This document shows positions 1-64,000 of a DNA stretch of 64,000 nt, in pieces. Under the pieces are notes generated by a model, which saw only the letters and a list, made by a program, of their open reading frames with translations, was not told the DNA's origin and did not search any database. Within the stretch, counting starts at the first letter, position 1. Every line of letters begins with the position of its first letter. Source of the DNA: Candidatus Planktophila sp. (GTDB taxonomy: Bacteria; Actinomycetota; Actinomycetes; Nanopelagicales; Nanopelagicaceae); contig BGOJ01000001.1 in NCBI GenBank assembly GCA_003569185.1, positions 190,557 to 254,556 of the forward strand, written 5' to 3'. The position numbers were made by a program, and so were the translations under genes.

Positions 1-31
1 TGACACCTGCGCCAATTACCACTGCATGCAT
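1..31 (-). CDS. 5' end of a divergent Rossmann-fold (FAD/NAD-binding) oxidoreductase, partial
   Basis: Read on the minus strand from an ATG at 31-29, the sequence encodes [10 protein letters not shown] before it leaves the window. Hydrophobic residues followed by GxG within the first ten codons are the usual start of a dinucleotide-binding beta-alpha-beta fold, as in FAD-dependent oxidoreductases. The gene is divergent from prpB, with about 100 bases between the two starts. Only ten codons are visible, so family and function cannot be assigned; a chance match is possible. Confidence 0.45.
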
Positions 32-131
32 GATGTTAAGTTATCGAAGATGTGGCAAATGTCAATTACTAAGGTTGAAAATAAGTGCAAAATATAGTTT
101 TTTTGGACCAAGTGATAGATTAAGAGATGTG

Positions 132-1000
132 ATGATGCAAGCAGGGGATCTATTTAAAAAAGCACTCAAAGATGAGTCCCCATTGCAGATCGTTGGGGTT
201 ATAAATGCCAACCACGCACTCCTTGCTGAACAATCAGGTTATAAAGCGATCTATCTATCTGGTGGTGGAGTTGCAGCTGGCTCTTTGGGTGTGCCAGATC
301 TTGGAATTACAGAATTAGAGGATGTATTAACTGATGTTAGAAGAATTGTTAATGTAACCAAGCTACCACTTTTAGTAGATATAGATACCGGCTTTGGTCC
401 ATCTGCCTTTAATATCGCAAGAAGTATTACCTCACTGATTGCAGCAGGAGCAGCAGCTGCTCATATTGAAGATCAGGTTGGCGCTAAAAGATGTGGGCAC
501 CGCCCAAATAAAGAGTTGGTTTCAAAGCAGGAGATGGTTGATCGAATTAGCGCAGCTGTCTCTGCCAAGGGTGATAACTCCTTCGTAATTATGGCAAGAA
601 CTGACGCCCTCGCTGCTGAGGGAGTGGACGCTGCCCTTGATCGCGCAAAGGCTTATGTGAAGGCTGGAGCGCAAATGTTATTTGTTGAAGCAGTTGATGA
701 TTTAAAGATCTATCAAAGATTTGCTGATGAGGTTAATGTGCCAATCCTGGCAAATATCACTGAGTTTGGTTTAACCCCAATGTTTACCACGGGGAGTTAA
801 AAGCTGCCAAGGTTTCAATGGCACTTTATCCACTATCTGCCTTTAGAGCGATGAATAAGGCGGCCCTTGAGGTTTATCAAAGTATTAAAGCAAATGGCAC
901 CCAAAAAGAGGTGCTCAATAAGATGCAAACCAGGGATGAGTTATATAAGAGCATTAATTACTATGAGTATGAAAAATCCTTAGATAGATTCAACAAATAG
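132..1000 (+). pseudogene. prpB: Methylisocitrate lyase PrpB, interrupted by a -1 frameshift
   Basis: PrpB cleaves 2-methylisocitrate to pyruvate and succinate, the last step of the cytosolic methylcitrate cycle for propionyl-CoA. The sequence shows the isocitrate-lyase-superfamily active site KRCGH (about 487-501) and the metal-site stretch VDIDTGFG. I start at the ATG at 132 (or 135), because the alignable family sequence begins near [10 protein letters not shown]; the upstream in-frame codons look non-coding. The first frame stops at 798-800 just after FGLTPMFTT. The expected continuation ([17 protein letters not shown]) is present one frame over, up to the stop at 998-1000. One G missing from the GGGG run at 791-794 explains this. 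Apart from that the protein is full length (about 290 aa). It lies 7 nt before prpC, so the three genes probably form an operon. Either a sequence error or a recent mutation. Confidence 0.9.
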
Positions 1001-1007
1001 TTAAATA

Positions 1008-2147
1008 ATGAGTGAGGTAAGAGTAAAAAAATCAGTTGCACTCTCAGGAGTTGTTGCCGGAGATACCGCCCTTTCAACTGTTGGACATACTGGTAATGAT
1101 CTTCACTACCGTGGGTATGAGATAAATGATCTAGCTCAAAATTGTGAGTTTGAAGAGGTTGCCTACCTAATTCTTTATGGATCACTTCCAACCAAGGGGC
1201 AATTAGCAGATTACAAAGCTCAGTTATCAAAATTACGAGAGCTGCCAGATCAAGTTAAAATAATCTTAGAAAACCTTCCTAAAACAGCCAACCCAATGGA
1301 TGTGGTTAGAACTGCTACCTCTGCCCTTGGTAGTTTCTACCCAGAGGATGAAAAACATGATGCGCAAAGCGCGCTGCTGGCTGCAAATCGGTTAATTGCA
1401 GCCTCACCATCTGCTCTTTTGTACTGGTATCACTTCTCCCACTTTGGCAAAAAGATCACGCTAAGTACTGATGCAGATGGGGTAGCAGAGCATTTCTTGC
1501 AATTATTCTTACAAGAAAAGCCAAAGCAATCTTGGGTGAAGGCAATGCAAGCATCCTTAATCTTGTATGCAGAGCATGAATTCAACGCCTCAACCTTTAC
1601 CGCCCGGGTTATTGCCGGTACTGGATCAGATATTTACTCATCCATAACCGGTGCCATTGGTGCATTACGTGGACCAAAACATGGTGGTGCTAATGAGGTC
1701 GCACTTGAAATTCAACAACGTTACAAATCAGCAGATGAAGCAGAGATTGATATCAAGAAGAGATTGGAAGTTAAAGAGGTTGTAATTGGCTTTGGTCATC
1801 CGGTCTACACAATCGCAGATCCAAGAAATCCAATTATTAAAGCGATTGCTAAATCAATCTCTACAGAAAACAATGACTTAAAGTTATTTGATGTGGCGCA
1901 GCGGATTGAATCTGTGATGATGAGTGAGAAGAAGATGTTCCCAAACCTTGACTGGTTTTCAGCTGTTGCCTACCACCAGATGGGTATTCCCATCACCTTC
2001 TTCACCCCAATCTTTATCTTCGCTCGCCTTACCGGTTGGAGTGGGCATGTGATGGAGCAGCGAGTAGATAATAAGATTATTAGACCTGCTGCTAATTACA
2101 CAGGACAAGCTAACCGAGCTTTTGTCCCAATAGATGATCGTGGGTGA
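1008..2147 (+). CDS. prpC: 2-methylcitrate synthase / citrate synthase family
   Basis: Condenses propionyl-CoA with oxaloacetate to 2-methylcitrate, the entry step of the methylcitrate cycle. At 379 aa it matches the short type II-like citrate synthases used as methylcitrate synthases. The conserved blocks are visible: GPKHGGANE (catalytic His near residue 225), GFGHPVYT (His near 263) and NLDWFSA (catalytic Asp near 314). The ATG at 1008 follows the prpB stop by 7 nt and the gene ends 4 nt before prpD. No strong Shine-Dalgarno is seen, so translation is probably coupled. Sequence alone cannot separate methylcitrate from citrate synthase; the placement between prpB and prpD decides the call. 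Confidence 0.9.
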
Positions 2148-2151
2148 GTAG

Positions 2152-3606
2152 ATGAGTTCAAACTTCACAAAATCTAATACTCCCTATGATCAAGAGATAA
2201 TTGATATTGCAGATTATGTTTTAAATTATGAGATTAAATCCCCACTTGCATATGAGACTGCTTGGCATTGCTTTATCGACACAATTGGTTGTGGTTTAGA
2301 GGCGCTTGAATATGAGGCTTGCACCAAGTTATTAGGCCCAGTAGTTGAGGGATTAAAGATTGAAAATGGTGCAAGAGTTCCAGGCACTTCATACCAACTA
2401 GATCCAGTAACAGCAGCATTTAATATAGGAGCTGCAATTAGATGGCTTGATTACAACGACACCTGGCTTGCTGCTGAGTGGGGTCATCCATCAGATAATT
2501 TGGGCGCAATTCTTGCAGTTGCTGATTGGCTAAACCGCAATCCAAAGTTTGCAGCAAAGAGTGATTTCACAATGCGTGATTTATTTACCGCAATGATTAA
2601 AGCCCATGAGATACAGGGGTGTATTGCACTTGAAAACTCCTTTAATAAGGTTGGTATTGATCATGTGGTCTTAGTAAAAGTAGCCTCAACTGCAGTTGTT
2701 GCGCAGATGATGGGATTAAGTAGGGATCAAATACTTGCAGCTCTTTCTCTTGCTTGGGTGGATGGTCAATCACTTAGAACATATCGACACTTTCCAAATG
2801 CTGGATCTAGAAAATCTTGGGCGGCAGGAGATGCCACATCCCGCGCTGTTCGTCTTGCACTGATAGCTAGAGCAGGTGAGATGGGTTATCCAACTGCATT
2901 AAGTGCAAAAACTTGGGGTTTTTATGACTCTTCCTTTAGAGGCAATAAATTTGTATTCCAACGTCCATACACAGAGTATGTAATGGAGAATATTTTATTT
3001 AAGATTTCCTACCCTGCTGAGTTTCATGCTCAAACTGCGGTTGAAGCGGCAATGATTTTAAATAAAAAGTTAGCCTCCCTTGGAAAAACATCAGATGATA
3101 TTGCCAGCCTTTCAATAAGAACCCATGAAGCATGTATTCGAATTATTGATAAAAAAGGTGAGCTGAAAAATCCAGCAGATCGTGATCACACCATTCAATA
3201 TATGGTGGCAATTCCATTGATCTTTGGCAGATTAACAGCCCGTGATTATGAGGATGATGTGGCAGCAGATCCAAGAATTGACGCACTACGTGTCAAGATT
3301 AATTGCACAGAGGATAAAGCTTTCTCTGCTGATTACCATGATCCACAAAAGCGATCGATTGCCAATGCGATGACCATTACTTTAATTGATGGCACAGTAT
3401 TGGATGAGGTTGTTGTTGAGTATCCAGTGGGACATAAGAGGCGGCGGGAAGAAGGTATTCCACTTCTAAAGCAGAAGTATCAAACAAACTTGACTCGTAT
3501 TTTTGATGCATCCCAGAAGGTGAAGATTGAAGAGTTAACTTTAGATTATGAGAAGTTATCTGCAGCTCGGGTGGATGCGGTTATGGATTTGTTTGTAAAA
3601 AGATAA
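2152..3606 (+). CDS. prpD: 2-methylcitrate dehydratase, MmgE/PrpD family
   Basis: Dehydrates 2-methylcitrate to 2-methyl-cis-aconitate. The 484-aa product has the usual length of bacterial PrpD and family stretches such as WLDYNDTWLAAEWGHPSDN near residue 100, which lines the active site in MmgE/PrpD proteins, and RAYRHFPNAG-like text (here RTYRHFPNAGSRKSW) near 212. It is the last gene of prpBCD and its stop is separated by one base from the 3' end of the convergent tRNA-Lys. No dedicated methylaconitate isomerase or aconitase gene is in view, so hydration of the product must be done by an aconitase encoded elsewhere. Confidence 0.93.
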   Translation: MSSNFTKSNTPYDQEIIDIADYVLNYEIKSPLAYETAWHCFIDTIGCGLEALEYEACTKLLGPVVEGLKIENGARVPGTSYQLDPVTAAFNIGAAIRWLDYNDTWLAAEWGHPSDNLGAILAVADWLNRNPKFAAKSDFTMRDLFTAMIKAHEIQGCIALENSFNKVGIDHVVLVKVASTAVVAQMMGLSRDQILAALSLAWVDGQSLRTYRHFPNAGSRKSWAAGDATSRAVRLALIARAGEMGYPTALSAKTWGFYDSSFRGNKFVFQRPYTEYVMENILFKISYPAEFHAQTAVEAAMILNKKLASLGKTSDDIASLSIRTHEACIRIIDKKGELKNPADRDHTIQYMVAIPLIFGRLTARDYEDDVAADPRIDALRVKINCTEDKAFSADYHDPQKRSIANAMTITLIDGTVLDEVVVEYPVGHKRRREEGIPLLKQKYQTNLTRIFDASQKVKIEELTLDYEKLSAARVDAVMDLFVKR

Positions 3607-3607
3607 G

Positions 3608-3680
3608 TGGGTTGTGAGGGACTCGAACCCCCGACCCGGTGATTAAGAGTCACCTGCTCTACCAACTGAGCTAACAACCC
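3608..3680 (-). tRNA. tRNA-Lys (anticodon CTT)
   Basis: On the minus strand the 73-nt sequence folds as a cloverleaf: acceptor GGGTTGT / ACAACCC with discriminator A, D-arm GCTC...GAGC, anticodon arm GGTGA-CTCTTAA-TCACC giving anticodon CTT, and a T-arm with GGTTCGAGTCC. The CCA end is not encoded. It is convergent with prpD. Confidence 0.96.
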
Positions 3681-3784
3681 GGCTCTTTACTACTGGCCGA
3701 CCCTATCAGCACTTTAATGGTGGGGTTACTCTCATTTAATGCGCAGTTTGCATGCCCAATTAAGGTTTTTTCAGGTTAATCATT

Positions 3785-3790
3785 TAGATT
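3785..3790 (+). promoter_or_regulatory. Likely -10 element of a leaderless gdh transcript
   Basis: TAGATT lies 6 nt upstream of the glutamate dehydrogenase ATG, which would place the transcription start at or next to the start codon. The AGGAG at 3791-3795 is only 1 nt from the ATG, too close to work as a normal Shine-Dalgarno sequence. No convincing -35 is seen. Confidence 0.45.
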
Positions 3791-3796
3791 AGGAGT

Positions 3797-5035
3797 ATGA
3801 CAACGACGTCAGGTGTTTCTGCCTTTGCTGAGGTTAATGAGTTAGTAGCCCAAGCCGGTTCGGTCTTAAATTTAAAAAAAGGTTTAGTAGATGCAATTAG
3901 CGCTTGTGAGCGCGAGGTAACAATATCTATTCCACTACATCGAGATAGTGGCATTGAAGTCTTAACTGGTTACCGTGTGCAGCACTCAAGTGCCAGAGGA
4001 CCAAGAAAGGGTGGAATTAGATTTCACCAAGATGTTGATATTGATGAGGTTCGAGCACTTGCCTCTTTGATGACTTGGAAGACTGCCTTGATTGATGTGC
4101 CATTTGGTGGTGGCAAAGGTGGGGTAACAGTTGATGCCACCAAATTAACTCCCCTTGAAAAAGAGGAGGTAATAAGAAGATGGACTAGAACATTGATTAA
4201 TGTTTTAGGACCAAATCGAGATATTCCAGCTCCTGATTTAGGAACTGATGCGCAAACTATGGCATGGCTGATGGATGAGTTTCATAGATTAGAAGGATTT
4301 CAACCAGCTTGTGTTACCGGCAAACCAGTTGGTTTATTTGGAGCTCCTGGCAGGGAGGAGGCAACTGGTCGTGGTGTTGCCCAAATAACAGCTGCCACCT
4401 TGCAACAAAATAATAAAAAGGTAGAGGGTGCAACTGTTGCAATTCAAGGCTTTGGAAATGTTGGCAGGTATGCCGCCCTGGTCTGCCAAGAGCTTGGCAT
4501 GAAGGTAATAGCACTCTCTGATATGTCTGGTGGCATAGTGGATAAAAAAGGAATTGATATAAAGGCGATCTTTGATGTGAAGAGTTTGGCAGATGTAAAA
4601 AATGAAAACCGGATTGGATCAGCTGAAGTACTTGAGGTTGAGTGTGATGTCTTAATTCCAGCAGCCTTGGGTAATGTAATTAATGACTCAAATGTGGACA
4701 AGATAAAGGCAGCATTTATTGTGGAGGGCGCTAATCAGCCAATTATGACAAGTGCGGATAAGAAGCTGCGGGCAAACAATATTGTTATCGTCCCTGATAT
4801 TTTGGCAAATAGTGGTGGTGTGATGGGCTCCTACTTTGAGTGGACTCAAAATATTCAACAATTCTCCTGGCCAAAGGAGAAGTTTCGTGCCGAGCTTGAT
4901 GTGAGAATGCAAACTGCATTTGTTAATGTAAATGAGACCGCTAAAAAGTATAAGACTGATCTACGCTCTGCTGCTTTTATTGTCTCAGTTGCTAGAGTGG
5001 CAGAGGCCTTTAGTGTTAGAGGATCTTTAGTTTAA
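3797..5035 (+). CDS. gdhA: Glutamate dehydrogenase (Glu/Leu/Phe/Val dehydrogenase family)
   Basis: Interconverts glutamate and 2-oxoglutarate plus ammonium using NAD(P). The 412-aa length fits the RocG/GudB-type hexameric enzymes. The substrate-binding stretch GPRKGGIRFH (near residue 70), the catalytic-lysine motif PFGGGKGGV (near 100), APDLGT with its catalytic Asp (near 150) and the Rossmann motif GFGNVG (near 219) are all present. The gene is monocistronic, between the minus-strand tRNA-Lys and tRNA-His. Cofactor preference cannot be read with confidence, and the symbol is given by family only. Confidence 0.9.
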   Translation: MTTTSGVSAFAEVNELVAQAGSVLNLKKGLVDAISACEREVTISIPLHRDSGIEVLTGYRVQHSSARGPRKGGIRFHQDVDIDEVRALASLMTWKTALIDVPFGGGKGGVTVDATKLTPLEKEEVIRRWTRTLINVLGPNRDIPAPDLGTDAQTMAWLMDEFHRLEGFQPACVTGKPVGLFGAPGREEATGRGVAQITAATLQQNNKKVEGATVAIQGFGNVGRYAALVCQELGMKVIALSDMSGGIVDKKGIDIKAIFDVKSLADVKNENRIGSAEVLEVECDVLIPAALGNVINDSNVDKIKAAFIVEGANQPIMTSADKKLRANNIVIVPDILANSGGVMGSYFEWTQNIQQFSWPKEKFRAELDVRMQTAFVNVNETAKKYKTDLRSAAFIVSVARVAEAFSVRGSLV

Positions 5036-5054
5036 AAGCTTAAAATTAATAATG

Positions 5055-5131
5055 TGGGGTGAGCGACGGGGCTCGAACCCGCGACATCCCGGACCACAAC
5101 CGGGTGCTCTACCAGCTGAGCTACGCCCACC
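5055..5131 (-). tRNA. tRNA-His (anticodon GTG)
   Basis: Minus-strand cloverleaf with anticodon arm CCCGG-TTGTGGT-CCGGG (anticodon GTG). A seven-pair acceptor GTGGGCG/CGCTCAC is preceded by the extra G-1 (complement of C5131), which faces C73, the histidine identity feature. CCA is encoded (complement of 5055-5057). Confidence 0.96.
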
Positions 5132-5203
5132 ATGTTTACTGCTTGGCTAATGATACGGCAAAACTCCTTAAACTTTTTTCAACCATTATTTACGCATATT
5201 TAC

Positions 5204-5752
5204 TTAGGGAATAAAGATTGCGCTGCGGTAGTAATCAAGCTCTGCAATGGAATCCCTGATATCACCTAAGGCGCGGTGGTTGCCATCTTTGGCAGGGGCG
5301 GCAAAGTAGGTTTTTGGATACCACCTTCTGGCTAACTCTTTTATGGTTGAAACATCAATAGTTCGATAATGCAGGTAGGCATTTAACTTTGGTAGATCTC
5401 TGGCAATAAAGGCGCGATCAACATAGACAGAGTTTCCAGCCAATGGAGATTTTCCTTCCGTTGGTGCATACTTTTTTAAGTAGGTAATAATCGCATCATC
5501 AGCGGATGCAAGGGTTGTGCCATTTGGGATCTGCGTGATTAGGCCTGAGCTGGTGTGCATATTTTTAACAAATTCATCCATGGCATCTAACTTGGATTGC
5601 TCACATTTGATTACTAAATCCACACCCTCACCCAACACATTAAGTTGGGCATCAGTTACTAAAACCGCGATCTCAACCAGGGCATCTTTATTGATATCTA
5701 GCCCGGTCATCTCACAATCGACCCAGATTAGGTGTGGCAGATCTTGGCTCAT
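5204..5752 (-). CDS. orn: Oligoribonuclease (DEDDh 3'-5' exoribonuclease)
   Basis: Degrades 2-5 nt RNA fragments and pGpG-type dinucleotides to mononucleotides in the cytoplasm. The 182-aa protein has the DEDDh signature: VDCEMTGLD (Asp12, Glu14), YVDRAFIARDLPKL with the second Asp near 111, and HRALGDIRDSI with the final His and Asp near 160-165. It is divergent from pstC. Upstream of its ATG there is a -10-like TAGGCT with an 8-nt gap and no Shine-Dalgarno, so the transcript may be leaderless. Confidence 0.95.
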   Translation of the reverse strand: MSQDLPHLIWVDCEMTGLDINKDALVEIAVLVTDAQLNVLGEGVDLVIKCEQSKLDAMDEFVKNMHTSSGLITQIPNGTTLASADDAIITYLKKYAPTEGKSPLAGNSVYVDRAFIARDLPKLNAYLHYRTIDVSTIKELARRWYPKTYFAAPAKDGNHRALGDIRDSIAELDYYRSAIFIP

Positions 5753-5787
5753 AGGTGATTAGCCTATTGGGTTGATCTGTCTAAATA

Positions 5788-5820
5788 GTTCACCGTTAGT
5801 TCACCTTAGTTTTACCCGAT
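5788..5820 (+). promoter_or_regulatory. PHO-box-like triple direct repeat upstream of pstC
   Basis: Three 11-nt units stand in tandem: GTTCACCGTTA (5788-5798), GTTCACCTTAG (5799-5809) and TTTTACCCGAT (5810-5820). Actinobacterial PhoP operators are 11-nt direct repeats with core GTTCACC, so the sequence and period both fit. A possible -10, TAAATA (5828-5833), lies just downstream, so PhoP bound here would sit over the -35 region of the pstC promoter as an activator. No phoR/phoP is in the window. Confidence 0.8.
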
Positions 5821-5859
5821 AGCCCCATAAATAAGTGGGGTAAATAGCAGGATTGCCAC

Positions 5860-6840
5860 GTGAGCCTGAGCATGCAAGAGAAAAAAACCATCCCATCCCC
5901 AAGGAAAATCACCACCGAACCACGTTTTACCGACAAGGTTTTTCGAGGTGTGGTAACTAGTGGTGGATTAATTGCTGGCCTACTTCTTGGCTTAATTGGA
6001 TTCTTTTTAGTCTTTAATGGTTTTGAAGCGATGCGCTCTGCTGGTCTTTCATTTCTTACCGGCTTTGATTGGGTCGATGCAATTCCAGAGAATGGTCAAG
6101 CTGCCTCTTATGGAATTGGTGCGATGTTATACGGAACTATTGTTACTGGAATTTTGGCGATGATTATGGGCGTGCCAGTTGCAGTTGGTACCGCTTTGTT
6201 CCTTTCTTACTACGCACCGGAGTGGATTAAAAAACCAATGGTGGTAGTAGTTGATGTAATGGCAGCAATTCCATCAATTGTTTATGGCTTATGGGGTTAC
6301 TTTGTTTTAATGCCACATGCTGAGTACTGGGCAAAGTTAATTCATAAGTACTTTGGTTTTATTCCATTTTTTGATATGCCAGCGCCAGTCTTTACCAGAT
6401 CCCCTTTTATTGCAGGTTTAGTTCTTGCCATCATGATTATTCCAATTGTTACCGCGGTATCGCGTGAGGTATTTGCCCAAACACCACTTGAGCGAATTCA
6501 AGCAGCTTACGCTCTGGGTGCTACCAAGTGGTCGATGATTAAAGCGGTTGTCTTCCCGTATGGCAGAGGCGGTGTTATTGGTGGAGCGATGTTGGGATTG
6601 GGACGAGCATTAGGTGAGACAGTTGCCGTTTACACAGTTTTGAATTTAGTTTATGACATAAGAATTGAAGTTTTGCTAAGCGCCGGCGGCTCTGTTGCCT
6701 CCATGATTGTTAATAAGTTTGGTGAGGCAGATCCAGTTGAGCTTCAGGCATTAATGGGCGCAGGCTTTGTGCTCTTTATGGTGACCTTATTGGTTAACTT
6801 CTTAGCTAATTACATTATTAATAAGACAGCTAGAGAGTAG
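5860..6840 (+). CDS. pstC: Phosphate ABC transporter permease PstC
   Basis: One of the two membrane subunits of the high-affinity phosphate importer. The 326-aa product has a hydrophilic N-terminus of about 30 residues and about six membrane segments. The binding-protein-dependent permease EAA-type loop AAYALGATKWSMIKAVVFP lies near residues 216-234. The start is a GTG at 5860 with CAGGA 7 nt upstream; an in-frame ATG at 5872 is the alternative. It follows a PHO-box-like operator and is 4 nt from pstA. First gene of the phosphate cluster. Confidence 0.93.
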   Translation: MSLSMQEKKTIPSPRKITTEPRFTDKVFRGVVTSGGLIAGLLLGLIGFFLVFNGFEAMRSAGLSFLTGFDWVDAIPENGQAASYGIGAMLYGTIVTGILAMIMGVPVAVGTALFLSYYAPEWIKKPMVVVVDVMAAIPSIVYGLWGYFVLMPHAEYWAKLIHKYFGFIPFFDMPAPVFTRSPFIAGLVLAIMIIPIVTAVSREVFAQTPLERIQAAYALGATKWSMIKAVVFPYGRGGVIGGAMLGLGRALGETVAVYTVLNLVYDIRIEVLLSAGGSVASMIVNKFGEADPVELQALMGAGFVLFMVTLLVNFLANYIINKTARE

Positions 6841-6844
6841 AAAG

Positions 6845-7900
6845 ATGAGCCAAACTACCCTTAACGTTAAGCCTGAGCACCCATGGAAGTTAACCCCAAA
6901 GGATTTAGTAACAGATTTACTTGGCGCACTTTTTACATTACTTAGCACCTTAGCAATTGTTGGATTCTCACCCCTTAAGGGCAAGTTAGGTTTTGCCCTC
7001 ACCTTAATTGTGATGGCAATTGTTACTGCCACCGTTATGAGTTGGATTAGATTAGATCGAAAAGCGGCCGTCAACTCCTCAACTACTGTATTGGTTTATA
7101 TCGCAGCCTCATTTGTAATCATGGCGTTAGCCTCTGTGCTTTATGAAATTATCAGATTAGGCGCTCCTGGTTTTTCTCTCTCCATCTTTACTAAAGATAT
7201 GTCAGAGACAGCTTCTGATATGCCACTTACCGAGGGTGGTTTACTACACGCGGTAATTGGAACTGCTTACATAGTCACCTTTGCCACATTAATTGCCACC
7301 CCAATTGGGATCCTAACCGCGCTATATATTGTTGAGGTTAAAGGCAGATTTGCAGGAACAGTAAGATTTTTTGTGCAGGCGATGAGTGGTGTGCCATCAA
7401 TTGTGGCTGGTTTGTTTATCTTTGCATTTTGGATGATTCAATTAGGAAATTCCTATTCAGGAATTGCTGGCGGCTTTGCTTTAACGGTATTGATGATTCC
7501 AACTGTGGCAAGAACAGCGGAGGAGGTTTTGAAGTTAATCCCGCAAGATCTTCGTGAGGCAGGATTAGCACTTGGTGCTACTCAATGGCGAACAGTTGCG
7601 ATGGTGGTAATTCCAGCAGCCCGTAGCGGATTAATTACTGCAGTTATCTTAGGAATTGCACGTGTTGTCGGTGAGACTGCGCCTTTGTTGTTAACTATTG
7701 GTGGGGCGGATGCGATTAATTTAAATCCAACCGCTGGCAACATGTCAGCCTTTCCATACTACGTCTGGAAGAACCTTCTTATCGGCAGTGAGAATGCGAT
7801 TAGTAGAGCCTGGCTTGGTGTCTTTGTATTAATGATTTTAGTTTTAATATTTTTTGCTCTAGCTAGGTACTTTGGCGCAGCAAAGGGAAGTAGAAAATGA
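6845..7900 (+). CDS. pstA: Phosphate ABC transporter permease PstA
   Basis: Second membrane subunit of the phosphate importer, pairing with PstC. The 351-aa product begins with two predicted membrane segments (about 25-70), followed by the transport domain with the EAA-like loop [22 protein letters not shown] near 235-257 and [14 protein letters not shown] after it. This is longer than the ~290-300 aa of many PstA proteins because of the N-terminal membrane pair. The gene ends in an ATGA overlap with pstB, so the two are translationally coupled. Confidence 0.93.
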
Positions 7901-8823
7901 GTAATCAAAATGAATCAGGCAATCGAGAGGATAATATGAGCCAAATGACCGGAAAGCAGACAAGTACAAGTAGGCCTACGCCAGCATCGGGTGCTACTCG
8001 CTCACTTGGTGATGTGGCATCAGCACGAACAGTCAACGCTGGCAAGCCCAACTCCGGTGGCAGTGGCCTTGAAGCAAGAGGAGTACATGCCTGGTTTGGT
8101 AAGAAACATGTTTTAGAAGATATCTCAATGGATTTTGCAACTGGAACTGTTACGGCATTAATTGGTCCATCTGGTTGTGGAAAATCAACATTTATCCGCA
8201 CCTTAAACCGAATGCATGAGTTTATTCCAACCGCTGCCCTTGCCGGTCAGGTATTACTAGATGGCAAGGATGTTTATGAGCCAGGGGTTGATGTAACAAA
8301 GATTCGTCTTAAGGTAGGAATGGTTTTCCAAAAACCAAACCCATTTCCATCAATGACTATCAAAGAGAATGTTTTGTCAGGCTTGAAGTTATCTCAAATT
8401 AAAATTGAAAATTCAGATGAGTTACTTGAGAGCTGCCTAAAACGAGCTGGCTTGTGGGATGAGGTTAAGGATCGACTTAATGAGTATGGTGGCTCCCTTT
8501 CTGGTGGTCAACAACAACGTCTATGTATTGCCCGATCCCTGGCAGTTAGCCCACAGGTTTTACTGATGGATGAACCATGCTCTGCCCTTGATCCAGGATC
8601 TACTCTTCGAATTGAAGAGACAATTCGTGAGCTAGCAAACACCATGAGCGTTGTAATCGTTACCCACAATATGCAACAAGCTGCCCGAGTATCTGATTAC
8701 ACCGGCTTTTTCCTATCCGATGGTGGCCCTGGTCGATTGGTGGAGAGTGCAACTACGGTTGAGATCTTTACTAATCCAAAGCAGAAGCGCACTGAGGATT
8801 ATGTATCTGGCAGATTTGGTTAA
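7897..8823 (+). CDS. pstB: Phosphate ABC transporter ATPase PstB
   Basis: Cytoplasmic ATPase that powers phosphate import. Walker [10 protein letters not shown] begins near residue 90, the ABC signature LSGGQQQR near 202 and Walker B VLLMDEP near 220, followed by the PstB-typical switch region with [12 protein letters not shown]. The ATG at 7897 overlaps the pstA stop by 4 nt. It gives a low-complexity Ser/Thr/Gly-rich extension of about 55 residues before the ABC core, which begins around [12 protein letters not shown]. An internal ATG at 7936 could be the true start. The extension is unusual for PstB (normally about 255-260 aa). Confidence 0.93.
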
Positions 8824-8839
8824 TTTCTAGACACCAATT

Positions 8840-8872
8840 GTTAACTTAACTTACATATCTAGTTCACCAGAA
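8840..8872 (+). promoter_or_regulatory. Degenerate PHO-box-like repeat upstream of pstS
   Basis: Units GTTAACTTAAC (8840-8850), TTACATATCTA (8851-8861) and GTTCACCAGAA (8862-8872) keep the same 11-nt phase as the repeat before pstC. The last unit carries the full GTTCACC core. This suggests that pstS has its own PhoP-controlled promoter and can be made in excess over the transporter subunits. The first two units are degenerate, so confidence is moderate. Confidence 0.55.
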
Positions 8873-8935
8873 AAACCTTGGTAATTACCCTTACTTAACT
8901 AAGTTTGCCTCAACAACCCGATTCAAGGAGGCGTT

Positions 8936-10123
8936 ATGAAGTTTCGCAAGAAAATTGCAGTGGCAGCACTTGCCACCTCAGCATTAATTCTTACCTCAGT
9001 TCCAGCTCATGCTGGTTCAATCAATGGCAGCGGTGCAACATTTGCACAGCCATTAATTGATGTTTGTAAAGTAGAGTTCACAAAAGATACTGGTCACACA
9101 ATTAATTACACCGCTGGTGGTTCAGGTAAAGGACGAACAGATTTCACTAACAACCTAGTTGATTTTGCAGCCTCAGATGCTGTTTACACATCAGGTTTTC
9201 CTGCTCACTTAGAGTATGCACCAGTTTATGCAGCTCCAATCGCAATTTTTTATAACCTACCAACAGTAAAAGAGCCGATCAATATCAGTGCTGAAACTCT
9301 GGCACAGATCTTCAGTGGCGAAATTACAAAGTGGAATGATCCTCGAATCATTGAAGAGAACCAAAATGTCACAATCAAGACACCTGTTTACAAGACTAAA
9401 AAAGAGGTAGTAACAGTTGGTGGCAAGAAGGTTACAAAGACAGTTCCAGTATTAGATAAAAATGGTAAGCCAACTGTGCTTAGCGTCAACTCTAAGACTG
9501 TAAATATCGCACTTCCAAACCAAGCAATCACCGTTTACTACCGAACTGATTCATCCGGTACATCAGAGCAGTTTGGTAAGTTCTTACAAGGTGCTAATGC
9601 TGGCAAGAATTCAGGAGTTTGGCCAAAGACAGCGAGTGGAACATTTGCTAACTCAACACCAAATAACATCGCAAACTCATTTAACTTCCAAGGTGCATCA
9701 GGTTCAGCCTTAGTTGCAGCTGGTGTTAAGGGCAAGGTTGGCGGAATTGGTTATGGTGAACTTTCTTGGGCAACTGATAACAAACTTTCAGTAGCAAGCA
9801 TTAAAAATGCAGCTGGTGAATTCGTAGCCCCATCCTCTGCTGGTACCTCTGCCTTCTTAGGTGGCGGCACAATTCAAGCAAACGGTAGCTTGGTTGCAGA
9901 TTATCTAAAGGCAATCACTGGTGCATACGCACTTGGAACAGCTTCCTACGGTTTGGTATACCCAGAGTCAGCTAAAAAAGATGCTGAGAAACAAAAGATC
10001 GTAGCTGAGTGGCACACCTATCTGTTAGAGCAATGCCCTAAGAAGTTCCCTGAGAAGGGTTATGTGGCACTTACTGGACCTTTGTATGACAAAGCAAAGG
10101 CACAGATTGCCAAGATCAAGTAA
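8936..10123 (+). CDS. pstS: Phosphate-binding protein PstS, secreted
   Basis: Extracytoplasmic phosphate receptor of the Pst importer. A Sec signal peptide is visible (positive MKFRKK, hydrophobic core, AHA-G cleavage near residue 27). Ligand-site motifs follow: GSGATFAQPL, TAGGSGKGRTDF, FAASDA and YRTDSSGTSEQF. No lipobox cysteine is seen, unlike the lipid-anchored PstS of many Gram-positives. An insert of about 45 residues rich in Lys, Val and Thr (about 146-190, from KTPVYKTKKEV to NSKTV) interrupts the usual domain. AAGGAGG stands at a good distance from the ATG. It is last in the cluster rather than first, with its own upstream region of 112 bases and a strong terminator behind it. Confidence 0.95.
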   Translation: MKFRKKIAVAALATSALILTSVPAHAGSINGSGATFAQPLIDVCKVEFTKDTGHTINYTAGGSGKGRTDFTNNLVDFAASDAVYTSGFPAHLEYAPVYAAPIAIFYNLPTVKEPINISAETLAQIFSGEITKWNDPRIIEENQNVTIKTPVYKTKKEVVTVGGKKVTKTVPVLDKNGKPTVLSVNSKTVNIALPNQAITVYYRTDSSGTSEQFGKFLQGANAGKNSGVWPKTASGTFANSTPNNIANSFNFQGASGSALVAAGVKGKVGGIGYGELSWATDNKLSVASIKNAAGEFVAPSSAGTSAFLGGGTIQANGSLVADYLKAITGAYALGTASYGLVYPESAKKDAEKQKIVAEWHTYLLEQCPKKFPEKGYVALTGPLYDKAKAQIAKIK

Positions 10124-10141
10124 TTAACTAACGTAAAACAA

Positions 10142-10175
10142 AACCCCCGCACATCCTAGAGTGCGGGGGTTTTTT
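10142..10175 (+). terminator. Rho-independent terminator after pstS
   Basis: CCCCCGCAC (10144-10152) pairs with GTGCGGGGG (10161-10169) across an 8-nt loop, extended by AA/TT, followed by a T run to 10175. It is a strong intrinsic terminator closing the pst cluster. Confidence 0.95.
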
Positions 10176-10201
10176 ACATCTTTGCGTAGTACCCTAAAAG
10201 T

Positions 10202-10561
10202 ATGGAATTCACATATAACCTCTTTTTAACTCTTCACTTTATTGGACTTGCTGGCTTACTTGGCGGCTTACTTGCTCAGATTCCAAATAAGCCAAAACAA
10301 CTACAAAAGTTAGTAATGCATAGCGGATTGCTGATGCTAATTGCTGGCCTTGTCATGGTTGGTATTAATCAGATGATGCATGCAGATGATCCAAGTGTTG
10401 AGCTTTTAGATCATGTAAAGATTGCAATCAAAAGCACTGTATTAATTGTGATACTTGCACTTGGTTACCTAAATATTAAAAAGAGTGAGTTATCAAATAA
10501 GGTGTGGGGAGTAATGACCCTGCTTGCAACAGCAAATGTAGTAATTGCAGTCTTTATTTAA
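10202..10561 (+). CDS. Small four-helix membrane protein, unknown function
   Basis: 119 aa with four hydrophobic segments at about 5-25, 38-56, 70-90 and 98-118. Two His-bearing sites are near helix ends (LHFIG at about 12 and LVMHSG at about 40). No family motif that I recognise. The ATG at 10202 is preceded by TAGTAC 9 nt upstream and no Shine-Dalgarno sequence. The gene stands alone between the pst terminator and the structured leader at about 10600. Probably an actinobacterial integral membrane protein; function unknown. Confidence 0.75.
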   Translation: MEFTYNLFLTLHFIGLAGLLGGLLAQIPNKPKQLQKLVMHSGLLMLIAGLVMVGINQMMHADDPSVELLDHVKIAIKSTVLIVILALGYLNIKKSELSNKVWGVMTLLATANVVIAVFI

Positions 10562-10565
10562 GTAA

Positions 10566-10595
10566 TTGGATTAAACACGCCCGGTAGTGTAAAAT
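10566..10595 (+). promoter_or_regulatory. Promoter for the structured leader and FAD oxidoreductase
   Basis: TTGGAT (10566-10571) and TAAAAT (10590-10595) are separated by 18 bp, a good match to a vegetative sigma-factor promoter. Transcription would start near 10601-10603, immediately before the folded leader. Confidence 0.6.
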
Positions 10596-10600
10596 ACGGG

Positions 10601-10724
10601 TTGTAGCTGTAACGAACCACAGATTGCTAGATAAAGATCTGCGTTACGGGTGTGGACTCCGGAGGACCCGGGCCACTTTTAAATACGCAAAGGGGTGGAA
10701 TCCGGTTTACACCGGAGTCAGCCC
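10601..10724 (+). ncRNA. Structured 5' leader, candidate orphan riboswitch
   Basis: The roughly 120-nt untranslated leader contains several exact complementarities. A stem GTAACG (10609-10614)/CGTTAC (10642-10647) stacks through an AACCA bulge on CAGAT (10620-10624)/ATCTG (10637-10641). GTGG (10652-10655) can pair with CCAC (10673-10676). TCCGGT (10701-10706)/ACCGGA (10711-10716) is a hairpin with loop TTAC. GACTCCGG (10655-10662) is perfectly complementary to CCGGAGTC (10712-10719), and GGAG (10714-10717) is the likely Shine-Dalgarno of the downstream ATG at 10725. These pairings exclude each other, as expected for a translational switch. It does not match the conserved cores I know for TPP, cobalamin, SAM, glycine, lysine, guanidine, ZTP or c-di-AMP elements. 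Ligand unknown. Confidence 0.6.
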
Positions 10725-12137
10725 ATGCCAGCGATAAATCCAATTGTTTTAAACTCATTAGCTGATCTACAACCATCTTTGTATTGGTTAGATGCTGATC
10801 CATTAGAGCCTAGCTCTCACTCTGCCTTAACCAGTGATATTCAAACTGATCTTTGCATTATTGGCGCCGGCTACACCGGACTTTGGACAGCACTCCTTGC
10901 AAAGGAGCGAGATCCAAACCGTGAGGTAGTAATTATTGAGATGCGTGAGACTGGAAATGGTGCCTCAGGGCGAAATGGTGGATTTTGTAATGCATCCCTT
11001 ACTCATGGTTTTGTTAATGGTTACACCCGCTTTCCTGATGAGATGGCGGTAATTGAAAAATTAGGAAGAGAAAATCTTGATGCGATGGAAGAGACAATAA
11101 AGAGATACAAGATCGATTGTGATTTTGAAAGAAATGGTGAGCTTCGCATGGCAGTTGCCCCATGGCAGATGGCTGGCTTAAAAGAGGAGGCGATTGCTAG
11201 AAATAAAACTGGCGATCATGTTGAGGTTTTAGATAAAGAGCAGGTTAGAGCATTGGTTAACTCACCAATTTATGAAGGCGCACTCTTTGATCATGATGGA
11301 ACTGCGCTAGTTGATCCAGCTAGATTAGTTTGGGGATTAGAGAAGGCTTGTTTGTCACTTGGCGTAAAGATCTATGAAAACTCTAAAGTGGATGAGTTAA
11401 TAGATGATGATGATCATGTTGTGGTTAAGAGTGCTTATGGATCAATTAGGGCAAAGAAAGTAGCGCTCGCCACAAATGTTTACACACCCCTGATTAAGAG
11501 TGTTAAAAAGTATGTAATTGCAGTTTATGACTTTCAATTAGTAACCCAGCCATTAACTGCTGCGCAATTAGAAAGTATTGGTTGGAAAGGTCGGGAGGGA
11601 CTCTCCGATGCCGGGTATCAATTCCATTACTACCGGTTAACTAAAGAGAATGAGATTTTATGGGGTGGTTATGATGCAATTTATAACTACGCCGGCAAGG
11701 TGAGATCTGAGTATGAAACACGTCCTGAAACCTATGCAAAGCTTGCAACTAACTTCTTTAAAACCTTTCCGCAATTAGCTGGAATTAAATTCACCCATGG
11801 TTGGGGTGGGGCAATTGATACCTGCTCAAGATTTTCACCCTTTTGGGGCCAAGCATTTGATGACAAGGTTGCTTACGTTCTTGGCTATACCGGGCTTGGA
11901 GTAGCAACAACACGTTTTGGCGCATCGGTGATGCTTGATTTACTAGATGGTGTTGAAAGTGAAGCAACCCAATTATCGATGGTTAAACACAAACCAATTC
12001 CATTTCCACCAGAGCCATTTAGATTCTTATTTATCCGCCTTACCCAATGGTCAATTACTAAGGCAGATAAGAATGGCGGTAAACGAAACCTTTGGCTTCG
12101 CTTACTTGATCGACTTGGGTTGGGCTTTGATTCTTAA
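10725..12137 (+). CDS. FAD-dependent oxidoreductase, DAO (amine/amino-acid oxidase) family
   Basis: A 470-aa flavoprotein with an N-terminal GAGYTG dinucleotide motif (about 47-52), the GNGASGRNGGFCNAS stretch typical of DAO/PuuB-like oxidases, and a C-terminal TGLGVATTRFGA segment closing over FAD. Relatives oxidise secondary amines, glycine, sarcosine or gamma-glutamylputrescine; the substrate here cannot be told. I start at the ATG at 10725, with GGAG 7 nt upstream. An in-frame GTG at 10695 lies inside the structured leader and is unlikely. The leader upstream suggests that a small metabolite controls expression. Apparently monocistronic. Confidence 0.85.
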   Translation: MPAINPIVLNSLADLQPSLYWLDADPLEPSSHSALTSDIQTDLCIIGAGYTGLWTALLAKERDPNREVVIIEMRETGNGASGRNGGFCNASLTHGFVNGYTRFPDEMAVIEKLGRENLDAMEETIKRYKIDCDFERNGELRMAVAPWQMAGLKEEAIARNKTGDHVEVLDKEQVRALVNSPIYEGALFDHDGTALVDPARLVWGLEKACLSLGVKIYENSKVDELIDDDDHVVVKSAYGSIRAKKVALATNVYTPLIKSVKKYVIAVYDFQLVTQPLTAAQLESIGWKGREGLSDAGYQFHYYRLTKENEILWGGYDAIYNYAGKVRSEYETRPETYAKLATNFFKTFPQLAGIKFTHGWGGAIDTCSRFSPFWGQAFDDKVAYVLGYTGLGVATTRFGASVMLDLLDGVESEATQLSMVKHKPIPFPPEPFRFLFIRLTQWSITKADKNGGKRNLWLRLLDRLGLGFDS

Positions 12138-12156
12138 GGAAAGATTTTTAAGATTC

Positions 12157-12234
12157 TTACTTTCGCTTACTTGATCCATCTTTTGCGATAAGTAAGATTA
12201 TTAAGATGGCAACTGCGGTAAGGATTGCTTCCAT
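12157..12234 (-). CDS. 25-residue single-span membrane peptide (small ORF)
   Basis: On the minus strand an ATG at 12234 opens a 25-codon frame ending in TAA at 12159-12157. It encodes MEAILTAVAILIILLIAKDG followed by a short basic tail (SSKRK), that is, one membrane helix with a positive C-terminus. An in-frame TAG lies just upstream, and a -10-like TAGTAT (complement of 12241-12246) is 6 nt before the ATG, the same leaderless arrangement as other genes here. No Shine-Dalgarno. It sits between the oxidoreductase and tRNA-Arg. Too short for a length-based gene caller. Function unknown; it could also be chance. Confidence 0.45.
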   Translation of the reverse strand: MEAILTAVAILIILLIAKDGSSKRK

Positions 12235-12287
12235 TGCAAAATACTAGCAATTTAAATTACTCAATTAATGGCAGCTTCCACCAAAAG

Positions 12288-12361
12288 CGCGCCTGGCAGG
12301 AATCGAACCTGCGACCTACTGCTTAGAAGGCAGTTGCTCTATCCGACTGAGCTACAGGCGC
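12288..12361 (-). tRNA. tRNA-Arg (anticodon TCT)
   Basis: Minus-strand 74-nt cloverleaf: acceptor GCGCCTG/CAGGCGC with discriminator G, anticodon arm ACTGC-CTTCTAA-GCAGT (anticodon TCT), and T-arm GCAGG-TTCGATT-CCTGC. CCA not encoded. Confidence 0.96.
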
Positions 12362-12412
12362 ATTATTTGAACGGGGTAAGTCTACCGATCACAACAGGTA
12401 AGGTTTGACCCT

Positions 12413-14080
12413 ATGGCTGAGTTTATTTACACGATGAAAAAGGCGCGCAAAGCGCATGGCGACAAAGTAATTCTTGATGATGTCACCTTGATGTTTTTGC
12501 CTGGCGCCAAGATTGGTGTACTCGGTCCTAATGGAGCTGGTAAATCAACAGTTCTGCAAATCATGGCAGGGCTACAACAACCATCAAATGGTGAGGCTTA
12601 TTTATCTCCTGGTTACTCAGTTGGAATCTTGTTGCAAGAGCCGCCATTAAATGAGGATAAAAATGTTTTAGAAAATGTCCAAGAGGGCGTGGCAGAGACA
12701 ATGGGATTGTTAAGTAGATTTAATGCAATCAGTGAAGAGATGGCAAATCCAGATGCTGATTATGACAAATTGTTAGCTGAGATGGGCACCTTGCAAGAGC
12801 AGTTAGATCATCGAAATGCCTGGGATTTAGATTCACAATTAGAACAAGCAATGGACGCACTTCGCTGTCCACCACCTGAAGCTGATGTGAAGGTCTTATC
12901 CGGAGGTGAGCGCAGGCGAGTTGCATTATGTAAATTGCTATTACAAAGGCCAGATTTATTACTTCTTGATGAGCCAACCAACCATTTAGATGCTGAGTCT
13001 GTGCTTTGGCTTGAGCAACATTTAAGTAAGTATGAAGGAACTGTGGTGGCAATTACCCACGATAGATACTTCCTAGACAATGTCGCCCAATGGATCTTGG
13101 AGTTAGATCGAGGTCGTGCTTATCCATATGAAGGAAATTACACAACCTATTTAGAGACTAAAGAAGCTCGTATGAAGATTGAAGGACAAAAAGATGTTAA
13201 GCGGGCAAAGAGATTAAAGGAAGAGCTTGAGTGGGTAAGAATGAATGCCAAGGGCAGACAGACAAAATCTAAAGCCCGTCTTGCTCGTTATGAAGAGATG
13301 GCAGCAGAGGCTGATAAGACACGTAAGTTAGATTTTGAAGAGTTACAAATTCCACCAGGGCCAAGGCTTGGCGACATTGTGGTGGAGTGTAAAAATCTAG
13401 TAAAAGGCTTTGATGATCGTATTTTAATTGATGATCTCTCATTCACACTGCCCCGCAATGGAATTGTGGGAATTATTGGCCCTAACGGTGCTGGAAAAAC
13501 TACATTATTTAAAACTATTTTGGGAATGGAAAAAGCAGATTCAGGTGAGGTTAAAGTTGGCGAGACGGTAAAGATCTCCTACGTTGATCAATCCCGTGGC
13601 GGTATTGATCCAAAGAAATCTCTTTGGGAGGTTGTCTCTGATGGTCTTGATTACATAAAGGTTGGCAATGTTGAGATGCCAAGCAGGGCGTATGTCTCTG
13701 CCTTTGGCTTTAAAGGTCCTGATCAACAAAAACCTGCTGGAGTTTTATCAGGTGGCGAGCGAAATAGATTAAATCTAGCGCTGACTTTAAAACAAGGTGG
13801 AAATTTATTACTACTTGATGAGCCAACCAATGATTTAGATATTGAAACTCTTACCTCACTTGAGAACGCACTCCTTGATTTTCCAGGGTGTGCGGTAGTT
13901 ATCTCCCACGATCGTTGGTTTCTAGATCGTATTGCCACCCATATTTTGGCTTATGAAGGTGAATCAAAGTGGTTCTGGTTTGAAGGAAACTTTGAAAGTT
14001 ATGAGGAGAATAAGATCGCTCGTCTTGGTATTGATGCAGCCCGTCCGCACCGTGCTACCTACCGTAAGTTAACTAGATAG
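12413..14080 (+). CDS. ettA: Energy-dependent translational throttle protein EttA (ABC-F)
   Basis: Ribosome-associated ABC-F ATPase that binds the E site and gates the first elongation step according to the ATP/ADP balance. 555 aa, the normal EttA length. It has two ABC domains: first Walker A GPNGAGKST (near 43), signature LSGGERRRVAL (near 163) and LLLDEPTNHLD (near 184); second Walker A GPNGAGKTT (near 355), LSGGERNRLNL (near 444) and LLLDEPTNDLD (near 465). Between them is the basic linker with MNAKGRQTKSKARLARYEEM. No membrane segments. A -10-like TAAGGT lies 8 nt before the ATG, so the transcript may be leaderless. Confidence 0.95.
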   Translation: MAEFIYTMKKARKAHGDKVILDDVTLMFLPGAKIGVLGPNGAGKSTVLQIMAGLQQPSNGEAYLSPGYSVGILLQEPPLNEDKNVLENVQEGVAETMGLLSRFNAISEEMANPDADYDKLLAEMGTLQEQLDHRNAWDLDSQLEQAMDALRCPPPEADVKVLSGGERRRVALCKLLLQRPDLLLLDEPTNHLDAESVLWLEQHLSKYEGTVVAITHDRYFLDNVAQWILELDRGRAYPYEGNYTTYLETKEARMKIEGQKDVKRAKRLKEELEWVRMNAKGRQTKSKARLARYEEMAAEADKTRKLDFEELQIPPGPRLGDIVVECKNLVKGFDDRILIDDLSFTLPRNGIVGIIGPNGAGKTTLFKTILGMEKADSGEVKVGETVKISYVDQSRGGIDPKKSLWEVVSDGLDYIKVGNVEMPSRAYVSAFGFKGPDQQKPAGVLSGGERNRLNLALTLKQGGNLLLLDEPTNDLDIETLTSLENALLDFPGCAVVISHDRWFLDRIATHILAYEGESKWFWFEGNFESYEENKIARLGIDAARPHRATYRKLTR

Positions 14081-14093
14081 GTAGGAGTAGTAG

Positions 14094-14498
14094 ATGAAAT
14101 ACACCAGCAAGGTTTATGTTCGTTGGGCAGATCTGGATGCATTTGGTCATGTTAATAATGCGGTTTATTTAACCTACGCTGAGTTAGCCCGGGTTGATTG
14201 GGGCGGTAAAGAGTTTGCGCCAAAGCAAGGTAGCTCTGTCTTAGTTGAGATGACAGTTGCTCACTCTGAGGTTGATTACCTACTTCCAATTACAAAGTTT
14301 GGTGTTGATTATGATGTAAATCTTTGGGTAGAAAGTATTGGCAATACCTCATTCACAATGGCATATGAGGTAACTAGAGATGGTGTGGTTTTTGCCAAGA
14401 TGAAGACAGTGCAAGTAATGATTGATTTAGCCAAGATGAAATCTCGGCCAATAAGTGAGAATGAACGTCAGTTTTTAAGTAAGTACCTAGAAAAATAA
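14094..14498 (+). CDS. Acyl-CoA thioesterase, 4HBT hotdog family
   Basis: A 134-aa single-hotdog protein. The YbgC/4HBT-type active-site stretch WADLDAFGHVNNAVYLTYAE lies near residues 11-30, with the catalytic Asp in the position typical of 4-hydroxybenzoyl-CoA thioesterase relatives. It probably hydrolyses an acyl-CoA, substrate unknown. Shine-Dalgarno TAGGAG stands upstream of the ATG and the gene follows ettA by 13 nt, so the two may share a transcript. It is 5 nt before the glucosidase gene. Confidence 0.85.
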   Translation: MKYTSKVYVRWADLDAFGHVNNAVYLTYAELARVDWGGKEFAPKQGSSVLVEMTVAHSEVDYLLPITKFGVDYDVNLWVESIGNTSFTMAYEVTRDGVVFAKMKTVQVMIDLAKMKSRPISENERQFLSKYLEK

Positions 14499-14503
14499 GA
14501 TAA

Positions 14504-16186
14504 ATGACAACTATTAATACCACACCAATTCCGCCAAGAGATAAACGGCTTTGGTGGCGAGACTCGGTTACTTATCAGATTTATATCCGCTCCTTTGCTG
14601 ATGCAAATGGCGATGGCAAGGGCGATGTGGCTGGAATTATCTCTCGGCTTCCTTATTTAAAAAAGTTAGGTGTGGATGCAATTTGGATTACCCCTTGGTA
14701 TCCATCTCCCCAAAAAGATCATGGTTATGATGTTGCAGATTTTATGGATATTGAACCAGATTACGGAACATTAACTGATGCTAAAAAATTAATTGAGCAG
14801 AGCCATAAATTAGGAATACGTTTGTTAGTTGATATTGTGCCAAATCACTGCTCTGATAAACATAAATGGTTTCAAGAGGCGTTAGCTGCAAAGCCAGGAT
14901 CTAAGGAGCGAGATAGATTCATTTTTAGAGATGGTAAGGGGGAAAATGGTGAGCTGCCGCCAAATAATTGGCAGGCAGTCTTTGGTGGCTCTGCATGGCA
15001 GCGCATTACAGAAGCTGATGGCAAAGCTGGTCAGTGGTATCTACATCTTTTTGCAGTTGAGCAGCCAGATTTTAATTGGCAAAATCAAGAGGTTAAGGAT
15101 TACTTTGAAAAGGTTTTGAAGTTTTGGCTAGATCTTGGCGTTGATGGATTTCGAATAGATGTTGCCCATGGCATGATCAAAGCCGATGGATTGCCTGATG
15201 TGCCAAGTGATCCAAAATTATTAGAGGGCAAACCAATGCCATTTTGGGATCAAGATGGTGTACATGAGATTTACAAAGAGTGGCGAAAGATTTTAGATTC
15301 CTACCCAAATGATCGAATGGCAGTCGCTGAAGCTTGGGTGCACCCAGCTACTCGAATAGCTAGATACCTACGTCCTGGTGAGTTAATGAACTCATTTAAC
15401 TTTGAATTTTTAGGATCTAAGTGGGATGTTGCTGAGATTAAAAACAATATTAATAAATCAATTGAAGCGATCGGCGCAGTTGGAGCACCATCCTCTTGGG
15501 TATTTAATAATCATGATGTGGTGCGAAGTGTGGATAGATTTGATTTAGGGCTTGGCTTAAGTGGTGGCACAACACTTGAACGTCATGGTGATGTAAATAA
15601 ATTTAATTTAGAGCGGGGCAGAAAACGAGCAAGAGCTGGTGCACTTTTAATGTTAGCCCTGCCAGGAGGAGCTTATATTTACCAAGGTGAGGAGTTAACC
15701 CTTCCGGAGGCGCGTGAGATTCCAGAGGATCGATTGAGTGATCCAAGATGGAAGATGAGCAACTACACAGATCGAGGTAGAGATGGTTGCCGCGTGCCAC
15801 TTCCTTGGAGATCAAATACTGCCGGAGCTTTTGGTTTTTCAGATAATGCCAAATTAACTCCAAATGATTCCTGGCTGCCGCAATCTAATAATTGGGGAGA
15901 TTTTTCAGTAGAGGTGCAAGATTCTGATCCAAACTCATCTCTTAATCTTTACCGAAAGGCGTTAGAGATTAGAAAATCCTTGTCTGGTTTAGGGGATGGT
16001 CCAATGAGTTGGGTAGATGCACCAGATCACGTTGTGGCATTTTCTCGTCCTGGTGATTTCTACTGTTATTTAAATTTAGGTGCAGATTTTAAACTTCCGC
16101 AAGCAGCCAAAGTTCTAGTAAGTAGCTCACCAATTGAAAATGGTATTTTGCCAACAGATACTGCAGTCTGGTTCACTCTTAATTGA
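14504..16186 (+). CDS. GH13 alpha-glucosidase / oligo-1,6-glucosidase type
   Basis: Cytoplasmic (no signal peptide) alpha-glucoside hydrolase, 560 aa, with the GH13 blocks in order: DIVPNHCS (near 111), GFRIDVAHG with the nucleophile Asp (near 219), AEAWVHP with the acid/base Glu (near 278) and FNNHDVVRS with the transition-state Asp (near 340). The N-terminal WWRDSVTYQIYIRSFADANGDGKGD signature (text split here by length: WWRDSVTYQIY, then RSFADANGDGKGD) is that of oligo-1,6- and alpha-1,4-glucosidases, also shared by trehalose-forming relatives. Its stop overlaps the start of an MFS carrier, which suggests a sugar-use unit. Exact substrate not assignable. Confidence 0.88.
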   Translation: MTTINTTPIPPRDKRLWWRDSVTYQIYIRSFADANGDGKGDVAGIISRLPYLKKLGVDAIWITPWYPSPQKDHGYDVADFMDIEPDYGTLTDAKKLIEQSHKLGIRLLVDIVPNHCSDKHKWFQEALAAKPGSKERDRFIFRDGKGENGELPPNNWQAVFGGSAWQRITEADGKAGQWYLHLFAVEQPDFNWQNQEVKDYFEKVLKFWLDLGVDGFRIDVAHGMIKADGLPDVPSDPKLLEGKPMPFWDQDGVHEIYKEWRKILDSYPNDRMAVAEAWVHPATRIARYLRPGELMNSFNFEFLGSKWDVAEIKNNINKSIEAIGAVGAPSSWVFNNHDVVRSVDRFDLGLGLSGGTTLERHGDVNKFNLERGRKRARAGALLMLALPGGAYIYQGEELTLPEAREIPEDRLSDPRWKMSNYTDRGRDGCRVPLPWRSNTAGAFGFSDNAKLTPNDSWLPQSNNWGDFSVEVQDSDPNSSLNLYRKALEIRKSLSGLGDGPMSWVDAPDHVVAFSRPGDFYCYLNLGADFKLPQAAKVLVSSSPIENGILPTDTAVWFTLN

Positions 16187-17436
16187 TTCGTAATCGAATC
16201 CATCCTGCCTGGATTGTTGCTGGCATAACCTTTGGCACACTCTTTGCTACCGCAGGTTTTAGAAGCGCACCCTCTGTATTAATCCTGCCACTGGAGGAGG
16301 ATTTTGGTTGGCGCAGGGATGTAATCTCCCTGGCTGTTGCAATAAATGTTTTACTTTATGGCTTAACCGCACCCTTTGCTGCAGCATTAATGGAGCGCTT
16401 TACCGTTCGCAAAGTTGTAATGGCAGCTTTAACAACTGTTGGCACTGGCGCACTATTAACAATTTGGATGAGTCAAAGTTGGCATCTAATGCTGCTTTGG
16501 GGAGTAGTAGTTGGCGTTGGTACTGGTTCAATGGCATTAGTTTTTGCAGCCACCATTGCAAATCGATGGTTTGTTAAAAGACGTGGCTTAGTAATTGGAA
16601 TCTTGACTGCCGCAGCAGCCTCTGGCCAATTAGTTTTCCTACCTGGGCTATCAAAGCTTGCCCAAGATCCAGGTTGGCGGGCATCCTCATTAGTAATCGC
16701 ACTGGGTGCTTATCTAATGGTGCCATTGATCTTTTTCTTTCTGAAAGAGGATCCACAAAGTATTGGAACTACTCCATATGGCGCAGATAAAGATTGGGTG
16801 CCACCAGTATTACAAAAAGGCAATGCTGCAAAGGTTGCAATTAATACTTTAAAGGATGCCTCAAAGGTTAAGAATTTTTGGTACTTAGTTGGCTCATTTT
16901 TTGTCTGTGGTCTTTCAACTAGCGGCCTGATTGGCACACACTTTATTCCAGCAGCTCATGATCATGGAATGCCAACAGTTACTGCAGCATCATTGCTTGC
17001 CTTAATTGGTGTCTTTGATGTGATGGGAACTATTTTTTCAGGTTACCTAACTGATCGAATTGATCCAAGAAAATTACTCTTTTTCTACTACCTACTTCGT
17101 GGACTTTCTCTATTTTTACTGCCATCCATTCTCTTCTCATCCCTTCACCCATCAACGCTAGTCTTCATAATTTTCTATGGTTTAGATTGGGTAGCAACTG
17201 TGCCACCAACGGTGTTGTTATGCCGTCAGGTATTAACGCCAGAAAAGGGGGCAATTATTTATGGCTGGGTCTTTGCCGCCCACCAAGTAGGAGGTGCTAT
17301 TGCAGCCTTTGGCGCAGCAGTTCTTAGAATTAAATTTGGTGATTATGCAGCAGCTTTTTATGTAACTGGAATTATGTGTGTAGTTACAAGTTACTTTGTC
17401 TTACAAATTACCTTAAAAGAGAAGGTTAAATCTTGA
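16183..17436 (+). CDS. MFS transporter, monocarboxylate/OxlT-like
   Basis: A 417-aa major facilitator with about 12 membrane segments and a central cytoplasmic loop (about 190-225). N-half motif LMERFTVRKVV and C-half motif SGYLTDRIDPRKLLFF follow the expected MFS loop pattern. The opening with FATAGFRSAPSVLILPLEEDFGW (split: FATAGFRSAPSV, ILPLEEDFGW) resembles the oxalate/formate-like and monocarboxylate carriers. It starts with TTG in a TTGA overlap with the glucosidase stop. Substrate unknown; its neighbour suggests a glucoside product or organic acid, which is only inference. Confidence 0.82.
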   Translation: MIRNRIHPAWIVAGITFGTLFATAGFRSAPSVLILPLEEDFGWRRDVISLAVAINVLLYGLTAPFAAALMERFTVRKVVMAALTTVGTGALLTIWMSQSWHLMLLWGVVVGVGTGSMALVFAATIANRWFVKRRGLVIGILTAAAASGQLVFLPGLSKLAQDPGWRASSLVIALGAYLMVPLIFFFLKEDPQSIGTTPYGADKDWVPPVLQKGNAAKVAINTLKDASKVKNFWYLVGSFFVCGLSTSGLIGTHFIPAAHDHGMPTVTAASLLALIGVFDVMGTIFSGYLTDRIDPRKLLFFYYLLRGLSLFLLPSILFSSLHPSTLVFIIFYGLDWVATVPPTVLLCRQVLTPEKGAIIYGWVFAAHQVGGAIAAFGAAVLRIKFGDYAAAFYVTGIMCVVTSYFVLQITLKEKVKS

Positions 17437-17810
17437 GCGAAAGTTTTTATGTAAGGGCCGGCGGTGAGAAAACCTTTAATGATTTAGTCTCCCATTTCTA
17501 CGCCTTAGTTGCAGTAAATCCAATCCTTCGCCCGATGTATCCTGAAAATGATTTACATGGTGCGGGAAGAAGGTTGCAATTATTTTTAGAGCAGTATTGG
17601 GGTGGGCCAACTACTTATAGTGATGAGAGAGGACACCCAAGGCTTCGAATGCGTCACGCACCATTTCATATCTCACGCAAAGAGCATGATGCTTGGTTGA
17701 TCTGTATGAAGGATGCGGTTAATGGTCTTGAGATTGGTGATGATTTAAAAGCTGAGTTATGGAAGTACTTAGAGGCAGCAGCTGCTGCGATGATTAACGC
17801 TGTTGAGTAA
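17433..17810 (+). CDS. glbO: Truncated haemoglobin, group II (GlbO type)
   Basis: A 125-aa 2-on-2 globin of the kind common in actinobacteria. The B-helix Tyr (SHFYALVA, near residue 23), the E-F motif LEQYWGGP, and the proximal-His segment MRHAPFHIS (near 73-81) with the Trp of DAWLICM are present. Such proteins bind O2/NO and are linked to oxidative or nitrosative protection; the exact role here is unknown. It starts with TTG in a TTGA overlap with the MFS gene. It ends 3 nt from the convergent mscS. Confidence 0.9.
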   Translation: MSESFYVRAGGEKTFNDLVSHFYALVAVNPILRPMYPENDLHGAGRRLQLFLEQYWGGPTTYSDERGHPRLRMRHAPFHISRKEHDAWLICMKDAVNGLEIGDDLKAELWKYLEAAAAAMINAVE

Positions 17811-17813
17811 GAG

Positions 17814-18377
17814 TTACCGCTTTGATTTAGGTTGAGATTTATTTCCAACCTTTAAGATCTCACCATTTCGTAGATACCAAATAGTTCCTTTAGCATCTCT
17901 GACAGTTGTAATTCTAAGTCCAACGGTTTCAACAACGCCCTGCACATCTAAAACATCGATCTTATCCCCAACACCATATTGATCCTCAACTAACATAAAG
18001 ATGCCAGATAAAATATCTCGCACCAAAGTTTGCGCGCCAAGTCCTAATGCCACACCAATTACACCAGCGGAAGCAATTAGTGGCCCAAGATTTAAACCAA
18101 ACTCAGCTAAGATCATAAAGATTGCAATCAACCAGATCACACCATTTAATGTGGATTTTAAAACGGTGCTAGTTGTTTTAGCCCGCTCCTTTTGTCTAAC
18201 CCCAGATCGTTTAGGCCCTGGAATTAAATCGGCATTGGCAATTTGATTCATAAAACGGGTAATCCACCGTTGGCCAAAGCGGGAGATAGAAAGGGCCAAG
18301 ATGATGATTACGGTGATATTTAGGGGTGCCCCGGTGAACCAATCAAGGGCGGGTTGTAAATTCTTTGGCAGTTTCAT
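17814..18377 (-). CDS. mscS: Small-conductance mechanosensitive channel, MscS family
   Basis: Membrane channel that opens under osmotic downshock. At 187 aa it is short: an N-terminal membrane segment (about 16-34), a second (about 85-103), then the pore helix and start of the beta domain GVALGLGAQTLVRDILSG (near 115-133) with FMLVEDQYGVGDKI and the closing TIWYLRNGEI. The large C-terminal cytoplasmic cage of E. coli MscS is absent, as in many short actinobacterial homologues. Convergent with glbO. Confidence 0.87.
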   Translation of the reverse strand: MKLPKNLQPALDWFTGAPLNITVIIILALSISRFGQRWITRFMNQIANADLIPGPKRSGVRQKERAKTTSTVLKSTLNGVIWLIAIFMILAEFGLNLGPLIASAGVIGVALGLGAQTLVRDILSGIFMLVEDQYGVGDKIDVLDVQGVVETVGLRITTVRDAKGTIWYLRNGEILKVGNKSQPKSKR

Positions 18378-18511
18378 GGTTAGTAAGTGAAAACCTTAAC
18401 CCAATTGTAAGAAGGAATCTGCCTAGAAATGCTGTCTTTTTGCCAACCTTCAGGCAAGATATGCCTACGCAGCACGAGCCACGCGCTGCCCCTTAAAGGA
18501 GAAAGCTTTCA

Positions 18512-19036
18512 GTGTCACAAACTTTGGTACTGAACGCCACCTATGAGCCACTAGGTGTCGTATCAGAGCGACGAGCATTGATACTCGTCTTAAATCAGCG
18601 CGCTTCAACTGTTGAAGATTCAGATCGCATACTTACCTACGCCCGCGGCTCAATTACATTACCTGCGGTAATTAGATTAAATAAATTTGTAAAGATTCCA
18701 TATCGCCATGCGGTGCCACTATCTCGCAGAGCAATCTTTGCTAGAGATAACAATCGTTGTGTTTACTGCGGTGTTACAGCAACCTCAATTGATCATGTGA
18801 TTCCAAGATCAAGGGGTGGCGGACATAATTGGGAGAATGTGGTCTCAGCCTGTCATAAGTGCAATCACTTAAAGGCGGATAAGACATTAAAGGATTTAGG
18901 TTGGCGCCTTCGCCACACACCACGTGAGCCAGTGGGAGCGGCTTGGCGAATCTTAGGAACAGGTAAACCACATCGGATTTGGATTCCTTATCTAAAGCCA
19001 TTTGGAGTCGAAGCGATGGGAGCAGCAAGCGCATGA
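18512..19036 (+). CDS. HNH endonuclease
   Basis: A 174-aa protein with an HNH/beta-beta-alpha-metal nuclease core near residues 85-130: CVYCG, IDHVIPRSRGG, WENVVSACHKCNHLKADK. The two CxxC pairs bind structural zinc and the D-H...N-H residues hold the catalytic metal. The N-terminal half (LVLNATYEPLGVVSERRAL) is a region conserved in many actinobacterial stand-alone HNH proteins. Start is GTG at 18512, with AAAGGAG about 8-9 nt upstream. It overlaps the next small membrane-protein gene by 4 nt. Role in the cell is unknown; no intron or phage context is seen. Confidence 0.88.
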   Translation: MSQTLVLNATYEPLGVVSERRALILVLNQRASTVEDSDRILTYARGSITLPAVIRLNKFVKIPYRHAVPLSRRAIFARDNNRCVYCGVTATSIDHVIPRSRGGGHNWENVVSACHKCNHLKADKTLKDLGWRLRHTPREPVGAAWRILGTGKPHRIWIPYLKPFGVEAMGAASA

Positions 19037-19209
19037 TTGAAGATGGCACCTTTGCCGGAGAAGGCTTAACTATTTTGCAAACACTTACCTACTTTGTGGC
19101 AGCGCCAACAATTTTATTTGTGGTGATCTCATTTTTTGCATATATCACCGCAAAGGAAACAAGAAGTAAGAAAAAGAGTAAGCCGGTATCTCTTACCTCA
19201 ATTGAGTAA
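19033..19209 (+). CDS. 58-residue single-span membrane protein, coupled to the HNH gene
   Basis: The ATG at 19033 overlaps the HNH stop (ATGA). The 58-aa product has a short acidic N-terminus, one hydrophobic segment (about 17-38, TYFVAAPTILFVVISFFAYI) and a basic tail (KETRSKKKSK). It ends 1 nt before the convergent pepN stop. A longer in-frame opening at 18979 would lie wholly within the HNH gene and is unlikely. No family recognised. The tight coupling suggests that the two proteins are made together. Confidence 0.7.
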   Translation: MIEDGTFAGEGLTILQTLTYFVAAPTILFVVISFFAYITAKETRSKKKSKPVSLTSIE

Positions 19210-19210
19210 G

Positions 19211-21750
19211 TTATTTATCCTTAGCTTGAACTCTTAGCGCTCGCTCTAAAGCATCTCTGCCCTCAGAGACCAATCTACGAAGTCCATCCTGACCATCTTT
19301 GCCAGTGGTATTTAGCCAATTAGAGGTTTTATCAACCGTCTCTTTAGTGGTTATAAATGTTGGATACATTCCCATTACAAACTTACTTGCCACCTCATAT
19401 GACTTCTTGCCCCAGGTCTCCATAAGTAATTCAAAGTAGGGGTCAACATATGCAGCAAGTAGTGGGCGGTGCAGCGCTCGCATAAAGCCGGCAATCTTTG
19501 CCTCTCGTTGTGAAGTAGATAGCTCCTCAGTGGTGATTGATTTCCAAACCTCACTCTTTGCTTCCGCCGTTGGCAGAGCAGCTAAGGCAGTTGCATGGGA
19601 GAGGGAGCCAGTTAAAGTGTTATCTTTTAATAACTCAGTAGCAAGAGCTGCCTTATCCATCAAACCACGCTCTGCTAATGCGATTACAAATGTCCACCTT
19701 AAATCAGCATCAACTTTTAGCCCAGATAATTTGCCATCTAGTAACTCTTTGATTAAATCATTGTGCTCAGCACTTGATGCAAATGAGGTGAAGTTTCTGG
19801 CAAACTGCAATTGATGATCAGAGCCGGCTTTTGCCTGTCTTAACATCTGCTCATAAGCGTTACCAACCTTAAGGCGGGCTGAATCTCGCTTACTTGGCGC
19901 TGAGTACAACTCAACTGCGGTGATTAATTGATTTGCAATGATGGTGACAGTTGCAATGTCATCCTCTCCTGGCAGACCAGCAAGTGCAATATCAATAAAA
20001 TCAGTTGCGTTAATTTCAGCATCTCGCAACATATCCCAAGCGGCAGACCAGCAAAGAGCCCGGGTTAGGGAATCATCAATTTTTCCTAGATGCGCTTTTA
20101 AGGTAGCAATTGATCGATCATCAAATCGCACCTTGGCATAAGATAAATCTCGATCATTAATTACTAATAGATCGGCCACCTTTTGCCCAGCTAACTCAGT
20201 AACAACTGTTTTAGCTCCAGCTACATCTAACTCAACTGATTTTCTAAGTGCGATCTTGCTACCGACAAGATCATATAAACCAACCGCCATCCGGTGAGGG
20301 CGAAGTTGTGTAGATCCAGCTGGCATAGTTGGCACCTCTTGCACAACCGCTACCGATTTATAAGTATCATTTTCAATCTCAAGGGCAGGGCGCAAAGTAT
20401 TAACACCTGCTGTTTGCAGCCAGGTTGAAACCCAAGGCTTTAAATCTCGTCCACTTGTTTGGGTTAACTCATTTAATAGATCATCTAATGTGGTGTTTTT
20501 AAAGGCATGCTTGGTGAAGTATTTTGTAATCCCAAGATGAAGTTATCTCGTCCAACGTGGGCAACTAATTGTTGAAGTACTGACGCGCCCTTTGCATAGG
20601 AAATACCATCAAAATTTCCAGCAACTGTGTCAATATCCTTCATATCAGAGACGATTGGATGGGTTGAGACAAGTTGATCTTGGCGATATGCCCAATTCTT
20701 TCGCTCCTGATTAAAGCCAGTCCAAGAGTTTTTAAATCTAGTTCCCTCAACCATTGCAAGGTATGAAGACCATTCGGCAAATGATTCATTAAGCCATAGA
20801 TCATCCCACCACTTCATGGTGACCATATTTCCAAACCACATATGGGCCATCTCATGCAAAATTGTGTTGGCACGGGCGTTATACATACGCTCGGTAACTT
20901 TAGATCTAAATACTAAGAGACGCTCTAAGAAGGTAACGGCGCCAGCATTTTCCATCGCACCCCAGTTGAAATCAACCACAGCAATCTGGTCATACTTTTC
21001 AAATGGATACTCAAGACCAAATACCTTTTCAAAGTAGGCAAAGCCTTGTTTAGTAATTAAGAAAATATCCTCTGGATCTAAAAACTCAGCCAATGATTTA
21101 CGGCAATAAATTCCAAGTGGCACCTTTTTCTTACCAACATACTCATCCTGCACGCTGTAGTAAGGACCTGCGATAAGGGCGGTGATGTAGGTAGAAATTC
21201 TTGGGGTAGTAGTAAAGCTCCATTTACTTTTTTTCTCACCCAGATCAACCTTTTCTTTTACTGGATTATTTGAGATTACCTGCCAGTGATCAGGTGCGGT
21301 AACAGTTAAGGTAAAGGTTGCTTTTAAATCTGGTTGATCAAAACATGGATACATCTTTCTAATAAATGCTGTCTCACCTTGGGAGTAAAGGTAAACCTCA
21401 TTATCAACTGGATCTACTGAGCGTTGTAGCCCCTCACCAGTCTTTGAGTACAAACCATTCATATGAATTACTAACTCATTTTGGGCAGCAAGATTTTTAA
21501 CAAAAAAGCTTTCACCATCATAGGAGGCGGTATCGATTGGCTGACCATTTAAGGTTGCTGAAATTACATTCTTACCAACTGCATCCAAAAATGTCTCATA
21601 CCCTGGTTTATTACAAGAGAATTTAATAATAGTTTTAGACTCAAAGATTTCATCCCCTTTTGTTAAATCAAGGGTTAAGTCATAACTTTCAACTGCCAGA
21701 TGTGATGAACGCTGCGCCGCCTCTGCTCTAGTTGAGTTTAAACCTGGCAT
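19211..21750 (-). pseudogene. pepN: Aminopeptidase N (M1), interrupted by a -1 frameshift
   Basis: Cytosolic zinc aminopeptidase of about 846 aa. The M1 hallmarks are intact: exopeptidase motif GAMENAG and zinc site HEMAHMWFGN followed 18 residues on by NESFAEW. Translation from the ATG at 21750 goes off frame after FILGLQ and stops at 20485. The expected continuation (KYFTKHAFKNTTLDDLLNEL) is encoded one frame over and runs into the C-terminal ERAP1-like helical domain, ending at 19211. One A missing from the AAAA run (TTTT at 20522-20525 on the plus strand) accounts for it. Both halves look equally conserved, so a sequence error or very recent mutation is likely. Confidence 0.92.
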
Positions 21751-21835
21751 TTGGACTCCCTTTATTCTTTTGAGTAACTACTCTTGCAATATTATTGAAG
21801 TCTGTATCCAAGCAGAGATTGCAGGTTAAGCCAAG

Positions 21836-22492
21836 ATGGAGCGTCCCTCAATCCGCAGCTACTCACTTCGTGGAAATCGGATGACCCGCGCCCAAGGTGA
21901 GGCAATAAAACAGCATTGGGATCAATATGCAATACCGCTTGATCAGCAATTAAATCTAAATCAGATTTTCCCAGATAAGCAAAAAGTTATTTTAGAGATT
22001 GGCTCTGGCATGGGGGAGGCAACTGCGCAAATTGCGCAAGCAACACCTAACACTGGCTATGTTGCAGTTGAGATGCATGAACCAGGTCTTGCCGCCCTTT
22101 TAATGTTAATAGTAGAAAAAGAGTTGAACAATATTAAATTTATTAGAGAGGATGCTATTTACCTACTTACTCATTTCATTGCTGATTCATCCTTAGATGG
22201 AATTCATTTACTCTTTCCTGATCCCTGGCCAAAAAACCGGCAACATAAGCGGCGGATTGTGCAGAGTGAGTTTGTGCAGATGGTGTGGGAAAAATTAAAG
22301 CCGGGAGCATTTATTCATATTGCAACTGATTGGCAGCCATATGCTGATTGGATAAAGGTTAGGTTTGATGCCAATCCAAGTTTTACCGGGGGAATTACGC
22401 CAAGACCAGATTGGCGGGTCTTATCAAAATTTGAAGGACAGGGATTGCGAAAAGGACATCAGGTAACAGATTTTAGGTATGTAAAGCTTTAA
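21836..22492 (+). CDS. trmB: tRNA (guanine-N7)-methyltransferase
   Basis: Makes m7G46 in tRNA using S-adenosylmethionine. The 218-aa protein has the SAM-binding motif LEIGSGMGE (near residue 52) and the TrmB signature FPDPWPKNRQHKRRIV (near 124-140), followed by ATDWQPYADWI. Its stop codon overlaps the stop of the convergent rpiB by 3 nt. The ATG at 21836 has no clear Shine-Dalgarno sequence. Confidence 0.94.
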   Translation: MERPSIRSYSLRGNRMTRAQGEAIKQHWDQYAIPLDQQLNLNQIFPDKQKVILEIGSGMGEATAQIAQATPNTGYVAVEMHEPGLAALLMLIVEKELNNIKFIREDAIYLLTHFIADSSLDGIHLLFPDPWPKNRQHKRRIVQSEFVQMVWEKLKPGAFIHIATDWQPYADWIKVRFDANPSFTGGITPRPDWRVLSKFEGQGLRKGHQVTDFRYVKL

Positions 22493-22944
22493 ATCTTTCC
22501 ATCACTTTCAAACTTTGAAATCTGACCAATTCTTCTCACATGCCGCTCATCTCCGGTAAATGGGGTGGCAAGAAATGTATCTACCAGCTGTAAACAAAAC
22601 TGCTCATCATGCATACGGCCACCAATTGAAATTACATTTGCATTGTTGTGCTCGCGGGCAAGTTTTGCAGTTTCAATTGACCAAACTAAAGCCGCTCTAA
22701 CACCTTTAACTTTATTAGCCGCTATCTGCTCACCATTGCCAGAGCCACCTAAAACGATGCCAAAGGAGGCAGGATCTGCTGCGGTTGCTTGTGCTGCTGG
22801 AATACAAAAAACTGGGTAATCATCTAGAGCGTCATATTGATGAGGACCATGATCTTCAACCTGATGGCCTTTACTTTTTAAATGTTCAATAATCTTTGCC
22901 TTAAATTCAAGACCTGCGTGATCACTGCCAATATGAATCTTCAT
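22489..22944 (-). CDS. rpiB: Ribose-5-phosphate isomerase B
   Basis: Interconverts ribose 5-phosphate and ribulose 5-phosphate in the pentose phosphate pathway. I start at the ATG at 22944, giving MKIHIGSDHAG, the conserved N-terminus of RpiB; an in-frame ATG at 22968 adds eight atypical residues and lies in the terminator of the preceding gene. About 151 aa. Catalytic stretch FGIVLGGSGNGEQIAANK with ARLAREHNNANV-like text (AKLAREHNNANVISIGGR) follows. CAAACT with a 6-nt gap precedes the ATG, so the transcript may be leaderless. Confidence 0.93.
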   Translation of the reverse strand: MKIHIGSDHAGLEFKAKIIEHLKSKGHQVEDHGPHQYDALDDYPVFCIPAAQATAADPASFGIVLGGSGNGEQIAANKVKGVRAALVWSIETAKLAREHNNANVISIGGRMHDEQFCLQLVDTFLATPFTGDERHVRRIGQISKFESDGKI

Positions 22945-22960
22945 GTGGTTAGTTTGGCAT

Positions 22961-23002
22961 AAAAACAAAACTGGCTTACCTTATTTTCATAAGGTAAGCC
23001 AG
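22961..23002 (-). terminator. Rho-independent terminator of the secreted helical protein gene
   Basis: CTGGCTTACCTTAT (22971-22984) and ATAAGGTAAGCCAG (22989-23002) form a perfect 14-bp stem with a 4-nt loop. On the minus strand it is followed by TTTTGTTTTT, so it terminates the gene at 23563-23036. Confidence 0.92.
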
Positions 23003-23035
23003 AAGTGTCTAGGTTGGGAAGGTATTTAATGCAAT

Positions 23036-23563
23036 CTAGGCGCGCGCTCCGCCCTTGTCACCTTTATGGCCAAAACCTTTTACTCGCTCAACCATTTCGG
23101 TCACATGCTCAGTGGTTTTAGCTTTCTTATCAGCTGCTTGAGCAGCGGTTAATCTACCGGCGGTAACTGCAGCATCAATTTGCTTATTAACCTCAGTAGA
23201 GATTGCAGCAATTAATGCAGCCTTCTTATCACCAGCAATTGCTGCAAGTGTCTCGCCAGCCTTTAATCTGGTTTTAATCGTATCGATTGAGATACCAAGT
23301 GTTGAGGTAACTACCGCATCAATTGCGGCACGATCCTTATCCATCGCTACCTTGCCAGCAGCTCTAGCATCTTTAGCAGCCTGCACAATGGCATCTGCTT
23401 GAGATTGCGAAATAGTTCCCTTGCTTACAAGGGATGAGAGCAGAGAGGTAATTTTATCTTCACCCTTACCGCCCTTGCCATCATGAGCTGATGCAACTGC
23501 ACTACCTGAAAGGGTTAGCGCAACTGCTGCAGTTGCAATTACTGCAACAACTTTCTTTTTCAT
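23036..23563 (-). CDS. Secreted Ala/Lys-rich helical protein, unknown function
   Basis: 175 aa with a Sec signal peptide (MKKKVV, hydrophobic core, cleavage near ASA-H at about 26) and a mature part that is almost all helical and rich in Ala, Lys and Asp. Two helix-turn-helix-like units are visible: KGTISQSQADAIVQAAK, and a longer one around LGISIDTIKTRLKAGETLAA with AGRLTAAQAADKKAK. Similar sequences occur as uncharacterised secreted proteins in actinobacteria. The tail FGHKGDKGGARA is Gly/Lys rich. AGGA precedes the ATG. Its own strong terminator and divergent placement from the collagen-like gene suggest a well-expressed single gene. Confidence 0.8.
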   Translation of the reverse strand: MKKKVVAVIATAAVALTLSGSAVASAHDGKGGKGEDKITSLLSSLVSKGTISQSQADAIVQAAKDARAAGKVAMDKDRAAIDAVVTSTLGISIDTIKTRLKAGETLAAIAGDKKAALIAAISTEVNKQIDAAVTAGRLTAAQAADKKAKTTEHVTEMVERVKGFGHKGDKGGARA

Positions 23564-23582
23564 CGATCCTCATTTCTTCAAG

Positions 23583-23606
23583 TACTCACTGCACCTGATG
23601 TGAGTA
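23583..23606. repeat. Inverted repeat upstream of the secreted helical protein
   Basis: TACTCAC (23583-23589) and GTGAGTA (23600-23606) form a perfect 7-bp inverted repeat around a 10-nt centre, 20 nt upstream of the minus-strand start at 23563. It could be an operator or a hairpin in the 5' leader. The rest of the 296-base divergent region up to 23859 holds nothing else I can call; a TTGACC at about 23782 lacks a good -10. Confidence 0.35.
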
Positions 23607-23859
23607 GATAACAGCCTTTGTCTGTGGCAGTAATCCATAACACCTGAGTGCTAGGTCAGAATCTTTTTAACTGACTTAATCATAAGCCCGCTTATCAAAG
23701 TGCTAACCCTCATATTTCTGTGAGTTGTGTGTGAGTAATTCAAATCTGGGTGCTACCTCTCTAGTCACTGTGCGTAATCAGATTGACCATTTATGTAGTG
23801 CAATGCCAATCAGGCTTTGCCACAAGACCTCAATTAAGGGGGGATGGAGCAGGGTAGAA

Positions 23860-24771
23860 ATGGCAATCAATAATCTAAAAGCCAGAGTTTCAAAAACAGT
23901 AGTTGTAGCAGTACTTATTTCAATATTAATTCCAACTAACTCATATGCAGCAGGACGAGCCAATGATGTTGTGAACACAATAAGAAGTGGCAGCGGAGTT
24001 CCATCTGCTTCACTTGGAAATGATGGTGATTTCTATATTGATCTAAAGAGTATGAATTTTTATGGGCCTAAGAAAAATAAACTTTGGCCACTACCAATCT
24101 CACTTCGTGGCCCAGTTGGTGCAACCGGTCCATCAGGAGTTGATGGAAAAAATGGCACGACCGCGAGTGCAACAGCTGGTGTGCCAGGACCTGCTGGTCC
24201 TAAAGGTGATACCGGAGCAACAGGTGCAACGGGAGCAACAGGTGCGACTGGACCTGCTGGTCCAGCTGGATCAAACAATGGAACCCCCGGACCTAAAGGT
24301 GACACTGGTGCAACGGGTGCAACTGGTGCTGCCGGACCTAAGGGAGATACAGGAACTGCTGGGGCTATTCAACAAATTAATTTGAGTCAGTGGATTCTAT
24401 CCACCAGCACAGCTGGCGGAGGCTCAGAATCGAGTGCATTTGCAAGTTTGTCTGCAGGCAAAAAATACACATTCTCAATTTTGGTATTTGGAAAAACCTC
24501 GACTGGCGTGACTTCATTTAGGACGTATCCTGAATTAAAAGTCTCTGATACTTCAGCAACTATGAGTTATGAATTTAGTTATTCATTTGGTCCATCGGCA
24601 GATGGAGTAGAAGAATTCAACCGAGTTTCATTTGTAATTTCTGGCTCAATATCTGTAACAGCTTCAAGCAATTTCTCTGTCTTAGTTAAAGATGTTAGGG
24701 GAACGACTGGAAGCAACTCAGTTACTTTTAGCGGAAAGGCATACATCCAAGAAGTCGGATCTATTAACTAA
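23860..24771 (+). CDS. Secreted collagen-like protein (Gly-X-Y repeats)
   Basis: 303 aa from the ATG at 23860. A signal peptide ([17 protein letters not shown], cleavage near 30) is followed by a short region with [16 protein letters not shown]-like text (here [16 protein letters not shown]), then about 30 Gly-X-Y triplets with two gaps (about 83-170; examples [30 protein letters not shown]), and a C-terminal beta-rich domain of about 130 residues. This layout is that of bacterial collagen-like surface or secreted proteins, which trimerise through the repeats. An upstream in-frame start at 23725 adds 45 residues without signal character and is rejected. No cell-wall anchor motif is seen. Role unknown. 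Confidence 0.8.
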
Positions 24772-24774
24772 ATA

Positions 24775-24848
24775 TGGAGCGGGTGACCGGGATTGAACCG
24801 GCACAGCTAGCTTGGAAGGCTAGAACTCTACCATTGAGCTACACCCGC
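24775..24848 (-). tRNA. tRNA-Gly (anticodon TCC)
   Basis: Minus-strand cloverleaf with acceptor GCGGGTG/CACCCGC, discriminator T and encoded CCA (complement of 24775-24777). Anticodon arm CTAGC-CTTCCAA-GCTAG gives TCC. It begins 4 bp from the stop of the collagen-like gene and is convergent with it. Confidence 0.96.
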
Positions 24849-24861
24849 AAATTTGTTGCGT

Positions 24862-24909
24862 GATCTGCTACTGCTTCACCAAGTTTAACTTGGAATGCCG
24901 TAGCAGGTC
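24862..24909. other. Long imperfect hairpin between tRNA-Gly and tRNA-Pro
   Basis: GATCTGCTAC (24862-24871) can pair with GTAGCAGGTC (24900-24909) with one wobble, enclosing an inner perfect stem CCAAGT (24879-24884)/ACTTGG (24888-24893) with a 3-nt loop. There is no T run on either side, so it is not a typical terminator. It could be a processed RNA hairpin or part of a small transcript upstream of tRNA-Pro. Confidence 0.4.
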
Positions 24910-24965
24910 ATACCTTATTACTTCGGTTAGGAGAAGGGAAAATCACCCTCTAGACTTTCAGCCTT

Positions 24966-25041
24966 CGGGGCGTAGCGTAGTGGCTAGCGCGCCTGCTTTG
25001 GGAGCAGGAGACCGTGGGTTCGAATCCCTCCGCCCCGACCA
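24966..25041 (+). tRNA. tRNA-Pro (anticodon TGG)
   Basis: Acceptor CGGGGCG/CGCCCCG with discriminator A and encoded CCA. Anticodon arm CCTGC-TTTGGGA-GCAGG gives anticodon TGG; T-arm has GGTTCGAATCC. It lies 40 bases upstream of tig. Confidence 0.96.
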
Positions 25042-25081
25042 AAATATTTAACTTAACTAATATTTAAAGGGAGTGAAGTAA

Positions 25082-26398
25082 TTGAAAAGCGCTGTTGAGA
25101 AACTTTCGCCAACTCGGGTAAAGCTTTCAATTGATGTTCCATTTACAGAGTTAAAACCACATATTGATGGTGCTTATAAAAGCTTAAGTGAAAAAATCAC
25201 CATTCCAGGATTTCGAAAAGGCAAAGTGCCATCGGCGATGATTGATCAGCGGGTGGGCAGAGGCGCAGTGCTTGATGAAGCAATCAATGCAGCTATTCCA
25301 ACCTTTTACTCCCAAGCGGCCAAAGATAATGATGTATTAGTTATTGGTCGGCCAACTGTTGAAGTTACTGAGCTAAAAGATAATGAGAATTTTACCTTCA
25401 CAATTGAGGTTGATATCAGGCCAGAGATTGCACTGCCTAACTTTTCTGAGATCAAACTTGAAGTTGATGATGTCAAAGTAACTGAGTCTGATATTGATGA
25501 GCAGGTGCAGGCACTTCGCACTCGATTTGGCACATTAACTACAGTTGAAAAAGTGGTGGCAAGTGGAGATTTTGTAACTATTGATTTAGTTGCAACTAAA
25601 GATGGCCAACCATTAGATGGTGGCACAGCAAATGATCTCTCTTATGAGGTTGGTTCTGCCTCGATGATCGATGGTTTAGATGAAGCATTAATCGGTCTTT
25701 CAACTGGGGGCGAGAAGAGTTTTGAAACTGCATTAGTCGGGATGGCAGAGGGTGAAAAGGGAAATGTGAAGGTGAGTGTGAAAGCGGTGAAGGAGCGAGA
25801 GCTACCACCTGTTGATGATGCCTTTGCAAAGCTAGCATCTGAGTTTGAAACTTTGGCTGAATTAAAGGCAGATTTAACAACAAGATTAACTAGATTAAAA
25901 GAGATGGAACAGGGCGCACAAGCTAGAGATTTATTAGTTGAGAAGTTAATTTCATCAGTTGATATTCCACTGCCAGAAGAGATTATTGAAGCTGAAGTAA
26001 ATGATCACCTGGAAAAAGAGGGGCGATTAGAAGATGATAAACATCGCGCTGAGGTTAATGAAGAGGTAAAGAGCACAATTACTAGAGAGTTTTTACTTGA
26101 TTCAATTGTGAAGGCAGAATCGGTTGCCGTAAATGAATCCGAGTTAACTGAGTATTTAGTTAGAGCAGCATCTCGTTATGGCATGACCCCAGATCAATTT
26201 ATTAAAGAGGTATCACAAGCCGGCCAGGTAACAACTATGGTGGCTGAGGTTGCGCGAGCAAAAGCATTGGCTCAAGTACTAGGCCGGGTTAAGGTTGTTG
26301 ATAAATCTGGCAAGAAGGTTGATCTAGAGGCGCTTGCCCCAAAGAGTGAACCTGAGAAAAAGCGAATAATCGCTACGGCGAACAAAGATCACGCCTAA
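25082..26398 (+). CDS. tig: Trigger factor, ribosome-associated chaperone and prolyl isomerase
   Basis: Binds the ribosome exit tunnel and helps nascent chains fold. 438 aa in the usual three parts: N-terminal ribosome-binding domain with GFRKGKVPSAMIDQRVG (near 41-57), an FKBP-type isomerase domain (about 160-240, from DFVTIDLVATKDG), and a helical C-terminal domain. The start is TTG at 25082, giving KSAVEKLSPTRVKL after the initiator, the expected family N-terminus, with GGGAG upstream. It heads the run tig-clpP1-clpP2-yqhA-clpX, a common bacterial order. Confidence 0.94.
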   Translation: MKSAVEKLSPTRVKLSIDVPFTELKPHIDGAYKSLSEKITIPGFRKGKVPSAMIDQRVGRGAVLDEAINAAIPTFYSQAAKDNDVLVIGRPTVEVTELKDNENFTFTIEVDIRPEIALPNFSEIKLEVDDVKVTESDIDEQVQALRTRFGTLTTVEKVVASGDFVTIDLVATKDGQPLDGGTANDLSYEVGSASMIDGLDEALIGLSTGGEKSFETALVGMAEGEKGNVKVSVKAVKERELPPVDDAFAKLASEFETLAELKADLTTRLTRLKEMEQGAQARDLLVEKLISSVDIPLPEEIIEAEVNDHLEKEGRLEDDKHRAEVNEEVKSTITREFLLDSIVKAESVAVNESELTEYLVRAASRYGMTPDQFIKEVSQAGQVTTMVAEVARAKALAQVLGRVKVVDKSGKKVDLEALAPKSEPEKKRIIATANKDHA

Positions 26399-26434
26399 TC
26401 GGGGAAGCATTTTTGCTAAAAGATTGTTAAGGTC

Positions 26435-27094
26435 ATGACAGTATTTTTTCAAGATAAATCAAACGAGGAGATAAAAGTGGAGCTAAGTACTACCCCACGA
26501 AATGCAACTAGTGGTGCTGGTGGACTTGATGATCAGGTTTATCAACGATTACTAAAAGAGCGAATTATTTTCCTTGGTTCAGTTGTGGAAGATTCAATGG
26601 CAAATGCAATTTGTGCACAGATGTTGCTGCTAGCTGCTGAAGATCCAGAAAAAGATATTTATCTTTACATTAACTCACCTGGTGGTTCCATCTCAGCAGG
26701 TATGGCAATTTATGACACGATGCAATACATCAAAAATGATGTGGCAACAGTTGCAATGGGACTTGCCGCCTCAATGGGTCAATTCTTACTTTGCGCTGGC
26801 ACAGCTGGAAAAAGATACGCACTTCCACATGCTCGCATCATGATGCACCAACCATCTGGTGGTATTGGTGGCACCGCATCTGATATCAAAATTCAAGCAG
26901 AGCAGATGAGCTTTACTAAGAAGAGCATGGCGGAGTTAATCTCCTTCCACACTGGCCAAAAGGCTGAAACTATTACAGAGGATTCAGATCGTGATCGTTG
27001 GTTCACAGCAGCTGAAGCTAAAGAGTATGGATTTGTTGATCATGTTGTTAAATCAGCTGGACAGGTATCTGGAAGCGGAGGCACATCACGATGA
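26435..27094 (+). CDS. clpP1: ATP-dependent Clp protease proteolytic subunit ClpP1
   Basis: Serine protease subunit of the Clp barrel. 219 aa with catalytic Ser in [11 protein letters not shown] (near 110), His in MMHQPSGG (near 135) and Asp further on (near 184). The last codons overlap the next clpP by 4 nt (ATGA). Actinobacteria usually need both ClpP1 and ClpP2, which form a mixed double ring, and the pair here fits that. AAGG lies just before the ATG, too close for an ordinary Shine-Dalgarno. Confidence 0.94.
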
Positions 27095-27729
27095 AGCCAG
27101 ATAAAAATAAGGTAAATGAGATTACCTCTCGCTACATCCTGCCAACTATTGAAGAGCGCACCAGTTATGGCTACAAGCGTCTTGATCCATATACCAAGTT
27201 GTTTGAAGAGCGAATTATTTTCTTAGGTCAGGCAATTGATGACACTGTTGCAAATGATGTGATGGCGCAATTACTTACTCTGGAATCAATGGATCCAGAT
27301 CGCGACATCATGATGTATATCAACTCTCCAGGTGGATCATTTACTGCATTAACTGCAATTTATGACACGATGCAATTTGTTCGCCCAGATGTAATGACAA
27401 TCTGTCTTGGACAAGCAGCATCTGCTGCTGCGGTATTACTAGCTGGTGGAGCTGCTGGAAAAAGATATGCATTAGAGCATGCTCGAATCTTGATTCACCA
27501 ACCATATTCAGAAGGTGGCGGACAAGGTTCTGATATTGAGATTCAAGCAAAAGAGATTTTGCGTATGCGCACATTGCTTGAAGAGATGCTGGCTCGTCAC
27601 TCAAAGAAGAGTCAAGCAGATATTGCCAAAGATATTGAGCGAGATAAGATTTTAACCTCAGCTGAAGCGGTTGAGTACGGGTTAATTGATCAAGTTCTGG
27701 CAACTCGTAAGGCTAAAGCAAAAGCATAA
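27091..27729 (+). CDS. clpP2: ATP-dependent Clp protease proteolytic subunit ClpP2
   Basis: Second ClpP, 212 aa. Active-site Ser in [16 protein letters not shown] (near 112), His in [11 protein letters not shown] (near 137) and the catalytic Asp near 188. Translationally coupled to clpP1 by the ATGA overlap. It begins with an N-terminal segment ([14 protein letters not shown]) like that of actinobacterial ClpP2, the ring that docks the ClpX or ClpC unfoldase. Followed after 13 nt by a YqhA-family membrane gene. Confidence 0.94.
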
Positions 27730-27742
27730 TCTGGAGGCAGTG

Positions 27743-28270
27743 ATGTCTAAATTAAGTAATGCAGTTGAGGTTATTTTATTTAGAGCGCGCTGGTTATTGG
27801 TTCCGCTCTATGTTGGCTTAGTAGCCGCCCTAGTACTTTTAATTTATCGCTTCGCTCTTGAGTTCGTCCATATGATTGAAAATGTTGGCGATGCGGATGC
27901 CCATAAATTCACTCTTGATCTGCTGGCGTTGTTGGATTTAACCTTGCTAGCTAATTTGATTTTAATTGTGATCTTTGCTGGTTATGAAAACTTTGTCTCT
28001 CGAATTGATATTGCCCATGATTCAAAGGATCGACCACACTGGATGGGCACCATCGATTTTTCTGGTCTAAAGATTAAATTAATTGGATCACTCGTTGCTA
28101 TCTCAGTTATTGAGTTGTTAAAAGATTTTATTGAGTTAAGTGGTCAAGCAGAGGTGACAGAGGGAACCATTTGGCGAATCATTATTCACATCACCTTTGT
28201 TATTTCAGGTGTCTTATTTGCTCTAATGGATTGGATTGCAGATAAGCGCGAGTTTGAGGGCACTCACTAA
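27743..28270 (+). CDS. YqhA/UPF0114 family membrane protein
   Basis: 175 aa with about four membrane segments (about 17-37, 55-76, 109-128, 143-163). The family stretch FAGYENFVSRID (near 79-90) identifies the UPF0114/YqhA group, whose function is not established. I start at the ATG at 27743, with GGAGG about 6 nt upstream; an in-frame ATG at 27686 lies inside clpP2 and is rejected. Its position between clpP2 and clpX is unusual and may indicate co-transcription with the protease genes. Confidence 0.82.
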   Translation: MSKLSNAVEVILFRARWLLVPLYVGLVAALVLLIYRFALEFVHMIENVGDADAHKFTLDLLALLDLTLLANLILIVIFAGYENFVSRIDIAHDSKDRPHWMGTIDFSGLKIKLIGSLVAISVIELLKDFIELSGQAEVTEGTIWRIIIHITFVISGVLFALMDWIADKREFEGTH

Positions 28271-28276
28271 CTTCAA

Positions 28277-28292
28277 TTCGCCTATAAGCGAA
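28277..28292. promoter_or_regulatory. Palindrome upstream of clpX, ClgR-like
   Basis: TTCGC (28277-28281) and GCGAA (28288-28292) flank a 6-nt centre CTATAA, 85 nt before the clpX start. Actinobacterial ClgR sites are CGC-5-GCG palindromes controlling clp genes. The arms fit, but the centre here is 6 nt, so this is a candidate operator only. Confidence 0.4.
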
Positions 28293-28376
28293 CAGATATA
28301 CGCTCACTTTCTAAGCATCTAAGTCATATCTCGTTCTACCCTTATCTCCTTCCCAACTGAACAGGAGTAGTAAAAG

Positions 28377-29675
28377 GTGACAACACGTATTGGTGAAAGT
28401 GGCGACTTACTGAAGTGTTCCTTTTGCGGCAAAACTCAAAAGCAGGTTAAGAAGTTAATTGCCGGTCCTGGCGTTTATATCTGTGATGAATGTATTGATC
28501 TTTGTAATGAAATTATTATTGATGAGTTAAATGAAACCTCATCCTTAGGACTTGCTGAATTACCAAAGCCACAAGAGATCTTTGAGTTCCTAGATCAGTA
28601 TGTGATCGGACAAGATCAGGCCAAGAAATCTTTATCAGTTGCCGTTTATAACCACTACAAGCGGGTGCAATCTGGAGATTCAAAGCGTGAAGATGCCATT
28701 GAATTGTCAAAGAGTAATATTTTAATTTTAGGTCCAACTGGTTGTGGAAAGACTTTGCTTGCGCAAACACTTGCTCGCATGTTAAATGTGCCATTTGCAA
28801 TTGCAGATGCAACAGCTTTAACAGAGGCTGGTTATGTTGGCGAGGATGTGGAAAACATCTTGCTAAAACTTATTCAAGCTGCTGATTTTGATGTTAAAAA
28901 GGCTGAGACTGGAATTATTTATATTGATGAGATTGATAAGGTGGCTAGAAAAGCTGAAAACCCATCAATTACTAGAGATGTCTCTGGTGAAGGTGTTCAA
29001 CAAGCATTACTAAAAATATTAGAGGGCACTACCGCCTCAGTTCCACCACAAGGTGGCCGCAAGCATCCACACCAGGAGTTTTTGCAAATTGATACGACAA
29101 ATATTTTGTTTATCGTTGGCGGTGCCTTTGCTGGCCTTGAGAAAATTATTGAAAGCCGCAAAGGAAAAGCTGGCGTTGGATTTAATGCCAAATTACAAAC
29201 CATTGATGATGTGGTTAAGACCGATATTTTCGGTGATGTAATGCCGGAGGATTTGCTTAAGTTTGGCATGATCCCTGAGTTCATAGGACGTCTGCCAATT
29301 ATGACTAGCGTGGAAAGTTTGGATCAAAAAGCTTTGATGCAGATATTAACTGAGCCAAAAAATGCATTAGTTAAGCAGTATCAAAAGCTATTTGATTTAG
29401 ATGAGGTGGAGTTGGAATTTAGTAATGAAGCCCTTGAGGTAGTGGCTGATCTTGCAATTAAGCGTGGCACTGGTGCTCGTGGACTTCGCGCAATTATGGA
29501 GGAGACTTTGCTTGGTGTGATGTATGAAGTGCCAAGTCAAAAAGAGATTGGCAAGGTAATAATTACCCCAGCAGTTGTTAGAAAAGAGGAAGCACCAACT
29601 TATGTGCCACGTCCTGCTGGTGGACCAAAGCGGGCGGTTAAGGGTGAAAAAGGCTCTGAGGAAAAAAGCGCATAA
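28377..29675 (+). CDS. clpX: ATP-dependent Clp protease ATPase subunit ClpX
   Basis: AAA+ unfoldase that feeds proteins to ClpP. 432 aa: N-terminal zinc domain with [11 protein letters not shown] and [11 protein letters not shown] (near 13-42), Walker A GPTGCGKT (near 120), Walker [10 protein letters not shown] (near 180), the pore loop GYVGED and the sensor region with [11 protein letters not shown] (near 363). The start is GTG at 28377 with AGGAG upstream. It is 106 nt after the YqhA gene with its own upstream region, so it probably has its own promoter. Confidence 0.95.
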
Positions 29676-29687
29676 GATTCAACCCTT

Positions 29688-32285
29688 ATGAGTGGTGATA
29701 AAAAGAAAGAGTTAGCTGCCACATTTTCCCCTGCCGAGATTGAAGCGCCGTTATATAAGAAGTGGCTAGATGCTGGTTACTTTAAAGCGGATGCAAACTC
29801 TAAAAAACCACCATTCACAATTGTTATCCCACCACCAAATGTCACCGGTTCATTACATATTGGTCACGCCTTAGATCACACAATTCAAGATTTATTAATT
29901 CGCATGAAGCGAATGAAAGGCTTTGAAGCCTTATGGCTACCAGGCATGGATCATGCTGGAATTGCAACGCAAAATGTGGTGGAAAAACAATTAGCAACCC
30001 AAGGTAAATCTCGCCATGACTTAGGACGGGAGGCTTTTATTGAAAAGGTTTGGCAGTGGAAGGCTGAATCTGGTGGTGCGATTTTAGATCAGATGAAACG
30101 GCTTGGAGATTCAGTTGATTGGGATCGCGAAGCCTTTACGATGGATGCGAATTTAAGCAAAGCGGTTTTAACAATCTTTAAGCAGTTATATGACAAGGGT
30201 TTGATATATCGCGCAGAGCGAATCATTAATTGGTGCCCAAGATGCTTAACCGCACTCTCTGATATTGAAGTTGAGCATAAGGATGATTCAGGTGAGTTTG
30301 TTTCAATTAAATATGGTGATGAGAATGTGAATATCACCGTTGCTACCACTAGAGCTGAAACAATGCTTGGTGATGGCGCAGTCGCGGTTAATCCAAATGA
30401 TGAGCGATATAAGCATTTAGTTGGCAAAAAAGTATTACTTCCATTAGTTGATCGAATGATTCCAATTATTGCTGATGAGTTAGTAGATCCAGATTTTGGA
30501 ACTGGCGCAGTTAAGGTGACCGCCGCCCATGATCCAAATGACTTTGAGATGGGCATGCGTCACGGCGTTGAGTTAGTAATTATTATGAATGAACATGGCG
30601 TGATGGCAGGAACAGGGACAAAGTTTGATGGCATGGATCGATTTGATGCCCGTAAAGCGGTGGTTGATGAACTTAGAAAATTAGGAAGAGTTGTGGCAGA
30701 AAAGCGGCCATATGTTCATGCAGTTGGACATTGCCAAAGGTGTGACACAACTGTTGAGCCAAGACTTTCAAAGCAATGGTTTGTAAAGGTTGCACCCCTT
30801 GCTAAAGCTGCCGGGGATGCTGTTCGTGATGGCCGAGTAAAGATTGAACCAGAGCAGATGTCGCCAAGATATTTTGAGTGGGTAGATAACATGCATGATT
30901 GGTGTATCTCTCGCCAACTTTGGTGGGGCCATCGCATTCCAGTTTTTTATGGACCAAATGATGAGGTTGTAGTTTGTGGACCAGATGAAACTCCACCTGC
31001 TGGTTACACCCAAGATCCAGATGTATTAGATACCTGGTTTTCATCTGCGCTTTGGCCATTTTCAACCTTAGGTTGGCCAAATCAAACCCAAGATTTAAAG
31101 AAGTTTTATCCAACCTCAGTATTAGTAACTGGTTATGACATATTGTTTTTCTGGGTAGCCAGAATGATGATCATGGGATTATTTGCGATGGATGGCAAGC
31201 AACCATTTGATGTGATTGTTTTGCATGGTTTAGTAAGAGATCAATTTGGCAAAAAGATGAGTAAGAGCCGGGGTAACACTATTGATCCAATTGAATTTAT
31301 GGATAAGTACGGCTCGGATGCATTGCGCTTTACCTTAGCTAGGGGAGCAAATCCTGGAACTGATCAAGCATTAGCTGAAGATTGGGTGGCAGGATCTAGA
31401 AATTTTGCAACTAAATTATGGAATGCCACCAGATTTGCGATGTTAAATGGCGCAAATATTGATGGGCAGCTGCCAAAGAGTGAAGAGCTAGGAGCAATTG
31501 ATAATTGGATTTTGACCAGATTAGATCAAACAATTGCATCAGCTGATGAGTTATTTGAAAAATTTGAGTTTGCTAAGGCATGTGAGCTGATCTATCACTT
31601 TGCTTGGGATGATTTATGTGATTGGTACTTAGAGCTTTCTAAATCAACCTTTAACGCAGGTGGGGCAGAGGCGGAAAAAAGTAAGCGAGTTCTAGGTGAG
31701 GTATTAGATCAACTACTTCGTTTAATGCATCCAGTGATGCCATTTATTACTGAGCAAATGTGGTGCACATTAACAAATGGACAATCTTTGATGATTTCAG
31801 ATTGGCCAACCTCAAATCTTTCTACCCAAAATCATGATGCGGTGAAATTAGTTGAGCAGATGCAAGAGATCATTACGGAGATAAGAAGATTTAGAAATGA
31901 TCAGGGAATTAAGAGCACTGCCAAGGTGGCGGCAAAATTTACTGGATTAAATAAGGTTGGCCTAGAAGATTATGAGGCGGCAATTAGATATGTTGTTAAA
32001 TGTGAGGCATCTGGTGATAACTTCACAGCTAAAACACAAATCGGTGATGTTTTAATTGAGTTTGATTTAACTGGCGCAGTAGATTTGGTTGCTGAGCGAG
32101 CTCGGTTAAGTAAGGATCTACAAACTGCGCAAAAAGATCGAGATACTGCCAAGATTAAATTAGATAATGAAGGGTTTATGGCTAAAGCGCCAATGGAGGT
32201 GGTTACTGAGATTAGAGAACGGCTTGCGCAAACAACCGCTGATATTGAACGAATTACCGCCTTGCTTGAAAAACTTCCTAAGTAA
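29688..32285 (+). CDS. valS: Valyl-tRNA synthetase
   Basis: Charges tRNA-Val. 865 aa, class I: PPPNVTGSLHIGHALDHT carries the HIGH motif (near 48-60) and KMSKSRGN is the KMSKS loop (near 524). The editing (CP1) domain lies between, with TTRAETMLGDGAVAVNP near 218. The C-terminal end is a coiled-coil arm, typical of ValS. Four bases separate clpX's end region from a -10-like TAAGAT, 9 nt before the ATG, so a leaderless transcript is possible. folC begins directly after the stop codon. Confidence 0.96.
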   Translation: MSGDKKKELAATFSPAEIEAPLYKKWLDAGYFKADANSKKPPFTIVIPPPNVTGSLHIGHALDHTIQDLLIRMKRMKGFEALWLPGMDHAGIATQNVVEKQLATQGKSRHDLGREAFIEKVWQWKAESGGAILDQMKRLGDSVDWDREAFTMDANLSKAVLTIFKQLYDKGLIYRAERIINWCPRCLTALSDIEVEHKDDSGEFVSIKYGDENVNITVATTRAETMLGDGAVAVNPNDERYKHLVGKKVLLPLVDRMIPIIADELVDPDFGTGAVKVTAAHDPNDFEMGMRHGVELVIIMNEHGVMAGTGTKFDGMDRFDARKAVVDELRKLGRVVAEKRPYVHAVGHCQRCDTTVEPRLSKQWFVKVAPLAKAAGDAVRDGRVKIEPEQMSPRYFEWVDNMHDWCISRQLWWGHRIPVFYGPNDEVVVCGPDETPPAGYTQDPDVLDTWFSSALWPFSTLGWPNQTQDLKKFYPTSVLVTGYDILFFWVARMMIMGLFAMDGKQPFDVIVLHGLVRDQFGKKMSKSRGNTIDPIEFMDKYGSDALRFTLARGANPGTDQALAEDWVAGSRNFATKLWNATRFAMLNGANIDGQLPKSEELGAIDNWILTRLDQTIASADELFEKFEFAKACELIYHFAWDDLCDWYLELSKSTFNAGGAEAEKSKRVLGEVLDQLLRLMHPVMPFITEQMWCTLTNGQSLMISDWPTSNLSTQNHDAVKLVEQMQEIITEIRRFRNDQGIKSTAKVAAKFTGLNKVGLEDYEAAIRYVVKCEASGDNFTAKTQIGDVLIEFDLTGAVDLVAERARLSKDLQTAQKDRDTAKIKLDNEGFMAKAPMEVVTEIRERLAQTTADIERITALLEKLPK

Positions 32286-33638
32286 ATGAGTGATCTTCAA
32301 AATCTAACTGAGTTAGCTCAGATTGAGGCTGCATTAAATAAAAGATGGCCTGAAAATAAGATTGAACCAACATTGGATCGAATCTCAGCCTTAGTTGACG
32401 CACTTGGCTCACCGCAGTTGTCATATCCAACTATTCACTTAGCTGGCACAAATGGTAAGACCACAACATCTCGAATGATTGATCAATTACTCACCAATCT
32501 TGGTTATCGGGTTGGTCGTTATACCTCTCCACATCTTGAATCCTTTACCGAGCGAATCAGTATTAAAGGTGAACCAATTACCCCTGCGCAAATGATTGCT
32601 ACCTATAAAGATATTGCTTTGTATTTAGATTTAATTGATTCCCGCCAGCCACATCCAATCTCCTACTTTGAAGCAATGACCGCAATGGCATTTGTGGCCT
32701 TTGCGGAATATCCAGTTGATATTGCAGTAATTGAAGCGGGGATGGGTGGGCAATGGGATGCCACAAATGTTTTAGCCTCTCAAGTATCTGTAATGACCCC
32801 AATTGGCTTTGATCATATGGAGTATTTGGGAGACACCTTAGAAAAAATTGCCCTAACCAAGGCAGGTATTTTCAAACCAGAATCTAATGTGGTGATGGCT
32901 GCGCAAACTGCTGAGGTTGCAAAAGTATTAATGGCGCAGGTGGCAAAGGTTTCAGCAATTCCTTTTAGAGAGGGAATTGAGTTTGCAGTTAAAAAACGAT
33001 CCCTTGCAGTTGGTGGTCAGTTAATTTCCCTACAAGGCTTACATGGAGATATCGAAGATATCTTTTTACCTCTTTATGGTGATCATCAAGCAAATAATGC
33101 CGCCCTTGCCTTAGCTTCAGTTGAGGCTTTCACCAGTGTTGCATTAGATCAAGAGTTAGTCAGGGATGCTTTTAGCAAAGTTTCATCCCCTGGCAGATGT
33201 GAGATTGTTTATAAAGATCCAACAGTAATTATCGATGCCGCTCACAATCCACATGGCGCCGCTGCGATTGCTAAGACAATAAACAGTGAGTTTGATTTTG
33301 AAATAGTTGTTGGTGTAGTTGCTGTCTTAGCCGATAAAGATGTTGATGGGATATTAGAGAATCTATCTACCTGTCTTGATTACATAATTATTTGCCAAAA
33401 CTCATCTGCCCGGGCAATGGCTGCTGATCAATTAGCCAAGATTGCTGGTAATTACTTTAAACCAGAGCAGATTGAGGTGATCTCAGATTTAAGGGGAGCG
33501 ATCACATATGCAGTTGAGAAGGTGAGTATGGCAAATCAGGTTAATGAGGGAGTTGGCGCAGTATTGGTCACTGGATCTGTTGTGACTGCCGGAAGTGCTC
33601 GAAGTATTCTCAACTCAATTGGGAAGGTGAAATCATGA
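32286..33638 (+). CDS. folC: Folylpolyglutamate synthase / dihydrofolate synthase
   Basis: Adds glutamate to dihydropteroate and folates in the cytoplasm. 450 aa with the ATP-binding loop LAGTNGKTTT (near 55), SYFEAMTAMAF (near 121), the metal-binding VIEAGMGGQWDATN (near 145-158) and the C-terminal IIDAAHNPHGA (near 316) of the Mur-ligase fold. The ATG follows the valS stop with no spacer, and the end overlaps the DUF4233 gene by 4 nt. valS-folC is a common actinobacterial pair. Confidence 0.94.
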   Translation: MSDLQNLTELAQIEAALNKRWPENKIEPTLDRISALVDALGSPQLSYPTIHLAGTNGKTTTSRMIDQLLTNLGYRVGRYTSPHLESFTERISIKGEPITPAQMIATYKDIALYLDLIDSRQPHPISYFEAMTAMAFVAFAEYPVDIAVIEAGMGGQWDATNVLASQVSVMTPIGFDHMEYLGDTLEKIALTKAGIFKPESNVVMAAQTAEVAKVLMAQVAKVSAIPFREGIEFAVKKRSLAVGGQLISLQGLHGDIEDIFLPLYGDHQANNAALALASVEAFTSVALDQELVRDAFSKVSSPGRCEIVYKDPTVIIDAAHNPHGAAAIAKTINSEFDFEIVVGVVAVLADKDVDGILENLSTCLDYIIICQNSSARAMAADQLAKIAGNYFKPEQIEVISDLRGAITYAVEKVSMANQVNEGVGAVLVTGSVVTAGSARSILNSIGKVKS

Positions 33639-33982
33639 GAGTAATGGCTGCAGCAGTTCTGGCGATGGAGTCAATCTTGATGGGCTTTGCACTTTTAATT
33701 GCCAAGGATTCAGCTTCCAGCCTTCAACTTTGGCTAGGTGGGCTGCTTTCAATAATACTTTTGTTAACCGCAGGTGCATTAAAGTCCAAGGGTGGGTATT
33801 TGCTGGGAAGTATTTTGCAACTTTTCTTAATTAGTTATGGCTTAGTTGTGTGGCACATGTATTACATGGGTGGCTTATTTTTGCTTTTATGGGTTGCAGC
33901 AATTTCACTTGGCCGCCGGGGTGAGGCGATAAAGGCGAGATTAATCGCGCAGTCGGATAAAGATGGGTCAAAACAGCCATAA
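33635..33982 (+). CDS. DUF4233 membrane protein
   Basis: 115 aa with about four hydrophobic segments (about 3-22, 30-47, 55-76, 79-93) and a short basic tail. Small membrane proteins of the DUF4233 family are regularly found directly after folC in actinobacteria; position, size and topology agree. Coupled to folC by an ATGA overlap. Function unknown. Confidence 0.75.
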   Translation: MRVMAAAVLAMESILMGFALLIAKDSASSLQLWLGGLLSIILLLTAGALKSKGGYLLGSILQLFLISYGLVVWHMYYMGGLFLLLWVAAISLGRRGEAIKARLIAQSDKDGSKQP

Positions 33983-34012
33983 TTTTCAGCCTGAGCCAAA
34001 GGTGCGTAGAAT
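33983..34012 (+). promoter_or_regulatory. Promoter of ndk, likely leaderless
   Basis: TTTTCA (33983-33988) and TAGAAT (34007-34012) are 18 bp apart, and the -10 ends 6 nt before the GTG start of ndk. No Shine-Dalgarno is present, so the message probably starts at or beside the GTG. Confidence 0.5.
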
Positions 34013-34018
34013 AAGAAA

Positions 34019-34438
34019 GTGAGTTCAGAGCAAACATTAATTTTGATTAAACCAGATGGCGTAAAGCGTGGTTTGGTTGGCGAAGTTATTGCTCGCATTG
34101 AACGCAAAGGTTATGTAGTTACCAACTTAAAAATGTTAACTGCAGATCGAGCTCTTCTTGCAAAGCATTATGCCGAGCATGAAGGTAAACCTTTTTATGA
34201 ACCGCTACTTGAATTTATGCAATCAGGTCCGATCGTGGCAATGATTGCGCAAGGTGAGCGAGTGATTGAGGGATTTAGAAAGATGGCAGGGGCAACAGAT
34301 CCAACAGTTGCTGAAGCTGGCACCATTCGAGGGGATTTAGCACGGGATATGGGAACAAAGGTTGTGCAAAATATTGTGCACGGCTCAGATTCAGTTGAAT
34401 CAGCCCAACGTGAAATTAAGATTTTTTTCGGCAACTAA
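34019..34438 (+). CDS. ndk: Nucleoside-diphosphate kinase
   Basis: Balances NTP and dNTP pools by phosphate exchange. 139 aa with LILIKPDGVKRGLVGEVI (near 7-24), the Arg-rich active site and the catalytic His in NIVHGSDSVESAQREI (near 117-132). The start is GTG at 34019. The gene follows DUF4233 by 36 nt and precedes mreB by the same distance. Normal length for the family. Confidence 0.96.
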   Translation: MSSEQTLILIKPDGVKRGLVGEVIARIERKGYVVTNLKMLTADRALLAKHYAEHEGKPFYEPLLEFMQSGPIVAMIAQGERVIEGFRKMAGATDPTVAEAGTIRGDLARDMGTKVVQNIVHGSDSVESAQREIKIFFGN

Positions 34439-34474
34439 GAAGTAACTAACAAGAGGTAAGAAGGAGAAGCGCAA

Positions 34475-35515
34475 ATGGCTAAAGGAACTAATCGGATGTC
34501 CTGGATTGGTCGCGATATGGCGGTAGATCTTGGCACAGCTAACACTTTGGTTTATGTGCGCGGACGCGGCATTGTGCTAAATGAGCCCTCTGTAGTTGCA
34601 GTCAATCAAGATACTGGCGCGATTTTGGCAGTTGGTTTAGAGGCTAAGCGAATGATTGGTCGAACACCAGGAAACATTGTGGCAATTCGTCCGCTTAAAG
34701 ATGGTGTGATTGCAGATTTTGATACAACTGAGCGAATGCTTAAGTACTTTATTCAAAAAGTTCACAAGCGCCGTTACTTAGCAAAGCCAAGAATTGTGGT
34801 TTGTGTGCCATCTGGAATTACTGGAGTTGAACAAAGAGCGGTTAAGGATGCTGGTTATGCAGCTGGTGCTCGTAAGGTTTACATAATCGAGGAGCCAATG
34901 GCAGCAGCAATTGGTGCTGATCTACCAATTCATGAGCCAACTGGAAACATGGTGGTTGATATTGGTGGCGGAACAACAGAGGTTGCAGTTATTTCACTTG
35001 GTGGAATTGTGGCTGCGCTTTCAATTCGCGTTGGTGGCGATGAGTTAGATCAATCAATTATTAACTGGGTAAAGCGTGAGTACTCACTACTTCTAGGTGA
35101 GCGCACCGCCGAAGAGATCAAAATGGCAATTGGATCAGCATTTCCACTGCCAGGTGAGCCAGATGCAGAAATTCGCGGACGTGATTTAGCTACCGGATTA
35201 CCAAAGACTATTTTGGTTACATCAGCAGATATTCGAAAGGCGTTGGAAGAGCCAGTTGCAGCAATTGTTAATGCGGTAAAGAACACATTAGATAAGACTC
35301 CACCTGAGCTAGCGAGCGATTTAATGGATCGTGGCATTGTGTTAACTGGTGGCGGTGCGTTACTTCGTGGTCTTGATGAACGTCTTCGTCATGAGACTGG
35401 AATGCCAATTCATATTTCTGAGCGTCCATTGCAAGCAGTGGCTGAAGGTTCTGGAAAATGTATTGAAGAGTTTGAAGCCTTGGAGAAGGTTTTAATCTCT
35501 GAACCACGTCGTTAA
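34475..35515 (+). CDS. mreB: Rod-shape-determining actin homologue MreB
   Basis: Actin-like ATPase that forms filaments on the inner membrane face and guides side-wall synthesis. 346 aa with phosphate-1 [11 protein letters not shown] (near 13-23), phosphate-2 [15 protein letters not shown] (near 160-174) and the adenosine motif [15 protein letters not shown] (near 286-300). AAGGAG before the ATG. First gene of mreB-mreC-mreD-PBP2-rodA, which shows that this organism uses an elongasome and is probably rod- or vibrio-like in shape. Confidence 0.96.
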
Positions 35516-35538
35516 TTAATTTGTAAGGGAGTTTATTT

Positions 35539-36453
35539 GTGGCTAGAGGCGGCGGTAATCGTTCGCGGCTGCTACTAATTCTCTTACTAGTTTCATCCCT
35601 TTTTCTTATTACCTTAGATCTGCGCGGCGTAAATCTTGCTGGCTCAATCAGATCTGGCGTTGCCACCGTATTTTCACCAGTTGAAAATCTCTTCTCAAAG
35701 TTGTTTTCACCAATTGGCAACTTTGCCTCAGATTTTCGAAATTTCGGACAATCCAAATCCAAAATTAAGCAGTTAGAAAAAGAGGTTGATTTACTTAAAT
35801 CTAAAGATGTCCTAGATGAGGATCTAGTAGGACAGTTAAGTCAATTAAAAAATGTTTTAGATTTAGCAGGCCGCGGTGGATATAAGGTAGTAGCTGCCAA
35901 GGTAATTAATCGAGGATCATCGGCAACTTTCAAACAAACGCTCACAATTGATGTTGGTAGCAATGATGGTGTTTCAAAAAGTATGACGGTAATTTCCGAT
36001 GGTGGTTTAGTAGGTGTCGTAAAGAGTGTTAGCGCAAATAGTTCAATTGTCTTATTAATGAGTGATCCAACATTTAAGATCGGTGTTCGAATTGCAGGTA
36101 CACAAGGAATTGGTGTGGTCTCTGGTCAAGGTGGAAATAAGTATTTACTTCAATTATTAGATGCAACTGGTGAGATAAAGGTTGGCGATGTTTTAGTTGC
36201 TAGAGGTAGTGAGGGTGGGCGGCCATTTGTACCGGGCGTACCAGTTGGAACAGTAACTTCAGTGCAAAGTAATGCTTCATCCATTACGCAAAACGCTGAT
36301 GTAGAGGGTTTAAGTAATTTAGATCGAATTGGCGTGGTGGCAGTTGTAGTTTCAGCTCCTAAGCAAGATCCACGAGATTCTTTGATTCCAAAACCTGCGC
36401 CAACAGTTACAGTTTTTGTTACCCCAACACCAAGCCCATCAGCAAGTAAGTAA
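35539..36453 (+). CDS. mreC: Rod-shape-determining protein MreC
   Basis: Bitopic scaffold linking MreB to the wall-synthesis enzymes. 304 aa: membrane segment at about 10-29, a coiled coil (about 68-100, SKSKIKQLEKEVDLLKSK), then the periplasmic-side double beta-barrel region with IDVGSNDGVSKSM and a Pro/Thr/Ser-rich tail. Start is GTG at 35539 with AAGGGAG upstream. It lies 23 nt after mreB and 5 nt before mreD. Confidence 0.92.
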   Translation: MARGGGNRSRLLLILLLVSSLFLITLDLRGVNLAGSIRSGVATVFSPVENLFSKLFSPIGNFASDFRNFGQSKSKIKQLEKEVDLLKSKDVLDEDLVGQLSQLKNVLDLAGRGGYKVVAAKVINRGSSATFKQTLTIDVGSNDGVSKSMTVISDGGLVGVVKSVSANSSIVLLMSDPTFKIGVRIAGTQGIGVVSGQGGNKYLLQLLDATGEIKVGDVLVARGSEGGRPFVPGVPVGTVTSVQSNASSITQNADVEGLSNLDRIGVVAVVVSAPKQDPRDSLIPKPAPTVTVFVTPTPSPSASK

Positions 36454-36458
36454 TCAGT

Positions 36459-36980
36459 ATGAGCAGGATTAGAGTTTTAAACACCAGTATTTTCTTATTT
36501 GCAATTTTCTTACTCCAAGAAACAGTAGTTTCTCGCATCAATTTTCCAATTAATGGCTTCTCCTTGTATCTAGCTGCATTAATGGTTTTGTTATCTCTAG
36601 AGGATAGAAATGGCGCATTGGTCTTTGGTTTTATCGGTGGCTTGATCATGGATTTATCAGCTGCGGCAGATACGCCGTTTGGGCAGTGGGCTTTGGTATT
36701 AACTGCGATTGGGTATCTCTTCTCCGTAAATAAAGAAAGTATTGGTGATTTCACCGATTCACCAATTGTATTTATTGTATTTATCAGTTTAGCTTCGGCG
36801 CTTTCTTTAGTTTTATTCTTAGTAATAGGCGCGATGCTAGGACAAGAAAATGGCACCTTCACCCATGCCATATCAATTATCTTTGCAAACACTCTTTGGA
36901 GCTTCCTAATAACACCACTCTTCCTGCCATTAATAATTAAGACCAGAACAGCACTGCTTAGTAATCGAGAGCGTGCATGA
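36459..36980 (+). CDS. mreD: Rod-shape-determining protein MreD
   Basis: 173-aa integral membrane partner of MreC, with about five hydrophobic segments and the family features FLLQETVVSRI (near 17-27) and GFIGGLIMDLSAAADTPFGQ (near 59-78). Its stop codon overlaps the PBP2 start (ATGA). Assignment rests on this pattern and on position in the operon. Confidence 0.88.
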   Translation: MSRIRVLNTSIFLFAIFLLQETVVSRINFPINGFSLYLAALMVLLSLEDRNGALVFGFIGGLIMDLSAAADTPFGQWALVLTAIGYLFSVNKESIGDFTDSPIVFIVFISLASALSLVLFLVIGAMLGQENGTFTHAISIIFANTLWSFLITPLFLPLIIKTRTALLSNRERA

Positions 36981-39097
36981 GTCTTAGATCTAAAGTTAAC
37001 TTAATCATCTTTCAAACATTAGTTTTTTCTTTGATGTTCGCCTTATTTGGCAGACTTTTCTATTTGCAGGTTTTAGAAAGTGATAAGTATCAGGATGCGG
37101 CAATAAGTATTCAAAGCCGAGATGTAGTAACCCCAGCTGTTCGTGGCGCAATCACTGATATCAATGGCACACCTATGGTGGTGGATCTGCCAGGTCTTGT
37201 GGTTTCTATCAACCGAATTGAGATTGATAAGCAACCAGATAAGGGCGTTAAGGTTCTAGCTCAAGTAGCAAATCTATTTAAGCTTGAGTATTCAGATATT
37301 TATCAACGAACTAGGTTGTGTGGTGAGCTACCTAAAGACAACCGTGCCGGATGTTGGAATGGAACTAGATATCAACCAATTCCATTAGTTGGAGGAGCTT
37401 CTCAAGATTTAGCATTAAAGATTATGGAGAATGCTGATCTTTACCCAGGGGTTGAGGTGCAATCAGTTCCGATTAGAAGTTATCCATCACTTGAGGGTGA
37501 AAATGTTGCACATGTCCTAGGTTATGTGGGATCGGTAACTGATGAGGATTTAAAGAACCCGGAAATTAATTACTATCGTAATGAGGTAGTTGGTAAAACT
37601 GGACTTGAAACTAAATACAACCAGTACTTACGTGGTACACCTGGTGTTCGGACCTTTTTAGTTAACCGCAAAGAGGTTGTCACCAAGCAGAACAAGAATA
37701 TTTCAGCGATTGCTGGAAATAACTTGATAACAAATATTGATGCCAAACTTCAAGCAGGTGTTGAGCGATCACTTGAGGCTGCCGTTAAACGAGCGCGTGC
37801 ATCTGGATACCGTGGTGATTCAGGGGCTGCAATTGTTTTAGAGATTAAAACTGGTCGGGTATTAGCCATGGCTTCATACCCAACTTATGACCCAGCAATT
37901 TGGCAAAAAGGTTTAACAGTTAAACAGGCAGAGGATTTATTTAGCGAGACAAAGGGCGTGCCAGCATTATCTAGACCACTGCAAGGTTTATTTGCACCCG
38001 CCTCTACATTTAAATCTGTTTCAGTAGTTGCTGCCGCAGCTGCTGGTTACTCATTAAATGCCACCTACAACTGCCCAGCCACAGTTGAGATTGGAAATCG
38101 AACCTTTAAAAACTTCGACAGCATCGCTGCTGGTCGAATTCCATTAGATGTTGGTCTTGCTATCTCCTGTGACTCACTTTGGTATCAGATTTCCTATGAT
38201 GAATGGGTTAGAGATGGCGGTTTAAAACCTAAATCTTCCGCAAATGATTACTTCTTTAAAGCAGCTAAAGATTTTGGCGTTGGGCTTTTAACAGGGATTG
38301 ATCTACCAAGTGAATTGAAGGGCAGATTGCCAGATCGGCAATGGAAGCAAAATTGGTATGAGCAAAATAAGGATTTTTACTGCAACTATAAGGATCGGGC
38401 AAAGAAGCAGGATTTAACTGCATACTTAATTGAGATTGCCCGGGAAAATTGCATTGATGGCAACAAGGTAAGAGCAGGAGATGCGGTTAACTTCTCAATT
38501 GGCCAAGGCGATACCTTGGTAACACCACTTCGACTTGCCCAAATTTATGCAGCGATTGCAAATAATGGAACTTATTACAAACCACAGGTAGCACGGGCAA
38601 TTGTTGATGTTGATGGAAAGTTAGTTAAAGAGTTTAAGCCAGAGGTGGCAGATACCATCAAAGCTGAACAAAGCACTTGGGATTTTCTCCACCGTGGCTT
38701 AAGAATGGTTGTTACCAGAGGAACTGCAGCTGGAGTATTTTCAGGTTTTCCAGTTGAGGTCAGTGGTAAAACTGGAACTGCGCAGGTATTTGGAAAAAAT
38801 CCAAATGGCAGTGCAAAGGATGACACCTCATGGTTTGCATCCTATGGACCAACAAATGATCCACAGTATGCAGTTGTAATGATGGTTAGCCAAGGAGGAT
38901 TTGGAGCTTCAACCTCTGGTCTTGGCGTGAGAAATATTTATGAGACATTGTTTGGAGTAAGTGGAAATAAGGTAAATCCTGAAAAAGCAATCTTTCCAAA
39001 TGGTGTGCCAAGTACAATTGCAAAGGTTGATTTAAAAAAGGTGGCAGCCAAAGTAGATTTAACTGGCGTTAAAGTTGGCGGGGTGAAGTTAAAGTGA
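36977..39097 (+). CDS. mrdA: Penicillin-binding protein 2, elongasome transpeptidase
   Basis: Class B PBP that cross-links peptidoglycan during elongation with RodA. 706 aa: N-terminal membrane anchor (about 10-30), dimerisation/pedestal domain with GRLFYLQVLES and VVGKTGLETKYNQYLRG (about 206-222), and a transpeptidase domain with SxxK in APASTFKSV (near 342), SCD in place of the SxN triad (near 397) and KTGTAQVFG (near 599). AISCDSLWYQ is the usual PBP2-type second motif. Coupled to both mreD and rodA by 4-nt overlaps. Confidence 0.93.
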   Translation: MSLRSKVNLIIFQTLVFSLMFALFGRLFYLQVLESDKYQDAAISIQSRDVVTPAVRGAITDINGTPMVVDLPGLVVSINRIEIDKQPDKGVKVLAQVANLFKLEYSDIYQRTRLCGELPKDNRAGCWNGTRYQPIPLVGGASQDLALKIMENADLYPGVEVQSVPIRSYPSLEGENVAHVLGYVGSVTDEDLKNPEINYYRNEVVGKTGLETKYNQYLRGTPGVRTFLVNRKEVVTKQNKNISAIAGNNLITNIDAKLQAGVERSLEAAVKRARASGYRGDSGAAIVLEIKTGRVLAMASYPTYDPAIWQKGLTVKQAEDLFSETKGVPALSRPLQGLFAPASTFKSVSVVAAAAAGYSLNATYNCPATVEIGNRTFKNFDSIAAGRIPLDVGLAISCDSLWYQISYDEWVRDGGLKPKSSANDYFFKAAKDFGVGLLTGIDLPSELKGRLPDRQWKQNWYEQNKDFYCNYKDRAKKQDLTAYLIEIARENCIDGNKVRAGDAVNFSIGQGDTLVTPLRLAQIYAAIANNGTYYKPQVARAIVDVDGKLVKEFKPEVADTIKAEQSTWDFLHRGLRMVVTRGTAAGVFSGFPVEVSGKTGTAQVFGKNPNGSAKDDTSWFASYGPTNDPQYAVVMMVSQGGFGASTSGLGVRNIYETLFGVSGNKVNPEKAIFPNGVPSTIAKVDLKKVAAKVDLTGVKVGGVKLK

Positions 39098-40238
39098 GTT
39101 TAAATGTTAGGTATCGACGTCCGGCAACTAGTAGCTTTGGCAACTTTGATAAGTTGCTTACCTTCGCAGTGGCAGGCCTACTTTTAATTGGCACAATGCT
39201 GGTTTATGCGGGAACTAGAGAGTGGTTTCGCTCCTACGGATTAGATCCTGAGTATTACTTTAAGCGCCACACCTTAAATATCATCATTGGTGGCTTGCTT
39301 GCATATGGAACAACTTTGATTGATTACCGGCTATTACGTGCTTACACACCAATTGTTTGGTTGCGGCGGTAATTGGCTTAATCATTGTATTAATCCCAGG
39401 ACTAGGTTCTGAGATAAATGGAGCCCAGGCTTGGATCTCACTTCCTGGTGGCTTTCAATTACAGCCTGCTGAATTAGCAAAGATTGCAATTATTGTTGGA
39501 ATGGCGATGATCCTGGCAGATCGTGAGCAAAGTGATAAAGATCCAACTGATCTAGATGTTGTAAAGGCATTGGCAATTGCTGCTGTTCCAGTTTTATTAA
39601 TTGTGGCCCAACCAGATCTTGGAACTGTATTAATCATTTCAGCTGCGGTTGTGGCAATGATTGGCGCATCAGGTGCTCCTGCACGCTGGGTTATTGGTCT
39701 GTTACTTGCAGCAATTGTGGGCGTCTTTGCCGCTGTTCAAACTGGGGCAGTTAGCTCCTACCAAGTAGCACGTCTGCAATCATTTGTTGATCCATCTGCA
39801 GATCCGCAAGCAACTGGTTACCAATTACGTCAATCAAGAATCACTATTGGCTCTGGTGGCTTATTAGGTAAAGGCTTATTTGAAGGTCCGCAAACAAATG
39901 GACGATTTGTGCCAGAGCAGCAGACTGACTTTATTTTTACAGTTGCCGGTGAGGAGTTGGGCTTTGTTGGCTGTTCAATAATTTTACTTCTTTATATTCT
40001 CTTCTTTATTAGGGCTTTTGCAATCTGCCGGCGCAGCAGTGATTTATTTGGCAGATTAGTTTGTATTGGTGTTATAGCTTGGTTTGCATTTCAGACCTTT
40101 GAAAATATCGGTATGACTATGGGATTAATGCCAATGACTGGTGTGCCATTACCATTTTTGTCATATGGTGGATCATCAATGTTTGCTAATTTAATTGGTG
40201 TTGGACTACTTCAGAATGTCCACGCAAGAAGCCGATAA
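39094..40238 (+). pseudogene. rodA: RodA peptidoglycan glycosyltransferase, interrupted by a -1 frameshift
   Basis: SEDS-family membrane polymerase partner of PBP2. The first frame (GTG at 39094) covers about 90 residues with membrane segments and ends at 39372 after RAYTPIVWL. The second frame continues with AAVIGLIIVLIPGLGSEING and the SEDS signature AQAWISLPGGFQLQPAELAK, then VPEQQTDFIFTVAGEELGFVG and PLPFLSYGGSSM to the stop at 40238. One T lost at 39361-39362 (TTG for TTTG) restores W-F-A-A-V-I. All conserved blocks are intact across the two frames, so a sequence error is more likely than real loss, since mrdA and mreBCD are intact. Confidence 0.93.
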
Positions 40239-40392
40239 CACGCTTAATTTGCGCTTAGTTGGCAGTTCCTCCGCCTTTCTGCGATACTTACGCCACGCAA
40301 TCAGCGCGAGGATAAAGATCCAACGCCGCGATAGCGTCGATATTTTTAGCAAGTTAATTAACCAGATTAATTAAAAAAAGTATTGAAAGAGA

Positions 40393-40410
40393 TACTGCAA
40401 AACTGCAGTA
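40393..40410 (+). other. Hairpin in the leader of the RNase E/G gene
   Basis: TACTGCA (40393-40399) and TGCAGTA (40404-40410) make a perfect 7-bp stem with an AAAC loop, followed by ATTAATTTTT, 29 nt before the start codon. It could be a weak terminator or a leader hairpin for autoregulation, as known for RNase E in enterobacteria; here this is only inference. The 200-base spacer after rodA has no ORF of note. Confidence 0.35.
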
Positions 40411-40438
40411 ATTAATTTTTGAAAAGGATTTGATTTAT

Positions 40439-42508
40439 ATGGCCGATGAGCCTAAAGCACCACGTAAACGCGCTGCCAAAAAGGCAGTAGATGGCGAAAG
40501 TAAGAAAGTAAGTAAAAAAGCCGCCGCTATTCCAGTTCCATTATTCCAAGCTGCGCCAACAACTAAAACTACCAAGGTGGCAAAAACTGCCAAGGTTGAA
40601 AAAGCTGAGCCAGTTGCTGCAAGCGCAAGTGATGAGAATGAAAAAGAAGAGTTTCGCCGCCGTCGCCGCAGAGGTGGCAGAGGTAGAAGGCGAAATGGCA
40701 AAGAGGGTTCTGAAACAGATGAGAGCTCTGCAACTGAAGAGTTAGAAGAGACAACCGATTCTGATGGTGTAACCCATAAACGCCGACGACGCCGTAGAGC
40801 CCGTGGTGAGGGTGTAACACCAGGTGAAACCATTGAAGAAGATGGCGTACTAACTGTTGTAAAGGTTAGACCGGTTCGAGTTCGTGAGGCACGTCCTGAA
40901 ACTCGTAAATTTGAAAGACGAGATCGCAATCGCTTTGAGCGACCAGATCGCAGAGAGCGACGTGATTTCACCCGCAAACGCGGAACGGTAATTACTGAGT
41001 CAGAGTTTTTAGCTCGCCGTGAAGCAGTTGAGAGAACCATGTTGGTTCGCCAAATTGCAGATCGAACACAGATTGCCATCATTGAAGATGATGTAATGGT
41101 TGAGCATTATGTAAACCGTAATAGCAATATTTCCTATGTTGGTAACGTCTATCTAGGTAAGGTACAAAACGTACTGCCTTCGATGGAGGCTGCTTTCGTT
41201 GATATTGGTAAGGGACGAAATGCTGTTCTTTACGCTGGTGAAGTTAATTGGGATGCACATGGTTTATCAGATACTGCGCCACGAAAGATTGAACATGTAT
41301 TAAAGAGTGGACAATCTGTTTTAGTTCAGGTTACCAAGGATCCAATTGGTCAAAAGGGTGCCAGATTAACCTCACAGATTTCCCTGCCTGGTCGCTACTT
41401 AGTTTATGTACCAGGTGGTGGCATGAGTGGAATCTCAAGAAGATTGCCAGATAATGAACGAAATCGCTTAAAGGGAATTTTAAAGAATTTAATTCCAGAG
41501 CAAGCTGGTGTAATTATTCGAACTGCAGCTGAGGGTGCGCCAGAGGCTGAGTTAGAAAGAGATGTAACTCGTCTTAAAGCGCAATGGGATGATATTGAAA
41601 AGAAAGCAAATGAGTCCGGCACATCAGCGCCATCACTTTTATATGGTGAGCCAGATCTAACTGTTCGAGTTATCCGCGATATCTTCAATGAAGATTTCAA
41701 TAAGATGTTAGTTCAAGGTGATCAAGCTTGGGATGATATTCAAAACTATATTGGTCATATCGCCCCAGAGCTTGCTAGCAAAATTGAAAAGTGGGTAGGA
41801 CCTCGTGATCTATTTGCAGAAAACCGCGTAGAGGAGCAGTTAGCCAAAGCATTTGATCGCAAGGTTTACCTGCCATCAGGTGGTTCATTAGTTATTGATC
41901 GCACCGAAGCGATGATTGTTATCGATGTTAACACCGGTAAATTCATTGGTAAGGGCGGCAACCTGGAAGAGACCGTTACTAAGAACAACTTAGAGGCGGC
42001 TGAAGAGATTGCTCGTCAACTGCGCCTTCGGGATATGGGCGGAATTATCGTGATCGACTTCATTGATATGACACTGGAATCAAATCGAGAGTTAGTACTT
42101 CGCAGATTAGTTGAGTGTTTAGGTCGAGATCGCACCAAGCACCAAGTTGCTGAAGTTACCTCACTAGGTTTAGTGCAGATGACTAGAAAACGAGTTGGCC
42201 AAGGATTAATTGAGGCTTTCTCAACAACTTGTGAGAGTTGTGGTGGTCGTGGAATTCATATTCATAGTGAGCCAGTTAAAAAGGTAGCTCTTGAAAAAGA
42301 TATGGAGCAGCGCTACTCAAAAACTAGCAAAGCTAATGCGGATGAGGATTTATCAGATGATGAAGATAAATCAACAGATGAAGATTCAGATCATGAGCCA
42401 ATTGATAATTCAAATGAAGTTGAGCAAGTAGTTGAAACACCTGCAGCACCTGCTGGCCGTCGAAAAGGTCGTCGGGCTGTGAGCACTGGGGTAATTTCAA
42501 CCAACTAA
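40439..42508 (+). CDS. rne: Ribonuclease E/G
   Basis: Endoribonuclease for mRNA decay and rRNA/tRNA processing. 689 aa from the ATG at 40439; AAGGA is 10 nt upstream, and a TTG at 40430 would be only 1 nt from it. The N-terminal 180 residues are a charged, low-complexity extension (FRRRRRRGGRGRRRNGK; KRRRRRRARGEG), typical of actinobacterial RNase E. Then the S1 domain (SNISYVGNVYLGKVQNVLPS), catalytic DNase I-like part with IDVNTGKFIGKGGNLEET, IIVIDFIDM and the zinc-link CESCGGRG (near 600). The tail is acidic. Next come rplU-rpmA. Confidence 0.94.
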   Translation: MADEPKAPRKRAAKKAVDGESKKVSKKAAAIPVPLFQAAPTTKTTKVAKTAKVEKAEPVAASASDENEKEEFRRRRRRGGRGRRRNGKEGSETDESSATEELEETTDSDGVTHKRRRRRRARGEGVTPGETIEEDGVLTVVKVRPVRVREARPETRKFERRDRNRFERPDRRERRDFTRKRGTVITESEFLARREAVERTMLVRQIADRTQIAIIEDDVMVEHYVNRNSNISYVGNVYLGKVQNVLPSMEAAFVDIGKGRNAVLYAGEVNWDAHGLSDTAPRKIEHVLKSGQSVLVQVTKDPIGQKGARLTSQISLPGRYLVYVPGGGMSGISRRLPDNERNRLKGILKNLIPEQAGVIIRTAAEGAPEAELERDVTRLKAQWDDIEKKANESGTSAPSLLYGEPDLTVRVIRDIFNEDFNKMLVQGDQAWDDIQNYIGHIAPELASKIEKWVGPRDLFAENRVEEQLAKAFDRKVYLPSGGSLVIDRTEAMIVIDVNTGKFIGKGGNLEETVTKNNLEAAEEIARQLRLRDMGGIIVIDFIDMTLESNRELVLRRLVECLGRDRTKHQVAEVTSLGLVQMTRKRVGQGLIEAFSTTCESCGGRGIHIHSEPVKKVALEKDMEQRYSKTSKANADEDLSDDEDKSTDEDSDHEPIDNSNEVEQVVETPAAPAGRRKGRRAVSTGVISTN

Positions 42509-42518
42509 TCAAGTGAAT

Positions 42519-42547
42519 TTGACCAAGGGTGGATCAATCTCTACCCT
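42519..42547 (+). promoter_or_regulatory. Promoter of rplU-rpmA
   Basis: TTGACC (42519-42524) and TACCCT (42542-42547) are separated by 17 bp, a near-consensus spacing. It lies 60 bases before the rplU start and just after the rne stop, so the ribosomal-protein pair has its own transcript. Confidence 0.65.
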
Positions 42548-42552
42548 TATCC

Positions 42553-42584
42553 ACCTAGCCAGATTGGTAGTAATTGATCTAGGT
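42553..42584 (+). promoter_or_regulatory. Hairpin in the rplU leader, candidate L21-type autoregulatory site
   Basis: ACCTAG (42553-42558) pairs with CTAGGT (42579-42584), enclosing CCAGATTGGT-like text, within the short untranslated leader between the promoter and the GTG of rplU. L21 leaders with regulatory stems exist in Firmicutes; similarity in role is inference. Confidence 0.35.
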
Positions 42585-42607
42585 TAATAACGAGCAAGGA
42601 GTTAACG

Positions 42608-42916
42608 GTGTACGCGATTGTTAAAGCAGGCGGACGACAAGAGAAGGTTTCAGTTGGTGAAACTCTTGTTGTTGATCGCATTGATGCTGCCGTTGGCGCT
42701 TCCGTAACTTTTCCAGCAGTACTTCTAGTTGATGGCGCAGATGTTATGGCTGATCCAAAAGCTTTAGCCTCTGTCAAAGTAACTGGTGAAATATTAGCTG
42801 AGCAAAAAGGTCCAAAGATTGCGATCCTTCGTTACAAGAGCAAAACTGGATATCGTCGGCGTCAAGGATTTCGTTCAAAATTAACTCGTGTAAAAATAAC
42901 TGGAATTAACAAGTAA
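42608..42916 (+). CDS. rplU: 50S ribosomal protein L21
   Basis: 102 aa with the L21 N-terminus YAIVKAGGRQEKVSVGE and the C-terminal LRYKSKTGYRRRQGFRSK, where the family signature lies. The start is GTG at 42608, with AAGGAG at a good distance. Followed by rpmA after 26 nt, then by a terminator. Confidence 0.97.
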   Translation: MYAIVKAGGRQEKVSVGETLVVDRIDAAVGASVTFPAVLLVDGADVMADPKALASVKVTGEILAEQKGPKIAILRYKSKTGYRRRQGFRSKLTRVKITGINK

Positions 42917-42942
42917 CTACTACTTAAGGCAGGTGAAAGCAG

Positions 42943-43197
42943 ATGGCAAGTAAAAAGGGTGTCTCCTCCACACGTAATGGTCGCGACTCAAATCCTCAGT
43001 ACCTTGGCATTAAAAGATTTGCTGGCCAGGTAGTTAAGGGCGGAGAGATCTTGGTTCGCCAACGCGGAACCTACTTCCACCCAGGTAAGAATGTTGGCAT
43101 CGGAAAAGATGACACATTATTTGCGCTGCAAGGTGGAGCAGTTGAGTTCGGTCGCGCTCGCGGTCGTCGCGTAGTAAATATCGTTCCAGCTTCATAA
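42943..43197 (+). CDS. rpmA: 50S ribosomal protein L27
   Basis: 84 aa with the mature N-terminus [20 protein letters not shown] and the family stretch [18 protein letters not shown]. It has no N-terminal presequence of the kind cleaved in Firmicutes. The AGGTGA before the ATG serves as Shine-Dalgarno. The intrinsic terminator 20 nt downstream closes the operon. Confidence 0.97.
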
Positions 43198-43216
43198 TTT
43201 CAGCGGATTTAAATTT

Positions 43217-43247
43217 ATGGGTCCGCTAACTGCGGGCCCATTTTTAT
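43217..43247 (+). terminator. Rho-independent terminator after rpmA
   Basis: TGGGTCCGC (43218-43226) pairs with GCGGGCCCA (43232-43240) around TAACT, with one G-T pair, followed by TTTTTATTT. Confidence 0.93.
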
Positions 43248-43278
43248 TTGATTCAAAAGAGATGCGAAAGGAGATCCG

Positions 43279-44757
43279 ATGACAACCTTTGTTGATCGGG
43301 TTACCTTGCATGCCGATGCCGGAAAAGGTGGCGATGGCTGCGTCTCTGTTCACCGTGAGAAATTCAAACCATTAGGCGGTCCAGATGGTGGCAATGGTGG
43401 ACGTGGTGGCGACATTGTTTTAGTTGTTGATGCTGATGTAACAACCTTGTTGGATTTTCACCATTCACCACATCGAAAATCAACGGATGGCAAAAAAGGT
43501 GCTGGAGATTTTTGTAATGGCGCAGAAGGAAAAGACTTAATTTTGTCAGTTCCAAATGGAACTGTTGTTAAAGATGTTAGTGGCAACACAATTGCAGATC
43601 TTGTTGGATTTGGTACCAGATTTATGGCAGCACAAGGCGGCAAAGGTGGATTAGGCAATGCAGGTCTTGCTAACTCAAAGCGACGTGCACCAGGTTTTGC
43701 ACTCCTTGGTGAACCAGGGGAAAGTCGAACATTATTTTTAGAGCTTAAGAGCGTTGCCGATATTGGTTTAGTTGGTTATCCAAGTGCTGGAAAATCTTCT
43801 TTAATTGCCGCAATGTCTGCTGCCAGACCAAAGATTGCTGATTATCCATTTACTACCTTGGTTCCAAACTTAGGTGTTGTGCAAGCAGGTGAGACAAGGT
43901 TTACAGCTGCAGATGTGCCTGGATTAATTCCTGGCGCGAGTCAAGGAAAAGGTTTAGGACATGAGTTTTTAAGACATGTGGAGCGATGCGCAGCATTAGT
44001 ACATGTTTTAGATTGCGCAACACTTGAAACTGATCGAGATCCAGTTAAAGATTTTGATGTTATTGAAGAAGAGCTGAAAGAGTATGGCGGCTTGGCAGAT
44101 CGACCAAGAATTATTGCGTTAAACAAGATTGATATTCCAGATGGTAAAGCGATGGCAGACATGGTTCAGAAAACTTTAGAATCTCGCGGCTTTCCAGTAT
44201 TTCAAGTATCAGCTGCCTCACGTGAAGGTATGCAGGAATTAATTTATGCAATGGCGCAGATAATTCAAAAGGTGCGCAAGGCTCAGAAAGAGGAGCAGGT
44301 TGCCAGAATTGTGCTTCGACCTATTGCTGTTGATGACGCCGGCTTTGAAGTAATTGCAAATGCAGATGGCACCTTTAACATTACTGGTGATAAGCCAGAG
44401 CGATGGGTTAAACAAACTGATTTTGCAAATGCTGAAGCAATTGGTTATTTAGCAGATCGACTTGCTTCATATGGCATTGAAAAAGAGTTATTTAAAAAGG
44501 GTGCAAAGGCAGGGGATGAGGTAAGAATTGGTTTGGGTGATGAGGCGGTAATTTTTGATTGGGAGCCAAGTATTGAAGCTGGTGCTGAATTACTAGCTGG
44601 TGGTCCAAGAGGAGAGGATCTTCGACTTTCAACACCTTGGCGAATGGATTTATTAGAGGATGATATTGATCAATTAAGTGATGATGAGATTGAAATGCAG
44701 TGGGAGTACAACGTGGCAAATCCTAGAAATCCTCGAATTGATGAGGATGTTAAGTAA
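43279..44757 (+). CDS. obg: Obg GTPase (CgtA) with OCT domain
   Basis: GTPase active in 50S assembly and (p)ppGpp response. 492 aa in three parts: Gly-rich Obg fold (1-155, [18 protein letters not shown]), G domain with [10 protein letters not shown] (near 166), [10 protein letters not shown] (near 214) and NKIDIP (near 281), and a C-terminal OCT domain (about 345-425) with [16 protein letters not shown]-like text (here [16 protein letters not shown]). Followed by an acidic tail. AAAGGAG upstream of the ATG. It is separated from rpmA by a terminator. Confidence 0.95.
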
Positions 44758-44763
44758 GCAGAT

Positions 44764-45924
44764 TTAATTCTTTAGATTTGAGATTTCAAGTAATGCTTTT
44801 GCAGTATCTGATTCATGATCAGAATCAGTTGGATTATCACTTAACTTAACAATTACAGTTCGGGTGGCAGGATTTATAAATATAAATTGTCCATGTAAGC
44901 CAAGTGCCAAACTAGTGTTTGGATATGGATGCCAAACTTGTGCTCCATAACCCCAATTTCGATCTAAGGTTGTAACGGGTGTGGTCAGGCGCTTTAGCCA
45001 ATTGTTGTCAATGACTTTAGTTGGACCGGCATACCCACCATTTAAAAACAACATTCCAACTCGACCATAATCAATTGCCGAGGCATTGAAGCAGCAGAAT
45101 GTTTTCTCAGTTCCACCAATTCGATCAACATTCCAGGTGGCAGGATACTTAGCCCCAACTGCTTGCCAAACATTTTTACTAAAGTAATCAGAAACTCTTT
45201 TACCAGTTACTTTCTTTATAATCATGCCGAGCATCTGCGTATCAACGCTCATATATTCAGATTTTGAACCTGGCTCAAAGGCCATCTTTCGATTATTCTT
45301 TAAAAACCAATCTAGGTCGGTAGTGGCATACATCTGCGCGATCGCAACACCCCACCCAGAAGGACCTGATGGGTAGTTATCACTAACTCCAACTCCTGCT
45401 TGCATATCAAGTAATTGTTGAATAGTGACTAGATCAAAACTTGTGCCAGCTTTTAGATTTGGGAAGTAATCAACAAACTTGTCACTTTCCTTAATTTTGC
45501 CCTGATTAATTAGCTGACCAATCATGATAGAAGTCATAGTTTTAGCAACTGAATAGGATGGTAGTTGGGTACTTTGAGTTACACCATCTTTATACCACTC
45601 ATATGTCATCACACCATTTCTAATTACAAGAAATGCATTGGTATCGGTCTGCTTTAAAAATTCATTAAATGCTAAAGATGTTCCCTTATACATAATCTCT
45701 GCTGGCATTTTCTCAGATGCCACCGGTAGGGCAATTGGTTTATCGGAAGGATCAATCACATGCCACGGCATTAATGTGGGCGTTTTTGAAGCAGGGGCAA
45801 GTCCTAATTTAATTGCTGCAATTGGCTCTGGATAATGAACTATTTTGGTGAAGATAAATAGTGCGCCATATAGCACCGCGAGTGAGATGAGGGTGTTCCT
45901 AATTATTCTAAACAAACGCATCAT
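44764..45924 (-). CDS. Membrane-anchored serine hydrolase, beta-lactamase (S12) family
   Basis: 386 aa with an N-terminal membrane segment (about 8-27, NTLISLAVLYGALFIFT) and an exported S12 domain. The nucleophile motif is SYSVAKTM (Ser near 129 in SxxK). YMSVDTQMLG (near 217) holds the Tyr of the second motif, and HGQF near the C-terminus takes the place of the third. Relatives are class C-type esterases, DD-peptidases or 6-aminohexanoate-dimer hydrolase-like enzymes; the substrate cannot be told. Divergent from gatC, convergent with obg. Confidence 0.82.
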   Translation of the reverse strand: MMRLFRIIRNTLISLAVLYGALFIFTKIVHYPEPIAAIKLGLAPASKTPTLMPWHVIDPSDKPIALPVASEKMPAEIMYKGTSLAFNEFLKQTDTNAFLVIRNGVMTYEWYKDGVTQSTQLPSYSVAKTMTSIMIGQLINQGKIKESDKFVDYFPNLKAGTSFDLVTIQQLLDMQAGVGVSDNYPSGPSGWGVAIAQMYATTDLDWFLKNNRKMAFEPGSKSEYMSVDTQMLGMIIKKVTGKRVSDYFSKNVWQAVGAKYPATWNVDRIGGTEKTFCCFNASAIDYGRVGMLFLNGGYAGPTKVIDNNWLKRLTTPVTTLDRNWGYGAQVWHPYPNTSLALGLHGQFIFINPATRTVIVKLSDNPTDSDHESDTAKALLEISNLKN

Positions 45925-46032
45925 GGCTATAGCCTATTTCAATACTGCTCACCGAACTGGCAGCCACAGCGGGAAAATATTGCAGTTATCAAATGCAGAT
46001 TAGGGCGAATTCGCCAGTGAATTAACACCAGT

Positions 46033-46038
46033 TATACT
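46033..46038 (+). promoter_or_regulatory. -10 element of gatCAB, likely leaderless
   Basis: TATACT, close to the TATAAT consensus, ends 8 nt before the gatC ATG. No Shine-Dalgarno lies between them. A weak -35 (TTCGCC, 46010-46015) is 17 bp upstream. Confidence 0.55.
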
Positions 46039-46046
46039 CACCGATT

Positions 46047-46343
46047 ATGGCTGCAATCTCCCGCGATGAAGTGGCAAATCTTGCCCGACTAGCACGCATC
46101 TCAATGAGTGATGCTGAGTTAGATCATTTAGCAGGGGAGATGGATGTAATTCTTGGCGCAGTAGCCAGAGTGCAAGAGGTTGCAGGTGCTGATGTGCCAC
46201 CAACATCTCATCCATTAGCAGTTAACAATGTAACTCGCGAAGATGTTGTAACACCAAGCCTGACACCAGAGCAAGCATTATCTGGCGCCCCTGCATCTAG
46301 TGAGCAAAGATTTAAAGTTCCCCAAATTTTAGGTGAAGAGTAA
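46047..46343 (+). CDS. gatC: Asp/Glu-tRNA amidotransferase subunit C
   Basis: Small subunit (98 aa) stabilising GatA/GatB. It has the family pattern [19 protein letters not shown] and DVPPTSHPL with the C-terminal tail [10 protein letters not shown]. It is directly followed by gatA without a spacer. The GatCAB enzyme makes Gln-tRNA and Asn-tRNA by transamidation, and implies that glutaminyl- and/or asparaginyl-tRNA synthetase may be missing from the genome. Confidence 0.93.
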
Positions 46344-47843
46344 ATGAGCATTAGAGATAATGCCTGGCAGATGGCAGCTGCCCTAAGTAAGAATGAGATT
46401 TCAGCAGTTGAGTTAGCCAACCAACATTATGAGCAAATTGCAGCGGTAGATAAAGATGTCCACGCCTTTTTATATTTAGATAAAGAGGGCGCGCTTTCCC
46501 AAGCCAAAGAGGTTGATATCAAGCGGGCAGCGGGTGAGAAATTATCACCACTTGCCGGTGTACCCCTTGCATTAAAAGATGTGATGACACAAAAGGATGT
46601 GCCAACAACCTGTGGCTCAAAGATTTTAGAAAATTGGCGTCCACCTTATGACTCAACTGTGGTTACTAAATTAAAGGATGCTGGCGTAATTATTTTAGGT
46701 AAAACAAATATGGATGAGTTTGCAATGGGTTCATCCACTGAAAACTCAGCTTACGGACCGACTCATAATCCTTGGGATCTAACACGAATCCCTGGTGGTT
46801 CAGGTGGTGGATCTTCGGCATCGTTAGCAGCATTTGAAGCACCACTTGCAATTGGTACTGATACTGGTGGATCAATTCGCCAACCAGCTGCAGTAACTGG
46901 AACTGTTGGCGTTAAACCAACTTATGGCGGCGTATCAAGATACGGTTTAGTTGCATTTTCATCCTCACTAGATCAAGCAGGGCCTTGCGCTCGAACTGTT
47001 TTAGATGCTGCTCTTTTACACCAAGTTATTGCAGGTTTTGATCCAAAGGATTCCACTAGCATTAATCAAGCAGTCCCTGATGTGGTCGCAGCTGCTAAAA
47101 AGTTAGATATAAAAGGAATGAAAATTGGCGTAGTTAAGCAATTGTCAGGTGATGGTTATCAAAAGGGTGTTGAGAATAAATTTAATGAGGCGATCGCTGA
47201 GTTAGTTAAGTTGGGCGCTGAAATTATTGAGGTTTCCTGCCCTAATTTTGAATACGCACTTGCTGCCTATTACTTAATTGCCCCAAGTGAGTGCTCATCA
47301 AACTTAGCAAGATTTGATTCAATTAGATTTGGCTTACGTGTTGGCGATGATGGCGTGAAGAGTGCGGAAGAGGTTATGAATTTAACCCGGCAGGCAGGCT
47401 TTGGCCGTGAGGTTAAGCGCCGAATAATTCTTGGAACATATGCTCTTTCATCTGGTTACTACGATGCTTATTATGGATCAGCGCAAAAGGTGCGCACATT
47501 AATCAAGCAAGATTTTGATAACGCCTTTACTAAATGTGATGTTTTGGTTTCACCAACTGCGCCAACTACAGCATTTAAAATTGGTGAGAAAAGTAATGAT
47601 CCACTTGCTATGTATTTAAATGATATTGCCACAATCCCAGTAAATATGGCTGGTATTGGTGGAATGAGCCTGCCTTGTGGATTAGCGGATGAAGATAATT
47701 TGCCAGTTGGTTTTCAAATCATGTCACCGGCGATGAAAGATGATCGAATGTATTTAGTTGGCGGGGCATTAGAGGCAGCATTACTTTCAAAGTGGGGCAA
47801 ACCAATTCTAGATTTTGCACCAAAGCTAGCAGGATCAAAATGA
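46344..47843 (+). CDS. gatA: Asp/Glu-tRNA amidotransferase subunit A (amidase)
   Basis: Frees ammonia from glutamine for transamidation. 499 aa amidase-signature enzyme with catalytic Lys in PLALKDVMT (near 76), cis-Ser in [13 protein letters not shown] (near 150-162) and Ser nucleophile in [12 protein letters not shown] (near 172-183). Its stop overlaps the gatB start by 4 nt (ATGA). The gene order gatC-gatA-gatB is the usual actinobacterial one. Confidence 0.96.
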
Positions 47844-49336
47844 CTCTAAATTACGATTCCGCACTTGCAATCTATGAGCCAACCCTTGGCCTTGAGGTGC
47901 ATGTTGAGTTAAATACAAAGTCAAAGATGTTTTGTGGATGCGCAACAGAGTTTGGCGCGCAGCCTAATACTCAAACCTGCCCTGTTTGTCTTGGACTTCC
48001 TGGCTCACTTCCAGTTGTTAACAAGCGTGCGATTGAAAGCTCGATATTAATTGGCCTTGCATTGAATTGTTCAATCGCACCATTTTCTAGATTTGCTCGC
48101 AAGAATTACTTCTACCCAGATATGCCAAAGAATTTTCAAACCTCTCAATATGATGAACCAATCTGTGTAAATGGCTTTCTTGATGTTGATGTAGAAACTG
48201 ATGAAGGAAATAAAACATTTAGAGTTGAAATTGAGCGAGTTCACATGGAGGAGGACACTGGTAAATCACTACATGTTGGTGGTGCTACTGGTCGAATTCA
48301 TGGTGCTGATCACTCACTTTTAGATTACAACCGAGCAGGTATTCCTCTTGTTGAAATTGTTACCAAGATTGTGCCAAACACTGGCAAGTACGCCCCATTA
48401 GTTGCCCGGGCATATGTTGCAACTTTGCGAGATATTTTGCGCTCCTTAAAAGTCTCTGATGTAAAGATGGAGCAAGGCTCCCTTAGATGCGATGTGAACT
48501 TGTCATTATCAAAGATTGGCAGTGGCAAACTTGGCACCAGAAGTGAGACAAAAAATGTTAACTCACTTCGTTCAGTTGAGCGGGCAGTAGCTGGTGAAAT
48601 TATTAGACATGCAAATAGATTAGAAAGCGGCGAAAAGATTGTGCAGGAGACTCGTCACTTCCTAGAGGAAAGTGGTGAGACTAGGCCTGGTAGATCAAAG
48701 GAGCAGGCCGAGGATTACCGTTACTTCCCAGAGCCAGATTTAGTACCAGTAGTTCCTGATGCAAAATGGATTGAAGAGCTGCGCACTTTATTGCCAGAAA
48801 AACCAGCGGATCGCAGAAAGCGATTACAAACTGCTTGGGCTGTGCCAGATAAAGAGATGAATGCAATGGTTAATGCGGAGCTGCTAGATACAGTTGAACA
48901 AACAGTTTTACTTGGCGCAGATCCAACAAAGGCTAGATCTTGGTGGTTAGGTGAGATCTCAAGAATTGCAAATGATAAAGCTGTTTCTCCAACAGATTTA
49001 ATGAGTGTAAATGATGTTGCTCAAATTATTGAATTAATCTCTAAGGGTGAGCTAACTGACAAATTAGCCAGACAAGTTGTTGAAGGGGTAATTGCCAAAG
49101 AGGGCTCCCCAAGTGAAGTTATTGCAAAACGTGGACTAAAGGTTGTCTCAGATGATTCTCAACTTATGAAGGCGATCGAGGAAGCAATTGCTGCTGCTCC
49201 TGAGACAGCGGAAAAGGTTCGTGGTGGCAATATTCCAGCAGCTGGCGCTCTAATTGGCGCGGTAATGAAATTAACTGGTGGCCAAGCAGATGCGGCTAAG
49301 GTGCGTGAACTATTACTAAAGCATCTAGGGCAATAA
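47840..49336 (+). CDS. gatB: Asp/Glu-tRNA amidotransferase subunit B
   Basis: Activates Glu- or Asp-tRNA with ATP and transfers ammonia. 498 aa from the ATG at 47840; an in-frame ATG at 47792 lies inside gatA. The GatB signature [20 protein letters not shown] (near 13-32) and [15 protein letters not shown] are present, as are zinc-ligand cysteines, and [12 protein letters not shown] marks the start of the helical and tail (YqeY-like) domain at the C-terminus. Followed after 9 nt by ilvD. Confidence 0.95.
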
Positions 49337-49339
49337 ACT
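49334..49339 (+). promoter_or_regulatory. -10-like element before ilvD, likely leaderless
   Basis: TAAACT overlaps the gatB stop codon and ends 6 nt before the ilvD ATG. No Shine-Dalgarno or clear -35 is seen. Confidence 0.4.
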
Positions 49340-49345
49340 AATCCC

Positions 49346-51037
49346 ATGAGCGAAAAATATCCGCCAAACAAAATGAAGCCAAGATCTGGCTTAGTTACAG
49401 ATGGTATGGAGCGCGCACCTGCCAGAGGAATGCTTCGCGCAGTTGGTTTTAAAGATGAAGATTTTGCCAAACCACAGATTGGAATTGCATCATCTTGGAA
49501 TGAGATCACTCCTTGTAATTTATCTTTAGATAGATTGGCAAAGGCTTCAAAGAAGGGTGTTATTGAAGCTGGTGGTTTTCCAATGCAATTTGGAACTATC
49601 TCAGTCTCAGATGGAATTTCAATGGGACATGAGGGAATGCATTTCTCACTTGTCTCACGTGAGGTAATTGCTGATTCAGTTGAAACAGTTATGCAGGCAG
49701 AGCGATTAGATGGCATGGTTACATTTGCCGGTTGCGATAAATCACTACCAGCGATGATGATGGCTGCAGCAAGAATGGATGTGGCATCAGTATTTGTTTA
49801 CGCCGGCTCTACTATGCCAGGCAAAGTAGATGGCCGTGATGTAACAATCATTGATGCATTTGAAGCGGTCGGTGCCTGCGCTAGAGGATTAATTTCCCAA
49901 GATGAGGTCGATAAAATTGAAAGAGCTATCTGCCCAGGTGAGGGTGCATGCGGTGGTATGTACACCGCAAACACAATGGCAGCAGTTGGAGAGGCAATTG
50001 GATTATCACTTCCAGGTTCAGCATCCCCACCATCTATTGATCGACGCCGTGATGATTACGCAGTTAAATCAGGAGCAGCAGTTGTTGAGTTAATTCGAAA
50101 AGGAATTACCACTAGACAAATTCTTACCAAAAAAGCATTTGAAAATGCAATCACAGTTGTAATGGCACTGGGTGGTTCAACCAACGCAGTACTTCATCTA
50201 CTTGCAATTGCGCATGAGGCGGAGGTTGATTTAACTTTGGAGGATTTCCAACGGGTTGGAGCAAAGGTGCCACTTCTTGGAGATCTAAAACCATTTGGTA
50301 AGTATGTAATGACTGATGTGGACAAAGTTGGCGGTATTCCAGTAATTCTTAGAGCTTTACTTGATGCTGGTCTTTTGCATGGTGATTGTTTAACTGTGAC
50401 CGGCAAAACCATGGCAGAAAACTTGAAAGATATAACTCCACCAGATCCAGATGGTGAAATTCTTAAAGCGGTTAAAGATCCACTCTCTCTTGGCGGCGGA
50501 ATTACTATTCTTAAAGGTTCACTAACGCCAGAGGGTGCGGTATGTAAGACGGCCGGAATTGGCGTGGATGTATTTGAAGGTCCTGCAAAAGTTTTTGAAA
50601 GAGAACAGGCAGCAATGGATGCATTAGAAAATGGATCAATTGTGGCAGGTGATGTTGTAGTAATTAGATATGAGGGTCCAAAGGGCGGACCTGGTATGCG
50701 CGAGATGTTAATGATTACTGGTGCGATCAAGGGTGCCGGTCTTGGTAAATCTGTATTGCTGTTAACTGATGGCAGATTCTCTGGTGGCACAACCGGACTT
50801 TGCGTGGGACATGTTTCACCTGAAGCAGTTGATGGCGGCCCAATTGCATTTGTTAAAACTGGGGACAAAATAAGAATTGATACCGTAAATCGCACTTTAG
50901 ATTTATTAGTTGATGAATCAGAGATGAATGAGCGAAAGAAAAGTTTTAAACCCCTTGCTCATAAGTATCGTCGCGGGGTATTAGCTAAGTATTCAAAATT
51001 AGTTGGTAGCGCCGCCAAGGGCGCGGTCTGTGATTAA
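49346..51037 (+). CDS. ilvD: Dihydroxy-acid dehydratase
   Basis: Fe-S dehydratase for isoleucine and valine synthesis. 563 aa with three cluster-ligand regions: [20 protein letters not shown] (first Cys near 53), [20 protein letters not shown] (near 126-145) and [15 protein letters not shown] (near 195-209). C-terminal [20 protein letters not shown] is the family signature. It lies upstream of the ilv leader peptide and is probably separate from it in transcription. Confidence 0.96.
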
Positions 51038-51088
51038 TACTTTTTGTTATCTGCCTAGGCTCAAATACTGAGATTGGTATCTCAGGAG

Positions 51089-51118
51089 TTGACTAGCCAA
51101 TGCACCACCTGCGAAACT
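51089..51118 (+). promoter_or_regulatory. Promoter of the ilvB attenuator leader
   Basis: TTGACT (51089-51094) and GAAACT (51113-51118) are separated by 18 bp. The -10 ends 6 nt before the leader peptide ATG at 51125, so the leader message itself is probably leaderless. A hairpin CTGAGAT/ATCTCAG (51068-51085) lies just upstream and could be an operator. Confidence 0.6.
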
Positions 51119-51124
51119 AAGCCC

Positions 51125-51199
51125 ATGAAGAAGAGCTCACTTATCTCACAAATCGTGATCACATCAGTGGTCGTGGTGATTATTGAGCGTGCGCGCTAA
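51125..51199 (+). CDS. ilvL: Ile/Val-rich leader peptide of the ilvB attenuator
   Basis: A 24-codon ORF begins MKKSSLISQ, continues with IVI and then VVVVII, and ends ERAR before TAA at 51197-51199. Five Ile, five Val and one Leu of 24 residues, with six in a row encoded at 51167-51184, form the control codons typical of branched-chain attenuators. It has no Shine-Dalgarno sequence; the -10 is 6 nt before the ATG. Shortage of charged tRNA-Ile/Val would stall the ribosome on this run and favour the antiterminator described below. Leader peptides before ilvB are known in actinobacteria. Too short for usual gene callers. Confidence 0.85.
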   Translation: MKKSSLISQIVITSVVVVIIERAR

Positions 51200-51227
51200 C
51201 TAGAAAAAGTTAGTTCGCACCCCTCAG
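51183..51227 (+). promoter_or_regulatory. Antiterminator hairpin of the ilvB attenuator
   Basis: GTGCG (51189-51193) pairs with CGCAC (51216-51220) and CTAACT (51196-51201) with AGTTAG (51208-51213). Pairing can extend outward with TTGAG (51183-51187) to CTCAG (51223-51227), which takes up the 5' arm of the terminator. A ribosome that reaches the stop codon at 51197 would melt this hairpin; one stalled on the Val/Ile run would not. Pairings are exact, the switching is inferred. Confidence 0.65.
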
Positions 51228-51250
51228 ATAAAACTGAGGGGTTTTGCTTT
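51220..51250 (+). terminator. Attenuator terminator before ilvB
   Basis: CCCCTCAG (51220-51227) pairs with CTGAGGGG (51234-51241), loop ATAAAA, followed by TTTTGCTTT. It lies between the leader peptide and ilvB, 29 nt before the ilvB start. Confidence 0.9.
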
Positions 51251-51279
51251 AGTGGGGCATATGTAAATGAAAGGGAGCA

Positions 51280-53015
51280 ATGAGCAAGATCAACGGTGCG
51301 CAAAGTTTAGTTAACGCACTAGAGGCTGCTGGGGTTGAGGTTATGTTTGGTATCCCAGGAGGCGCGATCCTGCCTGCATATGATCCAATATTTGATTCAA
51401 AGATTAGACACATATTAGTTAGACATGAACAAGGGGCAGGTCATGCTGCAACTGGTTACGCCCAAGCAACTGGTCGAGTTGGTGTTTGCATTGCGACCTC
51501 TGGCCCTGGTGCGACAAATTTAGTAACACCACTTGCTGATGCACAGATGGATTCAGTTCCAATAGTTGCAATCACAGGTCAAGTTCCCTCTGCTGCAATT
51601 GGAACAGATGCATTCCAAGAGGCAGATATTCGCGGCGTCACCATGCCAGTTACAAAACATAATTATTTGATTACAGATCCAGCTGATATTCCACGAGCAA
51701 TTGCTGAAGCATTTCATATTGCCAGCACCGGTCGGCCTGGTGCGGTACTAGTAGATATTGCAAAGGATGCGCTGCAAAAGGAGACAACCTTTAATTATCC
51801 AAAGAGTGTTTCACTTGCTGGATACAACCCAGTATTGGAGCCAAAGAGTGAGGCGATCTCAGATGCTGCCGCATTAATTGCTCAATCTAAGAAACCAGTT
51901 TTATATGTTGGTGGCGGTGTTATAAAGGCAGATGCTGCCAAGGAGTTAATGCAGTTGGCTGAAATAACTGGTGCGCCAGTTGTTACAACTTTAATGGCAC
52001 GAGGTGCCTTCCCAGATTCACATAAACAACATTTAGGTATGCCTGGCATGCATGGCACAGTTGCGGCAGTTACCGCATTACAAAAGGCAGATCTGTTAAT
52101 TACATTAGGTGCCAGATTTGATGATCGTGTGACTGGCAAACTTTCCACCTTCGCCCCAAATGCCAAGATTATTCACGCCGATATTGATCCAGCAGAGATT
52201 GGTAAGAATCGTCATGCTGATGTGGCAGTTGTTGGCGATCTAAAAAATGTATTAAGAGCATTAGTGCCAGCAACAAAGGTGGCACTGGCTAAATCTGCGC
52301 CAGATCTAACCCCTTGGCTTAATGAGGTTTACGGCTGGCGAAATAAGTTCCCACTTGGTTATGACAAGCCAGCAGATGGCTCTGTTTCACCACAATATGT
52401 AATTGAAAGAATTGGCAAGATCTCAGGTCCTGACACCATCTTTGCTGCTGGTGTTGGCCAACATCAGATGTGGGCATCTCAATTTATTGGTTATGAGAAA
52501 CCAAGAACTTGGCTTAACTCAGGTGGTCTTGGAACTATGGGATACGCAGTTCCGGCTGCAATGGGTGCAAAGGTTGGCGCACCTGATACAACTGTGTGGG
52601 CAATTGATGGTGATGGCTGTTTCCAAATGACAAACCAAGAGTTAGTAACTTGCGCGTTAAACAATATTCCAATCAAGGTTGCGGTAATTAATAATGAATC
52701 CCTTGGCATGGTTCGCCAATGGCAGACATTGTTTTATAACCAACGATATTCAAATACTGATCTGCACTCAAAGCGCATCCCTGATTTCAAATTGTTAGCT
52801 GAAGCTATGGGGTGTGTTGGATTGCGCTGTGAGAGACCAGGGGATGTAGATAAGACAATTGAGGCTGCGATGGCAATTAATGATCGCCCGGTAGTTGTTG
52901 ATTTTAATGTTCATCGAGATGCGATGGTTTGGCCAATGGTGGCAGCTGGAACTTCAAATGATGATATTACTGTTGCCAGATCCATGGCACCTGTCTGGGA
53001 TTCACAGGAGTTGTA

Positions 53016-53016
<1 letters not shown>
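51280..53016 (+). CDS. ilvB: Acetolactate synthase, large catalytic subunit
   Basis: Thiamine-diphosphate enzyme that makes acetolactate or acetohydroxybutyrate for valine, leucine and isoleucine. 578 aa with the catalytic Glu in [15 protein letters not shown] (near 48-62), FAD-binding middle domain, and the ThDP-Mg motif [15 protein letters not shown] (near 443-457) plus the following [12 protein letters not shown]. The stop shares a base with the ilvN start (TAATG). Expression is probably controlled by the attenuator directly upstream. Confidence 0.96.
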
Positions 53017-56214
<3,198 letters not shown>

Positions 56215-56218
<4 letters not shown>

Positions 56219-57252
56219 AAACTTTTAATCTAGCCACAATCCCAGGTGATGGCATTGGTCCTGAGGTAGTAACGCAAGGACTTCGGGTATTAGATGCGAT
56301 TGCTAAGAAATATGATTTAGAGTTTAAGAAAACCAATTATGAGTTAGGCGCTGCCTACTGGCATAAGACTAAAGAGACACTGCCTGATTCAGTGATGGCG
56401 CAATTAGCAAAAGCTGATGTGATTTTATTAGGAGCAGTTGGCGATCCAACTGTGCCAAGTGGGGTATTAGAGCGAGGATTATTACTTAAACTTAGATTTG
56501 CATTTGAACACTATATAAATTTAAGACCGGCAAAGTTGTTTCCTGGTGTTACATCACCAATTACTAACAATAAGGGGATTGATTTTATTGTGGTGCGCGA
56601 GGGAACTGAGGGACTTTATGTTGGCGCAGGATCCATTAAAGATGAGGGCACAAATAAAGAGTTAGCAATTGAGGAATCTATTAATACCTATAAAGGTGTT
56701 GAACGGGTGATTCGAGATGCCTTTAATCGAGCAATGGATAGACCGCGCAAAAAACTTACCCTTGTTCATAAAAACAATGTGTTAACTAGAGCAGGTGGAT
56801 TATGGACCCGGGTATTTAACGAGGTTGCTAAGGATTTCCCACAAGTAACAACAGATTACCTACATGTTGACGCCGCCTCTATGTTTTTTGTAACTAACCC
56901 AGAACGGTTTGATGTAGTAGTTACCGATAACTTATTTGGTGACATCATCACTGATATCGCAGCTGCAATCTGCGGTGGAATTGGCTTAGCCGCAAGTGGC
57001 AACATCAATCCAACTGGTGCTTTTCCATCAATGTTTGAACCCGTTCACGGCTCAGCCCCAGATATTGCTGGTAAGAATTTGGCGGATCCAACTGCAACAG
57101 TTTTATCAATTGCCATGATGTTAAATCACTTAGGTCAAACTCAAGCTGCAACTGATGTGGAAAAAGCGGTCGCTAAAGATTTAGCTTCCCGTGGGGATAA
57201 GAAGAGATCAACATCTGAAATCGGGGATGCGTTAGTGGCGGGAGTGTTATGA
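56215..57252 (+). CDS. leuB: 3-isopropylmalate dehydrogenase
   Basis: Oxidative decarboxylation step of leucine synthesis; also acts on 3-methylmalate in the citramalate route to isoleucine. 345 aa with NAD-dependent beta-decarboxylating dehydrogenase motifs: [20 protein letters not shown] (near 8-27), RLRF-type [20 protein letters not shown] (near 90-109), [12 protein letters not shown] (near 240) and [20 protein letters not shown] (near 279-298). GTG start in a GTGA overlap with serA. No leuCD in the window. Confidence 0.93.
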
Positions 57253-58334
57253 AGGTAATTAGTAACCCAAATACAAATCCAGTTTCATCTGCTGAACGAG
57301 AGAAGCGAGTAGCAGAGCCTGGTTTTGGTAAGTATTACACCGACAATATGGTGGTCGCAGAGTGGAGTGAGGCAACTGGTTGGGCTGATGCCAAATTACA
57401 ACCATATGGTCCAATTACTTTAGATCCTGCGGCAATGGTTTTTCATTATGGTCAAGAGATCTTTGAAGGAATGAAGGCTTACTCACAACCAGATGGTGGA
57501 GTCTCCCTTTTTAGACCTGAAGCAAATGCAAAACGTTTTGCAAAATCTGCTGCTCGAATTGCTTTGCCTGAAATGCCAGTTGATTTCTTTGTTAAAACAG
57601 TTGAAGAGTTAGTAAAAGCTGATGCTGGTTGGGTGCCAAAGAAAATTGGTGAGTCTTTATATATTCGCCCATTTATGATCGCAACTGAGGTTGGCTTAGG
57701 AGTGCGGCCATCAAATCATGCAACATATATTTTGATTGCTACCCCTGCTGCTGCCTACTTTAACTCTGCAAAAGCGGTAACGGTTTGGATCTCAACTGAG
57801 TATGTAAGAGCAGCGTTAGGTGGAACAGGGGAGGCAAAGTGCGGTGGAAATTATGCAGCTTCCCTCCTTGCGCAAAAACAAGCAGCTAAAGAGGGTTGTG
57901 ATCAGGTTGCCTACATTGATGCCAAAGAACGTAAGTGGGTTGAAGAGATGGGTGGCATGAATCTCTACTTCATTAAGGGAAGTGGCAAAGATGCCAAGAT
58001 CATTACACCAAAGTTAACTGGCACATTACTTCCTGGAATTACCCGCGATTCAATTTTAACTCTGGCAAATGATCTTGGATACAAAACTGAAGAGGCGATG
58101 ATCTCAATTGAAGATTGGCGAGATGGTGTTAAATCAGGAGAGATAACTGAGATTTTTGCATGTGGCACCGCCGCAGTTGTCTCAGCGGTGGGAAGTGCAA
58201 AAAGTGTTCATGGCACCTGGCAAACAGGTGATGGCCAACCAGGTCCAATTACAAATCAGATTAGAGCAGCCCTACTTGCGATTCAGCATGGCAGCGCTGA
58301 AGATAAACATGGTTGGAATAAACGGGTTATCTAA
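57249..58334 (+). CDS. ilvE: Branched-chain amino-acid aminotransferase
   Basis: PLP-dependent last step of isoleucine, valine and leucine synthesis. 361 aa, class IV aminotransferase (long, type II form): [20 protein letters not shown] (near 60-79), active-site Lys in KVGGCNY-type [14 protein letters not shown] (near 200), [11 protein letters not shown] and [19 protein letters not shown] (near 250-268). ATGA overlap with leuB at the start; shares a base with cimA at the end. Confidence 0.94.
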
Positions 58335-59923
58335 TGCCAATTAATGATTCATTTCATATCTATGACACCACACTTCGTGATGGCGCCCAGCAAGAGGGTT
58401 TGAATTTATCAGTTCACGATAAGTTAACTATTGCTCGCCACCTTGATGATTTAGGTGTTGGTTTTATTGAAGGTGGCTGGCCGGGTGCTAATCCAAAAGA
58501 TACTGAGTTTTTTAAATTAGCCCAAACTGAGTTAAAACTAAAGAATGCAACCTTTGTTGCATTTGGTGCGACTAGGCGTCCTGGAGTAAAGGCCGCAGAT
58601 GATCTGCTACTGCGCGCTTTGCAAGATTCAAAGGCACCGGTGGTAACACTGGTGGCAAAGAGTCATGATCGCCATGTTGATCTAGCTCTTAAGACACATC
58701 TTGATGAAAATCTTGCGATGATTACCGATTCAATTAAGTTTTTAAAAGCTGGCGGTCAGAGAGTTTTCTTAGATGCTGAACACTTCTTTGATGGCTACCT
58801 TTCCAACAAGGCTTACGCACTTGAGGTGGTTAAAGCTGCAGTTGAAGCTGGTGCTGATGTTGTGGCCCTTTGTGACACAAATGGTGGAATGTTGCCTGAT
58901 CAATTATCAAATATTGTCCATGAGGTATTAACTGCATCAAAGGCTCGTCTTGGTATTCACTGCCACAATGACACTGGGTGCGCAGTTGCTAACTCACTTG
59001 CTGCGATCTCTGCTGGTGTTACCCATGTGCAGGGAACATTAAATGGCTATGGCGAGCGAACTGGAAATGCTGATCTAGTAAATATCATTGCAAACCTTGA
59101 GTTAAAGAAGGAACAAACAGTTTTGCCTGCTGGCAAATTACAAGAAGCATTCCGCATCTCACACGCAGTTGCTGAGATTACAAATGTTGCGCCAAGTGCG
59201 CGCCAACCATATGTTGGCACATCAGCCTTTGCTCACAAGGCAGGTCTTCATGCATCTGCAATCAAGGTAGATCCAATGATGTATCAACATGAAACTCCAG
59301 AATCAGTTGGCAATGACATGCGGATGTTGGTCTCTGAGATGGCAGGGCGTGCTTCAATTGAGTTGAAATCTGTTGAATTAGGAATTGATTTAGGTGGGGA
59401 TAAGGATTTAATTGGCAGAGTAGTGGAGAAGGTTAAGGATCTAGAGGGCAAAGGTTTCACCTTTGAAGCAGCAGATGCCTCCTTTGAATTACTACTTCGC
59501 ACCCAAGTTTTAGGAAAGCGGCCAAGCTTTTTCACAATCTTAGATTGGCAAACCACAGTTCATCAGGATGATTCAGGCAAGGTAACTAGTAAGGCAACGG
59601 TGCAGATCAATGCAAAGGGTGAGACGATTTCAGCAAATGGTGTTGGAAATGGTCCAGTTAACGCAATTGATAACGCACTTCGCAGTGGCCTAGAAAAGTT
59701 TTACCCAGAGCTTTCAAAACTTGAGTTAACTGATTACAAAGTGCGTATCTTGGAAGGCCGGCTAGGAACTGGGGCGGTAACTAGAGTTTTAGTTGAGACC
59801 AGTGATGGCAATGGCGAGTGGAGCACAATTGGTGTGCATGAGAATGTGATTGCAGCCTCAGCAATGGCATTAGATGACGCGGTTACCTATGGCTTACTAA
59901 GGCAAGGACGCAAACCCGAGTAA
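58334..59923 (+). CDS. cimA: (R)-citramalate synthase
   Basis: Condenses pyruvate with acetyl-CoA to citramalate, giving 2-oxobutyrate for isoleucine without threonine dehydratase. 529 aa, HMG-lyase/IPMS-like fold: IYDTTLRDGAQQEGLNLSVH (near 9-28), IEGGWPGANPKDTEFF (near 46-61), which separates CimA from LeuA, GIHCHNDTGCAVANSLAA (near 212-229), and a C-terminal LeuA dimer/regulatory domain (about 400-520). It completes the run ilvB-N-C-serA-leuB-ilvE-cimA. Confidence 0.93.
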   Translation: MPINDSFHIYDTTLRDGAQQEGLNLSVHDKLTIARHLDDLGVGFIEGGWPGANPKDTEFFKLAQTELKLKNATFVAFGATRRPGVKAADDLLLRALQDSKAPVVTLVAKSHDRHVDLALKTHLDENLAMITDSIKFLKAGGQRVFLDAEHFFDGYLSNKAYALEVVKAAVEAGADVVALCDTNGGMLPDQLSNIVHEVLTASKARLGIHCHNDTGCAVANSLAAISAGVTHVQGTLNGYGERTGNADLVNIIANLELKKEQTVLPAGKLQEAFRISHAVAEITNVAPSARQPYVGTSAFAHKAGLHASAIKVDPMMYQHETPESVGNDMRMLVSEMAGRASIELKSVELGIDLGGDKDLIGRVVEKVKDLEGKGFTFEAADASFELLLRTQVLGKRPSFFTILDWQTTVHQDDSGKVTSKATVQINAKGETISANGVGNGPVNAIDNALRSGLEKFYPELSKLELTDYKVRILEGRLGTGAVTRVLVETSDGNGEWSTIGVHENVIAASAMALDDAVTYGLLRQGRKPE

Positions 59924-59926
59924 TCT
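59921..59926 (+). promoter_or_regulatory. -10-like element of xerC, likely leaderless
   Basis: TAATCT overlaps the cimA stop and ends 7 nt before the xerC ATG. No Shine-Dalgarno. Confidence 0.4.
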
Positions 59927-59933
59927 GCTATTC

Positions 59934-60833
59934 ATGTCCGCAGCTCTGATCACCCAGTATGAAGAGCACCTAGCGCTGGTTAGAAATTTATCTGATAACT
60001 CAATCAAAGGTTATGTAACAGATTTAGAGTCTTTTCTTAAACATATGGAAAAACTTGGAATTGTTGAGTTTAATCAATTAGAAATTGAACACATCAGATC
60101 ATGGCTTGCAAACCTGCAAAGTACCGGTGTTGCCAGAGCCACCTTAACTAGACGAATTGTTTCAATCCGCGCCTTCACAAATTGGGCGGCAGCAAGTGGC
60201 TGGTTAACCTCAGACCTTGGTGCAAATCTTGCAATTCCAAAACCTCATAAAGTTTTGCCAGAGGTTTTAAATGTTGATGAGGCTGCAACGGTATTAAAAG
60301 CACTTGAGGTTAAATCTGTTGAGGAGCCAACTGCGGTAAATGTTAGGGATTTAGCATTGGTTGAGGTTTTATATGGATCAGGAATTCGAGTCTCAGAGCT
60401 TTGTGGATTAAATCTAAGTGATGTTGATCGATCAAGAAATACGCTAAATGTAATTGGCAAAGGGGATAAGCAGCGGGTAGTGCCATTGGGATTGCCAGCG
60501 ATGCGGGCAATTGATAATTACTTAAAAAATGGCAGAGATGAGTTTGTAAATAACTCATCTGCTGATGCTTTGTTTTTAGGTAGCCGTGGCAAAAGAGTTG
60601 ATCAAAGAACTGTGCGCGAGGTTGTCTATGAAGCGATGAAAGCAGTTGGCGCCAAGATGGGGCCCCATGGACTTCGCCACTCTGCTGCCACACATTTACT
60701 TGAAGGTGGAGCAGATTTGCGAACTGTGCAAGAAATTCTTGGACATGCATCTTTATCTACTACTCAGATTTACACCCATGTCTCACCTGAACGATTACAA
60801 ACTGCTTATAAGCAAGCACACCCAAGGGCGTAA
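59934..60833 (+). CDS. xerC: Tyrosine recombinase XerC/XerD type
   Basis: Chromosome-dimer-resolving recombinase. 299 aa: N-terminal SAM-like core-binding domain (about 1-90) and catalytic domain with Arg in YGSGIRVSELCGLNLSDVDR (near 145-164), Lys in VIGKGDKQRVVPL (near 173), HGLRHSAATHLLEGG with His-x-x-Arg (near 242-256), GHASLSTTQ (near 267) and the nucleophile Tyr in IYTHVSPERL (near 277). Nothing nearby suggests an integron or phage; it is the chromosomal copy. Followed 3 nt later by a methyltransferase gene. Confidence 0.93.
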   Translation: MSAALITQYEEHLALVRNLSDNSIKGYVTDLESFLKHMEKLGIVEFNQLEIEHIRSWLANLQSTGVARATLTRRIVSIRAFTNWAAASGWLTSDLGANLAIPKPHKVLPEVLNVDEAATVLKALEVKSVEEPTAVNVRDLALVEVLYGSGIRVSELCGLNLSDVDRSRNTLNVIGKGDKQRVVPLGLPAMRAIDNYLKNGRDEFVNNSSADALFLGSRGKRVDQRTVREVVYEAMKAVGAKMGPHGLRHSAATHLLEGGADLRTVQEILGHASLSTTQIYTHVSPERLQTAYKQAHPRA

Positions 60834-60836
60834 TTT

Positions 60837-62009
60837 GTGAAGATTGAGTTACCACTTGCTATTACGCAATTAGATCAACGAATTAGATCTGAAAACTTTG
60901 TTAGGGCGGTTCTTTCTGGCCGGCGGCGGAATATGCAAACTGAGTATGAGCGGATTGATATTAGGCAGGTATTGATAAAGGATGAGATTAAGTGGCAGAT
61001 AATCTCAAGTGATGGCAAGAAGGATTTAACTAAGAATGTGGCAGCTGATTTTAACTTTACGCAATTATTTGAAAGCGGTTATGCCAACTTATTAGTAGAT
61101 ACTCAAGATGAGTCCTACCAGGTGAGGATCTCTAAAAAAGATGAGGCGTTAGTTGCAATAAGTAAGGTGAAATTGAGTCGAGATCTTTCCCATGATCGCC
61201 AAAAGATGAGAATGTTGCCGGAGAGTAATCAGGTATTTAAAGCTCTTGATTTATCCGATCTGTTGGGGCGAATTAAGCCAAGCAAGATGGATAAGTACAA
61301 GCAGGTGGATGAGTTTTTAAGATTAATAAGCCAAACATTAGATACTGATTTAAGTAATCAAGATGATATCTCAGTAGTTGATTTAGGTTGTGGTCATGCC
61401 TATCTAACCTTTGCTGTGCAGGAGTTTTTAAAGGATAGGTACAAAAAGGTTTCAATTTTGGGGGTAGATGAGCGGGATGATTCCAAAGTACATAATGAAA
61501 AGGTGGCAGCTAAGTTAAAGATTGAGGCCAAATTTATTGCTGCAAAAATTGCTGATACACCTAATCAAAAGGTGGATATTGCAATCGCGCTCCATGCCTG
61601 TGATACCGCAACAGATGACGCCCTTTACTGGGCGGTTAAAAACAAAGCGAAGGTAATCATGGCAGCACCATGTTGCATGCATGAGTTGCAAACTCAGATT
61701 AAAGATTCACCTGAGCCATGGGGCTTATTAACTAAGTATGGCCTGGTTAAGGAGCGCTTAGTTGATCTAATGACAGATTCATTGCGGGCTCAAATTTTAA
61801 AATTACTTGGCTACCGGGTAGATATTGTGGAGTTTATTGGTGGTGAGCACACCGCTCGAAATATTTTAATTAGAGCAGTCTTTACTGGAGCCAGCCCTGC
61901 GCCATTAGATAAAGAGCGGTATCTGCAATTACTTGCGCAGTGGCAGATCAGGCCATACTTGGCAAAATTATTAGAGGATGAGTTAAAAGCTACGGCGCAG
62001 ATTAGTTGA
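60837..62009 (+). CDS. SAM-dependent methyltransferase, Methyltransf_32-like
   Basis: 390 aa. C-terminal half carries a Rossmann methyltransferase core: VVDLGCGHAYLTFAVQ (near 181-196), ILGVDERDD (near 212), DIAIALHACDTATDDALYWA (near 248-267) and MAAPCCMHELQ (near 277-287), a pattern found in GSTCD/Methyltransf_32 proteins. The N-terminal half has no motif I recognise (residues about 1-150, charged). Substrate unknown. The start is GTG at 60837, 3 nt after xerC, so probably co-transcribed with it. Confidence 0.8.
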   Translation: MKIELPLAITQLDQRIRSENFVRAVLSGRRRNMQTEYERIDIRQVLIKDEIKWQIISSDGKKDLTKNVAADFNFTQLFESGYANLLVDTQDESYQVRISKKDEALVAISKVKLSRDLSHDRQKMRMLPESNQVFKALDLSDLLGRIKPSKMDKYKQVDEFLRLISQTLDTDLSNQDDISVVDLGCGHAYLTFAVQEFLKDRYKKVSILGVDERDDSKVHNEKVAAKLKIEAKFIAAKIADTPNQKVDIAIALHACDTATDDALYWAVKNKAKVIMAAPCCMHELQTQIKDSPEPWGLLTKYGLVKERLVDLMTDSLRAQILKLLGYRVDIVEFIGGEHTARNILIRAVFTGASPAPLDKERYLQLLAQWQIRPYLAKLLEDELKATAQIS

Positions 62010-62129
62010 ATCTAGCTTTGCGCAGTAGGTAGTGCTTTCACAACTTATATTTTCATAATCACCAAAGAAGATTCCAATCACCACCCCAATCACAAGGGTT
62101 GGCAGAAGGTAGCTGTATTTCACCCCCAT
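61983..62129 (-). CDS. 48-residue small membrane ORF with two cysteines
   Basis: On the minus strand an ATG at 62129 opens 48 codons ending at TAA (61985-61983), overlapping the 3' end of the methyltransferase gene on the other strand. The peptide starts MGVKYSYLLPTLVIGVVIG, a single membrane helix, then has an acidic, two-Cys loop (NISCESTTYCAK) and a tail with LRRSF. An in-frame TAA lies upstream. TAAATA lies 9 nt before the ATG and no Shine-Dalgarno is seen. Function unknown; may be chance. Confidence 0.4.
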   Translation of the reverse strand: MGVKYSYLLPTLVIGVVIGIFFGDYENISCESTTYCAKLDSTNLRRSF

Positions 62130-62305
62130 ATTTTGGATTATTTAAGCAGGCCAATGCGTGGGCCAGGTGGTAGTGCTGTGGAAATTGGGGTGTAAAAGTT
62201 CAGGTAGGATTTACCTCAGCACAAGACCTTAAAAAAGTTTTGTGACTTCACGCATCTTAAAGTGATTAATTGATTACCAATTAAATGCTTAAGAACCTGT
62301 TCGGT
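62130..62305 (+). other. Gene-free spacer upstream of rpsB
   Basis: No coding frame of note. It holds an imperfect hairpin CACAAGAC (62220-62227)/GTTTTGTG (62237-62244) and short AT-rich stretches near 62260-62290 that may hold the rpsB promoter, which I could not fix. Confidence 0.4.
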
Positions 62306-62374
62306 GTAGTTAGCAATAACTACTCGGTTCGAAGATGCTAGGGATTTAGCAAATTGCTAGATCACAAACCGAGT
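62306..62374 (+). promoter_or_regulatory. Structured leader of rpsB-tsf, candidate S2 autoregulatory element
   Basis: GTAGTT (62306-62311)/AACTAC (62318-62323) forms a hairpin. ACTCGGTT (62322-62329) pairs exactly with AACCGAGT (62367-62374), enclosing a further stem TGCTAG/CTAG-type repeat (62336-62360). The two share bases 62322-62323, so they compete. It ends 51 nt before the rpsB start. Leaders of this kind that bind S2 are known before rpsB in gamma-proteobacteria; the role here is inference. Confidence 0.45.
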
Positions 62375-62425
62375 GCTCTTTAATTACCTTGCGTAAATAA
62401 AGAGTGAAAAAAGGAGTGTGCCTAA

Positions 62426-63241
62426 ATGGCAGTTGTAACAATGCGAGAGCTTCTCGACAGCGGTGTTCACTTTGGACATCAGACTCGTCGATGGAATCCA
62501 AAGATGAAGCGCTATATCTTCACTGAGCGCAACGGCATCTACATCATCGATATCCAACAATCATTAGCGCTAATTGATGCCGCTTATGAGTTTATTAAAG
62601 ATGCAGTTGCAAAGGGTGGCCACGTACTTTTCGTTGGCACCAAAAAGCAAGCACATGAGCCAATCAAGCAGCAATCTGCCCGAGTTGGTATGCCTTATGT
62701 AACAGAGCGTTGGTTAGGCGGAATGCTTACCAACTTCCCAACTGTTTATAAGCGCGTGCTTAGATTAAAAGAGTTAGAGGCGCTAGAGACAGCAAATGAT
62801 CAACTTCTAACCAAAAAAGAGTTACTTGTTCTTCGCCGTGAGCGCGAGAAGTTAAATAAGAACCTTGATGGAATTCGTAATATGACCAAGCTGCCTGCGG
62901 CAATTTGGGTGGTTGATACTAAGAAGGAGCACTTAGCTGTTGCTGAGGCGAAAAAACTTGGTATTCCAGTTATTGCAATCTTGGATACAAATTGTGATCC
63001 AGATGAGGTTGATTTCAAGATTCCTGGCAATGATGATGCGATTAGATCTATTGCGCTTCTAACTAGAGTAATGACTGATGCAATTGTGGCTGGACTTCAA
63101 ATTAGATCAGCAAATGCTGCAAAGATTGCTGATAAGGCAGCTGCTGAAGCAGCCGCTGCGGCTGAGAAAACAGCTGAACAACCGCTTGCTGATTGGGAAA
63201 AAGATCTAATCAAAGAGCCAACTGAAAACAAGGGTGCATAA
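62426..63241 (+). CDS. rpsB: 30S ribosomal protein S2
   Basis: 271 aa with the S2 signatures [20 protein letters not shown] (near 4-23) and [20 protein letters not shown] (near 178-197). A C-terminal Ala/Lys/Glu-rich tail (about 230-271) is typical of actinobacterial S2. AAGGAG stands well before the ATG. The tsf gene starts 1 nt after the stop. Confidence 0.97.
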
Positions 63242-63242
63242 G

Positions 63243-64000
63243 TTGGCCTATACAGCAGAGGATGTTAAGAGATTACGGGAGCAGACCGCTGCCGGAATGC
63301 TTGATTGCAAAAAAGCATTAGATGAAGCAGATGGTGATTACCAAAAAGCGGTAGAGATCATTCGCGTCAAAGGTCAAAAGGGTGTTACAAAACGTGAAGG
63401 CCGAGCCACCTCAAATGGTTTGGTAACAGCAAAAGCAGAGGGTGACTTGGGTGTAATGCTTGAGTTAAATTGCGAAACTGATTTCGTTGCAAAGGGAGAA
63501 AAGTTTCAAGCTTTAGCTGATGAGTTGTTAAACCATCTAGCGGCATCAAAAATTGGTGAGCTAGATAAGTTTTTATCATCAAAGCTAGCCTCAGGTAAAA
63601 CTGTGCAAGAGGTCGTTGATGAGGGAAATGCGATGTTGGGGGAGAAGATTGAGATTAAGCGAATCTCTGTTTTAACTGGTTCACCAGTCTCTTTATATCT
63701 ACACAAAACCTCTCCTGATCTACCACCACAGGTTGGTGTGCTAGTTCAGCTAAAGAGTGCTGCTGAAAATGTTGGTAAAGATATTGCCCAACATATTGCA
63801 GCCTTCGCGCCACTTTTTGTAGCCGAGATCAAGTACCAGCTGATGAAATTGCTAAAGAGCGCAGATTGGCGGAGGAGACAGCAAAGGCTGAAGGAAAGCC
63901 AGAAGCCTCAATCGCCAAGATTGTGGAGGGCCGTGTTACTGGCTTTGTTAAAGAGGTATCTCTTCTTGAGCAAGCATTTGCTAAGGATGCTAAAAAGACT
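63243..64000 (+). pseudogene. tsf: Elongation factor Ts, partial at the window edge, with a -1 frameshift
   Basis: Guanine-nucleotide exchange factor for EF-Tu. TTG start at 63243, then AYTAEDVKRLREQTAAGMLD and CKKALDEADGDYQKAVEIIR, the family N-terminus, and NCETDFVAKG with KFQALADELL. The frame holds to HIAAFAPLF and is then lost; the expected [15 protein letters not shown] and [16 protein letters not shown] continue one frame over to the window end. One T missing near the TTTTT run at 63814-63818 explains this. It is cut by the window end at 64000. No long ORF covers it, so simple gene callers would miss it. Confidence 0.92.

Follow-up and report, generated by a model that had tools for sequence, protein, structure and literature searches.

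Natural polyamine riboswitches are rare, with one class recently reported (PMC10853860). This spermidine riboswitch is a SAM-I variant that sits on polyamine biosynthesis genes and has a proven polyamine ligand; as explained by its authors, earlier claims of polyamine riboswitches are unconvincing. The potE and odc1 motifs are structured leaders before polyamine genes and are orphans with regard to their ligand (PMC8632094). The potE motif is confined to Veillonella, and its covariation is poorly supported according to its authors. Guanidine-IV and the Gd4v variant are small leaders on nitrogen-compound genes, the latter being an orphan of Actinobacteria and other phyla (PMC9788692). For acI bacteria, polyamine use has been predicted (PMC5574706). 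In the open papers searched, no acI riboswitch or oxidase-linked RNA motif is described, and no natural riboswitch for polyamine breakdown was found.

The RNA considered here lies in a 64,000-nt stretch of DNA from Candidatus Planktophila sp. (the window), directly before an amine oxidase gene. This oxidase leader is a real, conserved and structured RNA. Its elements, as read directly from the window sequence, are as follows.

10566 to 10595, + strand: sigma-70-type promoter-like element, with -35 TTGGAT at 10566-10571, 18 nt, and -10 TAAAAT at 10590-10595
10607 to 10614, + strand: 5' strand of P1, CUGUAACG, partner of 10642-10649; changes on both sides in 8/8 pairs among 53 sequences
10615 to 10619, + strand: bulge AACCA at the P1-P2 junction; five nt, A-rich in nearly all family relatives in the alignments
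10620 to 10641, + strand: P2 hairpin, CAGAU 10620-10624 with AUCUG 10637-10641; changes on both sides in 5/5 pairs
10642 to 10649, + strand: 3' strand of P1, CGUUACGG; covariation in three alignments
10650 to 10655, + strand: 5' strand of P3, GUGUGG, partner of 10673-10678 with one U-U mismatch
10656 to 10672, + strand: nearly invariant core inside P3, ACUCCGGAGGACCCGGG, a candidate binding site
10673 to 10678, + strand: 3' strand of P3, CCACUU; 10673-10680 is the partner of 10691-10698 in the alternative fold
10689 to 10699, + strand: Shine-Dalgarno (SD)-like element AAAGGGGUGGA, conserved in the family and reading AAGGGGUGA in most relatives
10701 to 10716, + strand: P4 hairpin, UCCGGU/ACCGGA (10701-10706/10711-10716), separating the SD-like element from the start codon
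10712 to 10719, + strand: CCGGAGUC, genus-specific second SD with GGAG at 10714-10717, complementary to 10655-10662
10725 to 12137, + strand: FAD-dependent DAO-family amine oxidase of 470 aa, Pfam DAO 1e-57, ATG at 10725

The promoter, the stems, the 8-nt complementarity, the GGAG and the alternative pairings of CCAC, all named in an earlier note on this DNA, were located where that note had placed them. P1 and P3 are longer than described there: GTAACG 10609-10614 / CGTTAC 10642-10647 is part of a P1 of 8 bp (10607-10614/10642-10649), and P3 extends beyond GTGG 10652-10655 / CCAC 10673-10676 to 10650-10655/10673-10678 with a single mismatch. The core can form a hairpin of CCGG 10659-10662 and CCGG 10668-10671 around the loop AGGAC. 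A second GTGG at 10695-10698 is the alternative partner of CCAC 10673-10676, and GACTCCGG at 10655-10662 is complementary to CCGGAGTC at 10712-10719, the latter including GGAG 10714-10717. The 140-nt leader 10601-10740 folds at -47.1 kcal/mol compared to -37.2 +/- 3.7 in 200 dinucleotide shuffles (z -2.65), with 1/200 shuffles being equally good. The genome it belongs to, an assembly of 6 contigs with about 64% completeness, holds the RNA in one copy.

The reading preferred here, with a probability of about 0.62, is that the leader is a riboswitch with a ligand from the polyamine pathway, in which stabilisation of P3 favours translation of the oxidase. What the data establish is the conserved structure and location of the module, its promoter-like box, its gene and, in the window species, two near-equal folds; ligand binding, the identity of the ligand, a translational mode and an ON direction are inferences.

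A search of Rfam 15 gave no match at gathering scores anywhere in the leader region, bearing out the statement of the earlier note that no known riboswitch class is recognisable. At E up to 10, the only match is BSnc120 (RF02621, E 0.42), a chance resemblance to the P4 hairpin with 16.6 of the 114 bits needed. A tRNA-like pseudogene or T-box is absent from 10590-10730 (Rfam; ARAGORN for tRNA), and SAM-I or the spermidine riboswitch was rejected, no SAM-family match being present at E up to 10.

Homologues were collected in two ways, by searching 150 related genomes at the DNA level and by fetching relatives of the oxidase with tblastn. They are alignable over the whole leader and are sited upstream of the orthologous oxidase. 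The consensus starts with P1 (8 bp), a 5' side bulge of 5 nt, mostly A-rich, P2 with a loop of differing length among relatives, and a P3 of 6 bp abutting P1; it continues with the UCCGGAGGACCCGGG block within P3, a variable linker, AAGGGGUGA, P4, 4-9 nt and the AUG. The covariance search and the check for compensatory changes proposed in the earlier note support this structure: among 53 distinct sequences from two families combined, double changes are seen in P1 in 8/8, P2 in 5/5 and P3 in 4/6 pairs, and the covariation score is 0.563 versus 0.195 +/- 0.011 for shuffled and at most 0.122 for slid controls. P3 is paired in 87% of its cells, the middle pair often being mismatched. In 23 chosen sequences, 91.9% of the pair cells are standard and the score is 0.438 versus 0.192 shuffled. 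For 60 distinct rows, the score is 0.361 versus 0.165 shuffled, with slid controls at most 0.104, in an alignment fitted to the model and hence biased towards it; alignment A1 is plain MAFFT. P4 is found in every family member once register is allowed for, with a compensatory change to CCAGC/GCUGG in one relative (L155).

Within P3, the core UCCGGAGGACCCGGG is almost unchanged among relatives. In the 53 sequences, which come from two orders, UCCGG-GGACCCG is invariant and two more positions are conserved to at least 90%. Because the core sequence is invariant, the CCGG hairpin has no covariation support of its own.

Model R1 (E up to 1) has matches in 126/296 genomes of acI / Nanopelagicaceae, in 10/17 genera and essentially in single copy. 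Most have E values near 1e-20, and a handful of the weakest among the 126 are not members. A few genomes gave a second copy; the examples fetched are located at contig ends and probably reflect split assemblies. In a class-wide sample of 395 genomes, the RNA is present in 22/27 family genomes with the oxidase and in 0/14 without it. The oxidase is the next gene on the same strand in 71/73 RNA-bearing loci, the other two not being assessable (one cut by a contig end, one clashing with a spurious minus-strand match). None of the outcomes that the earlier note had named as speaking against its proposal was seen: covariation is strong, no known class or tRNA appears, and the leader is kept before the orthologous oxidases.

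Beyond the family, one weak R1 match (E 0.065) stands before an oxidase homologue and has P1, bulge, P2, P3 and core intact. With the aptamer-only model R2, a second family from another order (f38) was found to have nine members, weak ones included, in three genera, each directly before the oxidase. In f38 there is no P4, and SD and start codon follow within about 25 nt after P3. In the other families fetched, R2 run with filters off found nothing convincing ahead of the oxidase. Several other candidates were set aside. Among matches of E 0.05-0.9 in family genomes, L145-L150 are oxidase orthologues without P1-P3, L143 is N-masked, and L144 and L151 are chance. Two matches in other parts of the class (L134, L135) have no oxidase and are chance as well. 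A further 13 genomes of the phylum contain the exact 15-nt core, but never next to the oxidase, so these copies too were put down to chance.

The main rival to a riboswitch is an mRNA element bound by a regulatory protein, be it in autoregulation or by a global RNA-binding protein, with no metabolite being sensed. Short hairpins with a fixed loop are frequent in protein-bound leaders, and the core is such a hairpin (CCGG-AGGAC-CCGG), with a loop GGA reminiscent of CsrA sites; moreover, only one gene family is linked to the RNA. However, CsrA is missing from the window's genus (0/25 genomes, control genomes positive), ruling out a CsrA target, and the oxidase is without a recognised RNA-binding domain in Pfam. 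Typical CsrA or ANTAR sites are also smaller than an invariant core with three covarying helices. Binding of a protein to the core is considered rather unlikely.

The position of the promoter is well conserved. In 52/55 distinct upstream regions, the distance from the end of a TANNNT box to P1 is 8-11 nt, any other 4-nt bin holding at most 11; in 8/8 assessable cases of f38 it is 6-8 nt. In operon-type relatives, the box overlaps the potC stop codon. With a -10 box at fixed spacing before P1, the RNA should form the 5' end of the mRNA, i.e. it should be the first part transcribed from a promoter of its own, as judged from sequence.

P1-P3 is a discrete module, some lineages having the oxidase without it, and it is missing as a unit from some orthologues that keep SD, P4 and AUG. 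In L145-L150, the module and the promoter are gone, and potC is followed immediately by the SD-like element, P4 and the oxidase AUG. As these natural module deletions keep the latter three, P1-P3 is a separable unit, and AAGGGGUGA (or GAGGUGA), P4 and AUG are suggested to be a ribosome-binding unit by themselves. More distant oxidase leaders (L040, ~610-662; L045, ~2430-2485; L046, ~915-967) keep only GAGAGUGGGUGA, a hairpin and the AUG. A hairpin separating the SD from the start codon may go further back in the history of the oxidase gene.

A structural 5' cap, protecting the mRNA or fixing its translation rate without sensing, would account for an RNA that starts at the predicted transcription start, is essentially single-copy per genome and is missing from some orthologues. 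Still, a bare stabilising hairpin needs no core that is invariant over two orders beside freely covarying stems, and this explanation is held to be less probable than a protein site.

For 10602-10735 of the window, the fold with P1, P2, P3, the core hairpin and P4 has -46.7 kcal/mol. An alternative fold with 10673-10680/10691-10698 and 10655-10662/10712-10719 has -44.8 kcal/mol. The two are thus within about 2 kcal/mol, with an ensemble of about 52:48. The probability of P3 varies with the ends chosen, being 0.52 for 10602-10735 and 0.04 for 10607-10727. For the family as a whole, P1 and P2 are stable in most cases, and P3 and P4 often compete with other folds; the mean P3 probability is 0.50, and these values likewise vary with the ends chosen.

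The competing pairings that the earlier note took as a mark of translational control are thus present in the window species as two near-equal folds, but as a complementarity they are not conserved across the family. Pairing of the SD with the P3 3' strand is strong in the window's genus, yet over the family weaker than with shuffled strands (mean duplex -3.9 versus -5.0 kcal/mol). SD sequestration by this strand as a general platform therefore has no family-wide support, and the expression platform does not appear to be conserved. Likewise, the 8-nt complementarity said to bury the SD is perfect in the window but confined to its genus: as a conserved pairing, GACUCCGG/CCGGAGUC was rejected, other genera having CCGGA-U and AGUC being absent. 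Window-type strand exchange is a genus-level feature, and in most relatives the SD is likelier to be the conserved AAGGGGUGA upstream of P4. Translational control of the oxidase is likely on the basis of these predicted folds.

Two near-equal folds might also fit a leader responding to temperature or Mg2+, and both polyamines and Mg2+ stabilise RNA folds. A thermometer, however, has no need of invariant non-helical bases, and the gene is a metabolic one that lies in a polyamine operon in relatives, making such a response very improbable. A leader peptide, an attenuator or a DNA operator without a role as RNA can practically be dismissed: although an in-frame GTG at 10695 extends the oxidase frame, the loop and linker length changes in the alignments are not multiples of three and no frame is conserved, no T run follows P4 in the window, and compensatory changes including G-U pairs indicate RNA.

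The ligand proposed in the riboswitch reading follows from the gene context. The oxidase falls below the cut-off for every specific NCBIfam equivalog, and a PDB sequence search gave no match at 1e-5. In relatives, the operon order is aminobutyraldehyde dehydrogenase, PotD/PotF-like, PotA, PotB, PotC, RNA, oxidase and agmatinase, with aminobutyraldehyde dehydrogenase (NF010000), PotA (TIGR01187) and agmatinase (TIGR01230) being above cut-off; a GABA transaminase, also above cut-off, lies near this operon. Members of the window's genus carry the oxidase away from the polyamine operon, with the RNA still attached to the oxidase. The polyamine operon of the window's genome lies ~3.5-12 kb past the right end of the window, and the oxidase with its RNA stands alone beside pst phosphate genes. 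Other genera with a lone oxidase also retain the RNA (L160, L163, L165, L168). Because relocated or lone oxidases keep it, the RNA follows the oxidase and not the transporter.

Several further observations concern these loci. The pst phosphate-transport genes (5860-10123) are directly upstream of the relocated oxidase, and a 119-aa ORF between them and the oxidase (10202-10561) has no Pfam match. In the oxidase-less polyamine operon of the window's genome, potC and agmatinase are separated by an unrelated 403-aa gene, and PotA is in two frames (L178, 6260-7389), by frameshift or assembly error. Close to the polyamine operon, but on the other strand, lies a second DAO-family paralogue (L158, 1-1173; L167, 389-1711; L164, 1-940), and the leader RNA was not found at it in these three loci.

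As a single gene family is associated with the RNA, the ligand is proposed from pathway context. The operon of the relatives narrows the amine or amino acid of the earlier note to a compound taking part in the uptake and catabolism of polyamines, and the ligand is probably a polyamine-pathway compound. According to the proposed mechanism, 10602-10724 would be the untranslated 5' region of the oxidase mRNA, with its own promoter just before P1, and would fold as a compact module of P1, the 5-nt bulge, P2 and a P3 capped by the invariant hairpin core. By binding to the core, a small molecule of polyamine uptake or breakdown (putrescine, agmatine, spermidine or a product, e.g., aminobutyraldehyde or GABA) would stabilise P3. 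In consequence, the downstream ribosome-binding unit (AAGGGGUG[A/G], P4, AUG) would either open or close. For the window species, the alternative fold would place the P3 3' strand on the SD-like element and the core on the P4/second-SD region. Because the P3 3' strand pairs with the SD-like element in that fold, the simplest direction would be ON, with ligand-stabilised P3 allowing translation and more oxidase being made when substrate is plentiful.

A second orphan motif lies upstream of the same oxidase in two further families (f34, f39) and in three f38 genomes. It consists of GAAGGGAYUGGUGGGA and a covarying hairpin with variants such as CGGAGC/GCUCCG, CGAAGC/GCUUCG and GACGAGAC/GUCUCGUC, among others. 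The pattern occurs in 58/148 genomes of that order, almost always once, and the reversed-pattern control in few genomes; the oxidase is just downstream in 27/30 loci fetched. The loci are L225, L226, L228, L231-L234, L239, L284-L286, L288-L297, L299-L308 and L310-L313. This motif has no match in Rfam, is missing from all nine f38 genomes carrying the window-type RNA and is unrelated to that RNA. If two unrelated RNAs do precede this enzyme, the signal would seem to matter so much that RNA-based control evolved on two occasions.

The widest form of the proposal is a tentative one, clearly less probable than the riboswitch reading itself: a new natural riboswitch class with a ligand of diamine/polyamine catabolism (putrescine, agmatine or an aldehyde/GABA-type compound) may switch ON polyamine oxidation in abundant freshwater bacteria, a second, unrelated RNA doing the same job for this enzyme in another order. 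The acI bacteria are common in fresh water, and the RNA, a short candidate aptamer tied to one enzyme and one pathway, could show how streamlined genomes control nitrogen scavenging.

When compared to the described systems, the oxidase leader resembles the spermidine riboswitch as a leader RNA tied to polyamine genes, including the speB agmatinase (PMC10853860), but its core differs and its gene, an oxidase, is presumably catabolic. With the potE and odc1 motifs (PMC8632094) it shares its place before a polyamine gene and its orphan state, whereas it is actinobacterial, strongly covarying and linked to an oxidase, a distinction drawn from the descriptions of these motifs and not from their sequences. 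Like guanidine-IV and Gd4v, it is a small leader on a nitrogen-compound gene; the genes of Gd4v encode a transaminase domain and an N-acetyltransferase (PMC9788692), in contrast to the oxidase here, with its leader giving no Rfam match. Without a counterpart in Rfam 15, yet with a structure backed by covariation over two orders, the window RNA is a candidate for a new riboswitch-like class within a known kind of RNA.
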